Shown: positions 1 to 64,000 of the stretch, piece by piece | How positions within the stretch are numbered: the first letter of the stretch is position 1 | Layout: the number at the start of each line of letters is the position of its first letter | Assembly: GCA_947631005.1 (NCBI GenBank) | Contig: CANRJR010000001.1 | Coordinates: forward strand, 96,167-160,166 | DNA from: an uncultured Clostridia bacterium | GTDB taxonomy: Bacteria > Bacillota > Clostridia > Christensenellales > Borkfalkiaceae | Direction of reading: 5' to 3' | DNA: 64,000 bases | The notes under the pieces: model-generated | The model's input: the letters and a program-made list of their open reading frames with translations, nothing else | Databases searched by the model: none | Told to the model about the DNA's origin: nothing | Position numbers and translations under genes: made by a program

Positions 1-1926
1 TTCCTGGTTGTTGCAGGCGAAGTGCTTGGGACATGCCGACCCGCCCTCCGATTGCAGTCCCCGCACCGCCGCCGCCGCCATCTTCCCCGCGAGGTAGGGA
101 TCTTCCGAAAAGTATTCGAAATTCCTGCCGCCGAGCGGGTTGCGGTGCAAATTCATGGCGGGCGCAAGTAAGACGTGCGAACCGCGCTCCCGCATCTCCC
201 GCCCCATGGCGGCATAGACGCCGAAGATGAGCGATTCGTCGAAAGTGGCGCAAAGCAGCGTTCCGATGGGGACGAGCGAGCAGGACGCTTTGAGCCGTAT
301 GCCCGAGGGTCCGTCCGTCGCCGTCACCGCGGGCACGCCCTTTTGCCGCAACGACTTGGTAACGCCGCCGAGCACGCCCGCGTTGCCCGCCGCGCCGAGT
401 GGGGAATCCATGTGAAAATCCCCACGCGAGAGTGCTTCGAGCTCCTCCGCGGTCAGTTGGGCGACGAACCTGTCGAGCGGGGCTCTGCCCGCCTTTACGT
501 CGCCGAGGGTGATCCCCCTGTCCCCCGACGGGGCGATCTCCTCGGGTAAATGTTCGAGGATCTGCGCTTTGAGATTTTTTTCGGAGAACGCGCAGTAGTT
601 GCCGAGTTCGTTGTCGGCGAGCACGCGGAACGGACGCTTGGGCGCGGCTTGTTCGGAGAGCTGTTCGACGACGCGCGGCATTTCGAGGGTGAATCCCCCC
701 ACGGGCGTCGCACTCCGCACGTCCGTCCCCACGAAGATCTCATACCGCCCCGCGTACATCACATATGCCTTTTTGCTCTCGTCGTACGAGGCGAAACTCC
801 TGTCGTCGAAATAGAGGTCGCCGAACGTTTCGCCGTCGGCGGGCAAGAGCGGCGTCTTGCGGAAGCCGACGAGCTCGCGCGCGGGATTGGCGAGCAAAAC
901 GCTCGGCTTTTTCACATAGACCTGCACCGTCTCCCGTCCCGCGCGTTTTCCCGTATTGCGGACGCGGAAACGGACGTGCATGTCGTCGTACGTCGCGCTG
1001 ACCGTAAACGTGGTGTACGAGAGCCCGAACCCGAACGGAAAGAGCACGTCGTCGCGCGCGAACGTCTCGAAATAGCGGTAGCCGACGAACACGTCCTCGG
1101 CGTATTGGTTGAAACGGGCGTTGCCGAAGTTGCGGGCGGGATAGCGGTCGTAGGCGAGCGCGACGGTATCGGGCAGTTTGCCGCAGGGCGACCGCTTCCC
1201 GAGCAGGAGGTCGGCGACGGCGTTCCCCGTCTCCATGCCGCCCTGCCATACGAGAAGAAGCGCGTCGATCTCGTATTCGGACAAAAAGGAAAAGTCGATG
1301 AGGTTGCCGATGTTGAGCACGACGGCGACGTGCGGGAAGCTCTTGGTCACCCGTTCGAGGAGACGCCGCTCGGCGTCGGTGAGGTAAAAACTTCCCTTTA
1401 TCAGCTCGCTCTCGCGGTCCTCGCCCGCCGCCCTGCCGATCACGACGACGGCGGTATCCGCCTCCTGCACGGCGTGCAGCATGACCTGCTCGGGCACGTC
1501 GGGTTCGGGGAAAGAGAACGGCCAATTCCCCCAGCTCCCCTTGGGCGCGGGATGCGCCGCGACGTAGCCGCGGTAAAATTCCTCGACGGAGGAGGACAGG
1601 TTCGCGCCCGCCCGCTTCAACCCGTCGAGAATGCTTACGGCGTACGGCTTCAACACGTTTCCGCCCGAGCCGTAACCCGTATAGAATGTGTCGATCTGCA
1701 CCCGTCCGAAGAGGGCGAATTTCCCCGTAAGGGGAAGCGTATCTTGATTTTTGAGCAACACCGCGCCCTCCGCGGCGGCGCGGCGCAACATTTCGGAGGT
1801 CGCGGGGGGACAGTCGTATTCCCCCTCGGCGGCGGTGTTCTCGCCCTGCGCGAGGGAATTTCCCGAAAGTTTGTTGTACATCCGCGCGGCGAGATTGACG
1901 AAACGTTGTCTGATGGTCTTGGGCAT
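1..1926 (-). CDS. Glycoside hydrolase family 3 beta-glucosidase-like protein with inverted domain order; 3' end truncated by the window edge
   Basis: Frame read by eye from complement 1926: MPKTIRQRFVNLAARMYNKLSG...AAAEGAVLLKNQDTLPL...FPFGFGLSYTTF...ATDGPSGIRL...GSHVLLAPAMNLHRNPLGGRNFEYFSEDPYLAG. No stop in window, so absent from the ORF track. Confidence 0.88.
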   Translation of the reverse strand, partial: MPKTIRQRFVNLAARMYNKLSGNSLAQGENTAAEGEYDCPPATSEMLRRAAAEGAVLLKNQDTLPLTGKFALFGRVQIDTFYTGYGSGGNVLKPYAVSILDGLKRAGANLSSSVEEFYRGYVAAHPAPKGSWGNWPFSFPEPDVPEQVMLHAVQEADTAVVVIGRAAGEDRESELIKGSFYLTDAERRLLERVTKSFPHVAVVLNIGNLIDFSFLSEYEIDALLLVWQGGMETGNAVADLLLGKRSPCGKLPDTVALAYDRYPARNFGNARFNQYAEDVFVGYRYFETFARDDVLFPFGFGLSYTTFTVSATYDDMHVRFRVRNTGKRAGRETVQVYVKKPSVLLANPARELVGFRKTPLLPADGETFGDLYFDDRSFASYDESKKAYVMYAGRYEIFVGTDVRSATPVGGFTLEMPRVVEQLSEQAAPKRPFRVLADNELGNYCAFSEKNLKAQILEHLPEEIAPSGDRGITLGDVKAGRAPLDRFVAQLTAEELEALSRGDFHMDSPLGAAGNAGVLGGVTKSLRQKGVPAVTATDGPSGIRLKASCSLVPIGTLLCATFDESLIFGVYAAMGREMRERGSHVLLAPAMNLHRNPLGGRNFEYFSEDPYLAGKMAAAAVRGLQSEGGSACPKHFACNNQE

Positions 1927-2038
1927 ACACTCACTCCATAACCGTACTGCTTTGATTATAACATTTTGCGGCGCGTCTGTCAAGATACGCCCCGCAAATG
2001 TCTTGCATTCGACGAAAATTTCGTGTATAATAGCCCAT

Positions 2039-3250
2039 ATGGAACACTTTACCGAATTTCTCAAAACCTCTTATACGGCGTACCACGCCGTGCAGAACAT
2101 CGCCGCCCGCCTGAACGCCGCAGGCTTTGTCCCCCTCTCGGAGGGCGAACGCTGGTCGCTCAAAGACGGCGGAAATTACTACGTCGTGCGCGGCGGCGGC
2201 GTCATCGCCTTCCGCTACCGCGCCGCGGGCGGGTATCTCATCGTCGCCTCGCATACCGATTCCCCCTGTCTCAAACTCAAAGGGGGCGTGTTGCGCGACC
2301 AAACCTACGTCCGTCTCAATACCGAGCCGTACGGCGGCGGGCTGTGGTACACCTTTTTCGACCGTCCCCTGCGCCTCGCGGGACGCACGGTAGGACATGA
2401 CCTCGCTGCGGCGATCTATACGGGCGGGACCGTCGTGCTTCCCTCCCTCGCCGTCCATATGCAACGGGACGCCAACGAAAAGTTTTCGCCCAATTTGCAG
2501 ACCGAGCTCCCGCTCTTTGCGGTGGGAAACGCCGATCTGCCCGACGCCCTCTCCTACGATCTCTTCGCCGTGCCCGACGACACGCCCTTCTTTGCGGGCG
2601 CGAACGGGGAACTGCTCTGCTCCCCCCGTCTCGACGACCTCGCGGGCGTATGCGCCTCGCTCGACGCCTTCCTCGCCGCCGATAACAGCCGCACCGCCGT
2701 GTGCGCCTGTCTCGACGCGGAAGAGATCGGTAGCCGTACGCGGGACGGTGCGGGCGGCGACCTGCTCCGCGCCGTCATCGAACGCATTTCAGCCGTTCGC
2801 GGCGAGGACAAACAGCAGATGCTGTGCGATCTCAACGCGTCGTTCCTGCTCTCGCTCGACGGCGCGCACGCGCTCCACCCCAACCACCCCGAAAAATGCG
2901 ACCCGTGCGACCGCCCCGTCCTCGGCGGCGGGATCGCCGTAAAGACGCACGCGGGCGGCGCATATACCACCGATTCGCTCACGGCGGCGGCGGTGTGCGC
3001 CCTCTTCGAACGGGCGGGCGTAAAGTATCAGAAGTTTTACAACCGTTCGGACATGCGAAGCGGCTCGACGCTCGGCGCGATCTCGCTCGGGCAGGTGTGC
3101 GTCCCCTCTGCCGACGTCGGCGTCGCCCAACTCGCCATGCACTCCGCCGTGGAGACGATGGCGCGCGACGACTACGGCGAACTCGTCAAGGGCTTGACCG
3201 CCTTCTACCGCTCCTCCCTCTCCCTCGCCGCCGACCGCATTCAATTATGA
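2039..3250 (+). CDS. apeB: M18 family aminopeptidase
   Basis: MEHFTEFLKTSYTAYHAVQNIAARLNAAGF...IVASHTDSPCLKLK...SRTRDGAGGD...GSTLGAISL; internal ATG of ORF 1751..3250. Confidence 0.9.
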   Translation: MEHFTEFLKTSYTAYHAVQNIAARLNAAGFVPLSEGERWSLKDGGNYYVVRGGGVIAFRYRAAGGYLIVASHTDSPCLKLKGGVLRDQTYVRLNTEPYGGGLWYTFFDRPLRLAGRTVGHDLAAAIYTGGTVVLPSLAVHMQRDANEKFSPNLQTELPLFAVGNADLPDALSYDLFAVPDDTPFFAGANGELLCSPRLDDLAGVCASLDAFLAADNSRTAVCACLDAEEIGSRTRDGAGGDLLRAVIERISAVRGEDKQQMLCDLNASFLLSLDGAHALHPNHPEKCDPCDRPVLGGGIAVKTHAGGAYTTDSLTAAAVCALFERAGVKYQKFYNRSDMRSGSTLGAISLGQVCVPSADVGVAQLAMHSAVETMARDDYGELVKGLTAFYRSSLSLAADRIQL

Positions 3251-3348
3251 GCAGACGGCAAATTCCCGCGGAATTTGGTTGATGTACGGCTTCGCCGTTT
3301 GCATGACGTTTTTCGTTTGATTGTAAGAATATATTGATATTTTCAGCG

Positions 3349-3376
3349 AAAATCCCGCGCCCCGCGCGGGATTTTT
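3349..3376 (+). terminator. Rho-independent terminator after the M18 peptidase gene
   Basis: aaaatcccgcgc ccc gcgcgggatttttc hairpin plus T tract. Confidence 0.75.
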
Positions 3377-3476
3377 CAATATGATTTGATATATAAGAAA
3401 GCCTTTTTTCATGGTAACATGGAACGCGAACGGGCATCCCCAATTTGTCATTCAGAGCGAAGCAGCTCTCTTAATC

Positions 3477-3648
3477 TGTCATTTCGCCCCGCCCGCGGCT
3501 TCTATTTGTAGACCAAGGGCGGCACGAGCCCGCAGGGCGAAGTGCCAAGCCGCTTCTCAATATGTCATTTCGCCCCGCCCGCGGCTTCTATTTGTAGACC
3601 AAGGGCGGCACGAGCCCGCAGGGCGAAGTACCAAGCCGCTTCTCAATC
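3477..3648. repeat. Two tandem 86-bp repeat units, with a third partial start
   Basis: tgtcatttcgccccgcccgcggcttctatttgtagaccaagggcggcacgagcccgcagggcgaagtrccaagccgcttctcaatm repeated with period 86. Confidence 0.9.
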
Positions 3649-3855
3649 TGTCATTTCGACCGAAGCGGCTCTCTTAATATATCATTTCGCCCCGCCCACG
3701 GCTTCCAATATGTCATTTCGACCGAAGCGGGCGAAGCCCGCGAAGTGGAGAAATCCCCTTGGTCGTTGATGATGTTTGTAATAAAAATAAGGGAGATTTC
3801 TCGACTACGGCTACGCCTCCGCTCGAAATGACATATTAGAAACGCTTTTAAGGCT

Positions 3856-4468
3856 TCCAATTATGTTGCGCGAGGAAAACCACGCTATTTTTGTCCCGCA
3901 AAAATACTACGTCTTTTTGCGGGAACCCTATACGCTGCGCCTTTGGGCGGCAGGGACCGCCGCAAAGCCCGTCGCGCCTGCCTGCGCTCCTGTCGCGGCG
4001 TTGTTCACAGCCCACAGGGCTGATGAACAGAAGCAACGCCGCTCCACCCAATTTGCCGCACACTTGCGGCTTATTGTCTTACAAAGCGAACGAGAGGACT
4101 AACCTAATTAAAGCGAGAGCTGGTTTCCCTCACGAAAAATGCTTTTGCCGACAAGCAAAAGCATTTTTCGTGAACGTTTCAATTTATGGCACGAGGAAAC
4201 CATAAAATGCGGGAGATTCTTCGCTTCGCTCTGAATGACATTATTAGAAACGCCTTTGAGGCTTCCAATTTACGGCGCGAGGAAAACCACGCTTTTCCGC
4301 TGCGCGACACAATTTGCCGCACACTTGCGGCTTATTGTCTTACAAAGCGAACGAGAGGATCAACCTAATTTAAGCGATAGTTGGTTTCCGTCACGAAATT
4401 TTCTTTTCGAAGACACGCGCGGCGCGAACGCGCAACGCGCACGGCACAAGAAAAGAAAATTTGTGAAC
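3856..4468. repeat. Composite multi-hairpin repeat element, copy 1, with two instances of its distal module (4055-4175 and 4316-4468)
   Basis: About 300 bp nearly identical to 59564-59882; ends in ...gtgaac directly at the stop codon of the ABC transporter gene. Confidence 0.85.
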
Positions 4469-6421
4469 TCACTCCAACTCAAACGCGCCCGTATAGAGCT
4501 GGTAATACTTGCCTTTCATCTCGATGAGCTGGTCGTGCGTGCCGCGTTCGATGATCCTGCCCTGTTCGAGCACCATGATGACGTTGGAATTTTTGACGGT
4601 GGAGAGGCGGTGGGCGATGACGAACACCGTTCTCCCCTCCATGAGTTTATCCATGCCGCGTTGGACGATGGCTTCGGTGCGGGTATCGATGGAGGACGTC
4701 GCCTCGTCGAGGATCATGACGGGCGGGTCGGCGACCGCGGCGCGCGCGATGGAAAGGAGCTGCCGCTGTCCCTGCGAGAGGTTCGCGCCGTTCTGGTGCA
4801 ACATCGTGTTGTAGCCCTCGGGCAGGCGGGTGATGAAGTCGTCCGCGCCCGCGAGTTTTGCCGCCGCGATGCACTCCTCGTCCGTCGCGTCGAGCTTGCC
4901 GTAGCGGATGTTGTCCATGACCGTCCCCGTGAAGAGGTTGGTGTCCTGCAAGACCATGCCGATCGCGCGGCGAAGCTCCCCTTTCTTGATCTTACTCACG
5001 TTGATCCCGTCGTAGCGGATCTTGCCGTCCTGAATGTCGTAGAAGCGGGTGAGCAGGTTGGTGATGGTGGTTTTCCCCGCGCCCGTCGCGCCGACGAAGG
5101 CGACCTTTTGTCCGGGGCGGGCGTAGAGGGAGATGTCGTGCAAGACGATCTTATCGGGCGTATAGCCGAAGTCGACGTCGAACATTCTCACGTCGCCCGC
5201 GAGCCGTTCGTAGGTGACCGTGCCGTCGGCGTGGGGATGTTTCCACGCCCAAATGCCCGTCCGTTCGGCGCATTCCACGAGCTTTCCGTCCTCCTCGCGG
5301 GCGTTGACGAGCGTGACATACCCCTCGTCCTCCTCGGGCTTTTCGTCGATGAGGGCGAACAGACGCGCCGCGCCCGCAAGACCCATGATGACGGGGTTGA
5401 CCTGGTTGGAAACCTGGTTGATGTTATTGGAGAACTGCCGCGTCATTTGCAGGAAGGCGACGACGAGCGGGATGCTGAAATACGCGCCTGAACCGCCGAA
5501 CAGCAGCGACAGACCGACGTTCTGCGTATGGTGGATGATGAACACGCCGCCCAAAATGGCAACGAGCACGTAGAAGATATGTCCGAGGTTGCCGAGAATG
5601 GGCATGAGCATATTTGCGTACGCGTTCGCCTGCGTCGACTGTTTGCAGAGCGCGTCGTTCACGTTGTTGAAGTCGGCTTTCGCCGCCTCTTCATGACAGA
5701 ACACCTTGACGACTTTCTGACCGTTCATCATCTCTTCGACGAACCCCTCGGTGCGCGCGATGGACGTCTGCATGGCGAGGAAGAACTTTCCCGCGCCGCC
5801 GCCCACGATCTTGGTGACGAGGAAGATGACGACGATCCCGCCGAGCACGATCAGAAGCAGGTAGACGCTGTACCAGAGCATGATGCAGAACAGGGTGAAC
5901 ACCATGACGCCCGAGGTCAACAGTTGCGGCAACGATTGGGAAACGACCTGCCGCAGCGTATCGATGTCGTTGGTGTAATAGCTCATGATGTCGCCGTGGC
6001 TGTGCGTATCGAAGTAGCGGATGGGAAGATCCTGCATGCCGTCGAACATTGCCCCGCGCATCTGTTTGAGGTAGCCCTGCGTGATGATCGCCATGAGCTG
6101 TTTGTCGACCGCCCCCGCGACGAGGGAGACGACGTACAGCCCGATGAGGATGCACATGAAGCGGGTGATGTCCTTGCCGTAGACCGCCCAGCCGAGCGAA
6201 AGATCGGCGGTTTCGAGCACGGTGAAGATGCGTTCCATGAAAATGGACGGAAGCGCGCTGATGATCGCGTTGAATACGATGAGGATGAGCGTGAGCGTCA
6301 ACATCTTGGGATAGAAATGGAAAACCGATTTGATGACGCGCTTCATCGTCCCCTTGGGCGCGCCTTTGGGCGCGCCCATGCCGCCCCTGCCGCCTCTTCT
6401 GACATTCATATTCATTTTCAT
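4469..6421 (-). CDS. ABC exporter, fused permease and ATP-binding subunit (canonical NBD)
   Basis: Walker A GATGAGKTT, signature NLSQGQRQL, Walker B VMILDEATSSID, N-terminal TMD. Confidence 0.92.
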   Translation of the reverse strand: MKMNMNVRRGGRGGMGAPKGAPKGTMKRVIKSVFHFYPKMLTLTLILIVFNAIISALPSIFMERIFTVLETADLSLGWAVYGKDITRFMCILIGLYVVSLVAGAVDKQLMAIITQGYLKQMRGAMFDGMQDLPIRYFDTHSHGDIMSYYTNDIDTLRQVVSQSLPQLLTSGVMVFTLFCIMLWYSVYLLLIVLGGIVVIFLVTKIVGGGAGKFFLAMQTSIARTEGFVEEMMNGQKVVKVFCHEEAAKADFNNVNDALCKQSTQANAYANMLMPILGNLGHIFYVLVAILGGVFIIHHTQNVGLSLLFGGSGAYFSIPLVVAFLQMTRQFSNNINQVSNQVNPVIMGLAGAARLFALIDEKPEEDEGYVTLVNAREEDGKLVECAERTGIWAWKHPHADGTVTYERLAGDVRMFDVDFGYTPDKIVLHDISLYARPGQKVAFVGATGAGKTTITNLLTRFYDIQDGKIRYDGINVSKIKKGELRRAIGMVLQDTNLFTGTVMDNIRYGKLDATDEECIAAAKLAGADDFITRLPEGYNTMLHQNGANLSQGQRQLLSIARAAVADPPVMILDEATSSIDTRTEAIVQRGMDKLMEGRTVFVIAHRLSTVKNSNVIMVLEQGRIIERGTHDQLIEMKGKYYQLYTGAFELE

Positions 6422-8208
6422 TCTTCGTCACCTCCGTCCATTTGATCGAGGGACTTGATCGCCTTACCGCCCTTGTTTTGCGTGTTGTACACTTCGGTGT
6501 AGATGTCGTTGTGGTTGAGCAATTCCGCGTGCGACCCGACTGCCACGATCCTGCCGTTGTCCATGATGACGATGCGGTCGGCGTCCTCGACGGAGGAGGT
6601 GCGTTGCGCGATGATGAATTTGGTCGTCGTGGGAATGTATTCGCGGAACGCCTTGCGGATGAGTGCGTCCGTCTGCGTATCGACGGCGGACGTGGAGTCG
6701 TCGAGAATGAGCACCTTGGGCTTTTTGAGCAGGGCGCGCGCGATGCACAGGCGTTGCTTCTGCCCGCCCGAAACGTTCGTGCCCCCCTGCGTGATGTATG
6801 TATCGTATTTGTCGGGGAAAGTCTGGATAAATTCGTCTGCCTGCGCGAGACGGCACGCCGCTTCGAGCTCCTCGTCCGTCGCGTCGGGATCGCCCCAGCG
6901 CAAATTGTCTTTGATCGTGCCAGAAAAGAGCACATTCTTTTGCAGGACGACGGCGACTTGGTTGCGCAACGTTTCGAGATCGTATTCTTTCACGTCCCGC
7001 CCGCCGACGCGCACCGTACCCTCTGTCGCGTCGTAGAGACGGGAGATGAGGTTGACGAGGGAGGTCTTACTCGACCCCGTCCCGCCGATAATGCCGATCG
7101 TCTCCCCCGAGCGGACGTGCAGGTCGATGTTTTCCAACACGTACTTTTCCGCCGACGCCGAATATTTGAAGCTCACGCCGTCGAAGTCGACCGAGCCGTC
7201 GGCGACCTCATAGACGGGATCTTCGGGATTGTGCAGGGTGGATTCTTCTTTGAGCACCTCGCAAATACGCCGCGCGCTCTCGACGGACATCGTAATCATC
7301 GCGAACACCATCGAGAACATCATGAGCGACGTCAAGATCTGCATGCCGTACACGATGAGCTGGGAGACGACGCCCACGTTGTACTGACCCGCCCCCGTAT
7401 TTTTGAGAATGAGGTACGAGCCGACGAAGAGCACCGCGGAGAGCACACCGTAGAAAAAGAGCTGCATGGCGGGGTTGTTCCACGCAAGAATGCGTTCCGC
7501 CTTGGTGAAGTCGACCTGCACGTCGGTCGCGGCGCGGTCGAACTTCTCCTTTTCGTACTCCTCGCGGACATACGACTTCACGACGCGGATGCCTTTCACG
7601 TTCTCCTGTATGGATTCGTTGAGGTTGTCGTACTTGCGGAACACGCGGTGGAAGAGCGGCATGCTGCGCCACATGATGAAAAAGAGAATGGCGGCGAGCG
7701 GCGGAATGACGCCGACGAAGATCCACGCGAGCGGACCGCCCATCACAAACGCCATCACGAGCGAGAACGCCATCATGAGCGGACTGCGGATCGCCGTACG
7801 GATGATCGTCATATACGCGAACTGCACGTTATTCACGTCCGTCGTCATACGGGTCACGAGGGAAGGCGTGGAAAACTTGTCGATGTTTTCAAAGGAAAAA
7901 TCTTGGATTCTGTAATAGATGTCCTTGCGCAAATTTTTGGCGAAGCCGGAAGAGGCTTGCGCGCAGAACAGCCCCGCGAGCGCGCCGCAAATGAGCGAGA
8001 CAAAGGACACGCCGACGAGGATCCCGCCGTAGATGAGGATGAGACGAAGCATTTCGCCCCCCTCCCCGCCCGTCTCGATCGCGTTGACGAGCTTGGCGAT
8101 GATGAACGGGATCAAACATTCGAGCACGACCTCGAAAGACACGAAGATCGGCGAGAGGATGGATGGAAGTTTATACTCCCTGATGGATTTCATGAGCGTC
8201 TTGATCAA
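6418..8208 (-). CDS. ABC exporter, fused permease and ATP-binding subunit (partner with degenerate Walker B)
   Basis: GGTGSSKTSLV, NVSGGQKQR, VLILDDSTSAVD; ATGA-type overlap with the next gene; TTG start at 8208 after GGAGGTG is preferred over 8238. Confidence 0.9.
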   Translation of the reverse strand: MIKTLMKSIREYKLPSILSPIFVSFEVVLECLIPFIIAKLVNAIETGGEGGEMLRLILIYGGILVGVSFVSLICGALAGLFCAQASSGFAKNLRKDIYYRIQDFSFENIDKFSTPSLVTRMTTDVNNVQFAYMTIIRTAIRSPLMMAFSLVMAFVMGGPLAWIFVGVIPPLAAILFFIMWRSMPLFHRVFRKYDNLNESIQENVKGIRVVKSYVREEYEKEKFDRAATDVQVDFTKAERILAWNNPAMQLFFYGVLSAVLFVGSYLILKNTGAGQYNVGVVSQLIVYGMQILTSLMMFSMVFAMITMSVESARRICEVLKEESTLHNPEDPVYEVADGSVDFDGVSFKYSASAEKYVLENIDLHVRSGETIGIIGGTGSSKTSLVNLISRLYDATEGTVRVGGRDVKEYDLETLRNQVAVVLQKNVLFSGTIKDNLRWGDPDATDEELEAACRLAQADEFIQTFPDKYDTYITQGGTNVSGGQKQRLCIARALLKKPKVLILDDSTSAVDTQTDALIRKAFREYIPTTTKFIIAQRTSSVEDADRIVIMDNGRIVAVGSHAELLNHNDIYTEVYNTQNKGGKAIKSLDQMDGGDEE

Positions 8209-8406
8209 GCAACACCTCCGCGCCCCATACGGGCGCATTCCTATTCAGTATAAGAAAAAACCGTAAATCCCGCAACGAGGCTTTACGCTTTCGACGACCA
8301 TATATGATATATTAGCACGCGCGCACGGGAATGTCAATGATTTCTCGCCCCAACGGACAATTTCACGAAAAAATCATAATTATGCCCGAAAACGATAAAA
8401 AGCGAC

Positions 8407-8437
8407 AAAAAAAGGACGGTAACCGTCCCTTTTTTCC
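8407..8437 (-). terminator. Terminator of the spoIIA operon
   Basis: Minus strand: gggacggttaccgtccttttttt. Confidence 0.8.
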
Positions 8438-8447
8438 CGACTTTCTT

Positions 8448-9173
8448 TCATCCCGTCATGTCCTTGCGGAACTGCGCCATGATGCGGCTCTCGATCCGCG
8501 AGATCTGCACCTGGCTCACCCCGATCGCCTTGGCGACTTCGCTCTGCGTCATGTCGCGGAAATAGCGCAAAAAGATGATCTTCCGCTCCCGCTCGGACAG
8601 CCGCCCAATCGCATCTTTGAGTGCCATGCGGTCGATGAGGTCGTCGGGGTCGTCTTTGGAGGGAAGTTTCTCCATGAGCGTGGTCGCCTTGTCGTCTTTA
8701 TAGTCGGTCTGCTCGTAGATGGAGACGGGCATGCGCCCCGACCCGAGCGTGAACACAACGTCGCCCTCCTCCATCGAAAACGCCTCCGCGAGCGTGCGGA
8801 CGGAGGGCTGTTCGCCGTGTTCGAGGGCGTACCGCTCGATATAGTTGTTCATGTCGCGCGCCGTCTTTTTCATCGCCCGCGATACCTTTACGCTCCCGTC
8901 GTCCCGCAAAAACCGCTTGATCTCCCCCGCGATCATGGGGACGGCGTACGTCGAAAAGCGCACGCCGAAGCTCTCGTCGAAGCCCGCAATGGCTTTCAGA
9001 AAGCCGAGCGAGGCGAGCTGATAGAGATCGTCGTACTCCACCCCCTTGCCGAGATATCGCCGCAAAATGCTTTTGAGAAGAGAGGAATTGTGGGTGAGTA
9101 AGATCTCTTTGGCTTGGGCGTCCCCCGCCTTCGCGCGGCGCAGATAACAGAGCGTTTCCGCCTCATCCAGCAT
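8448..9173 (-). CDS. sigF: Sporulation RNA polymerase sigma factor, SigF type
   Basis: Sigma-70 regions 2-4 (YDDLYQLASLGFLKAI, FSTYAVPMIAGEIKRFLRDDGSVKVSR, TQSEVAKAIGVSQVQISRIE); directly after spoIIAB. Confidence 0.93.
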   Translation of the reverse strand: MLDEAETLCYLRRAKAGDAQAKEILLTHNSSLLKSILRRYLGKGVEYDDLYQLASLGFLKAIAGFDESFGVRFSTYAVPMIAGEIKRFLRDDGSVKVSRAMKKTARDMNNYIERYALEHGEQPSVRTLAEAFSMEEGDVVFTLGSGRMPVSIYEQTDYKDDKATTLMEKLPSKDDPDDLIDRMALKDAIGRLSERERKIIFLRYFRDMTQSEVAKAIGVSQVQISRIESRIMAQFRKDMTG

Positions 9174-9600
9174 TCGCTTCGAGCTCCCCGAACCGCTTGC
9201 TCATTTTCACGCGCGTCCCCTCTCCCGGCGCGGACGACACGGAAAATCCGCTCATGAACGTCTGCATGATGGTAAAGCCCATGCCCGAACGTTCCTCCCC
9301 GGGGAGGGTCGTGAAAAAGGGCGTGAGCGCGCGGGCGACGTCCTCGATCCCCCTGCCGCGGTCGGCGACCTCGATTTCGAGGAGATCCCCGTCCGTGCGG
9401 CATTTCAGCTCGATCCAGCCCTCCGCCGCGCCGCCGTAGCCGTGCACGATGGCGTTCGTCACCGCCTCCGATACGGCGGTCTTTACGTCGGAGAGCTCCG
9501 TAAGCGTCGGATTGAGGGGAAGCACAAACGCCGCGACCGCGTTGCGCGCAAAAACTTCGTTTTCCGAGAGCGACGGAAATTTCAGATACATTTCGTTCAT
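9163..9600 (-). CDS. spoIIAB: Anti-sigma F factor, HATPase kinase
   Basis: SEAVTNAIVHGYGG, VADRGRGIEDV, SGMGFTIMQTFM; operon context. Confidence 0.92.
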   Translation of the reverse strand: MNEMYLKFPSLSENEVFARNAVAAFVLPLNPTLTELSDVKTAVSEAVTNAIVHGYGGAAEGWIELKCRTDGDLLEIEVADRGRGIEDVARALTPFFTTLPGEERSGMGFTIMQTFMSGFSVSSAPGEGTRVKMSKRFGELEANAG

Positions 9601-9609
9601 GGATGTCTC

Positions 9610-9918
9610 CTATATTTTCGGCATCAACGAGTACAGTCCGCTGATCGAGAGGACCTTATCCGCACCCGCGTCGGGATTTTCGAGATACATGTCCATGCCG
9701 TATTTTTTCAGCCTTTTATATCTTCCGATGAGAAAGCCGATCCCCGTCGAATCCATAAAGCGAAGCCCCGCAAGATTGAACACGGCGCGGGAAAGCCCCG
9801 CGTTGTCGTCGATGAGCTTATCGGCGCGCTCGCGGACTTTGGCGACGGAATGCTCGTCGAGTTCGCCCGACAGGTAAATGTAGAGATTGTCGCCGCGGCG
9901 GCTGCCCTGTAAATTCAT
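9610..9918 (-). CDS. spoIIAA: Anti-sigma F factor antagonist, STAS domain
   Basis: MNLQGSRRGDNLYIYLSGELDEHSV...FMDSTGIGFLIGRYK; start set at internal ATG. Confidence 0.92.
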   Translation of the reverse strand: MNLQGSRRGDNLYIYLSGELDEHSVAKVRERADKLIDDNAGLSRAVFNLAGLRFMDSTGIGFLIGRYKRLKKYGMDMYLENPDAGADKVLSISGLYSLMPKI

Positions 9919-10066
9919 ACGCGCTCCCCCTCCATGGGATCGCGGGCATTGTAACACGGCGCGGGGCGCGGATCCGCAGGAACGATGAAAATCCGCGGGG
10001 GATTTTGTCGAAAAAGACCCGCAAAACGGAAAGACAAAAAAAAATCATAAAACGGGCAAAAAACAC

Positions 10067-10095
10067 TTGACATTTCACGCGGTTTATACTATGAT
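10067..10095 (+). promoter_or_regulatory. Sigma-A-type promoter of the tRNA cluster
   Basis: TTGACA-17 bp-TATGAT. Confidence 0.75.
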
Positions 10096-10128
10096 TAACA
10101 AGCATTGCGGTTCGCCGCGGAAGATCAC

Positions 10129-10204
10129 GGGCCTTTAGCGCAGTGGTTAGAGCAGTCGGCTCATAACCGATCGGTCCGCGGTTCGAATCCGTGAAGGCCC
10201 ACCA
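10129..10204 (+). tRNA. tRNA-Met (anticodon CAT)
   Basis: Cloverleaf with encoded CCA; anticodon loop ctcataa. Elongator Met versus tRNA-Ile2 not resolved. Confidence 0.9.
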
Positions 10205-10244
10205 CATTGTCGGAAACGGCATTTGCTTTCGCGGTAAATCAAAT

Positions 10245-10321
10245 GGCCCAATAGCTCAGTTGGTTAGAGCGCCAGCCTGTCACGCTGGAGGTCGACGGTT
10301 CGAGCCCGTTTTGGGTCGCCA
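10245..10321 (+). tRNA. tRNA-Asp (GTC)
   Basis: Cloverleaf with encoded CCA; anticodon loop ctgtcac. Confidence 0.96.
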
Positions 10322-10328
10322 AACAACA

Positions 10329-10356
10329 GGAGCTTCATTCGGCGGAATGAAGCTCC
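10329..10356. other. Perfect 12-bp hairpin in the tRNA-Asp/tRNA-Phe spacer
   Basis: GGAGCTTCATTC ggcg GAATGAAGCTCC. Confidence 0.9.
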
Positions 10357-10376
10357 CGCCTTGCAAAAGGCGTCAT

Positions 10377-10452
10377 GCCTTGGTAGCTCAGATGGTAGAG
10401 CAACGGACTGAAAATCCGTCTGTCGGTGGTTCGATTCCGCCCCAAGGCACCA
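10377..10452 (+). tRNA. tRNA-Phe (GAA)
   Basis: Cloverleaf with encoded CCA; loop ctgaaaa. Confidence 0.96.
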
Positions 10453-10454
10453 CA

Positions 10455-10531
<77 letters not shown>

Positions 10532-10558
10532 CCGAACGACGTAAAAATGAATATATAT

Positions 10559-10643
10559 GGGCAGATTCCAGAGCGGCCAAATGGATCAGACTGTAAATCT
10601 GACGTCTACGACTTCGGTAGTTCGAATCTACCTCTGCCCACCA
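10559..10643 (+). tRNA. tRNA-Tyr (GTA), long variable arm
   Basis: 85 nt, class II cloverleaf with CCA; loop ctgtaaa. Confidence 0.95.
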
Positions 10644-10678
10644 GCAAAACGGCACCCTTTTCGGGGTGCCGTTTTGCT
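10643..10678 (+). terminator. Terminator of the tRNA cluster
   Basis: agcaaaacggcaccc ttttc gggtgccgttttgct. Confidence 0.85.
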
Positions 10679-10694
10679 GTGACATAAGGTAGTA

Positions 10695-10883
10695 ACGCGA
10701 ACTATCGCGTAGTGCGCGCGAGCCTCCGCAGGAGGCGACGCTTTGCCGAGGGGACCCCCTTGGGGGGGTTCGGCAAAATCTACCACGGCTTTTCAGAGTT
10801 CCTATGAAAAGCCGTCCCCCACCGTACTAAAAACAGTCATTCGTTTTAGGGTTATCCTCGCTCTACGAAAAACCTAAAACGAA
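10695..10883. other. Run of five consecutive inverted repeats between the tRNA cluster and the first RM gene
   Basis: 10695-10710 acgcga/tcgcgt; 10722-10736 gcctcc/ggaggc; 10742-10777 tttgccga/tcggcaaa; 10785-10815 acggcttttca/tgaaaagccgt; 10840-10883 ttcgttttagg/cctaaaacgaa. Confidence 0.8.
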
Positions 10884-10960
10884 CCATTTATGCCGTTATC
10901 ATTGTTCGGCGTAGAAAAATATATTGGTCTAAAATATTTAAGTTTGGTTATCGTAGGGGA

Positions 10961-10989
10961 TTGAATAATTTCTCGTTTTGTGATATAAT
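10961..10989 (+). promoter_or_regulatory. Predicted promoter of the fused RM gene
   Basis: TTGAAT-17 bp-TATAAT. Confidence 0.7.
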
Positions 10990-11026
10990 ATGCCTATACT
11001 GTGCCATTAAGGGTTAATTGTAAGAA

Positions 11027-13069
11027 ATGAACTTATATCAAAGTAGCTTATTGAATCAAATAGAAACTTCCGTTGATAAAAAACGGGAAGAGTTTAAGTT
11101 CATTGATTTATTTGCTGGCATAGGTGGTATCAGGCTCGCTTTTGAAAGCCTTGGAGGAGTATGCGTTTTTTCTTCGGAGTGGGACGAAAATGCCTGTAAA
11201 ACATATAGAGCCAATTTCGGAGAGCAACCATATGGAGATATTACAAAAATAGACGCCAACACTATACCCGATTTTGATATATTGTTGGCGGGTTTTCCTT
11301 GTCAACCTTTCTCGATCGCAGGAAAAAAAGCGGGTTTTAATCATGAAACGCAAGGAACATTGTTTTTTGACGTTGAACGTATTTTAAGAGCAAAAAAACC
11401 AAAAGCCTTTTTACTTGAAAATGTTAAAAACTTGACGGCACACGACAAGGGTAATACTTTTCGAATTATTATTTCTCATTTGAAAGCATTGGGATATCAT
11501 GTGTACTATAAAGTGTTAAACGCTTTGGATTACGGTGTCCCCCAAAAACGCGAACGCATTATCATATGCGGTTTTATTGATAAAGTAGAGTTTGAATTTC
11601 CAAAACCGATTGATGAAAGGGATAGAAAATCTTTGAGTGACATTTTGGAGCGCGATGTTGATAAAAAGTATTATGTTAAGGCAAACATAAGGGATTCTCG
11701 CCTTGAACGCTTAAAAGATAAAAATTACCCGAAGCCTTATATATCTCACGAAAATATGGCTGGCTCTATCACTCCGCACCCTTACTGTTCTGCTTTACGT
11801 GCGGGAGCTTCTGCAAATTATATTTTAATCAATGATGAGCGCAGACCAACAGAAAGAGAGTTGTTGAGAATACAAGGTTTTCCCGACACATATAAAATCG
11901 TTGTAAACTATGGGCAAATAAAGCACCAAACAGGAAATAGCGTTGCTGTTCCCATGATAGCAGCGGTAGCGAAACAAATGTTAGACGCAATAAAAAAAGC
12001 AGGAGATTTTAATATGGATAAAAAACTCACCGAAGCAAAAAAAGCATTGGATTTAGTAATTAAGAAATCAAGAGTACATCTTTACAAACCCATTCAAATT
12101 GCCGAAATATTATACAGAGATAGAGTATTTCAAGATATTGATACTTCGAATCTGGAAACATATCGAATAAAAAGCAGGTCGTGGCGCGATACGATCAGTC
12201 TTGCATTATTGGGTAGAGTATGCACTTCAAGTATTAAATTCCAGGATGATATTTTTAATGCGATAACACCTGAACAAATAACCGTTTTAGCGGAAATAAA
12301 CAAGAGAGATGCGGGCGTCGTAGAAGCATATATTTATCAAAACTTTGCGAACAAGCATAATCAATTATCAACAGCTTTGGATAACTGTTTAAGGGCAACG
12401 CGCTTTACTTTCAACGTTAAAGAATTTATTGATATGTTTTGGGCGGAAGCGGGATTAAAGCGCAGTATAGATAAAATCTATGAGATCATAGTGTACTCCT
12501 TGTTTTCTACGCTTATCGATTCGTTGGAGTTAAAAGTCGAAATATCTATCAACGGAGAAAAAATGGATATGGTTAAAGAGTTTGAAGATTTTACACGCTC
12601 TGTAATGTGTATAGATTTTTCAAATCCTACTTCCATTCAAGATGCAAAAGTGTATCGCGTAGGTGTAACTAACGCCGCCGATAGGGGCTTGGATATGTAT
12701 GCAAACTGGGGTCCCGCTGTTCAAATTAAGCATTTGTCATTAGATACGGACCTTGCAGAGAGTATCGTTTCAGGTGTCAATAGCGATAAAATTATTATTG
12801 TTTGCAAATCAGCTGAAAAAGCCGTTATTCTATCACTTTTAACGCAAATCGGATGGAAAAATAAAATACAAAGCATTATCACCGAAAATGAACTATGCGC
12901 ATGGTATGAAAAAGCATTGCGCGGTAAATATGGTGAAATAATGGGCGATAAACTGTTAGGCACTTTAATTGAAGAGATCGCCGAAGAATTTCCGTCGGTA
13001 GATAACGGAGCGGATTGTCTTAAAGATAGACATTACGATTTGATCCACAATGAAGAATGGGGCTTATAA
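11027..13069 (+). CDS. DNA (cytosine-5) methyltransferase fused to a HaeII-family-like restriction endonuclease domain
   Basis: MTase motifs DLFAGIGGIRLAFE, GFPCQPFSIAG, ENVKN, QKRERIIICGF, HQTGNSVAVPMI; C-terminal part with VGVTNAADRGLDMYANWGPAVQIKHLSLDTDLAESIV. Confidence 0.88.
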   Translation: MNLYQSSLLNQIETSVDKKREEFKFIDLFAGIGGIRLAFESLGGVCVFSSEWDENACKTYRANFGEQPYGDITKIDANTIPDFDILLAGFPCQPFSIAGKKAGFNHETQGTLFFDVERILRAKKPKAFLLENVKNLTAHDKGNTFRIIISHLKALGYHVYYKVLNALDYGVPQKRERIIICGFIDKVEFEFPKPIDERDRKSLSDILERDVDKKYYVKANIRDSRLERLKDKNYPKPYISHENMAGSITPHPYCSALRAGASANYILINDERRPTERELLRIQGFPDTYKIVVNYGQIKHQTGNSVAVPMIAAVAKQMLDAIKKAGDFNMDKKLTEAKKALDLVIKKSRVHLYKPIQIAEILYRDRVFQDIDTSNLETYRIKSRSWRDTISLALLGRVCTSSIKFQDDIFNAITPEQITVLAEINKRDAGVVEAYIYQNFANKHNQLSTALDNCLRATRFTFNVKEFIDMFWAEAGLKRSIDKIYEIIVYSLFSTLIDSLELKVEISINGEKMDMVKEFEDFTRSVMCIDFSNPTSIQDAKVYRVGVTNAADRGLDMYANWGPAVQIKHLSLDTDLAESIVSGVNSDKIIIVCKSAEKAVILSLLTQIGWKNKIQSIITENELCAWYEKALRGKYGEIMGDKLLGTLIEEIAEEFPSVDNGADCLKDRHYDLIHNEEWGL

Positions 13070-13160
13070 GCAATATCCGTTTCAAGTTCTCTCCCCCCGA
13101 AAACGGGAAAAACTCTTCTAAATGAATGCCGAAAAGTCAATTTACTCCCCCCATGAGAAA

Positions 13161-13187
13161 CACGCCGAGGCGAAATGCCTCGGCGTG
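13161..13187 (-). terminator. Terminator after the SipW/TasA-like fusion gene
   Basis: cacgccgaggc gaaat gcctcggcgtg; minus-strand tail tttct. Confidence 0.65.
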
Positions 13188-13198
13188 CCCCATGATTG

Positions 13199-14458
13199 CT
13201 ATGCCGCGTCGATCTTTTGCACGGCGTGGATGCAAAGGTCGAACAGGACAAACTTATTTTCCACTTTGTTGTTGTTCGTATCGTCGAGGAATTTCAGCGT
13301 AACGGTAAACGTCTCCGTTTCGCCGACGTCGACCGACCCGATCGTCGTATCGTCTCCCGACGCAAATCCGTCTACGAGCCGCACTTCGCGTTGTCCGCCC
13401 TCCTCCGACGAGACCGTCAACTGCAACATGGAAGCGAACGTCTGATCGCTCACGACCGCATTGTAAAAGGTTTCGAGGTAGTAGTAGAACGCCACGTCTC
13501 CGCCGTTCGCGATCCGCATTTCGGCAGTAAACGTGCTGCCGGGCGCGGCGACCGTCGTTGCGGTGATGCCGAAAATGCTGTCTTTCGTTCCCGTCGAAAA
13601 GTCCTTTACCGTATCGTCGACGACGGTCGTAAAGTTGCCGTCGCTGCCGATATTGTAGGTCGTGAGTTTCACCCGTTCGAGCGTCGCTTTGAGCGAGCCT
13701 GCCACGAGGTGGGTTTGGGTGGACACCGTTTCGTCGTACAGACCGTAAGACACCCCGATCGCAAGCGCAAAGCAACACAGCACAAGCGCAACAGCAAGTA
13801 CAATTATTTTATTTTTCATAGTTCCCTCTGCACGGAGGGACTTTTGCCCGAAGGGAAGCCTATCCTTATGTGTGAGCGTTCCCATGAGCATCGCCGCCGA
13901 CGCGACCATACACAAGGCGGCAAGACATTGCGGTTGCCGCAGGATACATAACAGAACGCCGAGGAAATGGCTCTTCGAGACAACTTTTCCTATCACAAAA
14001 TTCGGGCTCTGTGCGTCGGACGTGTCGACCGTCTGCGTCCCCACATGCGTCCCGTTGTCGCCGCAGAGCACGATGACGTACCCGCCGCCCCGCCGTTCAA
14101 TGCGCTGTATCCTGTGCGTGATTACCGTGTTCCCGCCGATGACCCGATAAGAAAACGTCAGAACGTCGCCCGCTTTGAGACTTGCATAGAACCTTTCGCG
14201 CGCCCGTTCCCGCCGCGGGACAAGTTTGATCAAGACCAAACTTTGGGCGGGAATGTCTTGTATGGCATAAGAGCTGACGTCGGTCTGCGGATTTTTTTCC
14301 ATCGACGCGGACATGACGAGCCGCGCCTCATAGCCGACGCACCCGCCGACAAGACAGATGATCAGAATGACGCCGCCTGCCGCAAGGACGAGCAGGGCGG
14401 TCAGGATACATTGGATGATGCCTCGGGCGCATTTGCGCCCGTCTTTTGTTTTTTTCAT
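13199..14458 (-). CDS. SipW-like (Ser/His) signal peptidase I fused in frame to a camelysin/TasA-like secreted protein
   Basis: N part: ARLVMSASMEKNP, GDVLTFSYRVIGGNTVITHRIQRIE, CGDNG; C part: MKNKIIVLAVALVLCCFALAIGVSYGLYDETVSTQTHLVAGSLKATL. TTG start at 14485 also possible. Confidence 0.72.
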   Translation of the reverse strand: MKKTKDGRKCARGIIQCILTALLVLAAGGVILIICLVGGCVGYEARLVMSASMEKNPQTDVSSYAIQDIPAQSLVLIKLVPRRERARERFYASLKAGDVLTFSYRVIGGNTVITHRIQRIERRGGGYVIVLCGDNGTHVGTQTVDTSDAQSPNFVIGKVVSKSHFLGVLLCILRQPQCLAALCMVASAAMLMGTLTHKDRLPFGQKSLRAEGTMKNKIIVLAVALVLCCFALAIGVSYGLYDETVSTQTHLVAGSLKATLERVKLTTYNIGSDGNFTTVVDDTVKDFSTGTKDSIFGITATTVAAPGSTFTAEMRIANGGDVAFYYYLETFYNAVVSDQTFASMLQLTVSSEEGGQREVRLVDGFASGDDTTIGSVDVGETETFTVTLKFLDDTNNNKVENKFVLFDLCIHAVQKIDAA

Positions 14459-14531
14459 AGCACAAGGGACTTCCTCTTCTACCAAAAGCCCTCCGCTATA
14501 ATGTATGATAATTTTCGAAAAAGTGAAATCC

Positions 14532-14590
14532 CCGCTCTCCTAAAATATAACGGCGGGGCATAGCCCCGCTTTTTTCGTGCCGATAAAAAA
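14532..14590. repeat. 59-bp direct repeat, left copy; contains a terminator hairpin
   Basis: ccgctctcctaaaatataacggcggggcatagccccgcttttttcgtgccgataaaaaa, identical by eye to 18517-18575. Confidence 0.95.
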
Positions 14591-14703
14591 ACTAACCCCA
14601 TATGTTGCTTGCTCCATATGAGCATGTTTCATCTTGTTTCATCCTTGTAACCGATTTGCGGAAGATGATCTTCTCGGGATAGAAATCTTGTTCGTCGTAT
14701 GGG

Positions 14704-14732
14704 TTGATTTTTCTTTATAACTATGTTATAAT
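14704..14732 (+). promoter_or_regulatory. Predicted promoter of the type IIS RM operon
   Basis: TTGATT-17 bp-TATAAT. Confidence 0.75.
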
Positions 14733-14740
14733 ATTATTGT

Positions 14741-14761
14741 AGATTGGTATCATACTAATCT
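14741..14761. promoter_or_regulatory. Operator-like inverted repeat just downstream of the RM -10 box
   Basis: agattggtat c atactaatct, 10-bp arms with one mismatch. Confidence 0.55.
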
Positions 14762-14789
14762 GTTATACTTGACAAGGGAGGTTTTCGCC

Positions 14790-15950
14790 TTGAAAAAGTT
14801 GACCTATGTATCTCTGTTCAGTAGCGCAGGAGTTGGATGCTACGGATTCAAAATGGAGGGATTCGACTGCATCGCAACGAATGAATTGTTGGCGCGGAGA
14901 TTAGACATCCAACGGTACAACGACAAGTGCAAATATCAAAGCGGTTATATTTTGGGCGATATTCTCTCCGATGACACCGTAAATAAGATCTTGGCTCAAA
15001 TAAATTTTTGGAAAGAGAATGAAGCGATCGAAGATGTTACGGCATTGATCGCCACCCCTCCATGTCAGGGAATGTCCGTTGCGAATCACAAAAAAAGAGA
15101 TGAATGCAAACGAAATTCGCTTGTGGTGTCGTCAATTTCCCTCATTAAGACCGTTCGCCCGCGGTTTTTTATTCTCGAAAATGTAAAAGCTTTTTTACAC
15201 ACGATCTGCACGGATTCCGATGGGCTCAATAAACCGATCGAAGAAGCGATCGATGTTAATTTAAGTCGAGAATATAATATTGCGCGTAAGATCCTGAATT
15301 TCAAAAATTACGGATCTGATTCGAGCCGCACAAGAACTTTGGTGATCGGCGTGAGAAAAGATCTTGCCATTTCTCCCGAGACACTATATCCGGAATACCG
15401 TACGGAAAGAACCTTGCGGGAAGTGATCGGTGATTTGCCGAGCTTGAAAATCATGGGAGAGATTTCGCCCGACGACATATATCATTCTTTCCGCCAATAT
15501 GCACCCGAAATGCGCAGGTGGATAGAACTTTTACACGAGGGGCAAAGCGCATTCGAAAATGCCGACCCCAGCCGATTGCCGCATTATTATCGAGAGGGAG
15601 AAAGAGTATATACCAAAAACGGGAATGCCGACAAATACACGCGTCAATATTGGGACAAGGTTGCCCCTTGCGTACATACACGAAATGATATTTTGGCAAG
15701 CCAGGGGACTGTACATCCCGTCGATGACCGAGTTTTTAGTATTCGTGAATTGATGCGCATGATGACCATCCCCGAAACGTTTCGATGGTCGCCGTATTCC
15801 TTATCGGAATTGAACGCTCTTGATCTTTCGGACAAAGAAAAATACCTTGCACAAAACGATACCACGATACGGCAGTCTATCGGGGAAGCTGTCCCTACGG
15901 AAATTTTCAGGCAAATCGCACACAAAATCAAAGCGATCGAAAGTAAATGA
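14790..15950 (+). CDS. DNA (cytosine-5) methyltransferase of a type IIS RM system
   Basis: LTYVSLFSSAGVGCYGFKMEGF, TPPCQGMSV, ILENVKAF, SSRTRTLVIGVR; TTG start preceded by GGGAGG. Confidence 0.85.
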   Translation: MKKLTYVSLFSSAGVGCYGFKMEGFDCIATNELLARRLDIQRYNDKCKYQSGYILGDILSDDTVNKILAQINFWKENEAIEDVTALIATPPCQGMSVANHKKRDECKRNSLVVSSISLIKTVRPRFFILENVKAFLHTICTDSDGLNKPIEEAIDVNLSREYNIARKILNFKNYGSDSSRTRTLVIGVRKDLAISPETLYPEYRTERTLREVIGDLPSLKIMGEISPDDIYHSFRQYAPEMRRWIELLHEGQSAFENADPSRLPHYYREGERVYTKNGNADKYTRQYWDKVAPCVHTRNDILASQGTVHPVDDRVFSIRELMRMMTIPETFRWSPYSLSELNALDLSDKEKYLAQNDTTIRQSIGEAVPTEIFRQIAHKIKAIESK

Positions 15951-17266
15951 ACCTTCAGGATTTTTTGCGAAAAGAAAAAATCGAAAGTTTGGAACAACTT
16001 GTTACCGCTATCAAGGAACGTGGCAAGTCGTTTCAGCCCGAGTTCGTGTATCAAGCCGCAGAATATCTGAATCCCAACCGTGATACGACTGCCGCATTTT
16101 ATACCGACACCGCAATATGTCAATATATCATAAAAGAATTGCCGAGTTTTTCAGACAAGGATCATTTACGCATCTTGGAACCGTCCGTCGGCGCAGGCAA
16201 TTTTATTCCGTTTATAGCGGAAAAATATAAAGATAAAGCGATTCTCGAACTGCATTTAATTGATATCGACGAAAACGAATTAAAAATTGCAGAACTGATT
16301 TTTGAAACTTTCTACCGAGACAAATATCCCAATCTCTCGATAACTTATATTCATGACGATTACTTGAAATTGCCTCTTTCCGACAGAAAATTCGATTTGG
16401 TCATAGGGAATCCCCCCTATGCAAAGGTGAAAGAGACCCCTTTGCTCAAAATATATCGTAAATCCAGCCAAATAACAAAAAGTTCGAACCTGTTTGTATG
16501 GTTTCTCGAAAAGGCTATGCATGATGGCGAGTGGGTCTCGTTCATCGTCCCAAAAAGTGTACTGAATGCCCCCGAATATTCGGAAATCCGTTCTCAACTG
16601 AAACTTTGTCACATAGCTTCCATTTTAGATTTCGGTGAATATGGTTTCAAAGGGGTAAAGATCGAAACCGTCAATTTACTGTTTACTCGCAATAGCTCCC
16701 CCTCTTTGACCCATATTGTTTCTATAACACAGCACATCAATATACGGCAAAGTCAGACGTATATTACAGATCCTCAATATCCTGTTTGGCTGTTATATCG
16801 GAACGCTGATTTCGATTCGTTTGCCAACACTTTGATTTTGGGTATCTTTGATGTTTTCCGTGATAGGCAAATTGTAGAAACGATGGTTTCGCCGAAGGGA
16901 AATTATCGCGTATTAAAATCGAGAAATATCGGATCGAACCGCATTATAGATATTGCGGGCTACGATGCCTATATGAATGATATATCCTCGCTCGCGGTAT
17001 CTAAATTTCTAAACCGCGATAATGTTGTTTTAATACCGAATCTATCCTATTCTCCGAGGGCGTGTTTCCTTCCGCGCAATACGATTGCGAACGGCTCGGT
17101 CGCGCTTTTGACCGTAACCGATCGCGATATCGTCATCACGGAACAGGATTTAGAGTTGTTCTCCTCGAAAGAATTCATCATGTATTATAGAATTGCCCGA
17201 AACTATGGGACACGCTCTTTGAATATAGATCATAATTCCGTCTATTTCTTCGGAATCAAGAGGTGA
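15947..17266 (+). CDS. N6-adenine DNA methyltransferase, gamma type, Alw26I/Eco31I/Esp3I-like
   Basis: ILEPSVGAGNFIPFIAEKY and IGNPPYAKV; ATGA overlap with preceding m5C MTase. Confidence 0.85.
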   Translation: MNLQDFLRKEKIESLEQLVTAIKERGKSFQPEFVYQAAEYLNPNRDTTAAFYTDTAICQYIIKELPSFSDKDHLRILEPSVGAGNFIPFIAEKYKDKAILELHLIDIDENELKIAELIFETFYRDKYPNLSITYIHDDYLKLPLSDRKFDLVIGNPPYAKVKETPLLKIYRKSSQITKSSNLFVWFLEKAMHDGEWVSFIVPKSVLNAPEYSEIRSQLKLCHIASILDFGEYGFKGVKIETVNLLFTRNSSPSLTHIVSITQHINIRQSQTYITDPQYPVWLLYRNADFDSFANTLILGIFDVFRDRQIVETMVSPKGNYRVLKSRNIGSNRIIDIAGYDAYMNDISSLAVSKFLNRDNVVLIPNLSYSPRACFLPRNTIANGSVALLTVTDRDIVITEQDLELFSSKEFIMYYRIARNYGTRSLNIDHNSVYFFGIKR

Positions 17267-17270
17267 AACG

Positions 17271-18497
17271 ATGACAGAACAAGAAATTGCGAATTTTTTA
17301 TCCAATCATAATTATGATATCAGAATCCACCGCAACGCTCGGTGGATAGATCAAAAATGCACCCCCGATGTTTTGGCTATTGTCGCGGACTGCATTCTCA
17401 ATTATGTCGGGCAAACCGAGGACAACGCCATAGAATTTTCCACACAAAATATTTGGCTTTCTGAATATACGATCCAAAATGTTCATGACATATTCCGAAA
17501 AGTCGCTGTCGACAACAACGCCGCGATCAGAGAATATGATAAATTCTTCGGGCAACCGTTAAAATTATTCTCCTATGCGGGAATATTGAGCGAACAGAAA
17601 GTCGGAAAGGAAAATAGATATTCCATTGTCCACTTCCCGCTGTTGGAATTCATTGCCGCAAGAGAAAGAAACGCTTTGTTGTTCCTGACAAAGTACATAA
17701 CAAAAGTGATTGACGATTCCGGGCTTACGAATGACTTTCGGGAATTTTTTACGCAACAAACGAAACAGGCATATGATACCATCAAGAACACTTTCTTTCG
17801 GTTCACGGTCGCAAATACATCGATCGGCAATAAAGGCTCTCCCGGGCAAACGGAGTGCGGCAGAATCTTTACAAAGATAATCAATGTGCTTGCTTTTCAT
17901 CTGAATAAGCGCGGAAGCGAAAAGGGTCGGCTCTCGGCGCACCCGATCACTTACGATATGTTGATGTATAACCGGGATAATTTCAGAGATGTTTACGCGG
18001 AAAAGCCAAAGAATATCTCTCGCAAAGAATATTTGGAAAATCATCCGCTCGCGATCAATGAGGCATATTATAAGTATCTTTCAACAAGGGCAAAGAGAAG
18101 ATTGCGCATTTACAATGATCAATACCGTTACGGAGCAAGTGAAATCGCTGGCGATCCCGAACACGCGACGCACATTCATCATATATTCCCCGCAAGTGAC
18201 TTTCCGGAAATATCTTTTTACATGGAAAATCTGATTGCCCTTACTCCGAATCAACACTTGAATAACGCTCATCCGGATGGAAGAACTGCCACCATCAATT
18301 TGGATTATCAACGCGTGTGTTTATTGACCAAAGCAGATGTAATTGAAGATAACATTGCGCATTCGGAGGAGATCCTTTATTGCTTTCATGATTTTCTCTA
18401 TGTGCTCTCGATCGGCTTTGACGAAGATTCGTTCCTCGAAGTCGAGGACGGAGACTATTTGGGTATCAAGACAAAAATAGAATTGGCATATGAATGA
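17271..18497 (+). CDS. HNH-type type II restriction endonuclease, Alw26I/Eco31I/Esp3I-like
   Basis: HNH-like motif ATHIHHIFPASDFPEISFYMENLIALTPNQHLNNAHP; operon with m5C and m6A MTases. Confidence 0.78.
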   Translation: MTEQEIANFLSNHNYDIRIHRNARWIDQKCTPDVLAIVADCILNYVGQTEDNAIEFSTQNIWLSEYTIQNVHDIFRKVAVDNNAAIREYDKFFGQPLKLFSYAGILSEQKVGKENRYSIVHFPLLEFIAARERNALLFLTKYITKVIDDSGLTNDFREFFTQQTKQAYDTIKNTFFRFTVANTSIGNKGSPGQTECGRIFTKIINVLAFHLNKRGSEKGRLSAHPITYDMLMYNRDNFRDVYAEKPKNISRKEYLENHPLAINEAYYKYLSTRAKRRLRIYNDQYRYGASEIAGDPEHATHIHHIFPASDFPEISFYMENLIALTPNQHLNNAHPDGRTATINLDYQRVCLLTKADVIEDNIAHSEEILYCFHDFLYVLSIGFDEDSFLEVEDGDYLGIKTKIELAYE

Positions 18498-18516
18498 ATC
18501 GGAAATTGCAATAACT

Positions 18517-18575
18517 CCGCTCTCCTAAAATATAACGGCGGGGCATAGCCCCGCTTTTTTCGTGCCGATAAAAAA
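18517..18575. repeat. 59-bp direct repeat, right copy; acts as terminator of the RM operon
   Basis: Identical by eye to 14532-14590; gcggggc ata gccccgc tttttt. Confidence 0.95.
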
Positions 18576-18619
18576 CGAATGCGTAGATTTTCAAATGTGC
18601 AACCGAACAATGCGAGGGG

Positions 18620-19099
18620 TCATACCTCGCATTGTTCGCTCTTTTGAGATTTCTTTCGGTGAAAGGTCTCGCGGACGGCGCAGACCTTGTCGGCGAGGCA
18701 GAGCACCGCGCTTTCGCGGAAGCGCGGGAATCGCCCGAGCGGGAACATGTGCGAAAGGATCATGTTGCGCTCGATCTTCCCCACGCCGAAATCGCGGCTG
18801 GCGTTTTCGAGCGCGATCTTCGGGTGGGTGAACGCGTGCAGTCCCTTGTGCGGCTTGTGCCAATCGTAGAGGCAATAGTCGTGCAGAAGCGCGCCGCGCA
18901 CCAGCTCGCGCTCGTGCATTTTGAGGTGCAGGGCGGCGGCGATCCGCAAACACATCACCGTGACGGCAAGCGAATGGGAATAGGTCGTCGTTCCCCCGTG
19001 CTGTACGAACTGTTTTTCGGATCGCATTCCGTCGGAGGCGAGGATGTCGCCGCCGTATTCCTCGATCGTCGCCATATATTCGGTTGCGGTCTTTTTCAT
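18620..19099 (-). CDS. HD domain phosphohydrolase
   Basis: YSHSLAVTVMCLRIAAAL...RGALLHDYCLYDWH; start set at ATG after GGGAGGAG. Confidence 0.8.
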   Translation of the reverse strand: MKKTATEYMATIEEYGGDILASDGMRSEKQFVQHGGTTTYSHSLAVTVMCLRIAAALHLKMHERELVRGALLHDYCLYDWHKPHKGLHAFTHPKIALENASRDFGVGKIERNMILSHMFPLGRFPRFRESAVLCLADKVCAVRETFHRKKSQKSEQCEV

Positions 19100-19132
19100 G
19101 GTCTCCTCCCGCAAACTTGCCAAGCAGTCGTC

Positions 19133-21133
19133 TCAATTCAGAACGACGTCTTTGAGGCTTTCGTACTTTTTCATCGCCGCGGCTTTCACGGCGTCGAAGT
19201 CGAGGCGCGCTTCAAAGGTCTCTTCGACGAGTTTCTTCGCCGTGAAGATCGCCTCCTGCGAATATTTGAGATTTTTGATCTCGGACAGCACCCGCCCGCT
19301 CTGGCGCGTCCCAAGGAAGTCGCCGCCTCCGCGCATGCGGAGATCGGTCTCGGCGAGCTCGAAGCCGTCGGAGGTGGTTTTGAGGACGGAGAGCCGTTCG
19401 AGCGCGTTCTCCCCGCCCGCGCCGACGAGCAAAAAGCACCAGCTCTTTTCGCTCCCCCGCCCAACTCTGCCGCGCAGCTGGTGCAGTTGGGAGAGCCCGA
19501 AGCGGTCGGCGTCAGCTATCATCATGATGGTCGCGTTGGGCACGTCGACGCCGACCTCGATGACCGTTGTGGAGACGAGGCAATCGTACGCGCCCGCCTT
19601 GAAGGCGGTCATCACGTCCGTCTTTTCCTTTTCTTTCATCCGACCGTGCAGGAGGGCGAAGCGCACGTCGGGGAGGCGTTCGCACAGCTCGCCGAACAGC
19701 TCGGTCGCCGCGGTGACCTGTCCCTCGTCGTCCTCGATCCTCGAACAGACGAAATACGCCTGTCTGCCCTTTTTCACTTCGGCGCGGAGATATTCGAGCA
19801 TGTCGTCGTACTTGCGGGCGGGGACGATCGCCGTGGCTACCTCCTGCCGCTCTTTCGGCTTATCGGGAATGGTCGTCACGTCGAGGTCGCCGTAAAAGAC
19901 GAGCGACAGGGTGCGGGGAATGGGCGTTGCCGACATCACGAGCACGTCCGCCGCCTCCCCTTTTTCGCCGAGCGCGTTGCGTTGCGCCACGCCGAAGCGG
20001 TGCTGTTCGTCGCAGACGCAGAAAGCGAGCGAGGAAAAATGCACGTCCGCCTGCAACACGGCGTGCGTTCCGCATACGACGTCTGCTTCGCCCGCGGCGA
20101 TTGCCGCCTTTGTCTCCCGTTTCTCCTTCGCCGTCGACGAACCCGCGAGATACACGACGCGGTATTCGGGGAAGATCTTGCGGAGAAGTTCGTAATTTTG
20201 CGCGGCGAGCACCTCGGTCGGCGAGAGATATACCGCCTGAAACCCGCTCTTGACCGCCATGAAAATGCCCGTGAGCGCGACGGCGGTCTTACCGCTTCCG
20301 ACGTCCCCCTGCAACAGACGGTTCATGCGGACGGGACCCGTGAGATCGTCGTAAATCGCGCGCACCGCCCCCTGCTGTCCGCGCGTGAACAAAAAGGGAA
20401 ACCTCTTTTCGAAGTCGGCGACCTCCCGCTCGGTCACGCGGTATTTTCTGATCCGCGCCTCCCGCCTGTCCCCCTTGATGAGTTTGAACGCCGCAATGAG
20501 CGTGAAATATTCTTCGAGGGCGATGCGGTCGGCGGCGGCGCGCATGGCGCGCGCGTCTTTGGGCGCGTGGATGGCGCGGTACGCCTCCCCGAGCGGCGGA
20601 ATAGCATAGCGGCGCAGGAGGACGGCGGGGATGACCGAAGTCGGACAGACCGCTTTCAGAGCCTCCTTTACGCCGTCGCGCACCGCCCTTTGGGTGAGGT
20701 TGCCGCGCAGGGAATAGACGGGCACGAGCCCCTGCATGCGCACGTTCTGCCCGAGTTTTTCAAAGGTGGGGTTGACGAGGGAGGGCTGACCGTACTTGTT
20801 CTGCACCCGTCCGTAAAAGAGATAGTCCCCCGCTTGGAGGCGGGAGGCGAGGTAGGGCATATTGAACCAGACGGCGGTAAAATACCGCCCGTCCTGTTCG
20901 AGATGGGCTCTGACGAACTGTCGCTTGCCCGCGCGGCGGCTCTCCACCCCCGTGAGACGGCAGGCGACGAGTGCCATTTCGTTATGGGCGACCTCGGTCA
21001 CCGAAACGCGGCTGGTCATATCGAGATAGGCGCGCGGAAAGTAGCGGACGAGCTCTTCTGCCGACGTTATCCCGAGCTTTTTCAGATCCTTTTCGCGCGC
21101 TTCGCTGATGCCCTTTAAGGAAGTGAGTTTCAT
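19133..21133 (-). CDS. recG: ATP-dependent DNA helicase RecG
   Basis: LLQGDVGSGKTAVA, CDEQHRFGVAQR, SATPIPRTL, QLHQLRGRVGRG. Confidence 0.97.
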   Translation of the reverse strand: MKLTSLKGISEAREKDLKKLGITSAEELVRYFPRAYLDMTSRVSVTEVAHNEMALVACRLTGVESRRAGKRQFVRAHLEQDGRYFTAVWFNMPYLASRLQAGDYLFYGRVQNKYGQPSLVNPTFEKLGQNVRMQGLVPVYSLRGNLTQRAVRDGVKEALKAVCPTSVIPAVLLRRYAIPPLGEAYRAIHAPKDARAMRAAADRIALEEYFTLIAAFKLIKGDRREARIRKYRVTEREVADFEKRFPFLFTRGQQGAVRAIYDDLTGPVRMNRLLQGDVGSGKTAVALTGIFMAVKSGFQAVYLSPTEVLAAQNYELLRKIFPEYRVVYLAGSSTAKEKRETKAAIAAGEADVVCGTHAVLQADVHFSSLAFCVCDEQHRFGVAQRNALGEKGEAADVLVMSATPIPRTLSLVFYGDLDVTTIPDKPKERQEVATAIVPARKYDDMLEYLRAEVKKGRQAYFVCSRIEDDEGQVTAATELFGELCERLPDVRFALLHGRMKEKEKTDVMTAFKAGAYDCLVSTTVIEVGVDVPNATIMMIADADRFGLSQLHQLRGRVGRGSEKSWCFLLVGAGGENALERLSVLKTTSDGFELAETDLRMRGGGDFLGTRQSGRVLSEIKNLKYSQEAIFTAKKLVEETFEARLDFDAVKAAAMKKYESLKDVVLN

Positions 21134-21585
21134 GCCTCCCCCTCGGTTTCACGCTTTTGTGCGCGGCGAAGCATGCAGAAGTGGGCGACGGAGAGCCCGA
21201 AGACGCAACAGTACGCCGCGGCGGCGGCGATCAAGACCGCCGAAAAGAGGACGCTGCTTCCCGCGACCGTGACGCCGTCGATCACGACGGCAAACAAGAG
21301 GATCGGCAAAAAAATACATACGACAATGAGCGACGCGCGTGCGACTTTTTTGCTCTCCCCGCGCGCGAGCACGAGGACGCAGAACACGATGAGCAGTGCG
21401 GCGACGGGAAGAAAGCACACAAACGGGACGAACGTGAGAAGAAGCGCGAAAACCGCCCCGAGCGCAGATCCGAGATCGCCCGAGCCCGTGAGGTCGCCGA
21501 TTTTGAGCGTACAGACGAAGAGCGCGACAAGAAGCAGGGCGGTGGCAAACAGCGCGGCGGCATACAGATAACGGATTGTTTTCAT
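21130..21585 (-). CDS. Small membrane protein of unknown function
   Basis: Multiple hydrophobic segments; ATGA overlap with recG; GGAGG before ATG. Confidence 0.6.
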   Translation of the reverse strand: MKTIRYLYAAALFATALLLVALFVCTLKIGDLTGSGDLGSALGAVFALLLTFVPFVCFLPVAALLIVFCVLVLARGESKKVARASLIVVCIFLPILLFAVVIDGVTVAGSSVLFSAVLIAAAAAYCCVFGLSVAHFCMLRRAQKRETEGEA

Positions 21586-21608
21586 AATTCCTCCCAAACT
21601 TTACAAAA

Positions 21609-21632
21609 GGGGCTACGCGCAAGCGTAGCCCC
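21609..21632 (-). terminator. Terminator after the yloV/fakA-like gene
   Basis: ggggctacgc gcaa gcgtagcccc, minus-strand tail tttt. Confidence 0.65.
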
Positions 21633-21638
21633 GAACCG

Positions 21639-23291
21639 TCATTCAAGCGATAGCAGGTAGTAGTAAACGGGCTGTCCGCCGAAGTGGTAGTCCACTTCGC
21701 AGTCGGGGAAGGCGTCTTGCACCTTGGCGGCGAGCGCGGCGGCGTCCTCCTCTTTGACCTCCGCGCCGTAGTACAGCGATATCACCTCGTGCGAATCCTC
21801 TTTGAGCTTGTCGAGCAGGGCGAGCACCGCGTCGTCGATGTTGTCGCTCTTGGAGAGGATCTTTTTGTCGTCCAGCCCGATGACGTCCCCCTCCTTGATC
21901 TTGAACCCGTTCACGTTGGTCGTGCGGACGGCGTGCGTCACCTGACCTGATTTTACGTTGTCGAGCGCGTGGATCATGTTGGTCTTGTTCTCTTCCGCGC
22001 TCGCTTCGGGGCTGAATGCAAGGGCGGCGGCGAATCCCTGCGGAATGTTCTTGGTGGGAATGACGTGGATGGTGCGGTTTTCGACGAGTGCCTTCGCCTG
22101 TTCCGCCGCAAGGATGATGTTCTTGTTGTTGGGGAACACGAACACGTTGTCCGCGTTGATCTTCTGCACCGCCGTCGCGATGTCGGAAGCAGAGGGGTTC
22201 ATCGTCTGCCCGCCCTCGATCACGCGGTCGACGAACAGATCTTTGAAGATATCCGCAATGCCCTCGCCCGCGCAGACCGCCAGCATGCCCTGATCTTTCT
22301 TTTCGGCTTCCCGCTTGGCGCGGAGAGCCCTGTTCTGTTCGAGCATGTTCTCGATCTTGGGACGGTCGAGCTCGCCGAGTTCGAGCGCGTAGGTGAGCGC
22401 GACCCCGGGCGAGTTGGTGTGCACGTGCACTTTGATCATTTCGAGGTCGCCGATGCAGATGACCGAATCCCCGATGCCCATGAGGTTCTCGCGCAACTTG
22501 TCGATGTCGGCGAGCGTCGTGCTCTTTTTGAGGTTGATGACGAAAAATTCCGTGCAGTAGGCGAATTGGATCTCGCCGAGATCCATGTTGATGATGTCGG
22601 AATTGTCGCCGAAGTCCGCGTCCATCGACTGCGCGGCGTTCGCCGCCTCCGTTTGCACTTCGGAGACGATCTCGTCGCCGCGGAGAGCGGACAAGAATCC
22701 GCGCATGATGGTCATGAGCCCGACGCCGCCCGAGTCGACGACGCCCGCCTTTTTGAGCACGGGCAGAAGCTCGGGGGTCTTGGCGAGAGCGCGGTCGCCC
22801 TCCTCGATGACGGCGGGCAGGAAAGTTTCGAAATCACGGTATTTTCCCGCCGACTTCAACGCGAACTCGCTCATCATGCGGACGACGGTGAGGATCGTGC
22901 CTTCCTTGGGAATGGCGACGGCGTTATAGGCGACTTTCGTGCCTGCGTCGAGTGCCTTTGCGAACGACTTGGTGTCGACTTCGGGCTTTCCTGCGCGGAG
23001 CACCGAGCAGATCCCGCGGAAAATTTGCGATAAGATGACGCCCGAGTTTCCCCGCGCGCCTTTGAGTGCCCCTTTCGAGACGCAATCGCACACCTCGGCA
23101 AAATTGTTGGACGCGCAAAGAGAGAGCTCTTTGACCGCCGATTGCATGGTGAGCGACATATTCGTACCGGTATCGCCGTCGGGCACGGGGAAGACGTTGA
23201 GGGCGTCGACCTTTGCCCGATTGATTTCAAGCATCTTTGCGCCGACCAGAACCATTTTACGGAAGACCGCGCAATTGATCGTTTTTTGCAT
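21639..23291 (-). CDS. DAK2/DegV-type fatty acid kinase-like protein (YloV family)
   Basis: NVFPVPDGDTGTNMSLTM, GARGNSGVILSQIFRG, DSGGVGLMTIMRGF; synteny. Confidence 0.92.
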   Translation of the reverse strand: MQKTINCAVFRKMVLVGAKMLEINRAKVDALNVFPVPDGDTGTNMSLTMQSAVKELSLCASNNFAEVCDCVSKGALKGARGNSGVILSQIFRGICSVLRAGKPEVDTKSFAKALDAGTKVAYNAVAIPKEGTILTVVRMMSEFALKSAGKYRDFETFLPAVIEEGDRALAKTPELLPVLKKAGVVDSGGVGLMTIMRGFLSALRGDEIVSEVQTEAANAAQSMDADFGDNSDIINMDLGEIQFAYCTEFFVINLKKSTTLADIDKLRENLMGIGDSVICIGDLEMIKVHVHTNSPGVALTYALELGELDRPKIENMLEQNRALRAKREAEKKDQGMLAVCAGEGIADIFKDLFVDRVIEGGQTMNPSASDIATAVQKINADNVFVFPNNKNIILAAEQAKALVENRTIHVIPTKNIPQGFAAALAFSPEASAEENKTNMIHALDNVKSGQVTHAVRTTNVNGFKIKEGDVIGLDDKKILSKSDNIDDAVLALLDKLKEDSHEVISLYYGAEVKEEDAAALAAKVQDAFPDCEVDYHFGGQPVYYYLLSLE

Positions 23292-23327
23292 GAAAGAAAT
23301 CTCCAAATCAGGGGACGCGTAGGCGCG

Positions 23328-23678
23328 TTAAAGTTTGAGACCTACGACGTTGACGTTTACGGTATCCACGATCATGCCTGTAAAATATTCCACTTTGTAC
23401 TTGATCGCCTCTTTGAGTGATTCCGCTACGGCTTCGATGGAGACGCCGTATTTGATGAGGACGTAAACGTCGATAAAGATGCGGTTTCCGGAAGTGGCGA
23501 TCTTTACGCCCTTTCCCCCCGCGTCCTTTTTGAGAAGTTCGGCAACCGTGTCGGAGAAGCGGCGGGGTACGGTGTCGACGATGCCGTAGCTCTCCAACGC
23601 AGCTTGAGACGCGACTTTGGCGATCGCCAAATCGGAAATCGAAATTTTACCGTATGCGTTACTCGTGCTGACAGACAT
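23328..23678 (-). CDS. Asp23/Gls24 family envelope stress protein (YloU)
   Basis: GKISISDLAIAKVASQAALESYGIV...VDVYVLIKYGVSI; synteny. Confidence 0.9.
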   Translation of the reverse strand: MSVSTSNAYGKISISDLAIAKVASQAALESYGIVDTVPRRFSDTVAELLKKDAGGKGVKIATSGNRIFIDVYVLIKYGVSIEAVAESLKEAIKYKVEYFTGMIVDTVNVNVVGLKL

Positions 23679-23887
23679 AATTCCCTCTTCACCTCAATCC
23701 CTATTGTAGCCTATCGCAACTTTTTTTGCAAGCGATATTGGAAAAAAATTGTATGTTTCCGAAAAATTTTCATTTTCGCCCCGTTTTTAATTGCTTTTTT
23801 TTCAAAGGAATGCTATCATAATGACGTTGCGCTATACAACAGCTTTTTTTGCGCGCAAAACCTATGCAATCCATCGGAGGTAGAAAT

Positions 23888-24076
23888 ATGTCGAGAGTGT
23901 GCAGTATCTGCGGGAAAGGAAAAACGGCGGGCAACAACGTCAGCCACTCCCATCGCAAAACCAAGAGAACGTTCGAGGCGAACGTCCAGAAAGTCACCTA
24001 TGTGAAAGACGGCAAAACCGTCACCGACTACGTTTGCGCCCGTTGCCTCAAAAGCGACAAGGTAGAACGCGTATAA
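23888..24076 (+). CDS. rpmB: 50S ribosomal protein bL28
   Basis: MSRVCSICGKGKTAGNNVSHSHRKTKRTFEANVQKV; divergent from yloU as in other Firmicutes. Confidence 0.96.
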   Translation: MSRVCSICGKGKTAGNNVSHSHRKTKRTFEANVQKVTYVKDGKTVTDYVCARCLKSDKVERV

Positions 24077-24093
24077 AAGCGAACGGAAAAAAA

Positions 24094-24120
24094 CGGACGG
24101 GCACAAGCCCGTCTTTTTTT
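24094..24120 (+). terminator. Terminator of rpmB
   Basis: gacgggc acaa gcccgtc ttttttt. Confidence 0.85.
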
Positions 24121-24156
24121 GTAGAAAACATTCGGCGGGCACAAGCCCGCCGCGCT

Positions 24157-25095
24157 TTATAAAAATTCCGAAAACATCCGCCGCGCGTTCCCCCATGCGA
24201 TCTTTTCGGCGACCCGCGCGCCGAACCGCGCTTCGAGCGCGTTGAGGAGCGCGGGGACGGCGGACGGAGACGGAACACAGGGATTGGGGGGCGTGCCGTC
24301 GAAGTCGCTCCCGAGCGCGGGCGCGTCCTCCCCGCCCGCGTCTAAAATGTGCGCCGCGTGGGCGAGCAGAGCGGCGCGCTGCCCCGCGGGGGTTTTGTCC
24401 GCCGAAAGGAAATCGGCGCAAAAGCAGAGCCCCACCACCCCGCCGCGCTCCGCAACGGCGCGGATGCCCGCGTCGGTGAGATTGCGCGCGCAGGGATAGA
24501 CCGCGTCGGCGTTCGAATGGCTCGCGACCATGGGGACGCCCGTCTTGAAAACGTCCGAAAGGAGGCGGTCGCTCCCGTGCGACACGTCGGCAATCATGCC
24601 GAGCTCTTTCATGCGTTCGACCGCTTCGAACCCGAACGGCGTGAGCCCCTCTCCCCGCGCACGGCAGGAGACGGGAACGCGCCCCGCGCGGTAGCCGCCG
24701 TAGTCGGGGAAAGCGGGGTCGCCGAGCTCGTTTTTATAATTCCAGGTGAGCGTCATCATCCGCACGCCCCGCGCATAGAGCGTTTGGAGATTTTCGATCT
24801 TTCCCTCGACCGCCCCGCCGTTCTCCACGGTGAGCATGGCACATACCATGTCCGAGGTTGCAGGCTCTCCCCCACCCATGTCCGAAGCCGTGCGGACCGC
24901 GACATACCCCTCCCGCGCGACAAGTTCGTCGAACGCGTCGCAGAGGGAGATCACCGTGCGGAAGCGGTCTTTCCCGTCCTTTACAAAGGCGGCGAAGCAT
25001 TGCAGGGCGCAGCCGCCGCGGACGAGCTCCTCTTTTGTGACTTGCAAAACGCCCTCTTGGGTGAGGGCGTCGCAGTGCAGATCGAAATATTTCAT
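24157..25095 (-). CDS. Membrane dipeptidase, peptidase family M19
   Basis: MKYFDLHCDAL, MMTLTWNYKNELG, LTPFGFEAVERMKELGMIADVSH, ASHSNADAVYPCARNLTD, LGSDFDGT. Confidence 0.9.
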   Translation of the reverse strand: MKYFDLHCDALTQEGVLQVTKEELVRGGCALQCFAAFVKDGKDRFRTVISLCDAFDELVAREGYVAVRTASDMGGGEPATSDMVCAMLTVENGGAVEGKIENLQTLYARGVRMMTLTWNYKNELGDPAFPDYGGYRAGRVPVSCRARGEGLTPFGFEAVERMKELGMIADVSHGSDRLLSDVFKTGVPMVASHSNADAVYPCARNLTDAGIRAVAERGGVVGLCFCADFLSADKTPAGQRAALLAHAAHILDAGGEDAPALGSDFDGTPPNPCVPSPSAVPALLNALEARFGARVAEKIAWGNARRMFSEFL

Positions 25096-25157
25096 CCCTT
25101 GTAGAACAGCCGCACGAGACAGCCGAGCACGCGCGGCAACTTAATGCAGACGATCAT
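25092..25157 (-). CDS. spoVM: SpoVM-like spore coat assembly microprotein, 21 aa
   Basis: MIVCIKLPRVLGCLVRLFYKG; shares the IKLPxxLGxxVR core of Bacillus SpoVM; perfect AGGAGG Shine-Dalgarno; lies between thiN and rpmB; ATGA overlaps on both sides. Confidence 0.85.
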   Translation of the reverse strand: MIVCIKLPRVLGCLVRLFYKG

Positions 25158-25777
25158 GTTTCCTCCTCGCTGATGATGACGAGCACGTATCCCTTGCTCA
25201 CCCGAAACGAAAACGCTTCTTCAACCGTAAGATTGGAGATCCCGCGCGTCGAGCCGTAGCGCAGCCACAGGTCGTCGGAGGCGTATTTGAGCCCCCGCAT
25301 ATTCATGATATGCGCGTCGCCGCCGAAAGGCAACAGCGAAACGGTCTGCCCCGTTTTACAGGCGACCCGCCTCTCCCCCTCGCCGCAGACGAAGTAGCGC
25401 GTGCCGCTCCCGACGAGCGTGGCGCACGCGCCCCCCTTTACCGCCTTCAACAGGAGGTGCAAATTGCCGAGAAAGTGATCGCTCCGCTTCCCCTCTCCCC
25501 CGTAAAAGGAGATGTCTTTCGCGCCGAGCCCGAGCGCGCGGGAAACGGCGAGTTCGCCGTCCGTCTCGTCCTTTTCGGAGGGAAATACGGCGAGCGGCGC
25601 GGGGACGGGAAGGATGGCGAGGGAATCGAAATCGCCGAGATTTTCGTCGATCCGCACCCGTCCGTGCGCCCACGCATACGCCCCGTCGCAACAGATGACG
25701 TACGCGTTTTCGCAGGGGATGTCGCCCAAATAGGGCTCGCCGTTCAAGAGGATAACGGCGCGCCGAAGCCCGCTCAT
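25154..25777 (-). CDS. thiN: Thiamine pyrophosphokinase
   Basis: ICCDGAYAW, ENLGDFDSL, SEKDETDGELAVSRAL, FYGGEGKRSDHFLGN. Confidence 0.9.
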   Translation of the reverse strand: MSGLRRAVILLNGEPYLGDIPCENAYVICCDGAYAWAHGRVRIDENLGDFDSLAILPVPAPLAVFPSEKDETDGELAVSRALGLGAKDISFYGGEGKRSDHFLGNLHLLLKAVKGGACATLVGSGTRYFVCGEGERRVACKTGQTVSLLPFGGDAHIMNMRGLKYASDDLWLRYGSTRGISNLTVEEAFSFRVSKGYVLVIISEEET

Positions 25778-26424
25778 CCGCGCAGCCTCCGAATGGTCGC
25801 CGCCATGTCGGCGGCGCGGAACACCGTGCTCCCCGCGACAATGACGTTCGCCCCCGCCGCGATCACCTCTTTCACGTTGTCCTCGGTGATGCCGCCGTCC
25901 ACCTCGATGTCGGCGTCCGCCCTGCCCGCCTCGATGCAATACGCGCGAAGCCGCGCGATCTTTTGGAGGGAGGCGGGGATAAATTTCTGCCCGCCCCAAC
26001 CGGGGACGACGCTCATCACGAGCAGCATATCCGCCTCGCGGACGGCGGGGAAGATCGCCTCGACGGGGGTGGCGGGATTGAGCACCGCCCCCGCCTTCAC
26101 GCCGCTCGCGCGGATGGCACGCAGCGTTTTTACGAGATCGGCGCACGCCTCGACGTGCACGGTGATGATGTCCGCGCCCGCCTTGACGAACGCCTGAACG
26201 CGGGTCTCGGGCGACGTGACCATGAGATGGCAGTCGAGCGGGAGAGAGGTGTGCGGACGGATCGCCCCGACCATTTGGTCGCCGAACGTGATGGGAGGCA
26301 CGAAATTGCCGTCCATCACGTCGCAATGGACGTAATCCGCCCCGCTTTCCTGCAATTTTTGTACGGTTTTCCCCACTTCGGAGAAGTCGCTCGCCAAGAT
26401 CGAAGGCGCAATTTTTACATTCAT
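25774..26424 (-). CDS. rpe: Ribulose-phosphate 3-epimerase
   Basis: KIAPSILASDFSEVG, HCDVMDGNFVPPITFG, MSVVPGWGGQKF, IEVDGGI. Confidence 0.96.
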   Translation of the reverse strand: MNVKIAPSILASDFSEVGKTVQKLQESGADYVHCDVMDGNFVPPITFGDQMVGAIRPHTSLPLDCHLMVTSPETRVQAFVKAGADIITVHVEACADLVKTLRAIRASGVKAGAVLNPATPVEAIFPAVREADMLLVMSVVPGWGGQKFIPASLQKIARLRAYCIEAGRADADIEVDGGITEDNVKEVIAAGANVIVAGSTVFRAADMAATIRRLRG

Positions 26425-27467
26425 ACCGTTCCTCCCTTTCGTTTCAGATATCCCGCGCGCAGTTGCCCGCACGCGCCGCCGACGTCCGCTCCCATACTGC
26501 GGCGGACGGTTGCCGAAATGCCCTGCCGTTCGAGCGTGCCCAAAAAGCGGTAGGCGTCCTTTTCGGAAACCCCTTTCAGGTCGCGCTCTTTCACCTCGTT
26601 GAGACGGATGAGGTTGACGTGACAGGGCTTGCCTTTGAGCAACGCCGCCAGCGCGAGCGCGTGCGCCTCGTCGGCGTTTTCGCCCGCGATGAGGCTGTAC
26701 TCGAAGATATATCTGCGCCCCGTCGCCCGAAAATACACGTCGCACGCTTCGAGGATCTCTGCGATCGTATATTTGTTGGCGACGGGCATGATGCGGGCGC
26801 GTTCCGCGTCCGTCGCGGCGTGAAGCGACACCGTGAGGTTGAGCGGGATCTCCTCCTGCGCAAACCGCTTCATGGCGGGCACGATCCCGCAGGTGGACAG
26901 GCTGACGTTGCGCGCGCTGATACAGATGCCGCCCTCGCGGGTGAGATTTCTCAAAAACCGCACCACGTTGTCGTAATTGTCGAACGGTTCGCCGCTTCCC
27001 ATGAGCACGACGTTGGTCACGGCGCGCCGTTTGAGCGTTCCCCCCTCGGCGCGGTTGACGGCGAGCACCTCGCAGAGGATCTCCCCCGCCGTGAGGTCGC
27101 GCACCCTGCCGCCGAGCGTGGAGGCGCAGAACTTGCACCCCATGCGGCAGCCGACCTGCGTGGAGACGCATTGGGTATTGCCGTAGCGGTAGCGCATGAG
27201 CACACCCTCGATGAGATTGCCGTCCCAGAGTTCGAACAAAAACTTCTTCGTCCCGTCGCGGGAGACAAAGGTCTCCTTGATCCGCACGGGGACGTCGGCA
27301 TACGTGTCCAGGAGGGCTTGGCGCAGGGAAGCCGAAACGGGGATCTCCGAGATCGTCTTCCCCTGCATGAGCCCCTCATAGAGCTGACGGGCGCGGAAAG
27401 GCGGCTCGCCGTATTCTTCGACGAGCGCGGTCAATTCTTGGGGGGACAGATCTTGCAATATCTTCAT
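26421..27467 (-). CDS. rlmN: 23S rRNA/tRNA (adenine-C2) methyltransferase RlmN
   Basis: CVSTQVGCRMGCKFCAS, NVVLMGSGEPFDNYDNV, SLHAATDAERARIMP. Confidence 0.96.
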   Translation of the reverse strand: MKILQDLSPQELTALVEEYGEPPFRARQLYEGLMQGKTISEIPVSASLRQALLDTYADVPVRIKETFVSRDGTKKFLFELWDGNLIEGVLMRYRYGNTQCVSTQVGCRMGCKFCASTLGGRVRDLTAGEILCEVLAVNRAEGGTLKRRAVTNVVLMGSGEPFDNYDNVVRFLRNLTREGGICISARNVSLSTCGIVPAMKRFAQEEIPLNLTVSLHAATDAERARIMPVANKYTIAEILEACDVYFRATGRRYIFEYSLIAGENADEAHALALAALLKGKPCHVNLIRLNEVKERDLKGVSEKDAYRFLGTLERQGISATVRRSMGADVGGACGQLRAGYLKRKGGTV

Positions 27468-28675
27468 GTCTCTCTCCCGAGCGCGGCGACGTAAAATCCC
27501 GCGCCGAACGCCGTATCCGGCAAAAATTGCAACCCGTATGCCGTTCTTTCGTGCGCGAGCGGACTTTCGCACGGCAGTACGGAAAACGCCGCGTGGCAAG
27601 ACAAAAATTCGCCGACCGCGCCGTCGTTCTCCCGCGGCAAAACAGAGCACGTCGCGTAGTAGAGCGCGCCGCCCCGACGCACATAGCGGGCGCAGTTTTC
27701 GAGAATGGCGCGTTGCAGGGCGATGAGGGCGGGCATGTCCTCCTCCCGCCGCCGCAGGGGCAGATCGGGATTTTCGGCGACCGTCCCCAGCCCCGAACAG
27801 GGCACGTCGCACAACACGGCGTCGAACGCCCCCTCCCATTCGGGACAAAAGACCGCGGAATCGCAGACGCGGGTCTCCACGTCCGCACCCATGCGCCTTG
27901 CGTAGCTCCCGATGAGGGCGGCGCGGTGGGGATATACGTCGCATGCGACGACCGTTTGGCAGCGTTCTTTGAGCAAAACCGCCTTCCCCCCGGGCGCGGC
28001 GCAGGCGTCGAGCAAGCGCGCGCAGGGCGCGACGACGGACGCGACGGCGACAGAGCCGACCGACTGAAAGGTGTAGTCCCCGCGGGCAAATCCCTCGTCC
28101 CGCGAAAAGTTACGGAAAATTTTCACATTCGGGAAAGGCGTGTCCTCGTGCGGCAGAGAGAGGTAACGCTCCATGCCGCGCACGAAGCGGACGCTCACGC
28201 CGCGGCTCTTTGCGAGCAGGATCGCGGGGGCGCGCTCCCCGTACGCCGCCTGTATTTCGCGCACCGCAAAGAGCGGGAAGTTGCTCGCGACGGAGAGCCC
28301 CTCTTCCCCCGCGGGCAAATGCACTTTTTTCTCGTCGAAGGCGCGCAAAAAGGCGTTTACGAATCCCGCCGCGCCCCCCTTGCCGAGCTCTTTCACGAGC
28401 GCGACCGCCTCGTCGGTGACGGCATAGCGCGGCATATCGCAATAGAGCAGACCGCAGAGGGCGAGTTTGAGCGCGATCCGCACGGGCGTCTTGGGCGACC
28501 GCGCCGCGAACGTCCCGATACAGAGGGAGAGATAGCGGTCGTGTTCGAGCACGCCGTACACGAGCTTGACCGTTCTGCCGTGCGCGGGCGGGAGATGTTG
28601 GAGGGCGATCTTCAAATGCGCGCCCTTGCCGTACACCTCGGATAAAATTTTATACGGGTCGAGAAAGAGGCTCAA
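27464..28675 (-). CDS. rsmB: 16S rRNA (cytosine-C5) methyltransferase RsmB
   Basis: DACAAPGGKAVLLKE, CDVPCSGLGTV, YATCSVLPRENDG. Confidence 0.93.
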   Translation of the reverse strand: MSLFLDPYKILSEVYGKGAHLKIALQHLPPAHGRTVKLVYGVLEHDRYLSLCIGTFAARSPKTPVRIALKLALCGLLYCDMPRYAVTDEAVALVKELGKGGAAGFVNAFLRAFDEKKVHLPAGEEGLSVASNFPLFAVREIQAAYGERAPAILLAKSRGVSVRFVRGMERYLSLPHEDTPFPNVKIFRNFSRDEGFARGDYTFQSVGSVAVASVVAPCARLLDACAAPGGKAVLLKERCQTVVACDVYPHRAALIGSYARRMGADVETRVCDSAVFCPEWEGAFDAVLCDVPCSGLGTVAENPDLPLRRREEDMPALIALQRAILENCARYVRRGGALYYATCSVLPRENDGAVGEFLSCHAAFSVLPCESPLAHERTAYGLQFLPDTAFGAGFYVAALGRET

Positions 28676-29564
28676 ACACGTCCCCCTTGCGAAGTTTTCT
28701 TCCGTTCAAAAAGGCGGTATCCGACATGCGTTTCCCGCCTGCGGGTTGCAAATCGGAGATGCGCACCGCGCCGCTGCCGCATTGCACGACGAGGGTTTTG
28801 GTATCCGAGAGCACCGTCCCCGCGGACATGCCCCCCTCCCCTGCGCATACCTCGGCGAAGTAGAAGTTGAGCGTGAGCCCCCCGATGACGCCAAAGGCGC
28901 ACGGCGCGGGCGAAAGACCACGGATGAGCGCGCTCACCTCGGCGGCGGGACGGGAAAAATCCACCTGCTCCCGCGCCACTTTTTTGCAGACGAAGCCCTC
29001 CCCCTGCGGAACGAGAGGAGCGCGCCCGACCATCGGCAACGCCTTTACGATGAGTTCCGCGCCGAGTGCGGCGAGCCGTTCGGTGAGCGTGCCGCAGGTG
29101 TCGCGCGGGGAAATGGGCGTTTCGCATTGCAAGAGCATGTCGCCCGTATCGAGCCCGCGTTCGGTTTTCATGATGGTGACGCCCGTCTTTTCGCACCCGT
29201 CGAGGATGGCGCGCGCGATGGGAGCCGCGCCGCGGTAGGCGGGAAGCAGGGAGGCGTGCACGTTCCATACGCCGAGCGGGAACAAGTCGAGGATCTCCTG
29301 CGTGAGGATCTGTCCGTAGGCGCAGGTCACCATGAGATCGGCGGGAGGCAGGCAATTTGCCTCCTCTTTGAGACGGGCGGGCTGCAACACGGGAATGCCG
29401 AGGGAGAGTGCCGTCTCCTTGACGGGCGAGGGCGTTACGATCCCCTTTCTGCCCTGCGGCTTGTCGGGTTGGGTGAGCACGGCGACGACGTCATACCCCG
29501 CCGCGTGCAGAGCTTTGAGGGAGGGTACGGCAAAGGAAGGCGTACCCGCAAACAGAATGCGCAT
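28650..29564 (-). CDS. fmt: Methionyl-tRNA formyltransferase
   Basis: MRILFAGTPSFAVPSLKAL, NVHASLLPAYRGAAPI, GVTIMKTERGLDTGDML. Confidence 0.96.
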   Translation of the reverse strand: MRILFAGTPSFAVPSLKALHAAGYDVVAVLTQPDKPQGRKGIVTPSPVKETALSLGIPVLQPARLKEEANCLPPADLMVTCAYGQILTQEILDLFPLGVWNVHASLLPAYRGAAPIARAILDGCEKTGVTIMKTERGLDTGDMLLQCETPISPRDTCGTLTERLAALGAELIVKALPMVGRAPLVPQGEGFVCKKVAREQVDFSRPAAEVSALIRGLSPAPCAFGVIGGLTLNFYFAEVCAGEGGMSAGTVLSDTKTLVVQCGSGAVRISDLQPAGGKRMSDTAFLNGRKLRKGDVFEPLSRPV

Positions 29565-30019
29565 CAGTCCTCCGCGTCGCGGATGTTCTCCGCTTTATCG
29601 GTATAGAGTATGCCGTCGAGGTGGTCGAGTTCGTGGCAGACGGCGCGGGCGAAGAAGTCGCGCGCGACGATGGAATACTTGTCTCCCTTGCGGTCTTGGA
29701 ACAGGATCTTCACCTTGGAGGGACGGCGCACCGTGCCCGCCTTGCCGCGCACGGACAGACAGCCCTCCGCGCCGACCTGCTCCCCCTTTTGCCAGACGAA
29801 CACGGGATTGATGAATTCAAAATATCCCTCGTCGACGAGCACGACGACGGCGCGGACGGGAACGCCGACCTGCGGCGCGGCAAGCCCCGCCCCCTGTGCG
29901 TCGAGCAAGGTCTCTTTCATATCGTCGAGAAGCCGCCCGAGCTCCCCGTCGAAGCGTTCCACTGGTTTGCAGGTTTCGCGGAGGACGGGCGCGCCCACCT
30001 GTACGATTTCACGGATCAT
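29564..30019 (-). CDS. def: Peptide deformylase
   Basis: GAGLAAPQVGV, AEGCLSV, AVCHELDHLDGILYTD. Confidence 0.96.
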   Translation of the reverse strand: MIREIVQVGAPVLRETCKPVERFDGELGRLLDDMKETLLDAQGAGLAAPQVGVPVRAVVVLVDEGYFEFINPVFVWQKGEQVGAEGCLSVRGKAGTVRRPSKVKILFQDRKGDKYSIVARDFFARAVCHELDHLDGILYTDKAENIRDAED

Positions 30020-30042
30020 AATGTCTCCTTTGCGCCTTGCGC

Positions 30043-32202
30043 CTAATTGAGATTCGCGGGATTTTCCTCGACATAGACGAGGACGTTCTTATATTTTACG
30101 TCGCACGCGGCGTACACCTCTTTGAGAAGAGAGGGGTCGAGCAGCCGCATGAGAACTTGAAAGCGGTATTTGTTGCGGATGCGCCCGATGGGCGAACGCA
30201 TCTGGCGGAAGAAGAGAAATTTTTGCGGATCGGCGTCGTAGATGCGGCGCAAGCGTTCATGCACTTCCTTGATGGCGTACGCCGTCTCCCGCTCGTCGTC
30301 GCCCGAAGCCATCACCCGCACGATGCGCGCAAAGGGAGGAAACCCCGTCGCCGCGCGCATGGAGATCTCGTGTTCGTAAAATCCCTCGTAGTCGTACCGC
30401 GCGGCAAAGCGGAGAATGTAATTTTCGGGGTCGTAGGTCTGCAAAACGACCTCCCCCGCCGCCTGCGCCCTGCCGCTCCTGCCCGCCACCTGCGTGATGA
30501 GCTGGAAGGTGCGCTCCCCGCTCCTGTAATCGGGGAAGTGCAGGCTCATATCCGCATCGAGCACGCCCACGAGGGTGACCTGCGGAAAATCGTGCCCCTT
30601 TGCGACCATTTGCGTTCCGACGAGGATATCCGCTTCCCGCCGCGCGAACTGTTGCAGAATGCGGAAATGCCCCTCCTTGCCGCTCGTCGTATCGACGTCC
30701 ATCCGCAAGACGCGGGCGGCGGGATAGAGCTTTTTGAGCTCGGCGGCGACCCGTTGCGTCCCCGTCCCCACATAGCGGATACGCCTGTCGCCGCATTGCG
30801 GACAGGCGGCGGGCATCTTGTACCGCGCCCCGCAGTAGTGGCATTTGAGGCAGTCCTCGTCGCTGTGATAGGTGAGCGCGACGTCGCAATTTTCGCACTT
30901 GGCAACATAGCCGCAGCTCTGGCAGATGACCGTCTGCGAATATCCCCTGCGGTTGAGAAAGAGAATGGCTTGGTTGTGTTCGGAAAGACACCGCGCGAGC
31001 TTTTCGCGCAGAACGGAGGAAAACGCCGTGGCGTTCCCCCGCCGCACCTCGCGGCGCATGTCGACGATGGAGACCGCGGGCAGGGGACGGGCGTTGATAC
31101 GGTCGGGCATGGTGACGAGCCCGAACTCCCCCTCCGCCGCGCGGCGGTAGGTTTCGACGGCGGGCGTCGCGCTTCCGAGCACGAGCTTACACCCGTTGTA
31201 CTGCGCGCGCAGACGGGCGACGTCGAACGTATGATAGCGGGGCGCGCTCTCCGAGGAATAGCTTCCGTCGTGCTCCTCGTCGATGACGATGATCCCCACG
31301 TTCTCGACGGGCGCGAACACCGCCGAACGCGCGCCGATCGCGATGCGGGCGTCCCCCGCGCGCAAGCGTTGCCATTCGTCGAACCGCTCGCCCGCCGAAA
31401 GTCCGCTGTGCAAAATGGCGGCGGCACGCCCGAAGCGGGCGCGAAGCTGCATGAGCATTTGCGGCGTGAGCGAGATCTCGGGCACGAGAAAGATCGCCGT
31501 CTGCCCCCGCGCGAGAGCCTTGGCGATGAGATGCAAATACACCTCGGTCTTGCCGCTCCCCGTCACGCCGAAGACCAGCGTGACCGTCTTTTGGGTGTTT
31601 TCGATGTATTCCACCGCCCTTTTCTGGGCGGCGGTGAGGGGATGCTCCCCCTGCGTTTCGGACTGTCCGCGGTAGGGATCGCGGAAAGAGCGGCGGCGTT
31701 CCAGACGGATCGCCCCCTTTTCCGCAAGCGACTTGACCGCCGCCGCGCCGAACCGTTCGCGCAAAGCCGCCGCGTCCGCCTCTTTTTTCTCCCGCAAAAA
31801 GGAGAGAAGTTCGCTCTGGCGGGGGGCGCGGGACACGTCTGCCTCGCCCGCAAAGACGGCGACGGTGCGGTAGGATTCGCTCACCTTGCCCGTCCGCATT
31901 TCTGCGGGGAGGAAGAGACGGAGCGCGGCGGCAAGCGGGACGCGGTAGCGCGCGGCGATCTTGCGCGCGATCGAAAGATTTTCCTCGGTGAGGGCGGGGA
32001 TCTCGTCGGCGGCGCGGATGACCTTTTTCACCCGTTCCGCGGGGAGATCGGAGGTCTCCTTGACGCGCATGACGAAGCCCGTCGTCACGCCGTTCCCGAA
32101 CGGCACGACGACGCGCATTCCCGCGGCGAGCGAGCCGCATGCGTAATCGAAGATTTTATCGACGTCGCTGTGGGCGACGTCTACGATGACCTCTGCGTAC
32201 AT
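30043..32202 (-). CDS. priA: Primosomal protein N' (PriA helicase)
   Basis: GVTGSGKTEVYLH, DEEHDGSYSSE, zinc-binding Cys cluster, VGTQMVAKGHDFPQVTLVGVLDAD. Confidence 0.96.
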   Translation of the reverse strand: MYAEVIVDVAHSDVDKIFDYACGSLAAGMRVVVPFGNGVTTGFVMRVKETSDLPAERVKKVIRAADEIPALTEENLSIARKIAARYRVPLAAALRLFLPAEMRTGKVSESYRTVAVFAGEADVSRAPRQSELLSFLREKKEADAAALRERFGAAAVKSLAEKGAIRLERRRSFRDPYRGQSETQGEHPLTAAQKRAVEYIENTQKTVTLVFGVTGSGKTEVYLHLIAKALARGQTAIFLVPEISLTPQMLMQLRARFGRAAAILHSGLSAGERFDEWQRLRAGDARIAIGARSAVFAPVENVGIIVIDEEHDGSYSSESAPRYHTFDVARLRAQYNGCKLVLGSATPAVETYRRAAEGEFGLVTMPDRINARPLPAVSIVDMRREVRRGNATAFSSVLREKLARCLSEHNQAILFLNRRGYSQTVICQSCGYVAKCENCDVALTYHSDEDCLKCHYCGARYKMPAACPQCGDRRIRYVGTGTQRVAAELKKLYPAARVLRMDVDTTSGKEGHFRILQQFARREADILVGTQMVAKGHDFPQVTLVGVLDADMSLHFPDYRSGERTFQLITQVAGRSGRAQAAGEVVLQTYDPENYILRFAARYDYEGFYEHEISMRAATGFPPFARIVRVMASGDDERETAYAIKEVHERLRRIYDADPQKFLFFRQMRSPIGRIRNKYRFQVLMRLLDPSLLKEVYAACDVKYKNVLVYVEENPANLN

Positions 32203-32215
32203 ATCCGCTATGAAA

Positions 32216-32234
32216 AAGCCCCCGTGCGGGGCTT
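32216..32234 (-). terminator. Hairpin between rpoZ and priA
   Basis: aagcccc cgtg cggggctt, weak T tail. Confidence 0.45.
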
Positions 32235-32237
32235 GTT

Positions 32238-32459
32238 TCAGTCATTCACGCATTTGACCTTGCCGTTCATGACTTCTTGGCAGGCGAGGACGATCTCCTT
32301 TTGCTTGCCGGGAAGTTCGGTCGCGCCCGTCGACTGCATCTGTTCGATGATCTGCCGCGTACGCTTTGCGATGACGACGCACAGCTCGTATCTGGAAACG
32401 GGCGATTCCTCGCTCCCGAGTTTTCTGACGAGCGCGTCTACCGACGGTTCATTGATCAT
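32238..32459 (-). CDS. rpoZ: RNA polymerase omega subunit
   Basis: SRYELCVVIAKRTRQI; downstream of gmk. Confidence 0.9.
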   Translation of the reverse strand: MINEPSVDALVRKLGSEESPVSRYELCVVIAKRTRQIIEQMQSTGATELPGKQKEIVLACQEVMNGKVKCVND

Positions 32460-32471
32460 ATTGTCACACTC

Positions 32472-33032
32472 CTACTTGTTTTGTTCTGTTGCGATGATCT
32501 CGCGCACCTTGCGGAGAGCCTCTTCGAGCGTATCGTTTACGACGACGTAGTCGTAAAGGTCGCATTGTCCGAGTTCGTATCTCACCCTCTGCAAGCGGCT
32601 CTTTTTGGCTTCTTCCGTTTCGCTGCCCCGTCCGTCGAGCCGCGCCACGAGTGCCTCGGGCGTGGGGGGGACGATCATGATGAGCACGCTTTTGTCGGGC
32701 ATCAAACGCTTGCAGTTGAGCCCGCCCACGACGTCGATCTCCAAAATCACCGATCTCTCTTTCAGTTGGCGTTCCACGAAAGAGCGCGGCGTGCCGTAGA
32801 AATTGCCGAAGTGCTCGTCGTATTCGAGGAAGTCGTTCTCCTCGATGCGGCTGCGGAACTCCCGTTCGGTGATGAAATAATAGGAATCGCCCTCTTTTTC
32901 GCCTCTGCGCGGCGCGCGCGTCGTGCAAGATACCGATTTTGCGAGCGTTTTGTCGCATTCCATCAGCGCGTCGACGATCGTCCCCTTGCCTACCCCGGAG
33001 GGTCCCGAGATCACAAACAGTAAATTTCTCAT
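32472..33032 (-). CDS. gmk: Guanylate kinase
   Basis: FVISGPSGVGKGTIVDAL, SCTTRAPRRGEKEGDSYYFI. Confidence 0.96.
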   Translation of the reverse strand: MRNLLFVISGPSGVGKGTIVDALMECDKTLAKSVSCTTRAPRRGEKEGDSYYFITEREFRSRIEENDFLEYDEHFGNFYGTPRSFVERQLKERSVILEIDVVGGLNCKRLMPDKSVLIMIVPPTPEALVARLDGRGSETEEAKKSRLQRVRYELGQCDLYDYVVVNDTLEEALRKVREIIATEQNK

Positions 33033-33034
33033 GC

Positions 33035-33907
33035 TTACTCCAAATTCTGGATCTGTTCGCGGACCTTTTCGATCTCGTTCTTCATTTCGAGCGCGTACTT
33101 GGTAACTTCCCCGTCGTTGGATTTACTGCAAACGGTATTGCATTCGCGGTTGAATTCCTGAATGAGGAAGTCGAGTTTTCTCCCCACCGTGTCGCTCTCG
33201 CAGATCTTGTAGAACTCCTCGATGTGCGATTTGAGACGGGTGAGCTCTTCGTCGATGTTGCACTTGTCCGAATAGACCGCCGCCTCCGTTAAAATTCGCG
33301 TCTCGTCCACCTTGCCGTCCAGAAATTCCTCCATGCGTTCGGTCAGTTTTTTGCGGTATTCTTCGGCGACGCGCGGGGCGCGGACGGCGATCTTGTCGCG
33401 AAGCGCGGCGATCGCAGCCATGCGGGAAAGAAGATCGGCTTTGAGCCGTTCCCCCTCCGCCGCGCGCATTGCGGCATGCGCCCGCAACGCCTCTTTGAGC
33501 GCGCTTTCGAGCGCGGCTTTGAGCTCCTCGTCGAGCGACGCGCCGTCCTCCGCCTTTACCACGTCGGGCTGGCGCAGCAAAAAGGCGAGAGAAAGGTCGT
33601 CTTTGAGGGCGGGAAAGTTTTCCCGCAAAGTCTCTTGCGCCTGCACATAGGAACGGGCGAGCGCGAGATCGACGCAAAGCGGCTTGCTCTTTTCCCGCTT
33701 GTCGGAATAAGAGACGAACACGTCGACATGCCCGCGCGATATGCAAGCGCGCACGAGCGAACGCACCGTCTCCTCCGCGGCGAGAAATACGCGGGGGCTC
33801 TTTACGGCGAGGTCGAGATAGCGGTTGTTCACCGAACGGACCTCCGCGACGAGCTCTACGCCGCCGCTGCGGTATTCTCCCTTTCCGTACCCCGTCATAC
33901 TGTACAT
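33035..33907 (-). CDS. YicC family endoribonuclease
   Basis: MYSMTGYGKGEYR...EVRSVNNRYLDL...LDFLIQEFNRECNTVCSKSND. Confidence 0.94.
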   Translation of the reverse strand: MYSMTGYGKGEYRSGGVELVAEVRSVNNRYLDLAVKSPRVFLAAEETVRSLVRACISRGHVDVFVSYSDKREKSKPLCVDLALARSYVQAQETLRENFPALKDDLSLAFLLRQPDVVKAEDGASLDEELKAALESALKEALRAHAAMRAAEGERLKADLLSRMAAIAALRDKIAVRAPRVAEEYRKKLTERMEEFLDGKVDETRILTEAAVYSDKCNIDEELTRLKSHIEEFYKICESDTVGRKLDFLIQEFNRECNTVCSKSNDGEVTKYALEMKNEIEKVREQIQNLE

Positions 33908-33981
33908 GCTGCCGAAATTCTCCTTTGTTTTATCATATCATATTCGCGCGGAATTGGCAAGCGGTTTGCGATTTTTTTCTG

Positions 33982-35931
33982 TTATTCGCCCGCGAGCCGT
34001 TTGAGAAATTCCTCTTCCCCGATGACGGGAATGCCGAGTTTCTTCGCCTTGTCGAGCTTACTGCCCGCCTTCTCTCCCGCGATCACCAGCGTGGTCTTGT
34101 TGGAGACCGCGCTCTGGCACACCCCGCCGCGCGCCTCGATCTCCTTTTGCGCCTCGGGACGGGACATCGCCGTGAGCGAGCCCGTGAGCACCACGCTCTC
34201 CCCCGCGAACGCGCCCCCCGTTTGCGCCTTGACGAACGGGGTCACCCCCGCGTCGTACAAACGGCGTAGCTCCTCCTTGTTCTCGGGATCTGCAAAATAT
34301 GCGGCGACCGATCTTGCCGTCACCTCGCCCACGTCGTCGATCCCGACGAGCTCTTCCACTGTGAGCGCGGCGACCGCCTCCACGCTCCCGAACGCCGCGA
34401 GGTCGCGTGCGGCGACCCGACCGATGCCGTCGATCCCGAGCGCGTACAAAAACCTGTCGAGCGGAACGCGCTTGCTGTTTTCGACGGCGGAGAGCAAATT
34501 CGCAATCTTCTTTTCCTTGAATCCTTCGAGCCCCTCGAAGTCGGACACGGTGAGCGCGTAGAGGTCGGAAAACCGCCGCACCCCCCGCTTTTCGTAGAGC
34601 AACGTGAGCGTCGCCTCGGACATGCCCTCCACGTCCGCCGCGTTTTTGGAACAAAAGTGGGTGAGCTTTTGCACGACGCGGGGCGGGCAATCGGGGTTGG
34701 TGCAGAACAAATTCGCCCCCACTTCGGCGACCGCGCTCCCGCAGGCGGGGCAGAGGACGGGCTTTTGCACGGGGACGCTCCCCTCGACGTGCCCGATCGC
34801 GCCGAGGATCTCGGGAATGACTTCGTTGGAACGGCGCACGAGCACGTGGGAATGCACTTTCACATCCTTTCGCGTGAGGTCGCCGTAGTTGTTGAGGGTA
34901 GCGCGGCGCACGGTAGCCCCGCCGAGGTCGACGGGTTCGATCTCGGCGAGCGGGGTCAGTTTGCCCGTCCTGCCCACCTGCCAGAACACCCGCTTTACGA
35001 CGCTCTCCGCCTCCTCCGCTTCAAACTTGTAGGCGATCGCCCAGCGCGGGAATTTATCGGTATAGCCGAGGGCGGCGCGCAGCCCGCTCTCGTCCGTCTT
35101 GACGACCGCACCGTCGGTGAGCACGTCGATGTTGCGGCGTTCGATCTCGATCTCGTCGATGGCGGCGCGCACCTCCTCGTGCGTCTTGCAGATCTTGAAA
35201 TAGGGATAGGTCTTGAATCCCTCGCGGCGCAAAAATTCCATCGCCTCCGTCTGCGAAAGTTCGCCGTCGCTCATATAGTTCACGTCGTAGAAATAGATCT
35301 CGGGGGAACGCGTTCTGGTGACGGCGGGGTCGAGATTGCGGATCGCGCCCGCCGCCGCGTTGCGCGCGTTTTTGAGCTGGTCGCCGGGGTGCGCCTCGTT
35401 GTAGCGGCGAAGCACCGAGAGCCGTATCACCGCCTCCCCGCGCACTTCGAGCGTGCCGCGGTAGGAGATTTTGAGCGGGAAAGAGGGCACGGCAAGCACC
35501 TGCGCCGTCACGTCCTCTCCCTCAACGCCGTTCCCGCGCGTGGTGGCGCGGACGAACACGCCGTTTTCATAGGTGAGACAGACGGTGAGCCCGTCGAACT
35601 TGTATTCGACGGTATAGGTGGGATCGCCCGCCTTTTCGACGCGCGCAAAGAACGCGTCGAGCTCGTCGTCGGAGACCGCCTTGTCGAGGCTGTACAGCCG
35701 CGCGATGTGCGTATGCCGCGCGAACGCCTTTACGGGCTCGCCCCCCACGCGGCGCGTGGGCGAATCGGCGAACACGACCCCCGTCTCCCGTTCGAGCTCT
35801 TTGAGTTCGTCGTACAGCCTGTCGTATTCGCGGTCGGAGACGGTCGGCGCGTCGAGCACATAATACTCGTACGCCCATTGGTTGAGGATGTCGCACAGTT
35901 CCCTCTGACGCTTGTTTTCTTCCATGATCAC
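33982..35931 (-). CDS. ligA: NAD-dependent DNA ligase LigA
   Basis: VEYKFDGLTVCLTYENG, CPACGS/NLFCTNPDCP zinc finger, HhH and BRCT regions. KxDG lysine appears as EYKFDG. Confidence 0.96.
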   Translation of the reverse strand: MIMEENKRQRELCDILNQWAYEYYVLDAPTVSDREYDRLYDELKELERETGVVFADSPTRRVGGEPVKAFARHTHIARLYSLDKAVSDDELDAFFARVEKAGDPTYTVEYKFDGLTVCLTYENGVFVRATTRGNGVEGEDVTAQVLAVPSFPLKISYRGTLEVRGEAVIRLSVLRRYNEAHPGDQLKNARNAAAGAIRNLDPAVTRTRSPEIYFYDVNYMSDGELSQTEAMEFLRREGFKTYPYFKICKTHEEVRAAIDEIEIERRNIDVLTDGAVVKTDESGLRAALGYTDKFPRWAIAYKFEAEEAESVVKRVFWQVGRTGKLTPLAEIEPVDLGGATVRRATLNNYGDLTRKDVKVHSHVLVRRSNEVIPEILGAIGHVEGSVPVQKPVLCPACGSAVAEVGANLFCTNPDCPPRVVQKLTHFCSKNAADVEGMSEATLTLLYEKRGVRRFSDLYALTVSDFEGLEGFKEKKIANLLSAVENSKRVPLDRFLYALGIDGIGRVAARDLAAFGSVEAVAALTVEELVGIDDVGEVTARSVAAYFADPENKEELRRLYDAGVTPFVKAQTGGAFAGESVVLTGSLTAMSRPEAQKEIEARGGVCQSAVSNKTTLVIAGEKAGSKLDKAKKLGIPVIGEEEFLKRLAGE

Positions 35932-38276
35932 TCCAAAATTTCGAGCGGCGCGAGTGCCGCGGCAAGTTCCTTTACGCCCGCCTTCTCAAAGCGGACGGCG
36001 ATGATGAGATTCCCCTCCCCCCGCATGCCGACGACCTCCCCGTCGCCGAACCGCGGATGGCGCACTTTTAAGCCGATACGGAAGCGGGAAGTGTCTTTGC
36101 GCTCGGCGGGCTGGGTTACGCCCGCATTGCCGAAGCGCGCCGTCCCCGCCGTCGGACGGGGATTCCCCCGCGGCAGTTTCCCGCCGCCGAACGCGCCGTA
36201 TGCCTCGCTCTCCGAAGCGGAGACCCGCCGCACCGCCCCGTTCCCGTAGCCGTTTCCGTAATTGTTTCCGTAGTTATTCCCGTAATGACCGTAGCCGCTC
36301 CCGTAACGGTTGCCGCCGTTGCCGTAATTGCCGTACCCGTTGCCGTACTGACCGAAGCCTGCGCGCAGATCGCGGGCGGGCAGGGAGAGCTCGGAGGAGA
36401 GTTCTTCGAGGAAGCGGGAACGGGCGGTGAGCTCGCGGTGACCGTAGAGATAGCGGGAACGCGAGCGGGTGAGAAAGAGCTTTTCCTTGGCGCGGGTGAT
36501 GGCGACGTACATGAGCCGCCGTTCCTCTTCGAGTGCCTTTTCGTCGTTCGCGGCGCGGGAGGTGGGCATGATGTCCTCTTCCAGCCCCGCCAAAAAGACG
36601 CAGCGGAACTCCAACCCCTTTACGGCGTGGATGGTGGCGATGGTGACATAGTTCCCCTCGTCCATCTCGTCGGTGTCCGAATAGAGGGTGATCTGTTGCA
36701 GGTAGTCGGAAAGGGTCGCCCCCTCGTTGAGGCGGACGAACTCGTCGACGGAATTTTGAAATTCGTCGAGATTGGCGCGCTTGGTGAGGCTGTCGTCCGA
36801 ATTGTCGGCGTACTGCGCGTACATGCCCGAGCCCGAAATGATGCGGGCGACGAGCTCGTTGATGGGCAGTTCCTGCGAGAGGACGACGAGCTCCTTGATA
36901 TACGCCCCGAACGCGCGCACCTTTTCGCGCGCGCCCGCCGTAAGCGGGAGAAGATCGCAGTCGAGCACGGCGTCGTAGACGGAGAGATCCTCGCGCGCGG
37001 CGTAATCGTAGAGCGTCTGCACCGTCTTGTCGCCGATGCCGCGGCGGGGAACGTTGATAATGCGGATCGCCGCCTCGCTGTCAAACGGGTTGGCGACGAG
37101 ACGGAGATAGGCGAGGATGTCTTTGATCTCCTTGCGCTCGTAGAACTTGAAGCCGCCGAACACCTTATAGGCGATGCCGTATTTGGCGAATTCCTGTTCA
37201 TAGGCGCGGGTGAGCGCGTTGATGCGCATGAGGACGGCGAAGTCGGAGAGCGAATATCCCCCGTCGCGGAGGGCGGCGATGATCCGCGCCGCGTACATCG
37301 CTTCCCCCGTCTCCTCGTCCGCCTCGTACACGGTGGGCTTGTCCCCCTCGGGCGCGTCCGTCCAGAGCTTCTTGCCCTTACGCATGCGGTTGTGCGCGAT
37401 GGACGCGTTGGCGAGCGCGAGGATCGCCCCCGTCGAGCGGTAGTTGCGTTGCAGTTTGTAGACTTTCGCCCTCGGATAGCTCTTTTCGAAGTTGAGAATG
37501 TTCTCGATCTTCGCCCCCCGCCAGCCGTAGATGGATTGGTCGTCGTCGCCGACGACAAACAGGTTGCCGTGCTCGGAGGCGAGCATCTTGATGATTTCGA
37601 ATTGGACGGCGTTGGTATCTTGAAACTCGTCGACGTGGATATAGCGGAACTTGCCCGCGAGATATTCGCGCGCCTCGGCGTCCTGTTGCAGGAGGGCGCG
37701 CGCCTCGGTGAGCAAGTCGTCGAAATCGAGGGCGTTGTTGGCTTTGAGGTGCGCGTCGTACCGCTCATAGATGCGCATCGACGCGTCGATATTGTCCTCA
37801 TAGCTGTATTCTTCGGCATAGCCTTCGGGGGAAAGCCCGAGCATTTTGGCGTTGGAAATATGGTATTTTGCGGATTTGAGGATGGATTCGTCGGCATAGC
37901 CGCAATCCTTATACGCCTGTTTGATGACGGCGGCGCGCTCCTGCTCGGCATAGATCGAGAAGTTCTCTTTGAGCCCCCTGCGCGAGGCGAACATGCGCAG
38001 GATCTTCACGCACATGGAGTGGATGGTGCACACCCACATCCTGCGCGTATCGACGGCGCGCCCGAGCCGCTCTTTCATCTCCCCCGCCGCCTTATTGGTG
38101 AACGTGATGGCGAGGATATTTTCGGGAGACACGCCGCACTCCGTAACGAGGTAGCCGATCCGCGCCGTGAGGACGCGCGTCTTTCCGCTCCCCGCCCCCG
38201 CGAGAACAAGCACCGCGCCCTCGGTATCGAAAACGGGCAGCTGCTGTTCTTCGTTGAGTTCTTCCAGAAGTTCCAT
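35928..38276 (-). CDS. pcrA: ATP-dependent DNA helicase PcrA/UvrD
   Basis: LAGAGSGKTRVLTARIGYL, VDEFQDTNAVQFEIIK, GDDDQSIYGWRGA, HAVKGLEF; Tyr-Gly-Asn-rich linker near C-terminus. Confidence 0.95.
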   Translation of the reverse strand: MELLEELNEEQQLPVFDTEGAVLVLAGAGSGKTRVLTARIGYLVTECGVSPENILAITFTNKAAGEMKERLGRAVDTRRMWVCTIHSMCVKILRMFASRRGLKENFSIYAEQERAAVIKQAYKDCGYADESILKSAKYHISNAKMLGLSPEGYAEEYSYEDNIDASMRIYERYDAHLKANNALDFDDLLTEARALLQQDAEAREYLAGKFRYIHVDEFQDTNAVQFEIIKMLASEHGNLFVVGDDDQSIYGWRGAKIENILNFEKSYPRAKVYKLQRNYRSTGAILALANASIAHNRMRKGKKLWTDAPEGDKPTVYEADEETGEAMYAARIIAALRDGGYSLSDFAVLMRINALTRAYEQEFAKYGIAYKVFGGFKFYERKEIKDILAYLRLVANPFDSEAAIRIINVPRRGIGDKTVQTLYDYAAREDLSVYDAVLDCDLLPLTAGAREKVRAFGAYIKELVVLSQELPINELVARIISGSGMYAQYADNSDDSLTKRANLDEFQNSVDEFVRLNEGATLSDYLQQITLYSDTDEMDEGNYVTIATIHAVKGLEFRCVFLAGLEEDIMPTSRAANDEKALEEERRLMYVAITRAKEKLFLTRSRSRYLYGHRELTARSRFLEELSSELSLPARDLRAGFGQYGNGYGNYGNGGNRYGSGYGHYGNNYGNNYGNGYGNGAVRRVSASESEAYGAFGGGKLPRGNPRPTAGTARFGNAGVTQPAERKDTSRFRIGLKVRHPRFGDGEVVGMRGEGNLIIAVRFEKAGVKELAAALAPLEILE

Positions 38277-38347
38277 ATCTGATATTATACCATAACGGGT
38301 CGGGATTGGGCAAGCGGATTTTACCGAAATCTTCCGTTTGAAAGCGG

Positions 38348-38743
38348 TTACGGCTTTTTGTTTTTCAGCTCGAATTCGTATTCCCGTTTGAAGCGTTCGA
38401 GGGCGCGCAAATACCGCTCGGAGAGTTCGAGGTTATATTTTTGTTTTTCGTCGTAGGAGAGGGTGTCGTAGTAGGCGCGGTCGGTGAGGCGGCCGATCGC
38501 GTCGGAGACCTCCCCCTCCGAAAGGAGGAGGTCGCGCACTTTCAAATAGAACGCGTCGGGCGCGTCCCCTTTGATGGTGTCCTCGACCTTTGCGTGAAAG
38601 TACCGTTCGAGCTTGCTTTCGTTGATCCCCTGTTCGCGCGCGATGGAGCGTTCTTTGGAAAGACGCTCTTCGCATTCCTTCCAGAACCCCCGTTTCATGC
38701 GCGATTTTGCTTCCTTTGCAAGCGACTTTAAGGTACGCTCCAT
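38348..38743 (-). CDS. Conserved hypothetical protein
   Basis: 131-aa ORF with non-artifactual composition; no family recognised. Confidence 0.5.
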   Translation of the reverse strand: MERTLKSLAKEAKSRMKRGFWKECEERLSKERSIAREQGINESKLERYFHAKVEDTIKGDAPDAFYLKVRDLLLSEGEVSDAIGRLTDRAYYDTLSYDEKQKYNLELSERYLRALERFKREYEFELKNKKP

Positions 38744-38772
38744 GATAGACCCCTTTTCGACTTTTTTCGCAA

Positions 38773-38803
38773 GAAAAAATCCGTAACGGGCGTTACGGAT
38801 CTT
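38773..38803 (-). terminator. Terminator of rpsU
   Basis: atccgtaacg gg cgttacggat, minus-strand tail tttttt. Confidence 0.75.
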
Positions 38804-38806
38804 CTT

Positions 38807-38989
38807 TCAGTTTCTGCTTCTCTTTCTTGCCGCTTCCGACTTCTTTCTCTTTTTGACGGAGGGCTTCTCGTAAAATTCTTTTTTACGAAGATCGCCGATG
38901 ATGCCGTCGCGGGAGCACTTTCTCTTGAACCTGCGAAGCGCAGATTCGAGATTCTCGTTTTCTCCGACCTTGATCGTAGACATATTCAA
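38807..38989 (-). CDS. rpsU: 30S ribosomal protein bS21
   Basis: [47 protein letters not shown]. Confidence 0.95.
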
Positions 38990-39090
38990 CCCTCCTTCGC
39001 CGCAGCACTTATTACCCGCTTATTATAACAGACGCGCCGTCCGTTGTCAATTTTTTTCGGGCGCATTTTCATTTTTCCGCGAAATTTTTT

Positions 39091-41598
39091 TCAGATCGCG
39101 CGGATGGCTTCCACGGGCTTCTTCTTCACCGTGAGCGCGACGGGCACGGCGGTGGAGACGATCGCGGTCGCCCCAGCCACGGCGAGCACCACGAGCGCGT
39201 TCACCCAATCGAAATAGAACATCCCGAACGAGAGCAGCCCCGCCGATATGAGCACGGGATTGATGAGCGAGCATACGAGCAGCGCGCCGAGTGCGCCGAG
39301 CGCAAAGCAGAACAGCGTGATCGCCGCCCCCTCTACCATAAAGATCTTATATACGTCGATCCCCCGCGCCCCGACCGCGCGCAGAATGCCAATGTCCTTG
39401 CGCTTCGCGTTGATGCTCGCCGAAATGAAGTTGAAAAGCAGCAGCGCGGAGAACACCGCGAGCACGGCGGCGGCAGGTCCCAAGATCACGATGATGTCGC
39501 CGAACACGCTCTCGTTGGCGCGGATATCCCGCATGAACGCGTACGGCGTGCGGTAATCGACGCCCATCTCCTCCCAATCGGCGCGGTCGGCAGCCATGAC
39601 CGCCGAAGCCGTCGTGCTCCTGCCGCCCGTGAGCGGCGCGAACAGGAACTGCACATGGCTTCCCGCGGGCTCGGCTTCCTCTTTGACGATAAATCTCTGC
39701 CACGGACCCATGCCGAAACTTTCCACGAAGTTGCTCGAACGGAAGCGCGTGCCGTCGACGTTGGCGAAGCGGACGTTCTCCCCGCTCATAAAGGTATCGT
39801 ATTTGCCGTATTCCGTCCAGCAATCGTTCCCCACGACGGCGAGCGAGGACATCGAATAGCGGAACACCTCCGCAAACTCTTTCACGCTCTCCTTATATTC
39901 GTTGAGCGGCGCGCCCGAGAGCCCCGCCGACGACTGCCCTTTGAGCGATTCGTGTTCCTCGAACGTCTCGTGCGGGTCGTACACGCCCGTGATGTAGAAC
40001 GGAATGGAGACGGACGCGCTCATGGAGAGGTTGATCTCCTGTCCCACGAGGTCGTCGGGCGAGGAGATGACGGGCGCGGGCGAGGTGCGGTTGTACCCGT
40101 AGTGCGCGAACGTTTCGTACACCGCTTGGGAGACGAGCATTTCGTTCGCCGCTTGCGGCATCTCCCCCGCGATCAGCGTGAACGACCCGTTGTCGAACAG
40201 GCGTTGCGCCTCCGAGAGAAGAACGAACCCCGTAAATTCCTCGATCGCCTCATAATATGCGTCCGAAAGTTCGTTCAGCCCGCGCGATTGATAGCCCGTA
40301 AAGAGGATGGAGGCGAGGTTGAAATTGAACACGGGCAGGAAAGTTTCGCCGTATTTTTCGCGGATACGCGCGATCTCGGCGTCCGAAAAATGCGCCCGCG
40401 ACGCGCCCGTGTTGATGTCGGACGCAACGACCTTGCCCTTGCTGTTCTCCACATACATCACGCCGTGCTTTTCGATGACCGCCGCCCCGTAGTCCGAGCC
40501 GACGAGCGACTTCTTTCCGATCTTGTACGCGTCGTAGGTGATGAGCGTGGAAAACACGCCGAACACGATGAAAGCGATCGTCGCAAGCAGGGTGGTGAAG
40601 ATGAGGCGGAGAGGCTTTAACCGCAGTCCCGAAACGCCCATTTTGAAGGCGTAACGGAAAGGAAATTTGGATTTGATGAACTCCGTTCCGTCGGGCGGCG
40701 GGACGGGCAGGTCGGTGACTTCGGTGGGTTCGAACGTCGCGTGCGGGGCGCGGGGCAGACGCTCCACGTCCTCCTCTTCCGCGCTGACGACCACGCTCCC
40801 CTTGTGCCGCTTGACGAACTCGACCATGCGGCGCGCCTCGTCGTCGGTCATCGCCGCGCCGCTCCGCAGGGCGATCTTCTTTTCGGCGACCTCTTCGAAA
40901 TTCTTGCGCGCCGTCTCCCGCTCCTCCGCGGTGCGGGTCACGTCGGATACGATCTTGCCGTCTTTGAGCTCGATGATACGGTCGGCGTACACCTCCGCAA
41001 ACTCGCGGTCGTGCGAGACGATGACGACGAGCTTCTCCTCGGCGAGCTTTTTGAGGGTGTCGAACACCTGCATGCCCGTCTTGGAATCGAGCGCGCCCGT
41101 GGGCTCGTCCCCCATGATGATCTCGGGGTCTTTGACGAGGGCGCGGGCGATGGCGACGCGCTGTTTCTGTCCGCCCGAGAGCGTGTTGGGGCGGCGTCCG
41201 CCCAGCCCCTCGAGGTCGACCCTGCGCAAGATCTCGCCGACCTTTTCGGGGTCATTGGGCTTGCCTTGCAGTTCGATGGCGAGCGCGACGTTCTCGGCGA
41301 CGGTGAGCTCCTGCAAGATGTTGTATTCCTGAAAGATGAAGCCGAGATAGGTGTTGCGGTAGGAATCGAAATCGCTCTTGCTGAAATCTTTGGACGACTT
41401 ACCGTTGACGATCACCTCGCCCTCGTCGGGTTCGTCCAGCCCGCCCGAGACGTTGAGCAGGGTGGATTTCCCGCTCCCCGACTTCCCGAGCAGGAACACC
41501 ATGCCCTTTTCGGGGAAATCGACGGATACGTCGTCGAGAGCCTTGACCGTTTCGCCCTTGGTCGTATAATGTTTTACGAGATGTTTTACCTGTAACAT
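39091..41598 (-). CDS. ABC transporter, ATP-binding domain fused to FtsX-like permease
   Basis: GKSGSGKSTLLNVSGGLD, LSGGQKQRVAIARAL; C-terminal RKDIGILRAVGARGIDVYKIFMVEG. Confidence 0.93.
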   Translation of the reverse strand: MLQVKHLVKHYTTKGETVKALDDVSVDFPEKGMVFLLGKSGSGKSTLLNVSGGLDEPDEGEVIVNGKSSKDFSKSDFDSYRNTYLGFIFQEYNILQELTVAENVALAIELQGKPNDPEKVGEILRRVDLEGLGGRRPNTLSGGQKQRVAIARALVKDPEIIMGDEPTGALDSKTGMQVFDTLKKLAEEKLVVIVSHDREFAEVYADRIIELKDGKIVSDVTRTAEERETARKNFEEVAEKKIALRSGAAMTDDEARRMVEFVKRHKGSVVVSAEEEDVERLPRAPHATFEPTEVTDLPVPPPDGTEFIKSKFPFRYAFKMGVSGLRLKPLRLIFTTLLATIAFIVFGVFSTLITYDAYKIGKKSLVGSDYGAAVIEKHGVMYVENSKGKVVASDINTGASRAHFSDAEIARIREKYGETFLPVFNFNLASILFTGYQSRGLNELSDAYYEAIEEFTGFVLLSEAQRLFDNGSFTLIAGEMPQAANEMLVSQAVYETFAHYGYNRTSPAPVISSPDDLVGQEINLSMSASVSIPFYITGVYDPHETFEEHESLKGQSSAGLSGAPLNEYKESVKEFAEVFRYSMSSLAVVGNDCWTEYGKYDTFMSGENVRFANVDGTRFRSSNFVESFGMGPWQRFIVKEEAEPAGSHVQFLFAPLTGGRSTTASAVMAADRADWEEMGVDYRTPYAFMRDIRANESVFGDIIVILGPAAAVLAVFSALLLFNFISASINAKRKDIGILRAVGARGIDVYKIFMVEGAAITLFCFALGALGALLVCSLINPVLISAGLLSFGMFYFDWVNALVVLAVAGATAIVSTAVPVALTVKKKPVEAIRAI

Positions 41599-41715
41599 TG
41601 CAAGTCCTCTGCGCCCGTCTTTGCGCTCGCTTTTTTGAAAATTTTACGCGATATCGCGCGGTTTGTCAACAAAATGTCCTGTCGCCCGTTCAAGTTTTTG
41701 CAAACTTTCACAAAC

Positions 41716-42843
41716 TCAATAAAAACACGCGACGAGCTCGTCGACGAGCGCGGGCGTCATCATGCCGTAGGTGCAGTACAGGGTGAGTACGGTGAAGCGG
41801 TCGCGGATACGGTATGCCGACGTGAACATGTCGCGCACGGTCGCCTCGGCAACTCCGAGCTCCGAAAAACGGGTGGGACAGCCGAACGTGCGCAAGATCT
41901 CCCGCTCCCATTCCTCGGAGGGAAGCCGTTTCGCAACTTCGTACACCGCCTCGCAGCCCTCGAAAGGCGCGCGGGCAGAAAGCGTGCGGTAGAGATAGAG
42001 GGAGACCGCCGTGCCGAGTCCCACCTTTACGCCGTGCAGGGGGATGCGCTCGCCGCGGCGCAGGAAGTCCATTTCGAGGAAGTGGCTCATGTGATGTTCC
42101 GCGCCCGAAGCGGGACGGGAATTGCCCGCAACGACCATCGCGTATCCCGAGACGAGCAGGGCGTCCATGAGCCGCGCAACGCCCTCTTCCCCGCCCGAAG
42201 CTATGGCGGGCAGGCTCTGTTTGCACGCCCCGAGTGCCTCGTACATGAGCGCGGCGGCGGGCTCGTTGTAGCTCTCCCCCGTAAGCAGAGAGGAGATCTT
42301 CCAATCGGTCAAACAGCAGTCCTTTGCGAGGATGTCCCCCACGCCCGCGCCGATCATCATGCGGGGGGCGGCGGCGAGGACGGAGAGGTCGATGAGCACG
42401 TCGCTCGCGACCTGCGCGGGACGGGTGATCTTGAATCCCCCCTCGATGAGCGGGGTCACGCCCGACGAGAAGCCGTCCATCGACGGCGCGGTCGCGAAGA
42501 TCCCGCTCGGAACGCCGCGCAAAAAGCCGACGTATTTTGCAATGTCGTTGAGCGTGCCCGCCCCGACGGCGAGAAGATAGTCGTACCCCTGCGCCGCCTC
42601 CTTGACCGCCGCGATCGCCCGCTCGTCCGCGACGGGCTCGTATGAGGGAAAGACAAACGTGCCGCACTGCGCGTACTCTCCGAGCCGACCGAGCAGCGGT
42701 GTTGCGAGCGGGGCGGTGTTCCGGTCGGCGATCGCGAGGACGCGCTTTCCGCGCACCCGTTCGAAAAAGCGGGGAAAGTTGCCGTCTGCGCCGCGTTCGG
42801 CGTTCACGCCGTAGGTGCGGGAGAGCGTTTCGATGTCGATCAT
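41716..42843 (-). CDS. AraM/sn-glycerol-1-phosphate dehydrogenase-like protein
   Basis: VGAGTLNDIAKYVGF, TAPSMDGFSSGVTPLI, MMIGAGVGDILAKDCCLTDWKIS, HHMSHFLEM. Confidence 0.82.
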   Translation of the reverse strand: MIDIETLSRTYGVNAERGADGNFPRFFERVRGKRVLAIADRNTAPLATPLLGRLGEYAQCGTFVFPSYEPVADERAIAAVKEAAQGYDYLLAVGAGTLNDIAKYVGFLRGVPSGIFATAPSMDGFSSGVTPLIEGGFKITRPAQVASDVLIDLSVLAAAPRMMIGAGVGDILAKDCCLTDWKISSLLTGESYNEPAAALMYEALGACKQSLPAIASGGEEGVARLMDALLVSGYAMVVAGNSRPASGAEHHMSHFLEMDFLRRGERIPLHGVKVGLGTAVSLYLYRTLSARAPFEGCEAVYEVAKRLPSEEWEREILRTFGCPTRFSELGVAEATVRDMFTSAYRIRDRFTVLTLYCTYGMMTPALVDELVACFY

Positions 42844-43766
42844 TCTTTGTCCCTCCCCTTACAGACGAAGTTGCAGGCGATGCCCTCGTCGTAGTCGCCG
42901 AAGCCTTTGCCGAAGAGGGTGAAGCCGCCGCGGTGCACGGCGTCCTCGGGCACGAAGATGCGGAAACGGATCTGCCCGCCCACGCGCAGATCGAGGTCGG
43001 AGAGCGTCGCGTCGGACACCTTGATCCCCGAGATGAACGTCCCGTCGCGGTTGACGGCGATCAGGATCTTTTTCCCGTACTGTCCGAGGTTGCCGAACCA
43101 CCATACGGGGTTCGCCGTGCCCGTCCTGTCGTTGTACTCCCCCTTGCTCGTGTAGTAGCCGAGGAGATGTCCGTTGACCGAAAAATGCACGTCGCTCGGG
43201 TAGTACGCCGAATAGCCGGGGGCTTCGGAGGCGATCTCCATGGAGAATTGCAGTTCCAACAGCTCGCTGTCCTCGGTGAGATAGTTGGGAATGAGATATT
43301 CCACATACCCGTACGAGAGCCATAGTATGCCCGCCTTGATCCGCTCGGGATAGGAAAAACAGGCGGGGTCGTCGAACCGCCCGATCACCTTTTCCCGCGT
43401 CGCAATGCCGCAGGTGGGGTGGATGTCGTACCCGACGTAGTGTCCCACATCGATGTGCGCCGTCTCTACGCGCCCCTCCGCTTGCGGCTGACCCTTGAAA
43501 TCGACGATGATGCGGTCGGTCGCGAGACAGCAGATCTTCTGCGTCCCGCGGACGCCCGAGGACGTGGTGATCTCGATGAGCCCCGCCGCGTGCAGTTTTT
43601 TGATGTGCGCCGTGATCGCGCCGTTGGAGATGCCGAACCGCTTGGCAAAGTGCGCGAGATTGAGCTCGCCGTGTTCGAGCAACTCTTCGAGAATGCCGAG
43701 CCGCACGTCCGAATCGAGTGCCTCGTAAAGCAGTTTCCCCTGTTTGAAATCTTTCAAATAAATCAT
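42840..43766 (-). CDS. ArsR-like winged-helix regulator with a large C-terminal domain
   Basis: N-terminal HTH (VRLGILEELLEHGELNLAHFAKRFGISNGAITAHIKKLHAAGLIEI); ATGA overlap with the AraM-like gene. Confidence 0.75.
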   Translation of the reverse strand: MIYLKDFKQGKLLYEALDSDVRLGILEELLEHGELNLAHFAKRFGISNGAITAHIKKLHAAGLIEITTSSGVRGTQKICCLATDRIIVDFKGQPQAEGRVETAHIDVGHYVGYDIHPTCGIATREKVIGRFDDPACFSYPERIKAGILWLSYGYVEYLIPNYLTEDSELLELQFSMEIASEAPGYSAYYPSDVHFSVNGHLLGYYTSKGEYNDRTGTANPVWWFGNLGQYGKKILIAVNRDGTFISGIKVSDATLSDLDLRVGGQIRFRIFVPEDAVHRGGFTLFGKGFGDYDEGIACNFVCKGRDKE

Positions 43767-43905
43767 ACCGACATTATACTTCTCTCCCGCGCAAATGTCA
43801 ACGTTTCCTTATGCTACACGAAAATATTTCACAAAAATCTCAAATAAAGCCCCTCTTTTTTTATTTTTGAGCCCCGACCGCTACGGAAAAAGCGGCGAAG
43901 CCGCG

Positions 43906-43947
43906 CAAAAAAACGCGCCTCCGAAGCGGACTTCGGAGGCGCGTTTT
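43906..43947 (-). terminator. Terminator after the phosphoglucomutase gene
   Basis: acgcgcctccgaag cgga cttcggaggcgcgt, minus-strand tail ttttttt. Confidence 0.85.
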
Positions 43948-43957
43948 GTGCCGAATG

Positions 43958-45670
43958 TTATTTCACGCTTTTTAGAAGCGTTTCAACGGCAGTTTTCACT
44001 TCGCCGAGCGCGGCGTCTGCCGCCGCCTCGTCTTTCGCCTTGATGGAGAAATAGATTTTGAGTTTGGGTTCTGTGCCCGAGGGGCGCACACAGACGAAGC
44101 TCCCGCCCGCGAGTTCGTAGTACACGCAGTTGCATTTGGGAATGCCGAGCTTTTGCACCGAGCCGTCTTTGGCGCGGCGGACGTCGGCGGAATAGTCGCG
44201 CACCGCCTCCACGGCGAACGAGGCAAAGTTCGTCACGTTCACCGTCTTTAACGCGTCGACCACGGCGTTCATCTCTTTCATCGCGTTGAGACCCGCGTAT
44301 TGGATGGAGATGTTCTTATCGAGCACGAAGCCGTATTTTTGATAGATCTCCTGCAATCTCCCCCAAACGGTCTTGCCGATGTAGGCGTAGTAGCATACCA
44401 TTTCGGCGCAGAGCATGGAGGCGACCACCGCGTCCTTATCGCGGGCGTGCGTGCCGCGCAGATACCCGCAGCTCTCCTCGAAGCCGAACACATAGGTGTG
44501 CGAGCCGTCTTTTTCCCAATCTTTGATCTTCTCGCCGATGAACTTGAATCCGACGGGCGTTTCGAAGAGCGCGACGCCGAAATCTTCGCAGATCGCCTTT
44601 GCCATGCCCGTCGTGACGAACGACTTGACGACGGCGGCGTTTGCGGGAAGTTTGCCCTCCTCTTTGAGACGGGTGAGAATGTAGTCGAGCAGCAGAATGC
44701 CGACCTGATTGCCCGAGAGCGCGACGAACTCGCCCGCGTCGTTCTTGACGGCGACGCCGAGACGGTCGGAATCGGGGTCTGTGCCGAACACGACGTCCGC
44801 CTTGATCTCGTTCGCGAGCGCGATGCCCATCGAAAGGGTCTCCTTAAATTCGGGGTTGGGCACGGCGACCGTGGAAAAAGCGGGGTCCTCGCTCGTCTGC
44901 GCCTCGACCACCGTCACGTTGATCCCGAGCTTTTTGAGAATGGCGGTAACGGGGATATAGCCCGACCCGTGCACGGGGGTATAGACGAGTTTGAGGTCTT
45001 TGCCGCACTTTTTCACCGCCTCGTCCGAGAGGGTGAGTTTGGAGAGTTCGGCGATGTAGTCGTCGTCGACGGAGGCGGGAACGGGAACGATGAGCGGGCT
45101 CGTTTCGTCGCCGTCGACCGAGAGATAATCGGTGATCTTTTGAATGAAGCCGACGACCACTTGGGTCGCTTCGGGGGACATCTGCGCGCCGTCCTCGCCG
45201 TACACCTTATAGCCGTTGTATTCCTTGGGATTGTGCGAAGCGGTGATCATGATCCCCGCGACCGTGCCGAGACGGCGCACCGCATACGAGAGCATGGGCA
45301 CGGGGTGCACCCGCGAAAACACATACGCCCGAATGCCGTTCTTTGCGAGGACGCCCGCCGCCGCCTCCGCGAACACGCGCGAATTTTTGCGCGTATCGTA
45401 GGAGATGACGACCCCCCTCTCCTTGCCCGCGGGAAGCGTTCCGATGTATTCGGAGAGCCCCTGCGTGGCGCGGCGCACCGTGTACACGTTCATCATGTTG
45501 ACGCCGCAACCAATGATCCCGCGCATGCCCGCCGTCCCGAATTCGAGCTCGCCGCCGAAGCGGTATTCTTTCTCCTTTTCGTCCCCTGCGATCGCTTCCA
45601 GCTCCGCCCTGTCGGCGGGCGCAAGACGGGGATCGCGCAACCAACTCTCGTACAGTGTTTGATAGCTCAT
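43958..45670 (-). CDS. Phosphoglucomutase/phosphomannomutase
   Basis: GTAGMRGIIGCGVNMMNVYTV, ITASHNPKEYNGYKVY, FGTDPDSDRLGV, VRPSGTEPKLKIYF. Confidence 0.95.
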   Translation of the reverse strand: MSYQTLYESWLRDPRLAPADRAELEAIAGDEKEKEYRFGGELEFGTAGMRGIIGCGVNMMNVYTVRRATQGLSEYIGTLPAGKERGVVISYDTRKNSRVFAEAAAGVLAKNGIRAYVFSRVHPVPMLSYAVRRLGTVAGIMITASHNPKEYNGYKVYGEDGAQMSPEATQVVVGFIQKITDYLSVDGDETSPLIVPVPASVDDDYIAELSKLTLSDEAVKKCGKDLKLVYTPVHGSGYIPVTAILKKLGINVTVVEAQTSEDPAFSTVAVPNPEFKETLSMGIALANEIKADVVFGTDPDSDRLGVAVKNDAGEFVALSGNQVGILLLDYILTRLKEEGKLPANAAVVKSFVTTGMAKAICEDFGVALFETPVGFKFIGEKIKDWEKDGSHTYVFGFEESCGYLRGTHARDKDAVVASMLCAEMVCYYAYIGKTVWGRLQEIYQKYGFVLDKNISIQYAGLNAMKEMNAVVDALKTVNVTNFASFAVEAVRDYSADVRRAKDGSVQKLGIPKCNCVYYELAGGSFVCVRPSGTEPKLKIYFSIKAKDEAAADAALGEVKTAVETLLKSVK

Positions 45671-45720
45671 AACATTCTCCTTTATAACGAGGGCGCGCCG
45701 AGGGCGCGCCGCTTGATTTC

Positions 45721-46683
45721 TTATGAATCCATTGCCGAGGGATCGTCGGAGGAAACGCCGCCGACGATGCGATCTTTTTCGATGAAGTATTTCTTGCCCG
45801 CGCCTTCGTAGTAGTTGACGAACTGCATGACGAGCAGGAAGATGAAGCTCAACGGAACGGTGAGCAGAAGCCCGCTTCCCACCGTGCACAGCGCGAACGC
45901 GACGTTCACGACGACCACGAGATAGATGGCGACGAGGAAGCCCGCAAAGCGGTGCGAGAACCGCTTTCCGTTCTGCGCCGTCTCTTTGAGCGCGCCGACC
46001 ACCGACTTCTTCCCCTCGATGATCGCGGGGATCCACGAGGAGATAAAGGTGAGTTTGAGTGCTTGCAGACAGATGATCGCGGTGAGCGTGAGCGACACCG
46101 CGATGAGCACGGTGACCACCCCCCACGAGGGCAAGAGCGAGGGCACATAGAAGAAGAACAGCCAGCAGGCGAGCATGGAGATGAGGTCGTACACGAACGC
46201 GAGCGGGACATAGATGACCTGATAGAGCGCGGCGTTGCCGATGTTGCGGAAGAACGAATATTGGAAACTGACGCGGGCGAACACGCTCATGCGCTCGTTG
46301 ATGAGCGTTCCCACGGCGAACAGGGCGAGCCCGTTGGTGAAGCGGGAGAGAAGATAGATACAGCTTACGCCGATCACCGACCCGACGATCGAGCCGATCT
46401 TGGAGGCGACGAGCTGTCCGAATGCGACAAGGACGTTATGGGAGACCGTTTGGAAGTTGTGCAGCTCCTCCACTTCGCCCGTCGTGAGCGCGCGCAAAAA
46501 GTCGCCCAAGAGCCCCTTTACCGCGTCGAATTCCGCGCTCTGCACGATCGCCGCGAGCCCGAGCCGCAAAATGACGAACGTGAGGCTGAAAAACACGATC
46601 CCCGATACGATGCGGTACAGCAAAAGTTTGAATACGTTGGGAAATTGGTCGGCGGTTATCAGAACGGAATGACGGAATCTCAT
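45721..46683 (-). CDS. Polytopic membrane protein of unknown function
   Basis: Multiple predicted TM segments; ATGA overlap with neighbour. Confidence 0.7.
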   Translation of the reverse strand: MRFRHSVLITADQFPNVFKLLLYRIVSGIVFFSLTFVILRLGLAAIVQSAEFDAVKGLLGDFLRALTTGEVEELHNFQTVSHNVLVAFGQLVASKIGSIVGSVIGVSCIYLLSRFTNGLALFAVGTLINERMSVFARVSFQYSFFRNIGNAALYQVIYVPLAFVYDLISMLACWLFFFYVPSLLPSWGVVTVLIAVSLTLTAIICLQALKLTFISSWIPAIIEGKKSVVGALKETAQNGKRFSHRFAGFLVAIYLVVVVNVAFALCTVGSGLLLTVPLSFIFLLVMQFVNYYEGAGKKYFIEKDRIVGGVSSDDPSAMDS

Positions 46684-47507
46684 AACAAATACCCCCTGTA
46701 ACTGTGGAGCACGTCCTCCCTGTCGATCTTATCCGTCTCGAAATAGACCGTCTCCATGCGCACGCAGAAGTTCAGAATGAGCATGGCGTACACGAGCACG
46801 ACGATGATACGGAAGAACACGGAGGGCAGAAGCGACGCGCCCGCGATCGCGGCGATGGCGGGCAGGTAGGAGATCAGATAGGACAAAATGAGCTTCCACC
46901 TCACCCCGACCGTAAGGCGGTAGGAATAGAGAAAGGCGTCGTATGCGCCGAAGCCCGTCGCCTGACGGCAGGGCGTCCAGAGATAGAAGATCGTGATGAG
47001 GAAGAACAGCACATACGAGAAGAACAGACAGCACGCGACCGTGGCGATATATACGACCGCCGTAACGTGAATGAACGAGATGACGAACAAGATCGCCGAG
47101 AACACGACCGCCCAAACTTCATACAGCACGGTGTACGCAAGCGTGATGAAGAGGACGGAGGGCAGGATGTTGCGGCATTCCGCGAACACGCCGCTGAACG
47201 TCCGCTTCCCGATGCGCATGTGCTTTTCGACGAACGCGAGCAGGAACGAAGCGAACAGCGCGACGCTCAAATAGGCGAGGAGACTGTAAACGCCGCCCAG
47301 CCACGAATCGAAGCGCACGATGCTCCAACACTTGAAAAATTGCACAAATTCCATTTCGGGCTGACCCGAAAAGAACTTTTTCGTCAGCGCGGAGACGCCC
47401 GTATAGTCGACGGAGAGCGCGAGGAAGATCGCCGGTACGATCACGAACGGCAACAACAACCAAATATTCTTGAAGATGTATTTCCAACTTCCGAATACGG
47501 TACGCAT
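46680..47507 (-). CDS. Polytopic membrane protein of unknown function
   Basis: Multiple predicted TM segments. Confidence 0.7.
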   Translation of the reverse strand: MRTVFGSWKYIFKNIWLLLPFVIVPAIFLALSVDYTGVSALTKKFFSGQPEMEFVQFFKCWSIVRFDSWLGGVYSLLAYLSVALFASFLLAFVEKHMRIGKRTFSGVFAECRNILPSVLFITLAYTVLYEVWAVVFSAILFVISFIHVTAVVYIATVACCLFFSYVLFFLITIFYLWTPCRQATGFGAYDAFLYSYRLTVGVRWKLILSYLISYLPAIAAIAGASLLPSVFFRIIVVLVYAMLILNFCVRMETVYFETDKIDREDVLHSYRGYLL

Positions 47508-47575
47508 AACTCACTCCTTATTCCGTCATCATTATATAACAATTTCCCCGCGCTGTAAAGCGGTTTGAAGAAAAA

Positions 47576-47592
47576 ACCCCGCTTTGCGGGCG
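47576..47592 (-). terminator. Terminator after radC
   Basis: ccccgc ttt gcggg, minus-strand tail tttttt. Confidence 0.6.
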
Positions 47593-47624
47593 GGAAAACT
47601 TCCCTGCCTTTCCGCAAAACCCGT

Positions 47625-48335
47625 TCAGTGCACGTTCTGCAAGATCTTTTTCAAATTGTACTTTTCCTTGATCTCGCCGAGCGTGCCCGCGGTGAAATAG
47701 CTGTAACAGTCGCTCTCCCCCACGATGATATGGTCGTAGAACACGATCTCCTGCATCGCGCAGATCATTTGCACGCGCGCGGTGAACACGTCGTCCTCCT
47801 GCGAGGGCTGCGCCTTGCCGTGCGGGTGGTTGTGCGCGACGGCGAGCCCGCCGGGCTGCTGCGCCGCCAAGATCCGCATGAGCTCCTCCGTGCCGAAGCT
47901 CGCCTCGCCGCTTCGCCCCGTCGAGAACCGCTTGATGAACTTCACGCGGTCGCCCTTCCCGATCAAATAACATTCGACCGCCTCGCTGTCGAGCCCGCCG
48001 AGACGCTCCCGCGCAAGATCCAGAAGCACGGCGGGATTGTTGAGACGGACGGGAGCTTCGCCGCGGACGCACGCGCGGCGGTACAACTGCCCCGCCGTGC
48101 GGATGAGCCCCGCCGCCGACGCGCCGATCCCGTCGACCGAGCGCAGTTCCTCTACGCTCGCCCCGAACACGCCGTCGACCGAGCCGAACGTGCGGAGAAG
48201 TTCGTGCGCGAGCGGATTGGTATTGACCCGCGGCAGCGCGTAAAAGAGCAGAATCTCCAACAGTTCGTGATCCTGCAATCCTTCGGCGTCGTGCATCAAC
48301 CGTTCCATCATGCGTTTTCTGTGTCCCTCGTGCAT
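47625..48335 (-). CDS. radC: RadC/JAB domain protein
   Basis: HNHPHGKAQPSQEDDVFTARV (JAMM), DHIIVG; start set at MHEGHRKRM. Confidence 0.93.
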   Translation of the reverse strand: MHEGHRKRMMERLMHDAEGLQDHELLEILLFYALPRVNTNPLAHELLRTFGSVDGVFGASVEELRSVDGIGASAAGLIRTAGQLYRRACVRGEAPVRLNNPAVLLDLARERLGGLDSEAVECYLIGKGDRVKFIKRFSTGRSGEASFGTEELMRILAAQQPGGLAVAHNHPHGKAQPSQEDDVFTARVQMICAMQEIVFYDHIIVGESDCYSYFTAGTLGEIKEKYNLKKILQNVH

Positions 48336-48354
48336 GGTCTTACTCCGCGCACCG

Positions 48355-48828
48355 TTACTTCCCTGCGACCGAAACGAGCGTGGGCGTCGCTTTCCCGCGG
48401 TGCAATACAAGATAGCAATAGGACGGATCGGCATACGCCCCGAGCGCACCGGGGCAGACGCAGAGCACGCCGCCGATCTCCTCCGTTTTCGCCTCGTGCG
48501 TATGTCCGTACAGGGCGACCTCGCATCCCAGCTCCCGCGCGCGGGCGGCAAGCCTCTCCCTGCCGCTCTTTACGCCGTAGCGGTGTCCGTGACAGCAGAA
48601 CACCGAACCGTCGCCCGTCTCGATGACGCACTCCTCCAAAGCCGCCGAAAAATCGCAGTTCCCGTGCAGGACGTACGTCTTTTCGGGATATTCCCGCGCC
48701 GTTTCGCGCATGTCCCCCGCGCCATCGCCGAGGTGGACGATATAGTCGTTTTCCGCAAACAGCGCGCGTACTTTGTCGACCGCGCCCCGTCTGCCGTGGG
48801 TGTCCGAAAGGACGACAAAGGTGGTCAT
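48355..48828 (-). CDS. YfcE/MJ0936-type metallophosphoesterase
   Basis: VVLSDTHGRRGAV, VHLGDGAGD, VLHGNCDF, CCHGHRYG, LYGHTHEAK. Confidence 0.93.
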   Translation of the reverse strand: MTTFVVLSDTHGRRGAVDKVRALFAENDYIVHLGDGAGDMRETAREYPEKTYVLHGNCDFSAALEECVIETGDGSVFCCHGHRYGVKSGRERLAARARELGCEVALYGHTHEAKTEEIGGVLCVCPGALGAYADPSYCYLVLHRGKATPTLVSVAGK

Positions 48829-49400
48829 AATTTTTCTTTGAGCGCGGCAAGCGCGCGACCGCGGTGGGAACAGCCGTTCTTTTCGGGCTCGGAAGCCTCC
48901 GCAAAGGAGACGCCGAGATCGTCGCTCAAAAACAAGGGATCGTACCCGAACCCGTTCTCACCGCGGCTCTCCGTGAGGATGCTCCCGTCCGTTCTTCCCT
49001 CCGCCGTGAGAAGCGTGCCGTCGGGAAAGGCGAGCGCGACCGCGCACGAAAAATGCGCCCGACGGTTTTTCTCGCCCGCAAGACGTTCGAGCAAATAGGC
49101 GCGGTTGCCCGCCGTATAGCCGCGCGGGGCGAACTTTTCGGCAAAGCGCGCGCTGTACACCCCGGGCGCGCCGCCCAAAGCGTCCACGCAGAGCCCGCTG
49201 TCGTCGGCGAGCGCGGGAAGCCCCGTGGCGCGGCAGACCGTTTCCGCCTTGATGCGGGCGTTCTCCGCGAACGTTTCGCCCGTCTCCTCGATCTCGCCGC
49301 AAAAGCCCGCCTCCGCTTCGGAGACGATCTCGAACCCCGCGAGGATCTCCCGTATCTCTTTGAGTTTATGGGCGTTGCCCGTCGCCGCGACGATCTTCAT
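48825..49400 (-). CDS. rdgB: XTP/dITP diphosphatase (RdgB/HAM1)
   Basis: MKIVAATGNAHKLKEI, ETFAENARIKAE, PALADDSGLCVDALGGAPGVYSAR, GFGYDPLF. Confidence 0.95.
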   Translation of the reverse strand: MKIVAATGNAHKLKEIREILAGFEIVSEAEAGFCGEIEETGETFAENARIKAETVCRATGLPALADDSGLCVDALGGAPGVYSARFAEKFAPRGYTAGNRAYLLERLAGEKNRRAHFSCAVALAFPDGTLLTAEGRTDGSILTESRGENGFGYDPLFLSDDLGVSFAEASEPEKNGCSHRGRALAALKEKL

Positions 49401-51121
49401 ACGGTCTCCAACGGGACAAAGGAATATTTTTCGAGGTCGAACAGACCGCGGTCGAGCAGTTTGAGTTTGGGAATGACGGCAAGCGACAAAAACGCGAGCG
49501 TCATGAACGGCTCGTATCCCTCGCGCACCCCCATGGCGCGGGCGCGCAACGCGATCTCCCGCGTACGGCGCACGACCTCCTCCGCGGGCGCGGAACTCAT
49601 CAGCCCCGCGATGTCGAGCGGGAATACGTCCTCGCCGTCGCCGACGCACGCCATGCCGCCCCCCGCCTCTTTCAGCAAGACGGCGACGCGCGCCATCGCC
49701 TTTCGATCGTCGCCGAGGACGACGAGATTGTGGCTGTCGTGCGCGACCGAGATCCCGATCGCGCCGCCGCGCAGACCGTATCCCTCCACGAGCCCCAGCC
49801 CGATGTTGCCGTTCTTGCCGTGCCGCTCGATGACGGCGATGAGATCGAGATCTTCGCGGTGAAGATAGTCGCGCCCGATCTCCCCCTGCGGCGCGGGATG
49901 AAGTTTCTCTTCTGTGGTGAGCCCGTACGGCGTCACGCGCATGGCGCGGAACTTGCCGCCGTGCCCGCGCACCGTGAAGCTGTCGGGCGTGATGTCGGCG
50001 GTCTTTACCGTGCCGCGCACCGCGTCGGGCAAATAGCGGGGACGTTCGAAGCGGGGCGTCCCCTCCTCCGCGACGAGCACGCCGCGGCGGAATACCGCGC
50101 GCACGCGGAAAGACGAGAGATCGTCCACGAGCGCGATATCGGCGAAATAGCGGGGCGCAACGGCACCCATGTCCGCAAGGCGGTAGCATTCCGCGATGTT
50201 GAGCGTCGCCGCGGCGACGGCGTATTTGGCAGGATAGCCCGCCGCAACGAGGCGGCGCAACGCGTCGTCGAGATGTCCCGCCGTGAGGTCGCGCGCGTTC
50301 TTATCGTCCGAGCAGAGCAAAAACCTGCGGAAGTTGCAGTCGTTCACGGCTGCCGCCGCGTCCGAGAGATTGTTGGCGGACGACCCGCAACGGATCTGCA
50401 CATACAGCCCCCGCGCGAGTTTTTCGCGGCAATCCTCCGCCGACACGTTTTCGTGATCGGTGAGAATGCCCGCGGCGCGGTAGGCGTTGAGCGCGTCCCC
50501 CGAGAGGGCGGGCGCATGCCCGTCTACCGTCTTTCCCGCCGCAAGCGCGCCCTCGATCTTGCGGAGCACGTCGGCGTCCGCGCCGAGCACGGCGGGGAAA
50601 TTCATCATTTCGCCCAAGCCGAAAAAGACGTCTCTTGCGATCTCTTTCTCGGTCTCCTTGCCCGAAAGGGTCGCCCCGCTCGTCTCAAAGGGGGTGGCGG
50701 GCACGCAGGAGGGAAGTTCCAAAAACACCTGCAAGGGCTCTACGTCCTCCACGCGCAGGCGGGAGACGGCTTCCTTGATATATTCCGCACCCTGCACGCC
50801 GCATACGTTTACGATCTCGTGCGGGTCGGCGATCACCGCCGTCGTGCCGTGCGGCACGGCGAGCGCGGCAAATTCCTCGGGGGAGAGCATGGAACTCTCG
50901 ATATGGATATGCGCGTCGATGAAGGCGGGCAGGGCGATCTTTCCCGCGGCGTCGTACGAACGCAACGCGGCATACCCTTTTCCGATGCCGACGATCCTGC
51001 CCTCGGCAACGGCGATGTCTCCCTCCTCCGTCTCGCCCGTAAACACGTTATAGATGCGCGCGTTTGTAATGACGAGGTCGCACGCGCAACGTTTCATGGC
51101 GCAATCGATGAGATGTTTCAT
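49397..51121 (-). CDS. ade: Adenine deaminase
   Basis: LPAFIDAHIHIESSMLSPEEFA, GTTAVIADPHEIVNVCG, VNFPAVLGADADV, AHDSHNLVVLG. Confidence 0.95.
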   Translation of the reverse strand: MKHLIDCAMKRCACDLVITNARIYNVFTGETEEGDIAVAEGRIVGIGKGYAALRSYDAAGKIALPAFIDAHIHIESSMLSPEEFAALAVPHGTTAVIADPHEIVNVCGVQGAEYIKEAVSRLRVEDVEPLQVFLELPSCVPATPFETSGATLSGKETEKEIARDVFFGLGEMMNFPAVLGADADVLRKIEGALAAGKTVDGHAPALSGDALNAYRAAGILTDHENVSAEDCREKLARGLYVQIRCGSSANNLSDAAAAVNDCNFRRFLLCSDDKNARDLTAGHLDDALRRLVAAGYPAKYAVAAATLNIAECYRLADMGAVAPRYFADIALVDDLSSFRVRAVFRRGVLVAEEGTPRFERPRYLPDAVRGTVKTADITPDSFTVRGHGGKFRAMRVTPYGLTTEEKLHPAPQGEIGRDYLHREDLDLIAVIERHGKNGNIGLGLVEGYGLRGGAIGISVAHDSHNLVVLGDDRKAMARVAVLLKEAGGGMACVGDGEDVFPLDIAGLMSSAPAEEVVRRTREIALRARAMGVREGYEPFMTLAFLSLAVIPKLKLLDRGLFDLEKYSFVPLETV

Positions 51122-51308
51122 AAGGAAATTATATCACATTCCGAGGTTATTGACAAGGGCTTGATAAAAATTTTCAATCCCGAACGCAAAAAAAGTCGGA
51201 TTTCCGCATCGCGTTCCGCCGCCCCGACTGCCCGAAGTTTCTGAAATGTCATTCTGTACCGCCCGTCGTTTCTAATATGTCATGTTGCCCCGCCCGTCGT
51301 TTCTAATT

Positions 51309-51960
51309 TGTCATGTTGAGCGGAGGCGAGCGGAGCGAGCCGAAGCCGAAACATCTCCCTTATTCTTATTGTTTTTATTCCGATGTCATTTCACCCCGCC
51401 CGAAGTTTCCGATTTATTCCAAGGGCGGCACAAACGGGCAACGCCCGCAGAATCGAGAAATCCCCTCGTGCGTTGATGAAGCTTAAAATAAAAATATGGG
51501 AGATTTCTCCACGCGCCGCTTACGCGGCTTGGTCGAAATGACATAATTGGGAATACCGCTTCGCTCGAAATGACATTTGGGGAACGCCTATTCGCTTCCA
51601 ATATGTCATGTTGAGCGGAGGCGAGCGGAGCGAGCCGAAGCCGAAACATCTCCCTTATTCTTATTGTTTTTATTCCGAAGTCATGTTGCCCCGCCCGAAG
51701 TTTCCGATATGTTCCAAGGGCGGCACGAGCGGGCAACGCCCGCAGAATCGAGAAATCCCCTCGTGCGTTGATGAAGCTTAAATAAAAATAAGGGAGATTT
51801 CTCCACGCGCCGCTTACGCGGCTTGGTCGAAATGACATAATTGGGAATACCGCTTCGCTCGAAATGACATAATTGGGAACGCCTGTTCGTTTCTAATTTG
51901 TCATGTTGAGCGGAGGCGAGCGGAGCGAGCCGAAGTCGAAACATCTCCCTTATTGTTATG
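51309..51960. repeat. Two tandem copies of a 295-bp repeat plus a truncated third
   Basis: tgtcatgttgagcggaggcgagcggagcgagccgaag...ctcgaaatgaca, unit starts at 51309, 51604 and 51899. Confidence 0.88.
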
Positions 51961-51982
51961 TTGTTATGCGGGAAATCCGCGG

Positions 51983-54034
51983 TCAGGCGATCCTGCGGCG
52001 CATGCGCAGGGAATTGAGGACGGCGAGCAGCATCACGCCCACGTCGCCGAGCACCGCCGCCCAGAGCGGGACAAATCCCGCGAGCGACAATCCCATGAGC
52101 GCGAGCTTGACCGCGATGGAGAACACGATGTTTTCGAACACGATCTTGCGCGTCTTGCGCGCCCCTTTCACCGCCTTGGGCAGGGCGGTGAGCGTATCGC
52201 TTGCGAGCACGAAATCGCTCGCCTCGATGGCGGCGTCACTTCCGAGCCCGCCCATCGCCACCGCAACGTCGCTCTCTGCCATGACGGGCGTATCGTTGAT
52301 CCCATCCCCCACATACAGGAGCGCGCCCTCCGTTTTGAGCCGTTCGGCGCGGGCGGGTTTGTCGGCGGGAAGAAGATCGGCGCAGATCTCGTCGACGGGA
52401 AGTTCTTTCAGCGTCGCTTCGGCACGCGCCGCGCTGTCGCCCGTGAGGACGGCGATCTTGTGCACGCCCGCGTCTTTGAGCGCGCGCAATGCCTCTCCCG
52501 CCTCGGGACGGACGCGGTCGGCAATCTCGACGCTCCCGACGAGCTTCCCATCTTCGGCGACGTAGACGGTTACGCCCTCCCCCGTCTCCTGTGCGGGAAT
52601 GCCGTGTTCGCGCATGAGCCGCAGACTGCCGACGAGGACGGCTTTCCCCCCGACGACGGCGGAGAGCCCCCTCCCCGCGAGTTCCCGCACCTCCTCTGCT
52701 TTTGCCCCCTCAATCCCGCGGAATGCCTGTGCGAGCGGGTGGGAGGAAGCCTGTTCCACGCCCGCTGCGATCGCGAGGGCGCGCCCGTCGCCGTTCACCC
52801 TGCCGACGGTAAATTTGCCCTCGGTGAGCGTCCCCGTCTTGTCGAACGCGGCGACCTTGACTTTGGCGAGCGCGTCGAGCCCCACTGCGCCCTTTGCGAG
52901 CACGCCGTGGCGCGCGAGCGTGCCGACGCCCGAAAAATAGGTGAGCGGCACCGAGATGATGAGCGCGCACGGGCAGGAGATGACGAGGAAGTTGAGCGCG
53001 CGCGGGATCCAGACCGTGAAGTTATAGTCCTGAAACAGGGGCGGGACGACGCCGATGAGGAGCGCGGCGAGCACGACGACGGGCGTATAGATACGGGCGA
53101 ATTTGGTGATGAATTTTTCGGGCTTTGCCTTTGCCGCCGACGAATTTTCCACGAGTTCGAGGATCTTGGAGACGGCACTCTCCGAAACGGGGCGCACCAC
53201 TTCCGCACGCACGGCGTTCCCCTCGTTGACGCACCCCGCGAGGATCTCCTCGCCCGCCTCGGCTTCTTTGAGATACGCCTCCCCCGTGAGCGACTTGGTG
53301 TCGAACGAGGAGGGTTCGAGAAGGCGGCAGTCGACGGGCGTCCTGTCCCCCTTGCGCAACAGAATGACGTCGCCCGCGGAGAGTTCTTCGGGCGGGATCT
53401 CCTCCCGCGCCTCCCCCGTGATACGGATGGCGACGTCCGTTTTGAGCTCCATGAGCTTCTCGATCGCCCCGCGCGACGAGGCGACCGCGATGTTTTGCAA
53501 CAGTTCGCCGATCTCATAGAGGATCATGACGATCGCCCCCTCCATATTCTGCCCGAGCGCGAACGCACCCGCGGCGGCGAGCGTCATCAAAAAGTTCTCG
53601 TCGAAGAGGATGAAACCGCGCAGACCCTGTTTGAAGATCTTCAAAAAGCCGCAGGCGACCGTATAAAGCGCGCGCCAGCCCGCCGCAAGAAAGGCGCACA
53701 GAAAGAGGACGAGGCTCGCCGTTTCATACCCGCACAGTTCGAGCACGAGCGCGGGGATAAAGCAGACGAGAGAGACCGCGATCGAGACGATCTCTTTTAA
53801 GTGCCGCTCCTTTTTCCGCGGCGCGTTGCCGTCGACGATCTCCACCTCCTCGAAGTGCGAAATGACGTCGATACAGGTTTGAAGCGCGTCCTCCCCCTCG
53901 TACGCAAGGGTGACGCGCTGGTTGATGAAATCGGCGGCGGCGTCCTGTACGCCCTCCACCTTTTTCAGTTCCTCCGAAAGCTCCGCGGCGCACGCCGCGC
54001 AGTCCAAATTCTTGATATGAATGACCCGTTTCAT
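51983..54034 (-). CDS. Heavy-metal translocating P-type ATPase (Zn/Cd/Pb type)
   Basis: N-terminal HMA domain IKNLDCAACAAELSEEL, CPC in SCPCALIISVPLTYF, FDKTGTLTEGKF, VGDGINDTPVMAESDVAVAMG. Confidence 0.93.
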   Translation of the reverse strand: MKRVIHIKNLDCAACAAELSEELKKVEGVQDAAADFINQRVTLAYEGEDALQTCIDVISHFEEVEIVDGNAPRKKERHLKEIVSIAVSLVCFIPALVLELCGYETASLVLFLCAFLAAGWRALYTVACGFLKIFKQGLRGFILFDENFLMTLAAAGAFALGQNMEGAIVMILYEIGELLQNIAVASSRGAIEKLMELKTDVAIRITGEAREEIPPEELSAGDVILLRKGDRTPVDCRLLEPSSFDTKSLTGEAYLKEAEAGEEILAGCVNEGNAVRAEVVRPVSESAVSKILELVENSSAAKAKPEKFITKFARIYTPVVVLAALLIGVVPPLFQDYNFTVWIPRALNFLVISCPCALIISVPLTYFSGVGTLARHGVLAKGAVGLDALAKVKVAAFDKTGTLTEGKFTVGRVNGDGRALAIAAGVEQASSHPLAQAFRGIEGAKAEEVRELAGRGLSAVVGGKAVLVGSLRLMREHGIPAQETGEGVTVYVAEDGKLVGSVEIADRVRPEAGEALRALKDAGVHKIAVLTGDSAARAEATLKELPVDEICADLLPADKPARAERLKTEGALLYVGDGINDTPVMAESDVAVAMGGLGSDAAIEASDFVLASDTLTALPKAVKGARKTRKIVFENIVFSIAVKLALMGLSLAGFVPLWAAVLGDVGVMLLAVLNSLRMRRRIA

Positions 54035-54043
54035 CTCTCTCCC

Positions 54044-54388
54044 TCAAATTTTACAGTGCAGATGGGCGCAGGCGAGTTCGAGCACCGCCACCACATGGCT
54101 GTCCGCAAGCGCGTACACGATGTTCTGTCCGTCGCGGCGGGAACGCACGACGCCCGCCGCCTTCAACAGCCGCAGTTGGTGGGAGACCGCGCTCTGCGTC
54201 CCCCCCACCGCCTCCACGATGTGATAGACGCACATTTCCCCCTGCCGCAACGCAAATAAAATTTTCAGCCGCGCCGTTTCGGAAATCGCCTTAAAACTCG
54301 CCGCGAGCCGCTCGGTCTCCTCCTGCGACGGCATGTTCTCCCGCGCCGCCTTCGCCGCCAACGCGTGTCTGTCCTCCGCGCAATCCAT
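54044..54388 (-). CDS. ArsR/SmtB family metalloregulatory repressor
   Basis: EMCVYHIVEAVGGTQSAVSHQLRLLKAAGVVRSRRDGQNIVYALAD; start set at ATG after AAGGAGG. Confidence 0.92.
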   Translation of the reverse strand: MDCAEDRHALAAKAARENMPSQEETERLAASFKAISETARLKILFALRQGEMCVYHIVEAVGGTQSAVSHQLRLLKAAGVVRSRRDGQNIVYALADSHVVAVLELACAHLHCKI

Positions 54389-54406
54389 CGTCCGCCTCCT
54401 TATATC

Positions 54407-54432
54407 AATATATGAATACTTGTTCATATATT
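54407..54432. promoter_or_regulatory. SmtB/CadC-type operator upstream of the metal-efflux operon
   Basis: aatatatgaa tacttg ttcatatatt, perfect 10-bp arms. Confidence 0.85.
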
Positions 54433-54452
54433 ACCACAAAAGAAAAACGCCG

Positions 54453-55268
54453 TCAAGCGTTTTCGGGAAAATTTTTGCGGGAGAGGAAAACTTTTTCGCC
54501 GAGATAGGCGAGCTCGCCCTCGGGGAAGAGGCGCAGGGCGTGCGCGATGAGCTGTTGGCGGGCGGCGTGTACGGCGCGGTTCTTCGCGCTGTCGCCGTAC
54601 TTTTCGTCCCCCACGACGGGATAGCCGAGATAGGCGAGGTGGGCGCGGATCTGGTGCGTCTTGCCCGTGTGCAGGGTGACGCGAAGCAGGGAGATCCCGT
54701 TTTCGGTAGAGAGCGTTTGATAGGCGGTGACGATCTTCTCGCCGCGGTCGGGGCTGACGCGCACGACGGCGCGCTTTTCGTCCTTTTCGAGGTACGCTTC
54801 CCTGACGGCGGCGGGCGGCGCGGGGACGCCGAACACCCGCGCGAGGTAGATCTTCTCGGCGCGCCGCCCTGCAAAGCAGGCGCGCAGGGCGGTCTCCGCG
54901 GCGCGGGTGCGCGCGAAGATCATCACGCCCGCGGTGTTGCGGTCGAGGCGGTGGATGAAGTAGGTCTCCCCCGCCCGCGCGAGCGCGGCGAACACGGCTT
55001 CGGAATTGACCCCGCTCTCCTTGTCCACCGCGACGACGTTGTCGTCCTCGTAGAGCACGCAAAAGGCGGGCTTTTGCTCCTGTTGCGGGGTGAGGAAGTA
55101 GGCGACCTCATCGCCCGTGCGCAAGGGAAGATCGCACCCCGTCTTTTTGCCGTTGACCCTGATCTCCCTGTTTTTGAGCAGGGTGCGGAAGGCGAACGAC
55201 GCCTGCGCGTCGGTGTCGTCTGTGAATTTTTTGAGCGTTGTCGGCTCGGTTACGGTGTATTTTCTCAA
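54453..55268 (-). CDS. RluA family pseudouridine synthase
   Basis: FIHRLDRNTAGVMIFAR, LHTGKTHQIRAHLAYLGYPVVGDEKYG. Confidence 0.93.
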   Translation of the reverse strand: MRKYTVTEPTTLKKFTDDTDAQASFAFRTLLKNREIRVNGKKTGCDLPLRTGDEVAYFLTPQQEQKPAFCVLYEDDNVVAVDKESGVNSEAVFAALARAGETYFIHRLDRNTAGVMIFARTRAAETALRACFAGRRAEKIYLARVFGVPAPPAAVREAYLEKDEKRAVVRVSPDRGEKIVTAYQTLSTENGISLLRVTLHTGKTHQIRAHLAYLGYPVVGDEKYGDSAKNRAVHAARQQLIAHALRLFPEGELAYLGEKVFLSRKNFPENA

Positions 55269-56964
55269 TGTTTTTCCCCAATAAGACGCTCCCCAATACA
55301 GGGGGAAGGGCGAGCAAGACGACGATCGCCCCGCCGCGCAGACAAAAGTAGACGAGATAGCTCAAACAGAGCGCGGTCGCCGTTTGGACGGCGGCGTAGA
55401 GGACGGCGCGCCCCGTTCCGACCTCCCTTGCCGTCGCCGCGATCGCAGAAACGCAGGGCGAGCAGGCGAGCACAAAGACCGCGAACGAGAACGCGCTCGC
55501 CGCGCCGTAAGGGAACGTGCCGTAGAGCATGGCGATCGCCGCGGCGATGTTCTCCTTTGCGACGAGCCCCGAGAGGGCGGCGTAGGCGATCCGCCAATCC
55601 CCCATTCCGATGGGGGCGAACAGAAAGCGCAGACCGCCGCATATCGCCGCGAGCATGCTGTCCTCCGCCGCGCACAGGCGAAAGGAACTGTCGAACGACG
55701 ACAAGATCCACGAGAACAGAAAGAAGGCGAGAATGACCGTCGCCACCTTTATTATAAACTGTTTGAGTTGAAAGAGCAAGGATTTCAGCACAAAAACCGC
55801 GGACGGAACTTGCAGGGGGGCGAGTTCGAGCACGAGCGGACGGGTCTCCCCTTTCAGAAGCAGGGCGACCGCCACCGAGATCCCCACGCCGAGCGCGTAC
55901 AAAAGCGCGACCGCAGCAAAGGGATTTTGAAAGAGCGAAGCCGAGAGGGCGAGATAGACGGGCAGTTTCGCGCTGCACGAAATGTAGGGCAGACACAGGA
56001 TCACCCGCCGTTGCACGCGCTTGTCGTCGAGACCGCGCGTCGTGAGGATCGCCGCCGCCGTACAGCCGAACCCCATGAGAATGGAAAAGACGGCGCGCCC
56101 GTTCAGCCCGATCGCCGAAAAAAACGGATCGGTGAGCACGGCGAGACGGGATAACAGCCCGCTCTCCTCCATGAGAATGAGAAAGAGGGTGAGCAGCATG
56201 ATCTGCGGCAAAAAGCAGAGCACACTGCCGAGACTGCCGAGCACGCCGTCTTTGAGAAAACTGCGGAGCACGGGCGAGGCGATCTTTTCCGCCTCCCCGC
56301 CCAGCGTCTCCCCGAAAAACCGCTCGATCCCCTCTTTCATGAGATCGCCCGGCATGCCGCGCGCAAAGGTCACGAAGAACGCGCCGAGCATGAGCGCGAA
56401 GAAGAACGGAATGCCGAAAAAGCCGTTCAAAAGCAATTTATCCGCCCGCGAAAAATCCGCGCTCACGGGCGTGTAGACCCCCGTGAGCGGCACGTCCGCA
56501 ACCCGAACGGGAGGCGCGGCGGCGATCGTTTCAAGGGCGTCGGGGACGGATTCCGCATAATAGACGGGCAAGCCGACGCGCTTTGCCAAGCCGCGTTCGT
56601 CCACCCGCCCCCCGCGCCGCTCGAACGGCTTGCGCTTGGTGAGCACGAGCACCGCGCTCCGTCCCTCCCGCGTCAACGCCGCCATGAGCGGAAGCATGCG
56701 CGCCACGTTCTCGCATTCCGAAACGAAGAGCAGAACGCCCTGCCGCGTTTCGATCTCCTTTACGGCGAGCCTTTCTTCCATGCTCGCCCCGTCGAGCGAA
56801 TAGATCCCGGGGAGGTCGACAATTGTATGCGCGCCCGCCCGTCCTTCGAGCGCGCCCACCGTAACGCCGTGCCAATTCCCCACTTTCGCGTGCCCGTGCG
56901 TGAGACGGTTGAAGAGCGTGCTCTTGCCCGCGTTCGGATTGCCGACGAGCATTATGTCCGCCAT
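55108..56964 (-). CDS. feoB: Ferrous iron transport protein B; C-terminal tail runs out of frame into rluA
   Basis: MLVGNPNAGKSTLFNRLTHG, GNWHGVTV, DLPGIYSLDG, FGCTAAAILTTR, CSPCVSAIAAT. Confidence 0.9.
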   Translation of the reverse strand: MADIMLVGNPNAGKSTLFNRLTHGHAKVGNWHGVTVGALEGRAGAHTIVDLPGIYSLDGASMEERLAVKEIETRQGVLLFVSECENVARMLPLMAALTREGRSAVLVLTKRKPFERRGGRVDERGLAKRVGLPVYYAESVPDALETIAAAPPVRVADVPLTGVYTPVSADFSRADKLLLNGFFGIPFFFALMLGAFFVTFARGMPGDLMKEGIERFFGETLGGEAEKIASPVLRSFLKDGVLGSLGSVLCFLPQIMLLTLFLILMEESGLLSRLAVLTDPFFSAIGLNGRAVFSILMGFGCTAAAILTTRGLDDKRVQRRVILCLPYISCSAKLPVYLALSASLFQNPFAAVALLYALGVGISVAVALLLKGETRPLVLELAPLQVPSAVFVLKSLLFQLKQFIIKVATVILAFFLFSWILSSFDSSFRLCAAEDSMLAAICGGLRFLFAPIGMGDWRIAYAALSGLVAKENIAAAIAMLYGTFPYGAASAFSFAVFVLACSPCVSAIAATAREVGTGRAVLYAAVQTATALCLSYLVYFCLRGGAIVVLLALPPVLGSVLLGKNIEKIHRNRADNAQKIHRRHRRAGVVRLPHPAQKQGDQGQRQKDGVRSSLAHGR

Positions 56965-57176
56965 ACGCGCACCCCTTTTGCGATCTCCCTCCCAAGCGCG
57001 ATCTTGCTTGTCCCCGCCCGCAGCAGATAGGTCTTTTTGAAGAGGGACACTTTGAGCACCTCGATCTTTGCGCCCGTGTAGACGCGCAGGGAAAAGAGCC
57101 GCTTGCACATCTCGTTCGGAAGTTCCACTTTGAGGACGACGGCGCAGTCGCCGCGTTTGAGCTCGGTGATGTTCAT
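56952..57176 (-). CDS. feoA: Ferrous iron transport protein A
   Basis: MNITELKRGDCAVVLKVELPNEMCKRLFSLRVYTGAKIEVLKVSLFKKTYLLRAGTSKIALGREIAKGVRV; overlaps feoB. Confidence 0.88.
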   Translation of the reverse strand: MNITELKRGDCAVVLKVELPNEMCKRLFSLRVYTGAKIEVLKVSLFKKTYLLRAGTSKIALGREIAKGVRVWRT

Positions 57177-57270
57177 ACCACTAAAAATGCGCCGCCCGTA
57201 CAAAATATGCCTTTTGCCGCCATGCGTAGCCATCGCGCCGTCCGCTTCTTTTGTCCTTTTTACGCCGAAA

Positions 57271-57354
57271 TGCGGACATGGGTATGCCGAAAAGCGAAAA
57301 CAAAAAGACATGGGCATGTCCGCACGGAACAAAAACGCGGCATACCCATGTCCG
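57271..57354 (-). promoter_or_regulatory. feoAB 5' leader with overlapping alternative inverted repeats
   Basis: cggacatgggtatgccg (57273-57289) and cggcatacccatgtccg (57338-57354); central catgtccgca at about 57315-57324 can also pair with tgcggacatg at 57271-57280. Confidence 0.6.
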
Positions 57355-57356
57355 AG

Positions 57357-57398
57357 ATGACAAGAAAAAAACGGGCATAGCCCGTCCTTTTTCTTGTG
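57357..57398. terminator. Terminator between the DUF378 gene and feoA leader
   Basis: acaagaaaaaaacgggc ata gcccgtcctttttcttgt. Confidence 0.75.
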
Positions 57399-57400
57399 TT

Positions 57401-57643
57401 TTACGCGTGCTCCTGGCGCACCGTACGGTTGCCGCGCAATTTGAGCGCGCCGTTCGTGATGATGGGCGAAATGATGAGCCAGATCGCGGCGAGCGCGATG
57501 ATCGAATAGACGATGATCGAGCCGACGCTGCGCGGACCCATGAGGATCGCCGACACGAGATTGAAGTTGAAGATCCCGAACAATCCCCAATTCAGCGCGC
57601 CGAGAAGCACGAGCACATAGGCGATAAGATTTGCAATGACCAT
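57401..57643 (-). CDS. DUF378-like small membrane protein
   Basis: MVIANLIAYVLVLLGALNWGLFGIFNFNLVSAIL. Confidence 0.85.
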   Translation of the reverse strand: MVIANLIAYVLVLLGALNWGLFGIFNFNLVSAILMGPRSVGSIIVYSIIALAAIWLIISPIITNGALKLRGNRTVRQEHA

Positions 57644-57697
57644 TGTATTCCTCCTATCCCCCATTGTGCGCCGCTTTCCCGTTTTTATGCGGAACGG

Positions 57698-58363
57698 TCA
57701 GGGCATCCAATAGGCGACGCGCGCCGCCTCGCGCAGTTCCTCTTCGGTGAGGTCGGCACTCGCAAGCGAGGGGATCAGGCGGCTGTCCCGCCAATCCCAC
57801 TCCAACTGTTTCCAAAGCGCGTCGGGCGGGGCGAAGAGGACGAGCCGACGGCTGTTGGGCATTCCGAACTCCCAAAGGCTTTGCAGTTCGTCCATGCTCT
57901 TCGGCAGATCGGCGGGATAATTCGGGGTCGGAAAACGGTCGCCCAACGAATGGGCGGACGCGTTTGTGAAGAGCAATATGATGTGTCGGCTGATCGGCGT
58001 GACCCGCTCCCATTCCGAGCGCATGGCGACGGCGAGTGCTTCGAGCGAATTTTCTTCGGGGTCGCCCCCGCCCTGTGCGACGATGGCGCGCACATACGCC
58101 TCGAATGCGTCGCGCTCTTTTTCCCAATCGAAAAACGGGGAGGCGCGCAGAGGCTCTTCGTCCGCCGCAAAGTCGCGGAACACGATGACGCGGACGCGCA
58201 CCCGCACGACGCGGTGAAAGGCTTCGGGCGTCTCCCCCGCCTCCTTGATCAGGCGGGGCAATGCGATCGCGTGCTCTTTCACGCGCTCCATGATCTCTTT
58301 CATGTCGCCCGTGGCGTCGATGCACATGGCGATGTCGACCGAACTTTGACGCGCTTGTATCAT
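57698..58363 (-). CDS. vWA (von Willebrand factor A)-like domain protein
   Basis: VDIAMCIDATGDMKEIMERVKE...RVIVFRDF...ISRHIILLFTNASAH. Confidence 0.8.
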   Translation of the reverse strand: MIQARQSSVDIAMCIDATGDMKEIMERVKEHAIALPRLIKEAGETPEAFHRVVRVRVRVIVFRDFAADEEPLRASPFFDWEKERDAFEAYVRAIVAQGGGDPEENSLEALAVAMRSEWERVTPISRHIILLFTNASAHSLGDRFPTPNYPADLPKSMDELQSLWEFGMPNSRRLVLFAPPDALWKQLEWDWRDSRLIPSLASADLTEEELREAARVAYWMP

Positions 58364-58373
58364 GTTGACCTCC

Positions 58374-59153
58374 TTACGGACGGCTCTCCCGCCCATTCTC
58401 ATGCAGTACGACGCAGTTCACCCGTCCCGAGACGACGGTGCACGCGTCGATTGCAAGAATACCTTCCTTGCGAAAGGGCGTGAAATCGTCCTTTCTGCCC
58501 TCGAACTCCCAATGTCCGAAAGCCGCGCTCCGATGCCCGCAGACGACGGTCTTGCCCGCCTCGCGGACGCCGCACGCCCATGCGTGCATGCCGTTGAACC
58601 AGCGCGCCTCCCGCCACTCCTTTTCGCCGCAATTCCGCCAATCGGGCAGAGGCTGAAAACTGCGGGGCGAATAGTACGCGCCGATGGGACGGGCGGGGAT
58701 CCAGCCGTGCACGAAGATGAAGTTCTCGGTCTCGTAGAAGTTGCGCATGGCGGGCAGGATCTTCTTGAAAAAGGGCGTATGCCGCATCTTCCCCTGCGCG
58801 AGCGCAGGGTAGTAATACACGTCGAGAAGCGGCATTTCGGTCAGTTGCAACAGCGAATCGACCGTGCCGTTGGTCGCATGGTGGGAATCGAGGAGATCGG
58901 GCATATGCGCGAGATTGTCGACAAGATCCTCCATGAGATCCTCGTGATTGCCGCGGATGAGGATTGCGTTGTCCTTTTCGAGCTCCTCCGCGATAAATTC
59001 CTGCATGGCGACGGCGGACGGACCGCGGTCAAACAGATCGCCGCACACGACGAGCTTGTGCGGCTCGGGATCGCAAAAATAGCCCGCCTCATCCAGCGCG
59101 CTTTTGAGCTCTTCGTAAAAACCGTGCACATCCGCAACCGCGTAATAATTCAT
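58374..59153 (-). CDS. PPP-type metallophosphatase
   Basis: YYAVADVHGFYEEL, VVCGDLFDRGPSA, LIRGNHEDLMED, FVHGWIP, VCGHRSA. Confidence 0.9.
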   Translation of the reverse strand: MNYYAVADVHGFYEELKSALDEAGYFCDPEPHKLVVCGDLFDRGPSAVAMQEFIAEELEKDNAILIRGNHEDLMEDLVDNLAHMPDLLDSHHATNGTVDSLLQLTEMPLLDVYYYPALAQGKMRHTPFFKKILPAMRNFYETENFIFVHGWIPARPIGAYYSPRSFQPLPDWRNCGEKEWREARWFNGMHAWACGVREAGKTVVCGHRSAAFGHWEFEGRKDDFTPFRKEGILAIDACTVVSGRVNCVVLHENGRESRP

Positions 59154-59216
59154 GACCGCTCCGATGATCTCAACTTTTCCGCCTTGCCTGTCCGCTTTGC
59201 TCTCCCCCGCGCCGCT

Positions 59217-59247
59217 TCGCGAAAAAATACTTCGTCTTTTTTCGCGA
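59217..59247. repeat. Isolated alpha hairpin of the composite repeat family
   Basis: TCGCGAAAAAA tacttcgtc TTTTTTCGCGA. Confidence 0.8.
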
Positions 59248-59563
59248 GGAAAAGCGGAATAGCATATTAGAAACGAATAGGCATTCCAATCTGTCATTTC
59301 GCCCCCCGCTTCTTATATGTCATTCCGCCCCCGTTTCTTATATGTTGTCATTTCGAGCAAGCGAGTGAAACGAGCGCGTCGAGAAATCTCCCTTATTATA
59401 TTGCAAGCCTAATCAACGACCAAGAGGATTTCTCCGCGCGCTCACTGCGTTCGCTTGGTCGAAATGACAGAAAAAAGGCGAAATGACAACGGACAATAAG
59501 CAAATGTAAGACTGCGGGAGATTCTTCGCTTCGCTCTGAATGACAAATCGGAAGCACTTTTCA

Positions 59564-60053
59564 GGCTTCCTATCATGTTGCGCGAGGAAAACTACGCTAT
59601 TTTTATCCCACAAAAATACTACGCCTTTTTGCGGGAACCCTATACGCTGCGCCTTTGGGCGGCAGGGACCGCCGCAAAGCCCGTCGCGCCTGCCTGCGCT
59701 CCTGTCGCGGCGTTGTTCACAGCCCACAGGGCTGATGAACAGAAGCAACGCCGCTCCACCCAATTTGCGCGAAACCTCGCGCTTATTGTCTTACAAAGCG
59801 AACGAGACGACTAATTTCATTAAAGCGAGAGCTGGTTTCCCTCACGAAATTTTGTTTTGCCCGCAAAACAAAATTTGTGAACCGTTCCAAATAACGGCGT
59901 TAGGTGGAATTCACTTCCACCGTGCGCGACACAATTTGCCGCACACTTGCGGCTTATTGTCTTACAAAGCGAACGAGACGACTAATTTCATTAAAGCGAG
60001 AGCCCATTTCCCTCACGAAATTTTGTTTTGCCCGCAAAACAAAATTTGTGAAC
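59564..60053. repeat. Composite multi-hairpin repeat element, copy 2, with two distal modules (59767-59882 and 59938-60053)
   Basis: About 300 bp nearly identical to 3856-4175; ends in gtgaac directly at the stop codon of the next gene. Confidence 0.85.
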
Positions 60054-61166
60054 CTATTTTCTGATAATCTCCACGATCTTCCGAACGGCGGCGTCCACGT
60101 CGTCGCCGACGTTGAGGTCGACGTCGCAGACCTCGCTGTTGCGGTACTCGAAGTCGAGCGACATAATGCGGCGGGTCTTGTCCTCGATGTCGATGTCGCG
60201 GGCGATGATGCTCTTGATGGCGTCGGCGCGTTCGCGGCGGGTAAACACGAGCATGGCGCGGTGGCGGTACAAATTTTTGAGCGTGATCGCGCCGCAGATG
60301 TCGATGGGGATGACGGCGACGTGACCGCGGTCCACGATGGGTTGGATGTCCTTATCCGACGTGCCGAAGTGGAAGCCGCTGTACACGGTGGTCTCGATGT
60401 AGTGTCCCGCCTTCATTTCGGCGACGAAGCGATCTTCGCTGATGAAGCGGTACGCCGACGCGTCCTCTTTGGGACGGCGGGGACGGGTGGTGGAAGTGAG
60501 CGGCTTTTCGAAGCCTTCGAGGGAGGTCAAGCCGTTCGCGATCTCGGTTTTAGACGACCCCGACGGACCGACGAGGCAGAGCACGCCGCCCTCCGAAAGT
60601 TGCGGGAACGTTTCGGAGAAGGAATTGCGGACCATCTCACAGAAGTGCAAAAAGTCGTCGTAGCTGTTCACGGAGAGCAGTCCCGAGAGGTTGGTATTCC
60701 ACGGTTTGCGGAAGAGGACGGGGTACGCCGCGCGCGAGCTGGAAATGTTGTGCGCGCCGTCGTCGAGCATGATGTCGAGGGAGATGATGTCCTTCCGCGT
60801 TCCGACGATGATATTTTGGGACGGGATCTCGGGGAAGTCCTGTACGAGGCGTTCTGCACGCGCGCTCATACAGCAGGGCGGGACGGCGGTGATGAGGAAC
60901 ACGTCGGCGATTTCGCAGAGTTTTCTCACGAACTCCTGCGCGCCCGCGCAAATGGGCTGGGTGCGGACGAACTCGGGGTCGGAATAGAGCGCGATGCGCT
61001 CTTCGGGGTGTCTGCCGCTCTTGCCCCAGCTGTTGATCTCTTCGAGCCGCATGGGTTCTTCGTCGGGGTGGCGGCTGTTGATGATGGTCACGGCATAGGA
61101 ATTACACTCGTAAAGCGTATCGTCGACGTCGAGCCCGATACGGATTCTGTATTTTCTCATATTCAC
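60054..61166 (-). CDS. HAD 5'(3')-deoxyribonucleotidase-like domain fused to a guanylate kinase-like domain
   Basis: N: IGLDVDDTLYECNSYAVT...VFLITAVPP...IMLDDGAHN; C: LCLVGPSGSSKTEIANGL, TSTTRPRRPKEDASAYRFISEDRFVAEMKAGHYIETTVYSGFHFGT. Confidence 0.82.
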   Translation of the reverse strand: MNMRKYRIRIGLDVDDTLYECNSYAVTIINSRHPDEEPMRLEEINSWGKSGRHPEERIALYSDPEFVRTQPICAGAQEFVRKLCEIADVFLITAVPPCCMSARAERLVQDFPEIPSQNIIVGTRKDIISLDIMLDDGAHNISSSRAAYPVLFRKPWNTNLSGLLSVNSYDDFLHFCEMVRNSFSETFPQLSEGGVLCLVGPSGSSKTEIANGLTSLEGFEKPLTSTTRPRRPKEDASAYRFISEDRFVAEMKAGHYIETTVYSGFHFGTSDKDIQPIVDRGHVAVIPIDICGAITLKNLYRHRAMLVFTRRERADAIKSIIARDIDIEDKTRRIMSLDFEYRNSEVCDVDLNVGDDVDAAVRKIVEIIRK

Positions 61167-61232
61167 CTCACAAAAATTCTGTTTTTATTATACTTTATTT
61201 GTACCATATTGTCAAGCGGGAATGCGAACGTG

Positions 61233-61261
61233 TTGACAAATCCTTTTGATTATGTTATAAT
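61233..61261 (+). promoter_or_regulatory. Perfect-consensus sigma-A promoter upstream of the nrnA pair
   Basis: TTGACA-17 bp-TATAAT. Confidence 0.85.
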
Positions 61262-61352
61262 GATTGTCCCGAGGCGGTGCGGACGGGAGAAATTTCGCGC
61301 ACTGTCCCCTTTTTCGGAAGATCCGTCTGCGGGAAAACGAAAGGAGACGAAC

Positions 61353-62297
61353 ATGGAACAAGACAAACGGTTATTCAAGCAGGCGATCAAACTCATCAAG
61401 CAATACGATCGGATCATCATTCACCGTCATACGCACCCCGACGGGGACGCGTTGGGCAGTCAGATGGGGCTTGCGGCGTTGATCCGCGACAATTTCAAGG
61501 GAAAAGAAGTTTACATGGTGGGCGACGAGGCGACCCGTTTCCCGTTCGTGGAGGTGACGTTCGACGAGATCCCCGACGAATATTATCAAAACGCGCTTGC
61601 GATCGTGCTCGACTGCGGGTCGTCGCACCTCATCTGCGACGAACGGTACAAGACGGCGGCAAAGACGTTGCGGTTCGACCATCACATCTACTGCGAGAAG
61701 ATCGCCGATCTCGACGTGGTGAACAGCACCTACGAGAGCGCGTGCGGGCTGGTGACGATGTTCGCCAAGGCGAGCAAACTGCGCCTTTCCGTTCGGTCGG
61801 CGACCGCGCTCTACATGGGCATGGTGACGGACAGCGGGCGGTTCGTATTCGATTCGACCACCGCGCGCACCTTTACGCTTGCGGCGTTTTTGCTCTCGCA
61901 GCCCATCGACCTCAACAGCCTGTACTACAACTTATATGCGGAAGATTTTTCCAAGATCATCGAGCGGGCGGACAACATGCACAAAATCCGTTTCACGCCG
62001 CACAACGTCGCCTACATCTACACGGCGCGGGAAGAGCTTCCCGAAAACGGCGAGGCGGCGGTCGTCTCGTCGGGCTTGGTGAGTTTGATGCGCGACATCA
62101 AGGGCGTGTACGCGTGGGTCAATTTTACGGAGGGCGACGACGGCGTGCACGTGGAATTGCGCTCCAACCGCTACAACATCAACCCGATCGCGGTGAAATA
62201 CGGCGGCGGCGGACATAAGAAGGCGAGCGGTTGCGTCGTACCCGACCGCGAGACCGCCATGCGTCTGCTCGACGATTTAGACGCGCTCGCACAATAA
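61353..62297 (+). CDS. DHH/DHHA1 oligoribonuclease/pAp phosphatase (NrnA-like), paralogue 1
   Basis: IIIHRHTHPDGDALGSQ, VLDCGSSHL, RFDHHIYCE, KYGGGGHKKASG. Confidence 0.93.
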   Translation: MEQDKRLFKQAIKLIKQYDRIIIHRHTHPDGDALGSQMGLAALIRDNFKGKEVYMVGDEATRFPFVEVTFDEIPDEYYQNALAIVLDCGSSHLICDERYKTAAKTLRFDHHIYCEKIADLDVVNSTYESACGLVTMFAKASKLRLSVRSATALYMGMVTDSGRFVFDSTTARTFTLAAFLLSQPIDLNSLYYNLYAEDFSKIIERADNMHKIRFTPHNVAYIYTAREELPENGEAAVVSSGLVSLMRDIKGVYAWVNFTEGDDGVHVELRSNRYNINPIAVKYGGGGHKKASGCVVPDRETAMRLLDDLDALAQ

Positions 62298-62316
62298 AAT
62301 CCGACAGGAGGAAGAG

Positions 62317-63297
62317 ATGAACGAAGCCATCAAAGAGACCATCATTGAAAAAATCGAGAGCTATCAGACGATCGTGGTGTCCCGCCATATCCGTCCCGAC
62401 GGCGACGCCGTGGGTTCGACCAAGGGGCTTGTAAAGGTGCTCCGCGACAGCTATCCCGAAAAGGATATCTATCTCGTGAACGAGGATTATTCCGACTATC
62501 TCGCGTTCTGCGGCGGGGAGGACGTGTTACCCGAAGCGGCGTACGAGAACGCCCTGCTCATCGTGATCGACACGGGGACGCGCAAGCGCATCTCCAACAG
62601 CAAATACGCGCTCGCCAAAGAGATCGTGAAGATCGACCATCACATCGAAGCCGACCCCTATGGGAACGTGAATTGGGTGGAAGATTTCCGCTCCTCGGCG
62701 TGCGAGATGATCGCCGACTTCTGTTTGAGTTTTCGGGGTCGGTTGAAGCTCTCGCAGGAGGCGGCGACCTACATCTACATGGGAATGGTGACGGACAGCG
62801 GGCGATTCCGCTTCGAGGGCGTGACGGGTGACACGTTGCGCCTCGCGGGCGCGCTCCTCGACTGCGGCGTAGACTATGAAACGCTGTTTGCCAACCTCTA
62901 TTCGGAGGAGGCGGACGCGCTGCGGTTGAAGTCGTACGTCTACGACCATTTCCACCTCACCGAGCACGGCGTGGCGTATATCTACATGGACGAGGCGGCG
63001 ATCGAGCGGTTCGGGCTCACCTTTGAGGAGGCGAGCAGTGTAGTGAGCGAGCTTTCGGAGATCCGCGGCAGTCTCATTTGGGTCGCGTTTATCGACAACG
63101 CGGCGGCGGGGAACATCCGCGTGCGTTTGAGGTCGCGCTTCCTCGGGATCAACGACCTTGCGATCAAATATCACGGCGGCGGGCATAATATGGCGGCGGG
63201 GGCGACGGTGTTCTCCCGCGAAGAGATGCAGTCGCTCATCGAGGAAGCCGACGCGCTCCTCGGAGAATACAAGGCGACGCACGAGGGCTGGCTATGA
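62317..63297 (+). CDS. DHH/DHHA1 oligoribonuclease/pAp phosphatase (NrnA-like), paralogue 2
   Basis: VVSRHIRPDGDAVGSTKGL, VIDTGTRKRI, KIDHHIEADPYG, KYHGGGHNMAAGA. Confidence 0.93.
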   Translation: MNEAIKETIIEKIESYQTIVVSRHIRPDGDAVGSTKGLVKVLRDSYPEKDIYLVNEDYSDYLAFCGGEDVLPEAAYENALLIVIDTGTRKRISNSKYALAKEIVKIDHHIEADPYGNVNWVEDFRSSACEMIADFCLSFRGRLKLSQEAATYIYMGMVTDSGRFRFEGVTGDTLRLAGALLDCGVDYETLFANLYSEEADALRLKSYVYDHFHLTEHGVAYIYMDEAAIERFGLTFEEASSVVSELSEIRGSLIWVAFIDNAAAGNIRVRLRSRFLGINDLAIKYHGGGHNMAAGATVFSREEMQSLIEEADALLGEYKATHEGWL

Positions 63298-64000
63298 AAA
63301 TTTTGCTCACCAACGACGACGGAATCGAAGCGGAGGGGCTCAAATATTTGGTGGATTGGGCGAAGTCGATCGGCGACGTATGCGTGTTCGCGCCAAAGGT
63401 GCAACAGAGCGCAAAGAGCCACTCCATTCAGATCCACGATACGTTCGAAGTGAAAGCGTACGACGGATTCGGCGGGATCGAGGCGTACAGCGTCGATTCC
63501 ACGCCCGCCGACTGCGTGCGCGTCGCCGTACTCGGCATGAAGAAGAAGTTCGACCTCGTGATCTCGGGCGTGAACAACGGTCCGAACCTCGGCGGGGACA
63601 TTCACTATTCGGGGACGGTGGGCGCGTGCTTTGAAGCGGCGATCTCGGGGATCAAGTCTATTGCGTTCTCCGCGGCGTTCAATTCGTTCGGGAACGCCGT
63701 TGCCAACCTCGGCAGAGCCTACCGCGAGATCTGCGCGCGCAACATGTTTGCCGCGGCGAACGTGGTGAACGTCAATTTCCCCGAACGGGGTGACGAAATT
63801 CTCATCACCCGCATGGGTCCCGCGATCTATACCGACGACTTTGAGTTTTTACCCGACGGCAAGATCAAGCCGCGCCTCGTTTGCCTGTACCGCGACACCT
63901 GCAACCTCGAACTCGACACCGACGCGGTCATGACGGGGCACATTTCGATCACTCCCCTTTCGGACGATTTGACCGACGAGACGGCATACACAAAGACAAA
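63294..64000 (+). CDS. surE: 5'/3'-nucleotidase SurE, truncated by the window edge
   Basis: MKILLTNDDGIEAEGLKYLVDWAK, AKSHSIQI, VDSTPADCVRVA, VISGVNNGPNLGGDIHYSGTVGA. Confidence 0.95.
   Translation, partial: MKILLTNDDGIEAEGLKYLVDWAKSIGDVCVFAPKVQQSAKSHSIQIHDTFEVKAYDGFGGIEAYSVDSTPADCVRVAVLGMKKKFDLVISGVNNGPNLGGDIHYSGTVGACFEAAISGIKSIAFSAAFNSFGNAVANLGRAYREICARNMFAAANVVNVNFPERGDEILITRMGPAIYTDDFEFLPDGKIKPRLVCLYRDTCNLELDTDAVMTGHISITPLSDDLTDETAYTKT

Follow-up and report, generated by a model that had tools for sequence, protein, structure and literature searches.

The 64-kb stretch of DNA analyzed here (the window) carries four units of what is probably an undescribed mosaic, multi-hairpin interspersed repeat of the BIME/BOX/bcr kind, belonging to one genus of uncultured Clostridia and matched weakly in other genera. 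No family that we found describes these repeats, and their combination of docking at gene ends with apparent swapping of whole hairpins is unusual. The literature held no described family for them in these Clostridia, and Rfam, at both gathering and permissive thresholds, returned only tRNAs in the window (five tRNA genes are clustered at 10129-10640) and only sub-threshold microRNA-like matches for the element, in line with a first-pass annotation of the window that had recognized no named family.

The window holds two loci, each an array of two units (1a and 1b, 2a and 2b; Table 1). The first-pass annotation had taken these for two copies of a repeat; they are in fact four units of a family with about 50 members in the host genome. 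All the sequences that it quoted are in place, and the hairpins at 3895-3923, 4055-4070, 4131-4172, 59767-59782, and 59843-59879 are as it wrote them. The near-identical ∼300 bp that it reported as shared is borne out at 92% identity over 284 aligned columns (3856-4130 against 59560-59842), but much of this is the sub-block at 3856-4036, comprising the alpha hairpin and hairpin A variant A4, which occurs in five near-full copies with 96 to 100% identity, suggesting from sequence comparison that it spread recently as one piece. The 200 bp upstream of the two copies are 93% identical. The same annotation had paired the alpha hairpin of array 1 with a second one at 59217-59247; the sequences are as quoted, but the latter is a lone alpha-like hairpin (TCGCGAAAAAATACTTCGTCTTTTTTCGCGA) that belongs to no repeat unit and stands shortly before the likely start of a metallophosphatase gene.

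Table 1 Features of the two repeat arrays and the adjoining genes in the window
Feature	Position	Strand	Basis
Alpha hairpin, array 1, distal sub-block, CCCGCAAAAA..TTTTTGCGGG	3895-3923		Sequence; sub-block in five near-full copies
Hairpin A variant A4 (GCGGCGTTG..CAACGCCGC), distal module, unit 1a	3995-4042	-	Variant common to five copies
Hairpin B, unit 1a, GCCGCA cact TGCGGC	4055-4070	-	Sequence, covariation alignment
Linker, unit 1a, conserved flanks CTTATTGTC..TTTCCC (+ strand)	4071-4129	-	Copy comparison
Hairpin C, unit 1a, perfect 19-bp stem	4130-4173	-	Inverted repeat
Hairpin A variant A1 (GCGC-GA-GGAAAA..TTTTCC-GCT-GCGC), unit 1b	4275-4305	-	Sequence, copy comparison
Hairpin B, unit 1b	4316-4331	-	Sequence, copy comparison
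Linker, unit 1b	4332-4390	-	Copy comparison
Hairpin C, unit 1b, large G+C-rich inner part, closest to stop codon	4391-4466	-	Sequence, folding
ABC transporter gene, stop codon 4469-4471 abuts element	4469-6421	-	GTGAAC ends at 4468
Alpha hairpin, array 2	59607-59635		Sequence
Hairpin A variant A4, unit 2a	59707-59754	-	Sequence, copy comparison
Hairpin B, unit 2a, other allele GCGCGA aacc TCGCGC	59767-59782	-	Sequence, copy comparison
Linker, unit 2a	59783-59841	-	Copy comparison
Hairpin C, unit 2a	59842-59880	-	Sequence, inverted repeat
Hairpin A variant A2 (GGTGGAA ttcac TTCCACC core), unit 2b	59897-59927	-	Sequence, copy comparison
Hairpin B, unit 2b, GCCGCA cact TGCGGC	59938-59953	-	Sequence, copy comparison
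Linker, unit 2b, near-identical to unit 2a linker despite different hairpins A and B	59954-60012	-	Sequence
Hairpin C, unit 2b, closest to stop codon	60013-60051	-	Sequence, folding
NT5C (5'-nucleotidase) + guanylate-kinase domain gene, stop codon 60054-60056 abuts element	60054-61166	-	Domain match

Read on the gene strand, each unit runs from hairpin C through a linker of ∼45 nt to hairpin B and then hairpin A, so that three different hairpins are packed into 130 to 210 nt; linker, hairpin B, and hairpin C form the core of the family. Units are solitary or tandem and lie head-to-tail within arrays. Hairpin C begins with TTCAC or TTCGC a few nucleotides 3' of the stop codon. In the host genome, its stem comes in four or more types that enclose inner parts of 2 to ∼40 nt, and the linker falls into two main sequence classes. 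Hairpin B, 16 nt long, has an RGNN loop and is flanked by the words GACAATAAG and CAAATTG, which are conserved and unpaired. Its stem in the host genome is mainly GCCGCA-NNNN-TGCGGC or GCGCGA-NNNN-TCGCGC, to which other species add further stems, and the hairpin A slot has at least four alternatives in the host genome. In the related genome G093, the loop of hairpin C can hold other hairpin repeats. The intergenic regions of the window contain other repeats as well: two 86-nt tandem copies at 3469-3640, 97% identical, form another hairpin-rich repeat (GTCATTTCGCCCCGCCCGCGGCTTC...), part of which (GGGCGGCACGAGCCC..GGGCGAAGTAG) serves as a hairpin A alternative in other units, and the inverted repeats TGTCATTTCGA..TCGAAATGACA at 3703-3841 and 59346-59469 represent another dispersed type that in G093 is also nested within hairpin C loops.

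One unit, used as the query against the host genome, gave 60 matches at E≤0.001, corresponding to about 50 distinct units, with the remainder being overlaps or reverse matches of the palindromic stems. The search of host and relatives proposed in the first-pass annotation thus revealed a large family: a covariance model matched 84 of 103 congeneric genomes (E≤1e-4), many of them with at least 34 scored matches each, and the other 19 gave none. Of 18 genera of the family, 4 gave matches, which were weak outside the genus, and 32 were listed in a 400-kb sample of G093. The named records that contain the core pattern are metagenome-assembled genomes labeled "uncultured Clostridia bacterium," many with "Lapin" isolate labels that suggest an origin in the rabbit gut. 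Neither a distant search of a phage collection nor an exact-pattern search of viral contigs matched the element.

Within the host genome, the modules assort freely, with few discrete alleles per slot. When 50 host-genome units were typed in four slots, 35 combinations were found and no pair of slots was significantly associated (p from 0.09 to 0.86), and the adjacent units at 59753-59883 and 59924-60054 are almost letter-identical in linker and hairpin C while differing in hairpins A and B. Given so few alleles assorting freely, paired substitutions within the genome are mostly exchanges of whole hairpins rather than stepwise compensation, and for that reason the four modules in the window are by themselves no proof of selection on structure.

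The comparison across species is better evidence of such selection. Thirty-four units, 17 of them from the host and the others from about 12 further species, were aligned with MAFFT without regard to structure, and the consensus fold of this alignment comprises 14 pairs, 9 of them changed on both sides. Pairing persists as stem sequences diverge: 95.8% of cells are paired, versus 80.4% after shuffling, and covariation scores 0.449, which 0 of 500 shuffles reached, versus 0.167 when shuffled. Sliding the pairing partners, the sole control for sequence kinship in this test, left only 24 to 44% of cells paired. These figures are underestimates, since the outer stem of hairpin A was excluded from the count owing to a one-column misalignment between subgroups. 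As RNA, the two window units that were folded did better than dinucleotide shuffles (z of -2.8 and -3.7). The first-pass proposal that paired substitutions reflect structural selection therefore holds across species, but within the genome it gives way mostly to hairpin swaps. The same figures make it very improbable that these are ordinary decaying repeats whose apparent compensation arose by chance, even though copies do show point changes and truncations.

The position of the arrays is sharply defined. With gene calls from our own codon-bias script rather than a published caller, a gene points into the hairpin C end in 31 of the 36 host arrays, in 16 of 20 from other congeners, and in 20 of the 24 determinable arrays of the 400-kb G093 sample, which were counted by hand. 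Pooled, this amounts to 67 of 80 arrays (binomial, 3e-10), with 16% of arrays violating the stop-codon rule. The element commonly starts 0 to 15 nt from the stop codon, and both window arrays touch it; on the far side, the next gene in the host genome is usually hundreds of bases away and may have either orientation. The genes that carry the element are unrelated and include chromosomal core genes such as rlmH. Some loci (L203, L204, L202, L177, L003, L006, L041, and L048) have 12 to 14 nt between the stop codon and hairpin C, for example, GTTCACAAAGAA in the host genome and TTTCGCACATTTA in G093, and these segments of near-constant length can be read as the ends of earlier units. They were recognized by reading the sequences, as an automatic ungapped search found few of them owing to a bulge in hairpin C. 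The first-pass description of a repeat-borne, structure-constrained 3'-UTR element is thus upheld, both by pairing kept over 34 copies and by location behind stop codons.

Orthologous gene ends show that a given site may carry the element in one species and lack it in the next. Orthologs of the gene at 60054-61166 were found in 29 sampled congeners, 28 nearly full-length and one partial, and none of the 29 searched loci has a clear match to the element (L104 gave a borderline 17.5-bit match). The combination of NT5C and guanylate-kinase domains in one protein, as in this gene, is found in about half of the sampled congeners. The best 30 loci were compared for rlmH, which is single copy in nearly all congeners. 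Where the element is absent, the next gene begins 16 to 55 nt past the rlmH stop codon in 18 of the 30 loci, and two other element-free loci have a 103-nt gap and no placed next gene, respectively. The site is filled in nine related species (G005, G006, G102, G098, G049, G040, G060, G100, and G093) and in G101, with a unit directly 3' of the stop codon and, where measurable, a gap of 251 to 1,139 nt. The gene after rlmH (L211-L230) has an A/T-rich, -10-like box (CATACAAT, CATAAGAT) ∼6 nt ahead of its start codon, as a leaderless transcript would require, and this box is preserved at the filled sites. The hairpin C types at rlmH differ across the nine species (TTCACGAAAAATC, TTTCGCACAATTC, TTTCACGCGTTTC, and TTCACGGCATTTC), yet each is self-complementary, and in G102 and G098 a retained segment, GTTCACGAGATTA, separates the stop codon from a newer hairpin. 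The contrast between filled and empty rlmH sites supports dispersal, the sense in which the earlier suggestion of a non-autonomous mobile element holds. As for a mobilizing enzyme, the host genome contains neither a Y1 transposase nor a reverse transcriptase.

The shortest account of these observations, and the one that we consider probable, casts the element as a parasite or commensal living in 3' UTRs, much like BIME or BOX, and tolerated with its hairpins after the stop codon. Copying would place units in the narrow space that follows a stop codon, a site at which transcript hairpins may be nearly harmless, and whole hairpin modules would later be exchanged between copies, perhaps by gene conversion or by template switching at hairpins; exchange of whole hairpins would explain why each one stays self-complementary. 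The element would be transcribed as the first part of a 3' UTR or within an operon gap, where, by analogy with REP in Escherichia coli, it probably acts passively as a block to 3' exonucleases and, so near the stop codon, possibly drags terminating ribosomes. The docking is sharper than passive tolerance alone predicts, which counts against this explanation, as do the absence of a Y1 transposase and a reverse transcriptase from the host genome and the 16% of arrays that break the stop-codon rule.

The main rival is benefit to the host, in which the hairpins form a useful 3'-UTR RNA selected for mRNA stability or processing or for regulation of the upstream gene, with exchange between copies amounting to concerted evolution. 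We regard this as possible, if unlikely. The sense orientation in 67 of 80 arrays, the conserved structure with its covariation, and the conserved unpaired words around hairpin B together with its RGNN loop all fit such a role, and the persistence of the element at rlmH throughout a nine-species clade could reflect benefit rather than parasitism. Against it, the carrier genes are unrelated, the ortholog loci searched are usually without the element, and the element went entirely unmatched in 19 of the 103 congeners. The strand test also lacks a clear RNA-strand signal, with G-U to A-C counts on the gene strand of 4:0 for hairpin B and 7:7 for hairpin C after removal of duplicates; the hairpin C count of 97:30 before near-identical copies and stray hairpins were removed was inflated.

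It is also conceivable, though doubtful, that a dedicated process inserts units in sense orientation at the 3' edge of the stop codon, swaps hairpins slot by slot, and leaves the 12- to 14-nt remnants. An intrinsic terminator family that replaces the normal terminator of each gene is improbable. Hairpin C does occupy the terminator position, several element-free orthologs of the gene at 60054 end in ordinary hairpin-plus-T terminators, and terminator-like sites in the first 100 nt are, if anything, rarer where the element is present (4/34) than where it is absent (71/241), as though it took their place. However, none of the three hairpins is followed by a T-run on the gene strand, terminator-like sites in a scan of each array did not clearly outnumber those in shuffles, and at rlmH the element occupies what is elsewhere an operon-sized gap.

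REP units are short palindromes of 20 to 40 nt with a GTAG/GTGG-type tag, BIMEs alternate in orientation, and the associated enzyme is a RAYT transposase. The element resembles such repeats in its palindromic units, tandem arrays, 3' positions, and mosaic makeup, but it differs in its units of 130 to 210 nt, in having three hairpins, and in its head-to-tail order, and no GTAG/GTGG tag is present at the hairpin foot in the listed copies. Movement by a single-copy Y1 (IS200-like) transposase is hardly tenable and is contradicted for the host, whose 99.9% complete genome has no Y1 transposase. Among the 103 congeners, 25 encode Y1, including the repeat-free G017, G012, G037, G048, G069, and G074, most of the repeat-rich genomes lack it, and the two show no association. 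An integron-like array with each unit as an attC site is barely credible: a structured, sequence-variable site right after stop codons in one orientation would suit it, but none of the 103 genomes has an integrase above the curated cutoff, the unit ends lack RYYYAAC/GTTRRRY boxes, the arrays repeat sites in tandem rather than gene cassettes, and the upstream genes include chromosomal core genes (rlmH).

The mosaic, tolerated 3'-UTR repeat that we favor has its closest likenesses among known bacterial repeats, and it works like BIME and BOX while lacking the features that define REP/RAYT. REP/BIME are mosaic extragenic arrays of palindromic units, a share of which follow a stop codon at a distance of no more than 15 nt (PMC2817692, PMC12306157), and the element is likewise mosaic, extragenic, and palindromic, with arrays commonly this close to upstream stop codons. 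REPs less than 16 nt from the stop codon in E. coli are reported to lower translation and stall ribosomes (PMC12306157), an effect that by analogy may also apply here. The BOX elements of Streptococcus pneumoniae (boxA-boxB-boxC) are modular repeats with tandem variants and strong RNA structure that are regarded as parasitic (PMC3049150), and the element is likewise a composite of modules with tandem variants and strong structure. BOX modules, however, have a fixed order and a variable number of boxB, whereas the slots described here hold freely assorting alternative hairpins, with discrete modules combined differently across copies (35 combinations in 50 units), and, unlike BOX, the element docks at stop codons with one end. 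The bcr1-bcr18 repeats of the Bacillus cereus group are intergenic, some of them structure-conserved, and are transcribed in UTRs and operon gaps (PMC3446304). The element is similar to them as an intergenic family with conserved secondary structure; bcr1-bcr3 are described as MITE-like, and the description consulted mentions neither modular slots nor stop-codon docking. RUP, SPRITE, and other MITE-like repeats are short, structured, dispersed, and non-coding (PMC3049150). Hairpin C alone could be read as an inverted repeat, and filled and empty sites occur between relatives both at rlmH and at the gene at 60054-61166, but the whole unit has no recognizable pair of terminal inverted repeats or target duplication in a comparison made between species rather than close strain pairs.

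BIMEs and BOX pose an old puzzle, namely, whether such repeats are parasites or useful parts of 3' UTRs. In this genus of ∼100 species, the same gene ends occur with and without a unit, the hairpin alleles are discrete, and docking at stop codons is sharp, which allows insertion, turnover, and effect on the gene to be compared site by site. If the docking at stop codons is active and not the result of selection, it points to a new mechanism, and dedicated insertion, if true, would be a new way to attach and reshuffle 3'-UTR RNA modules genome-wide.
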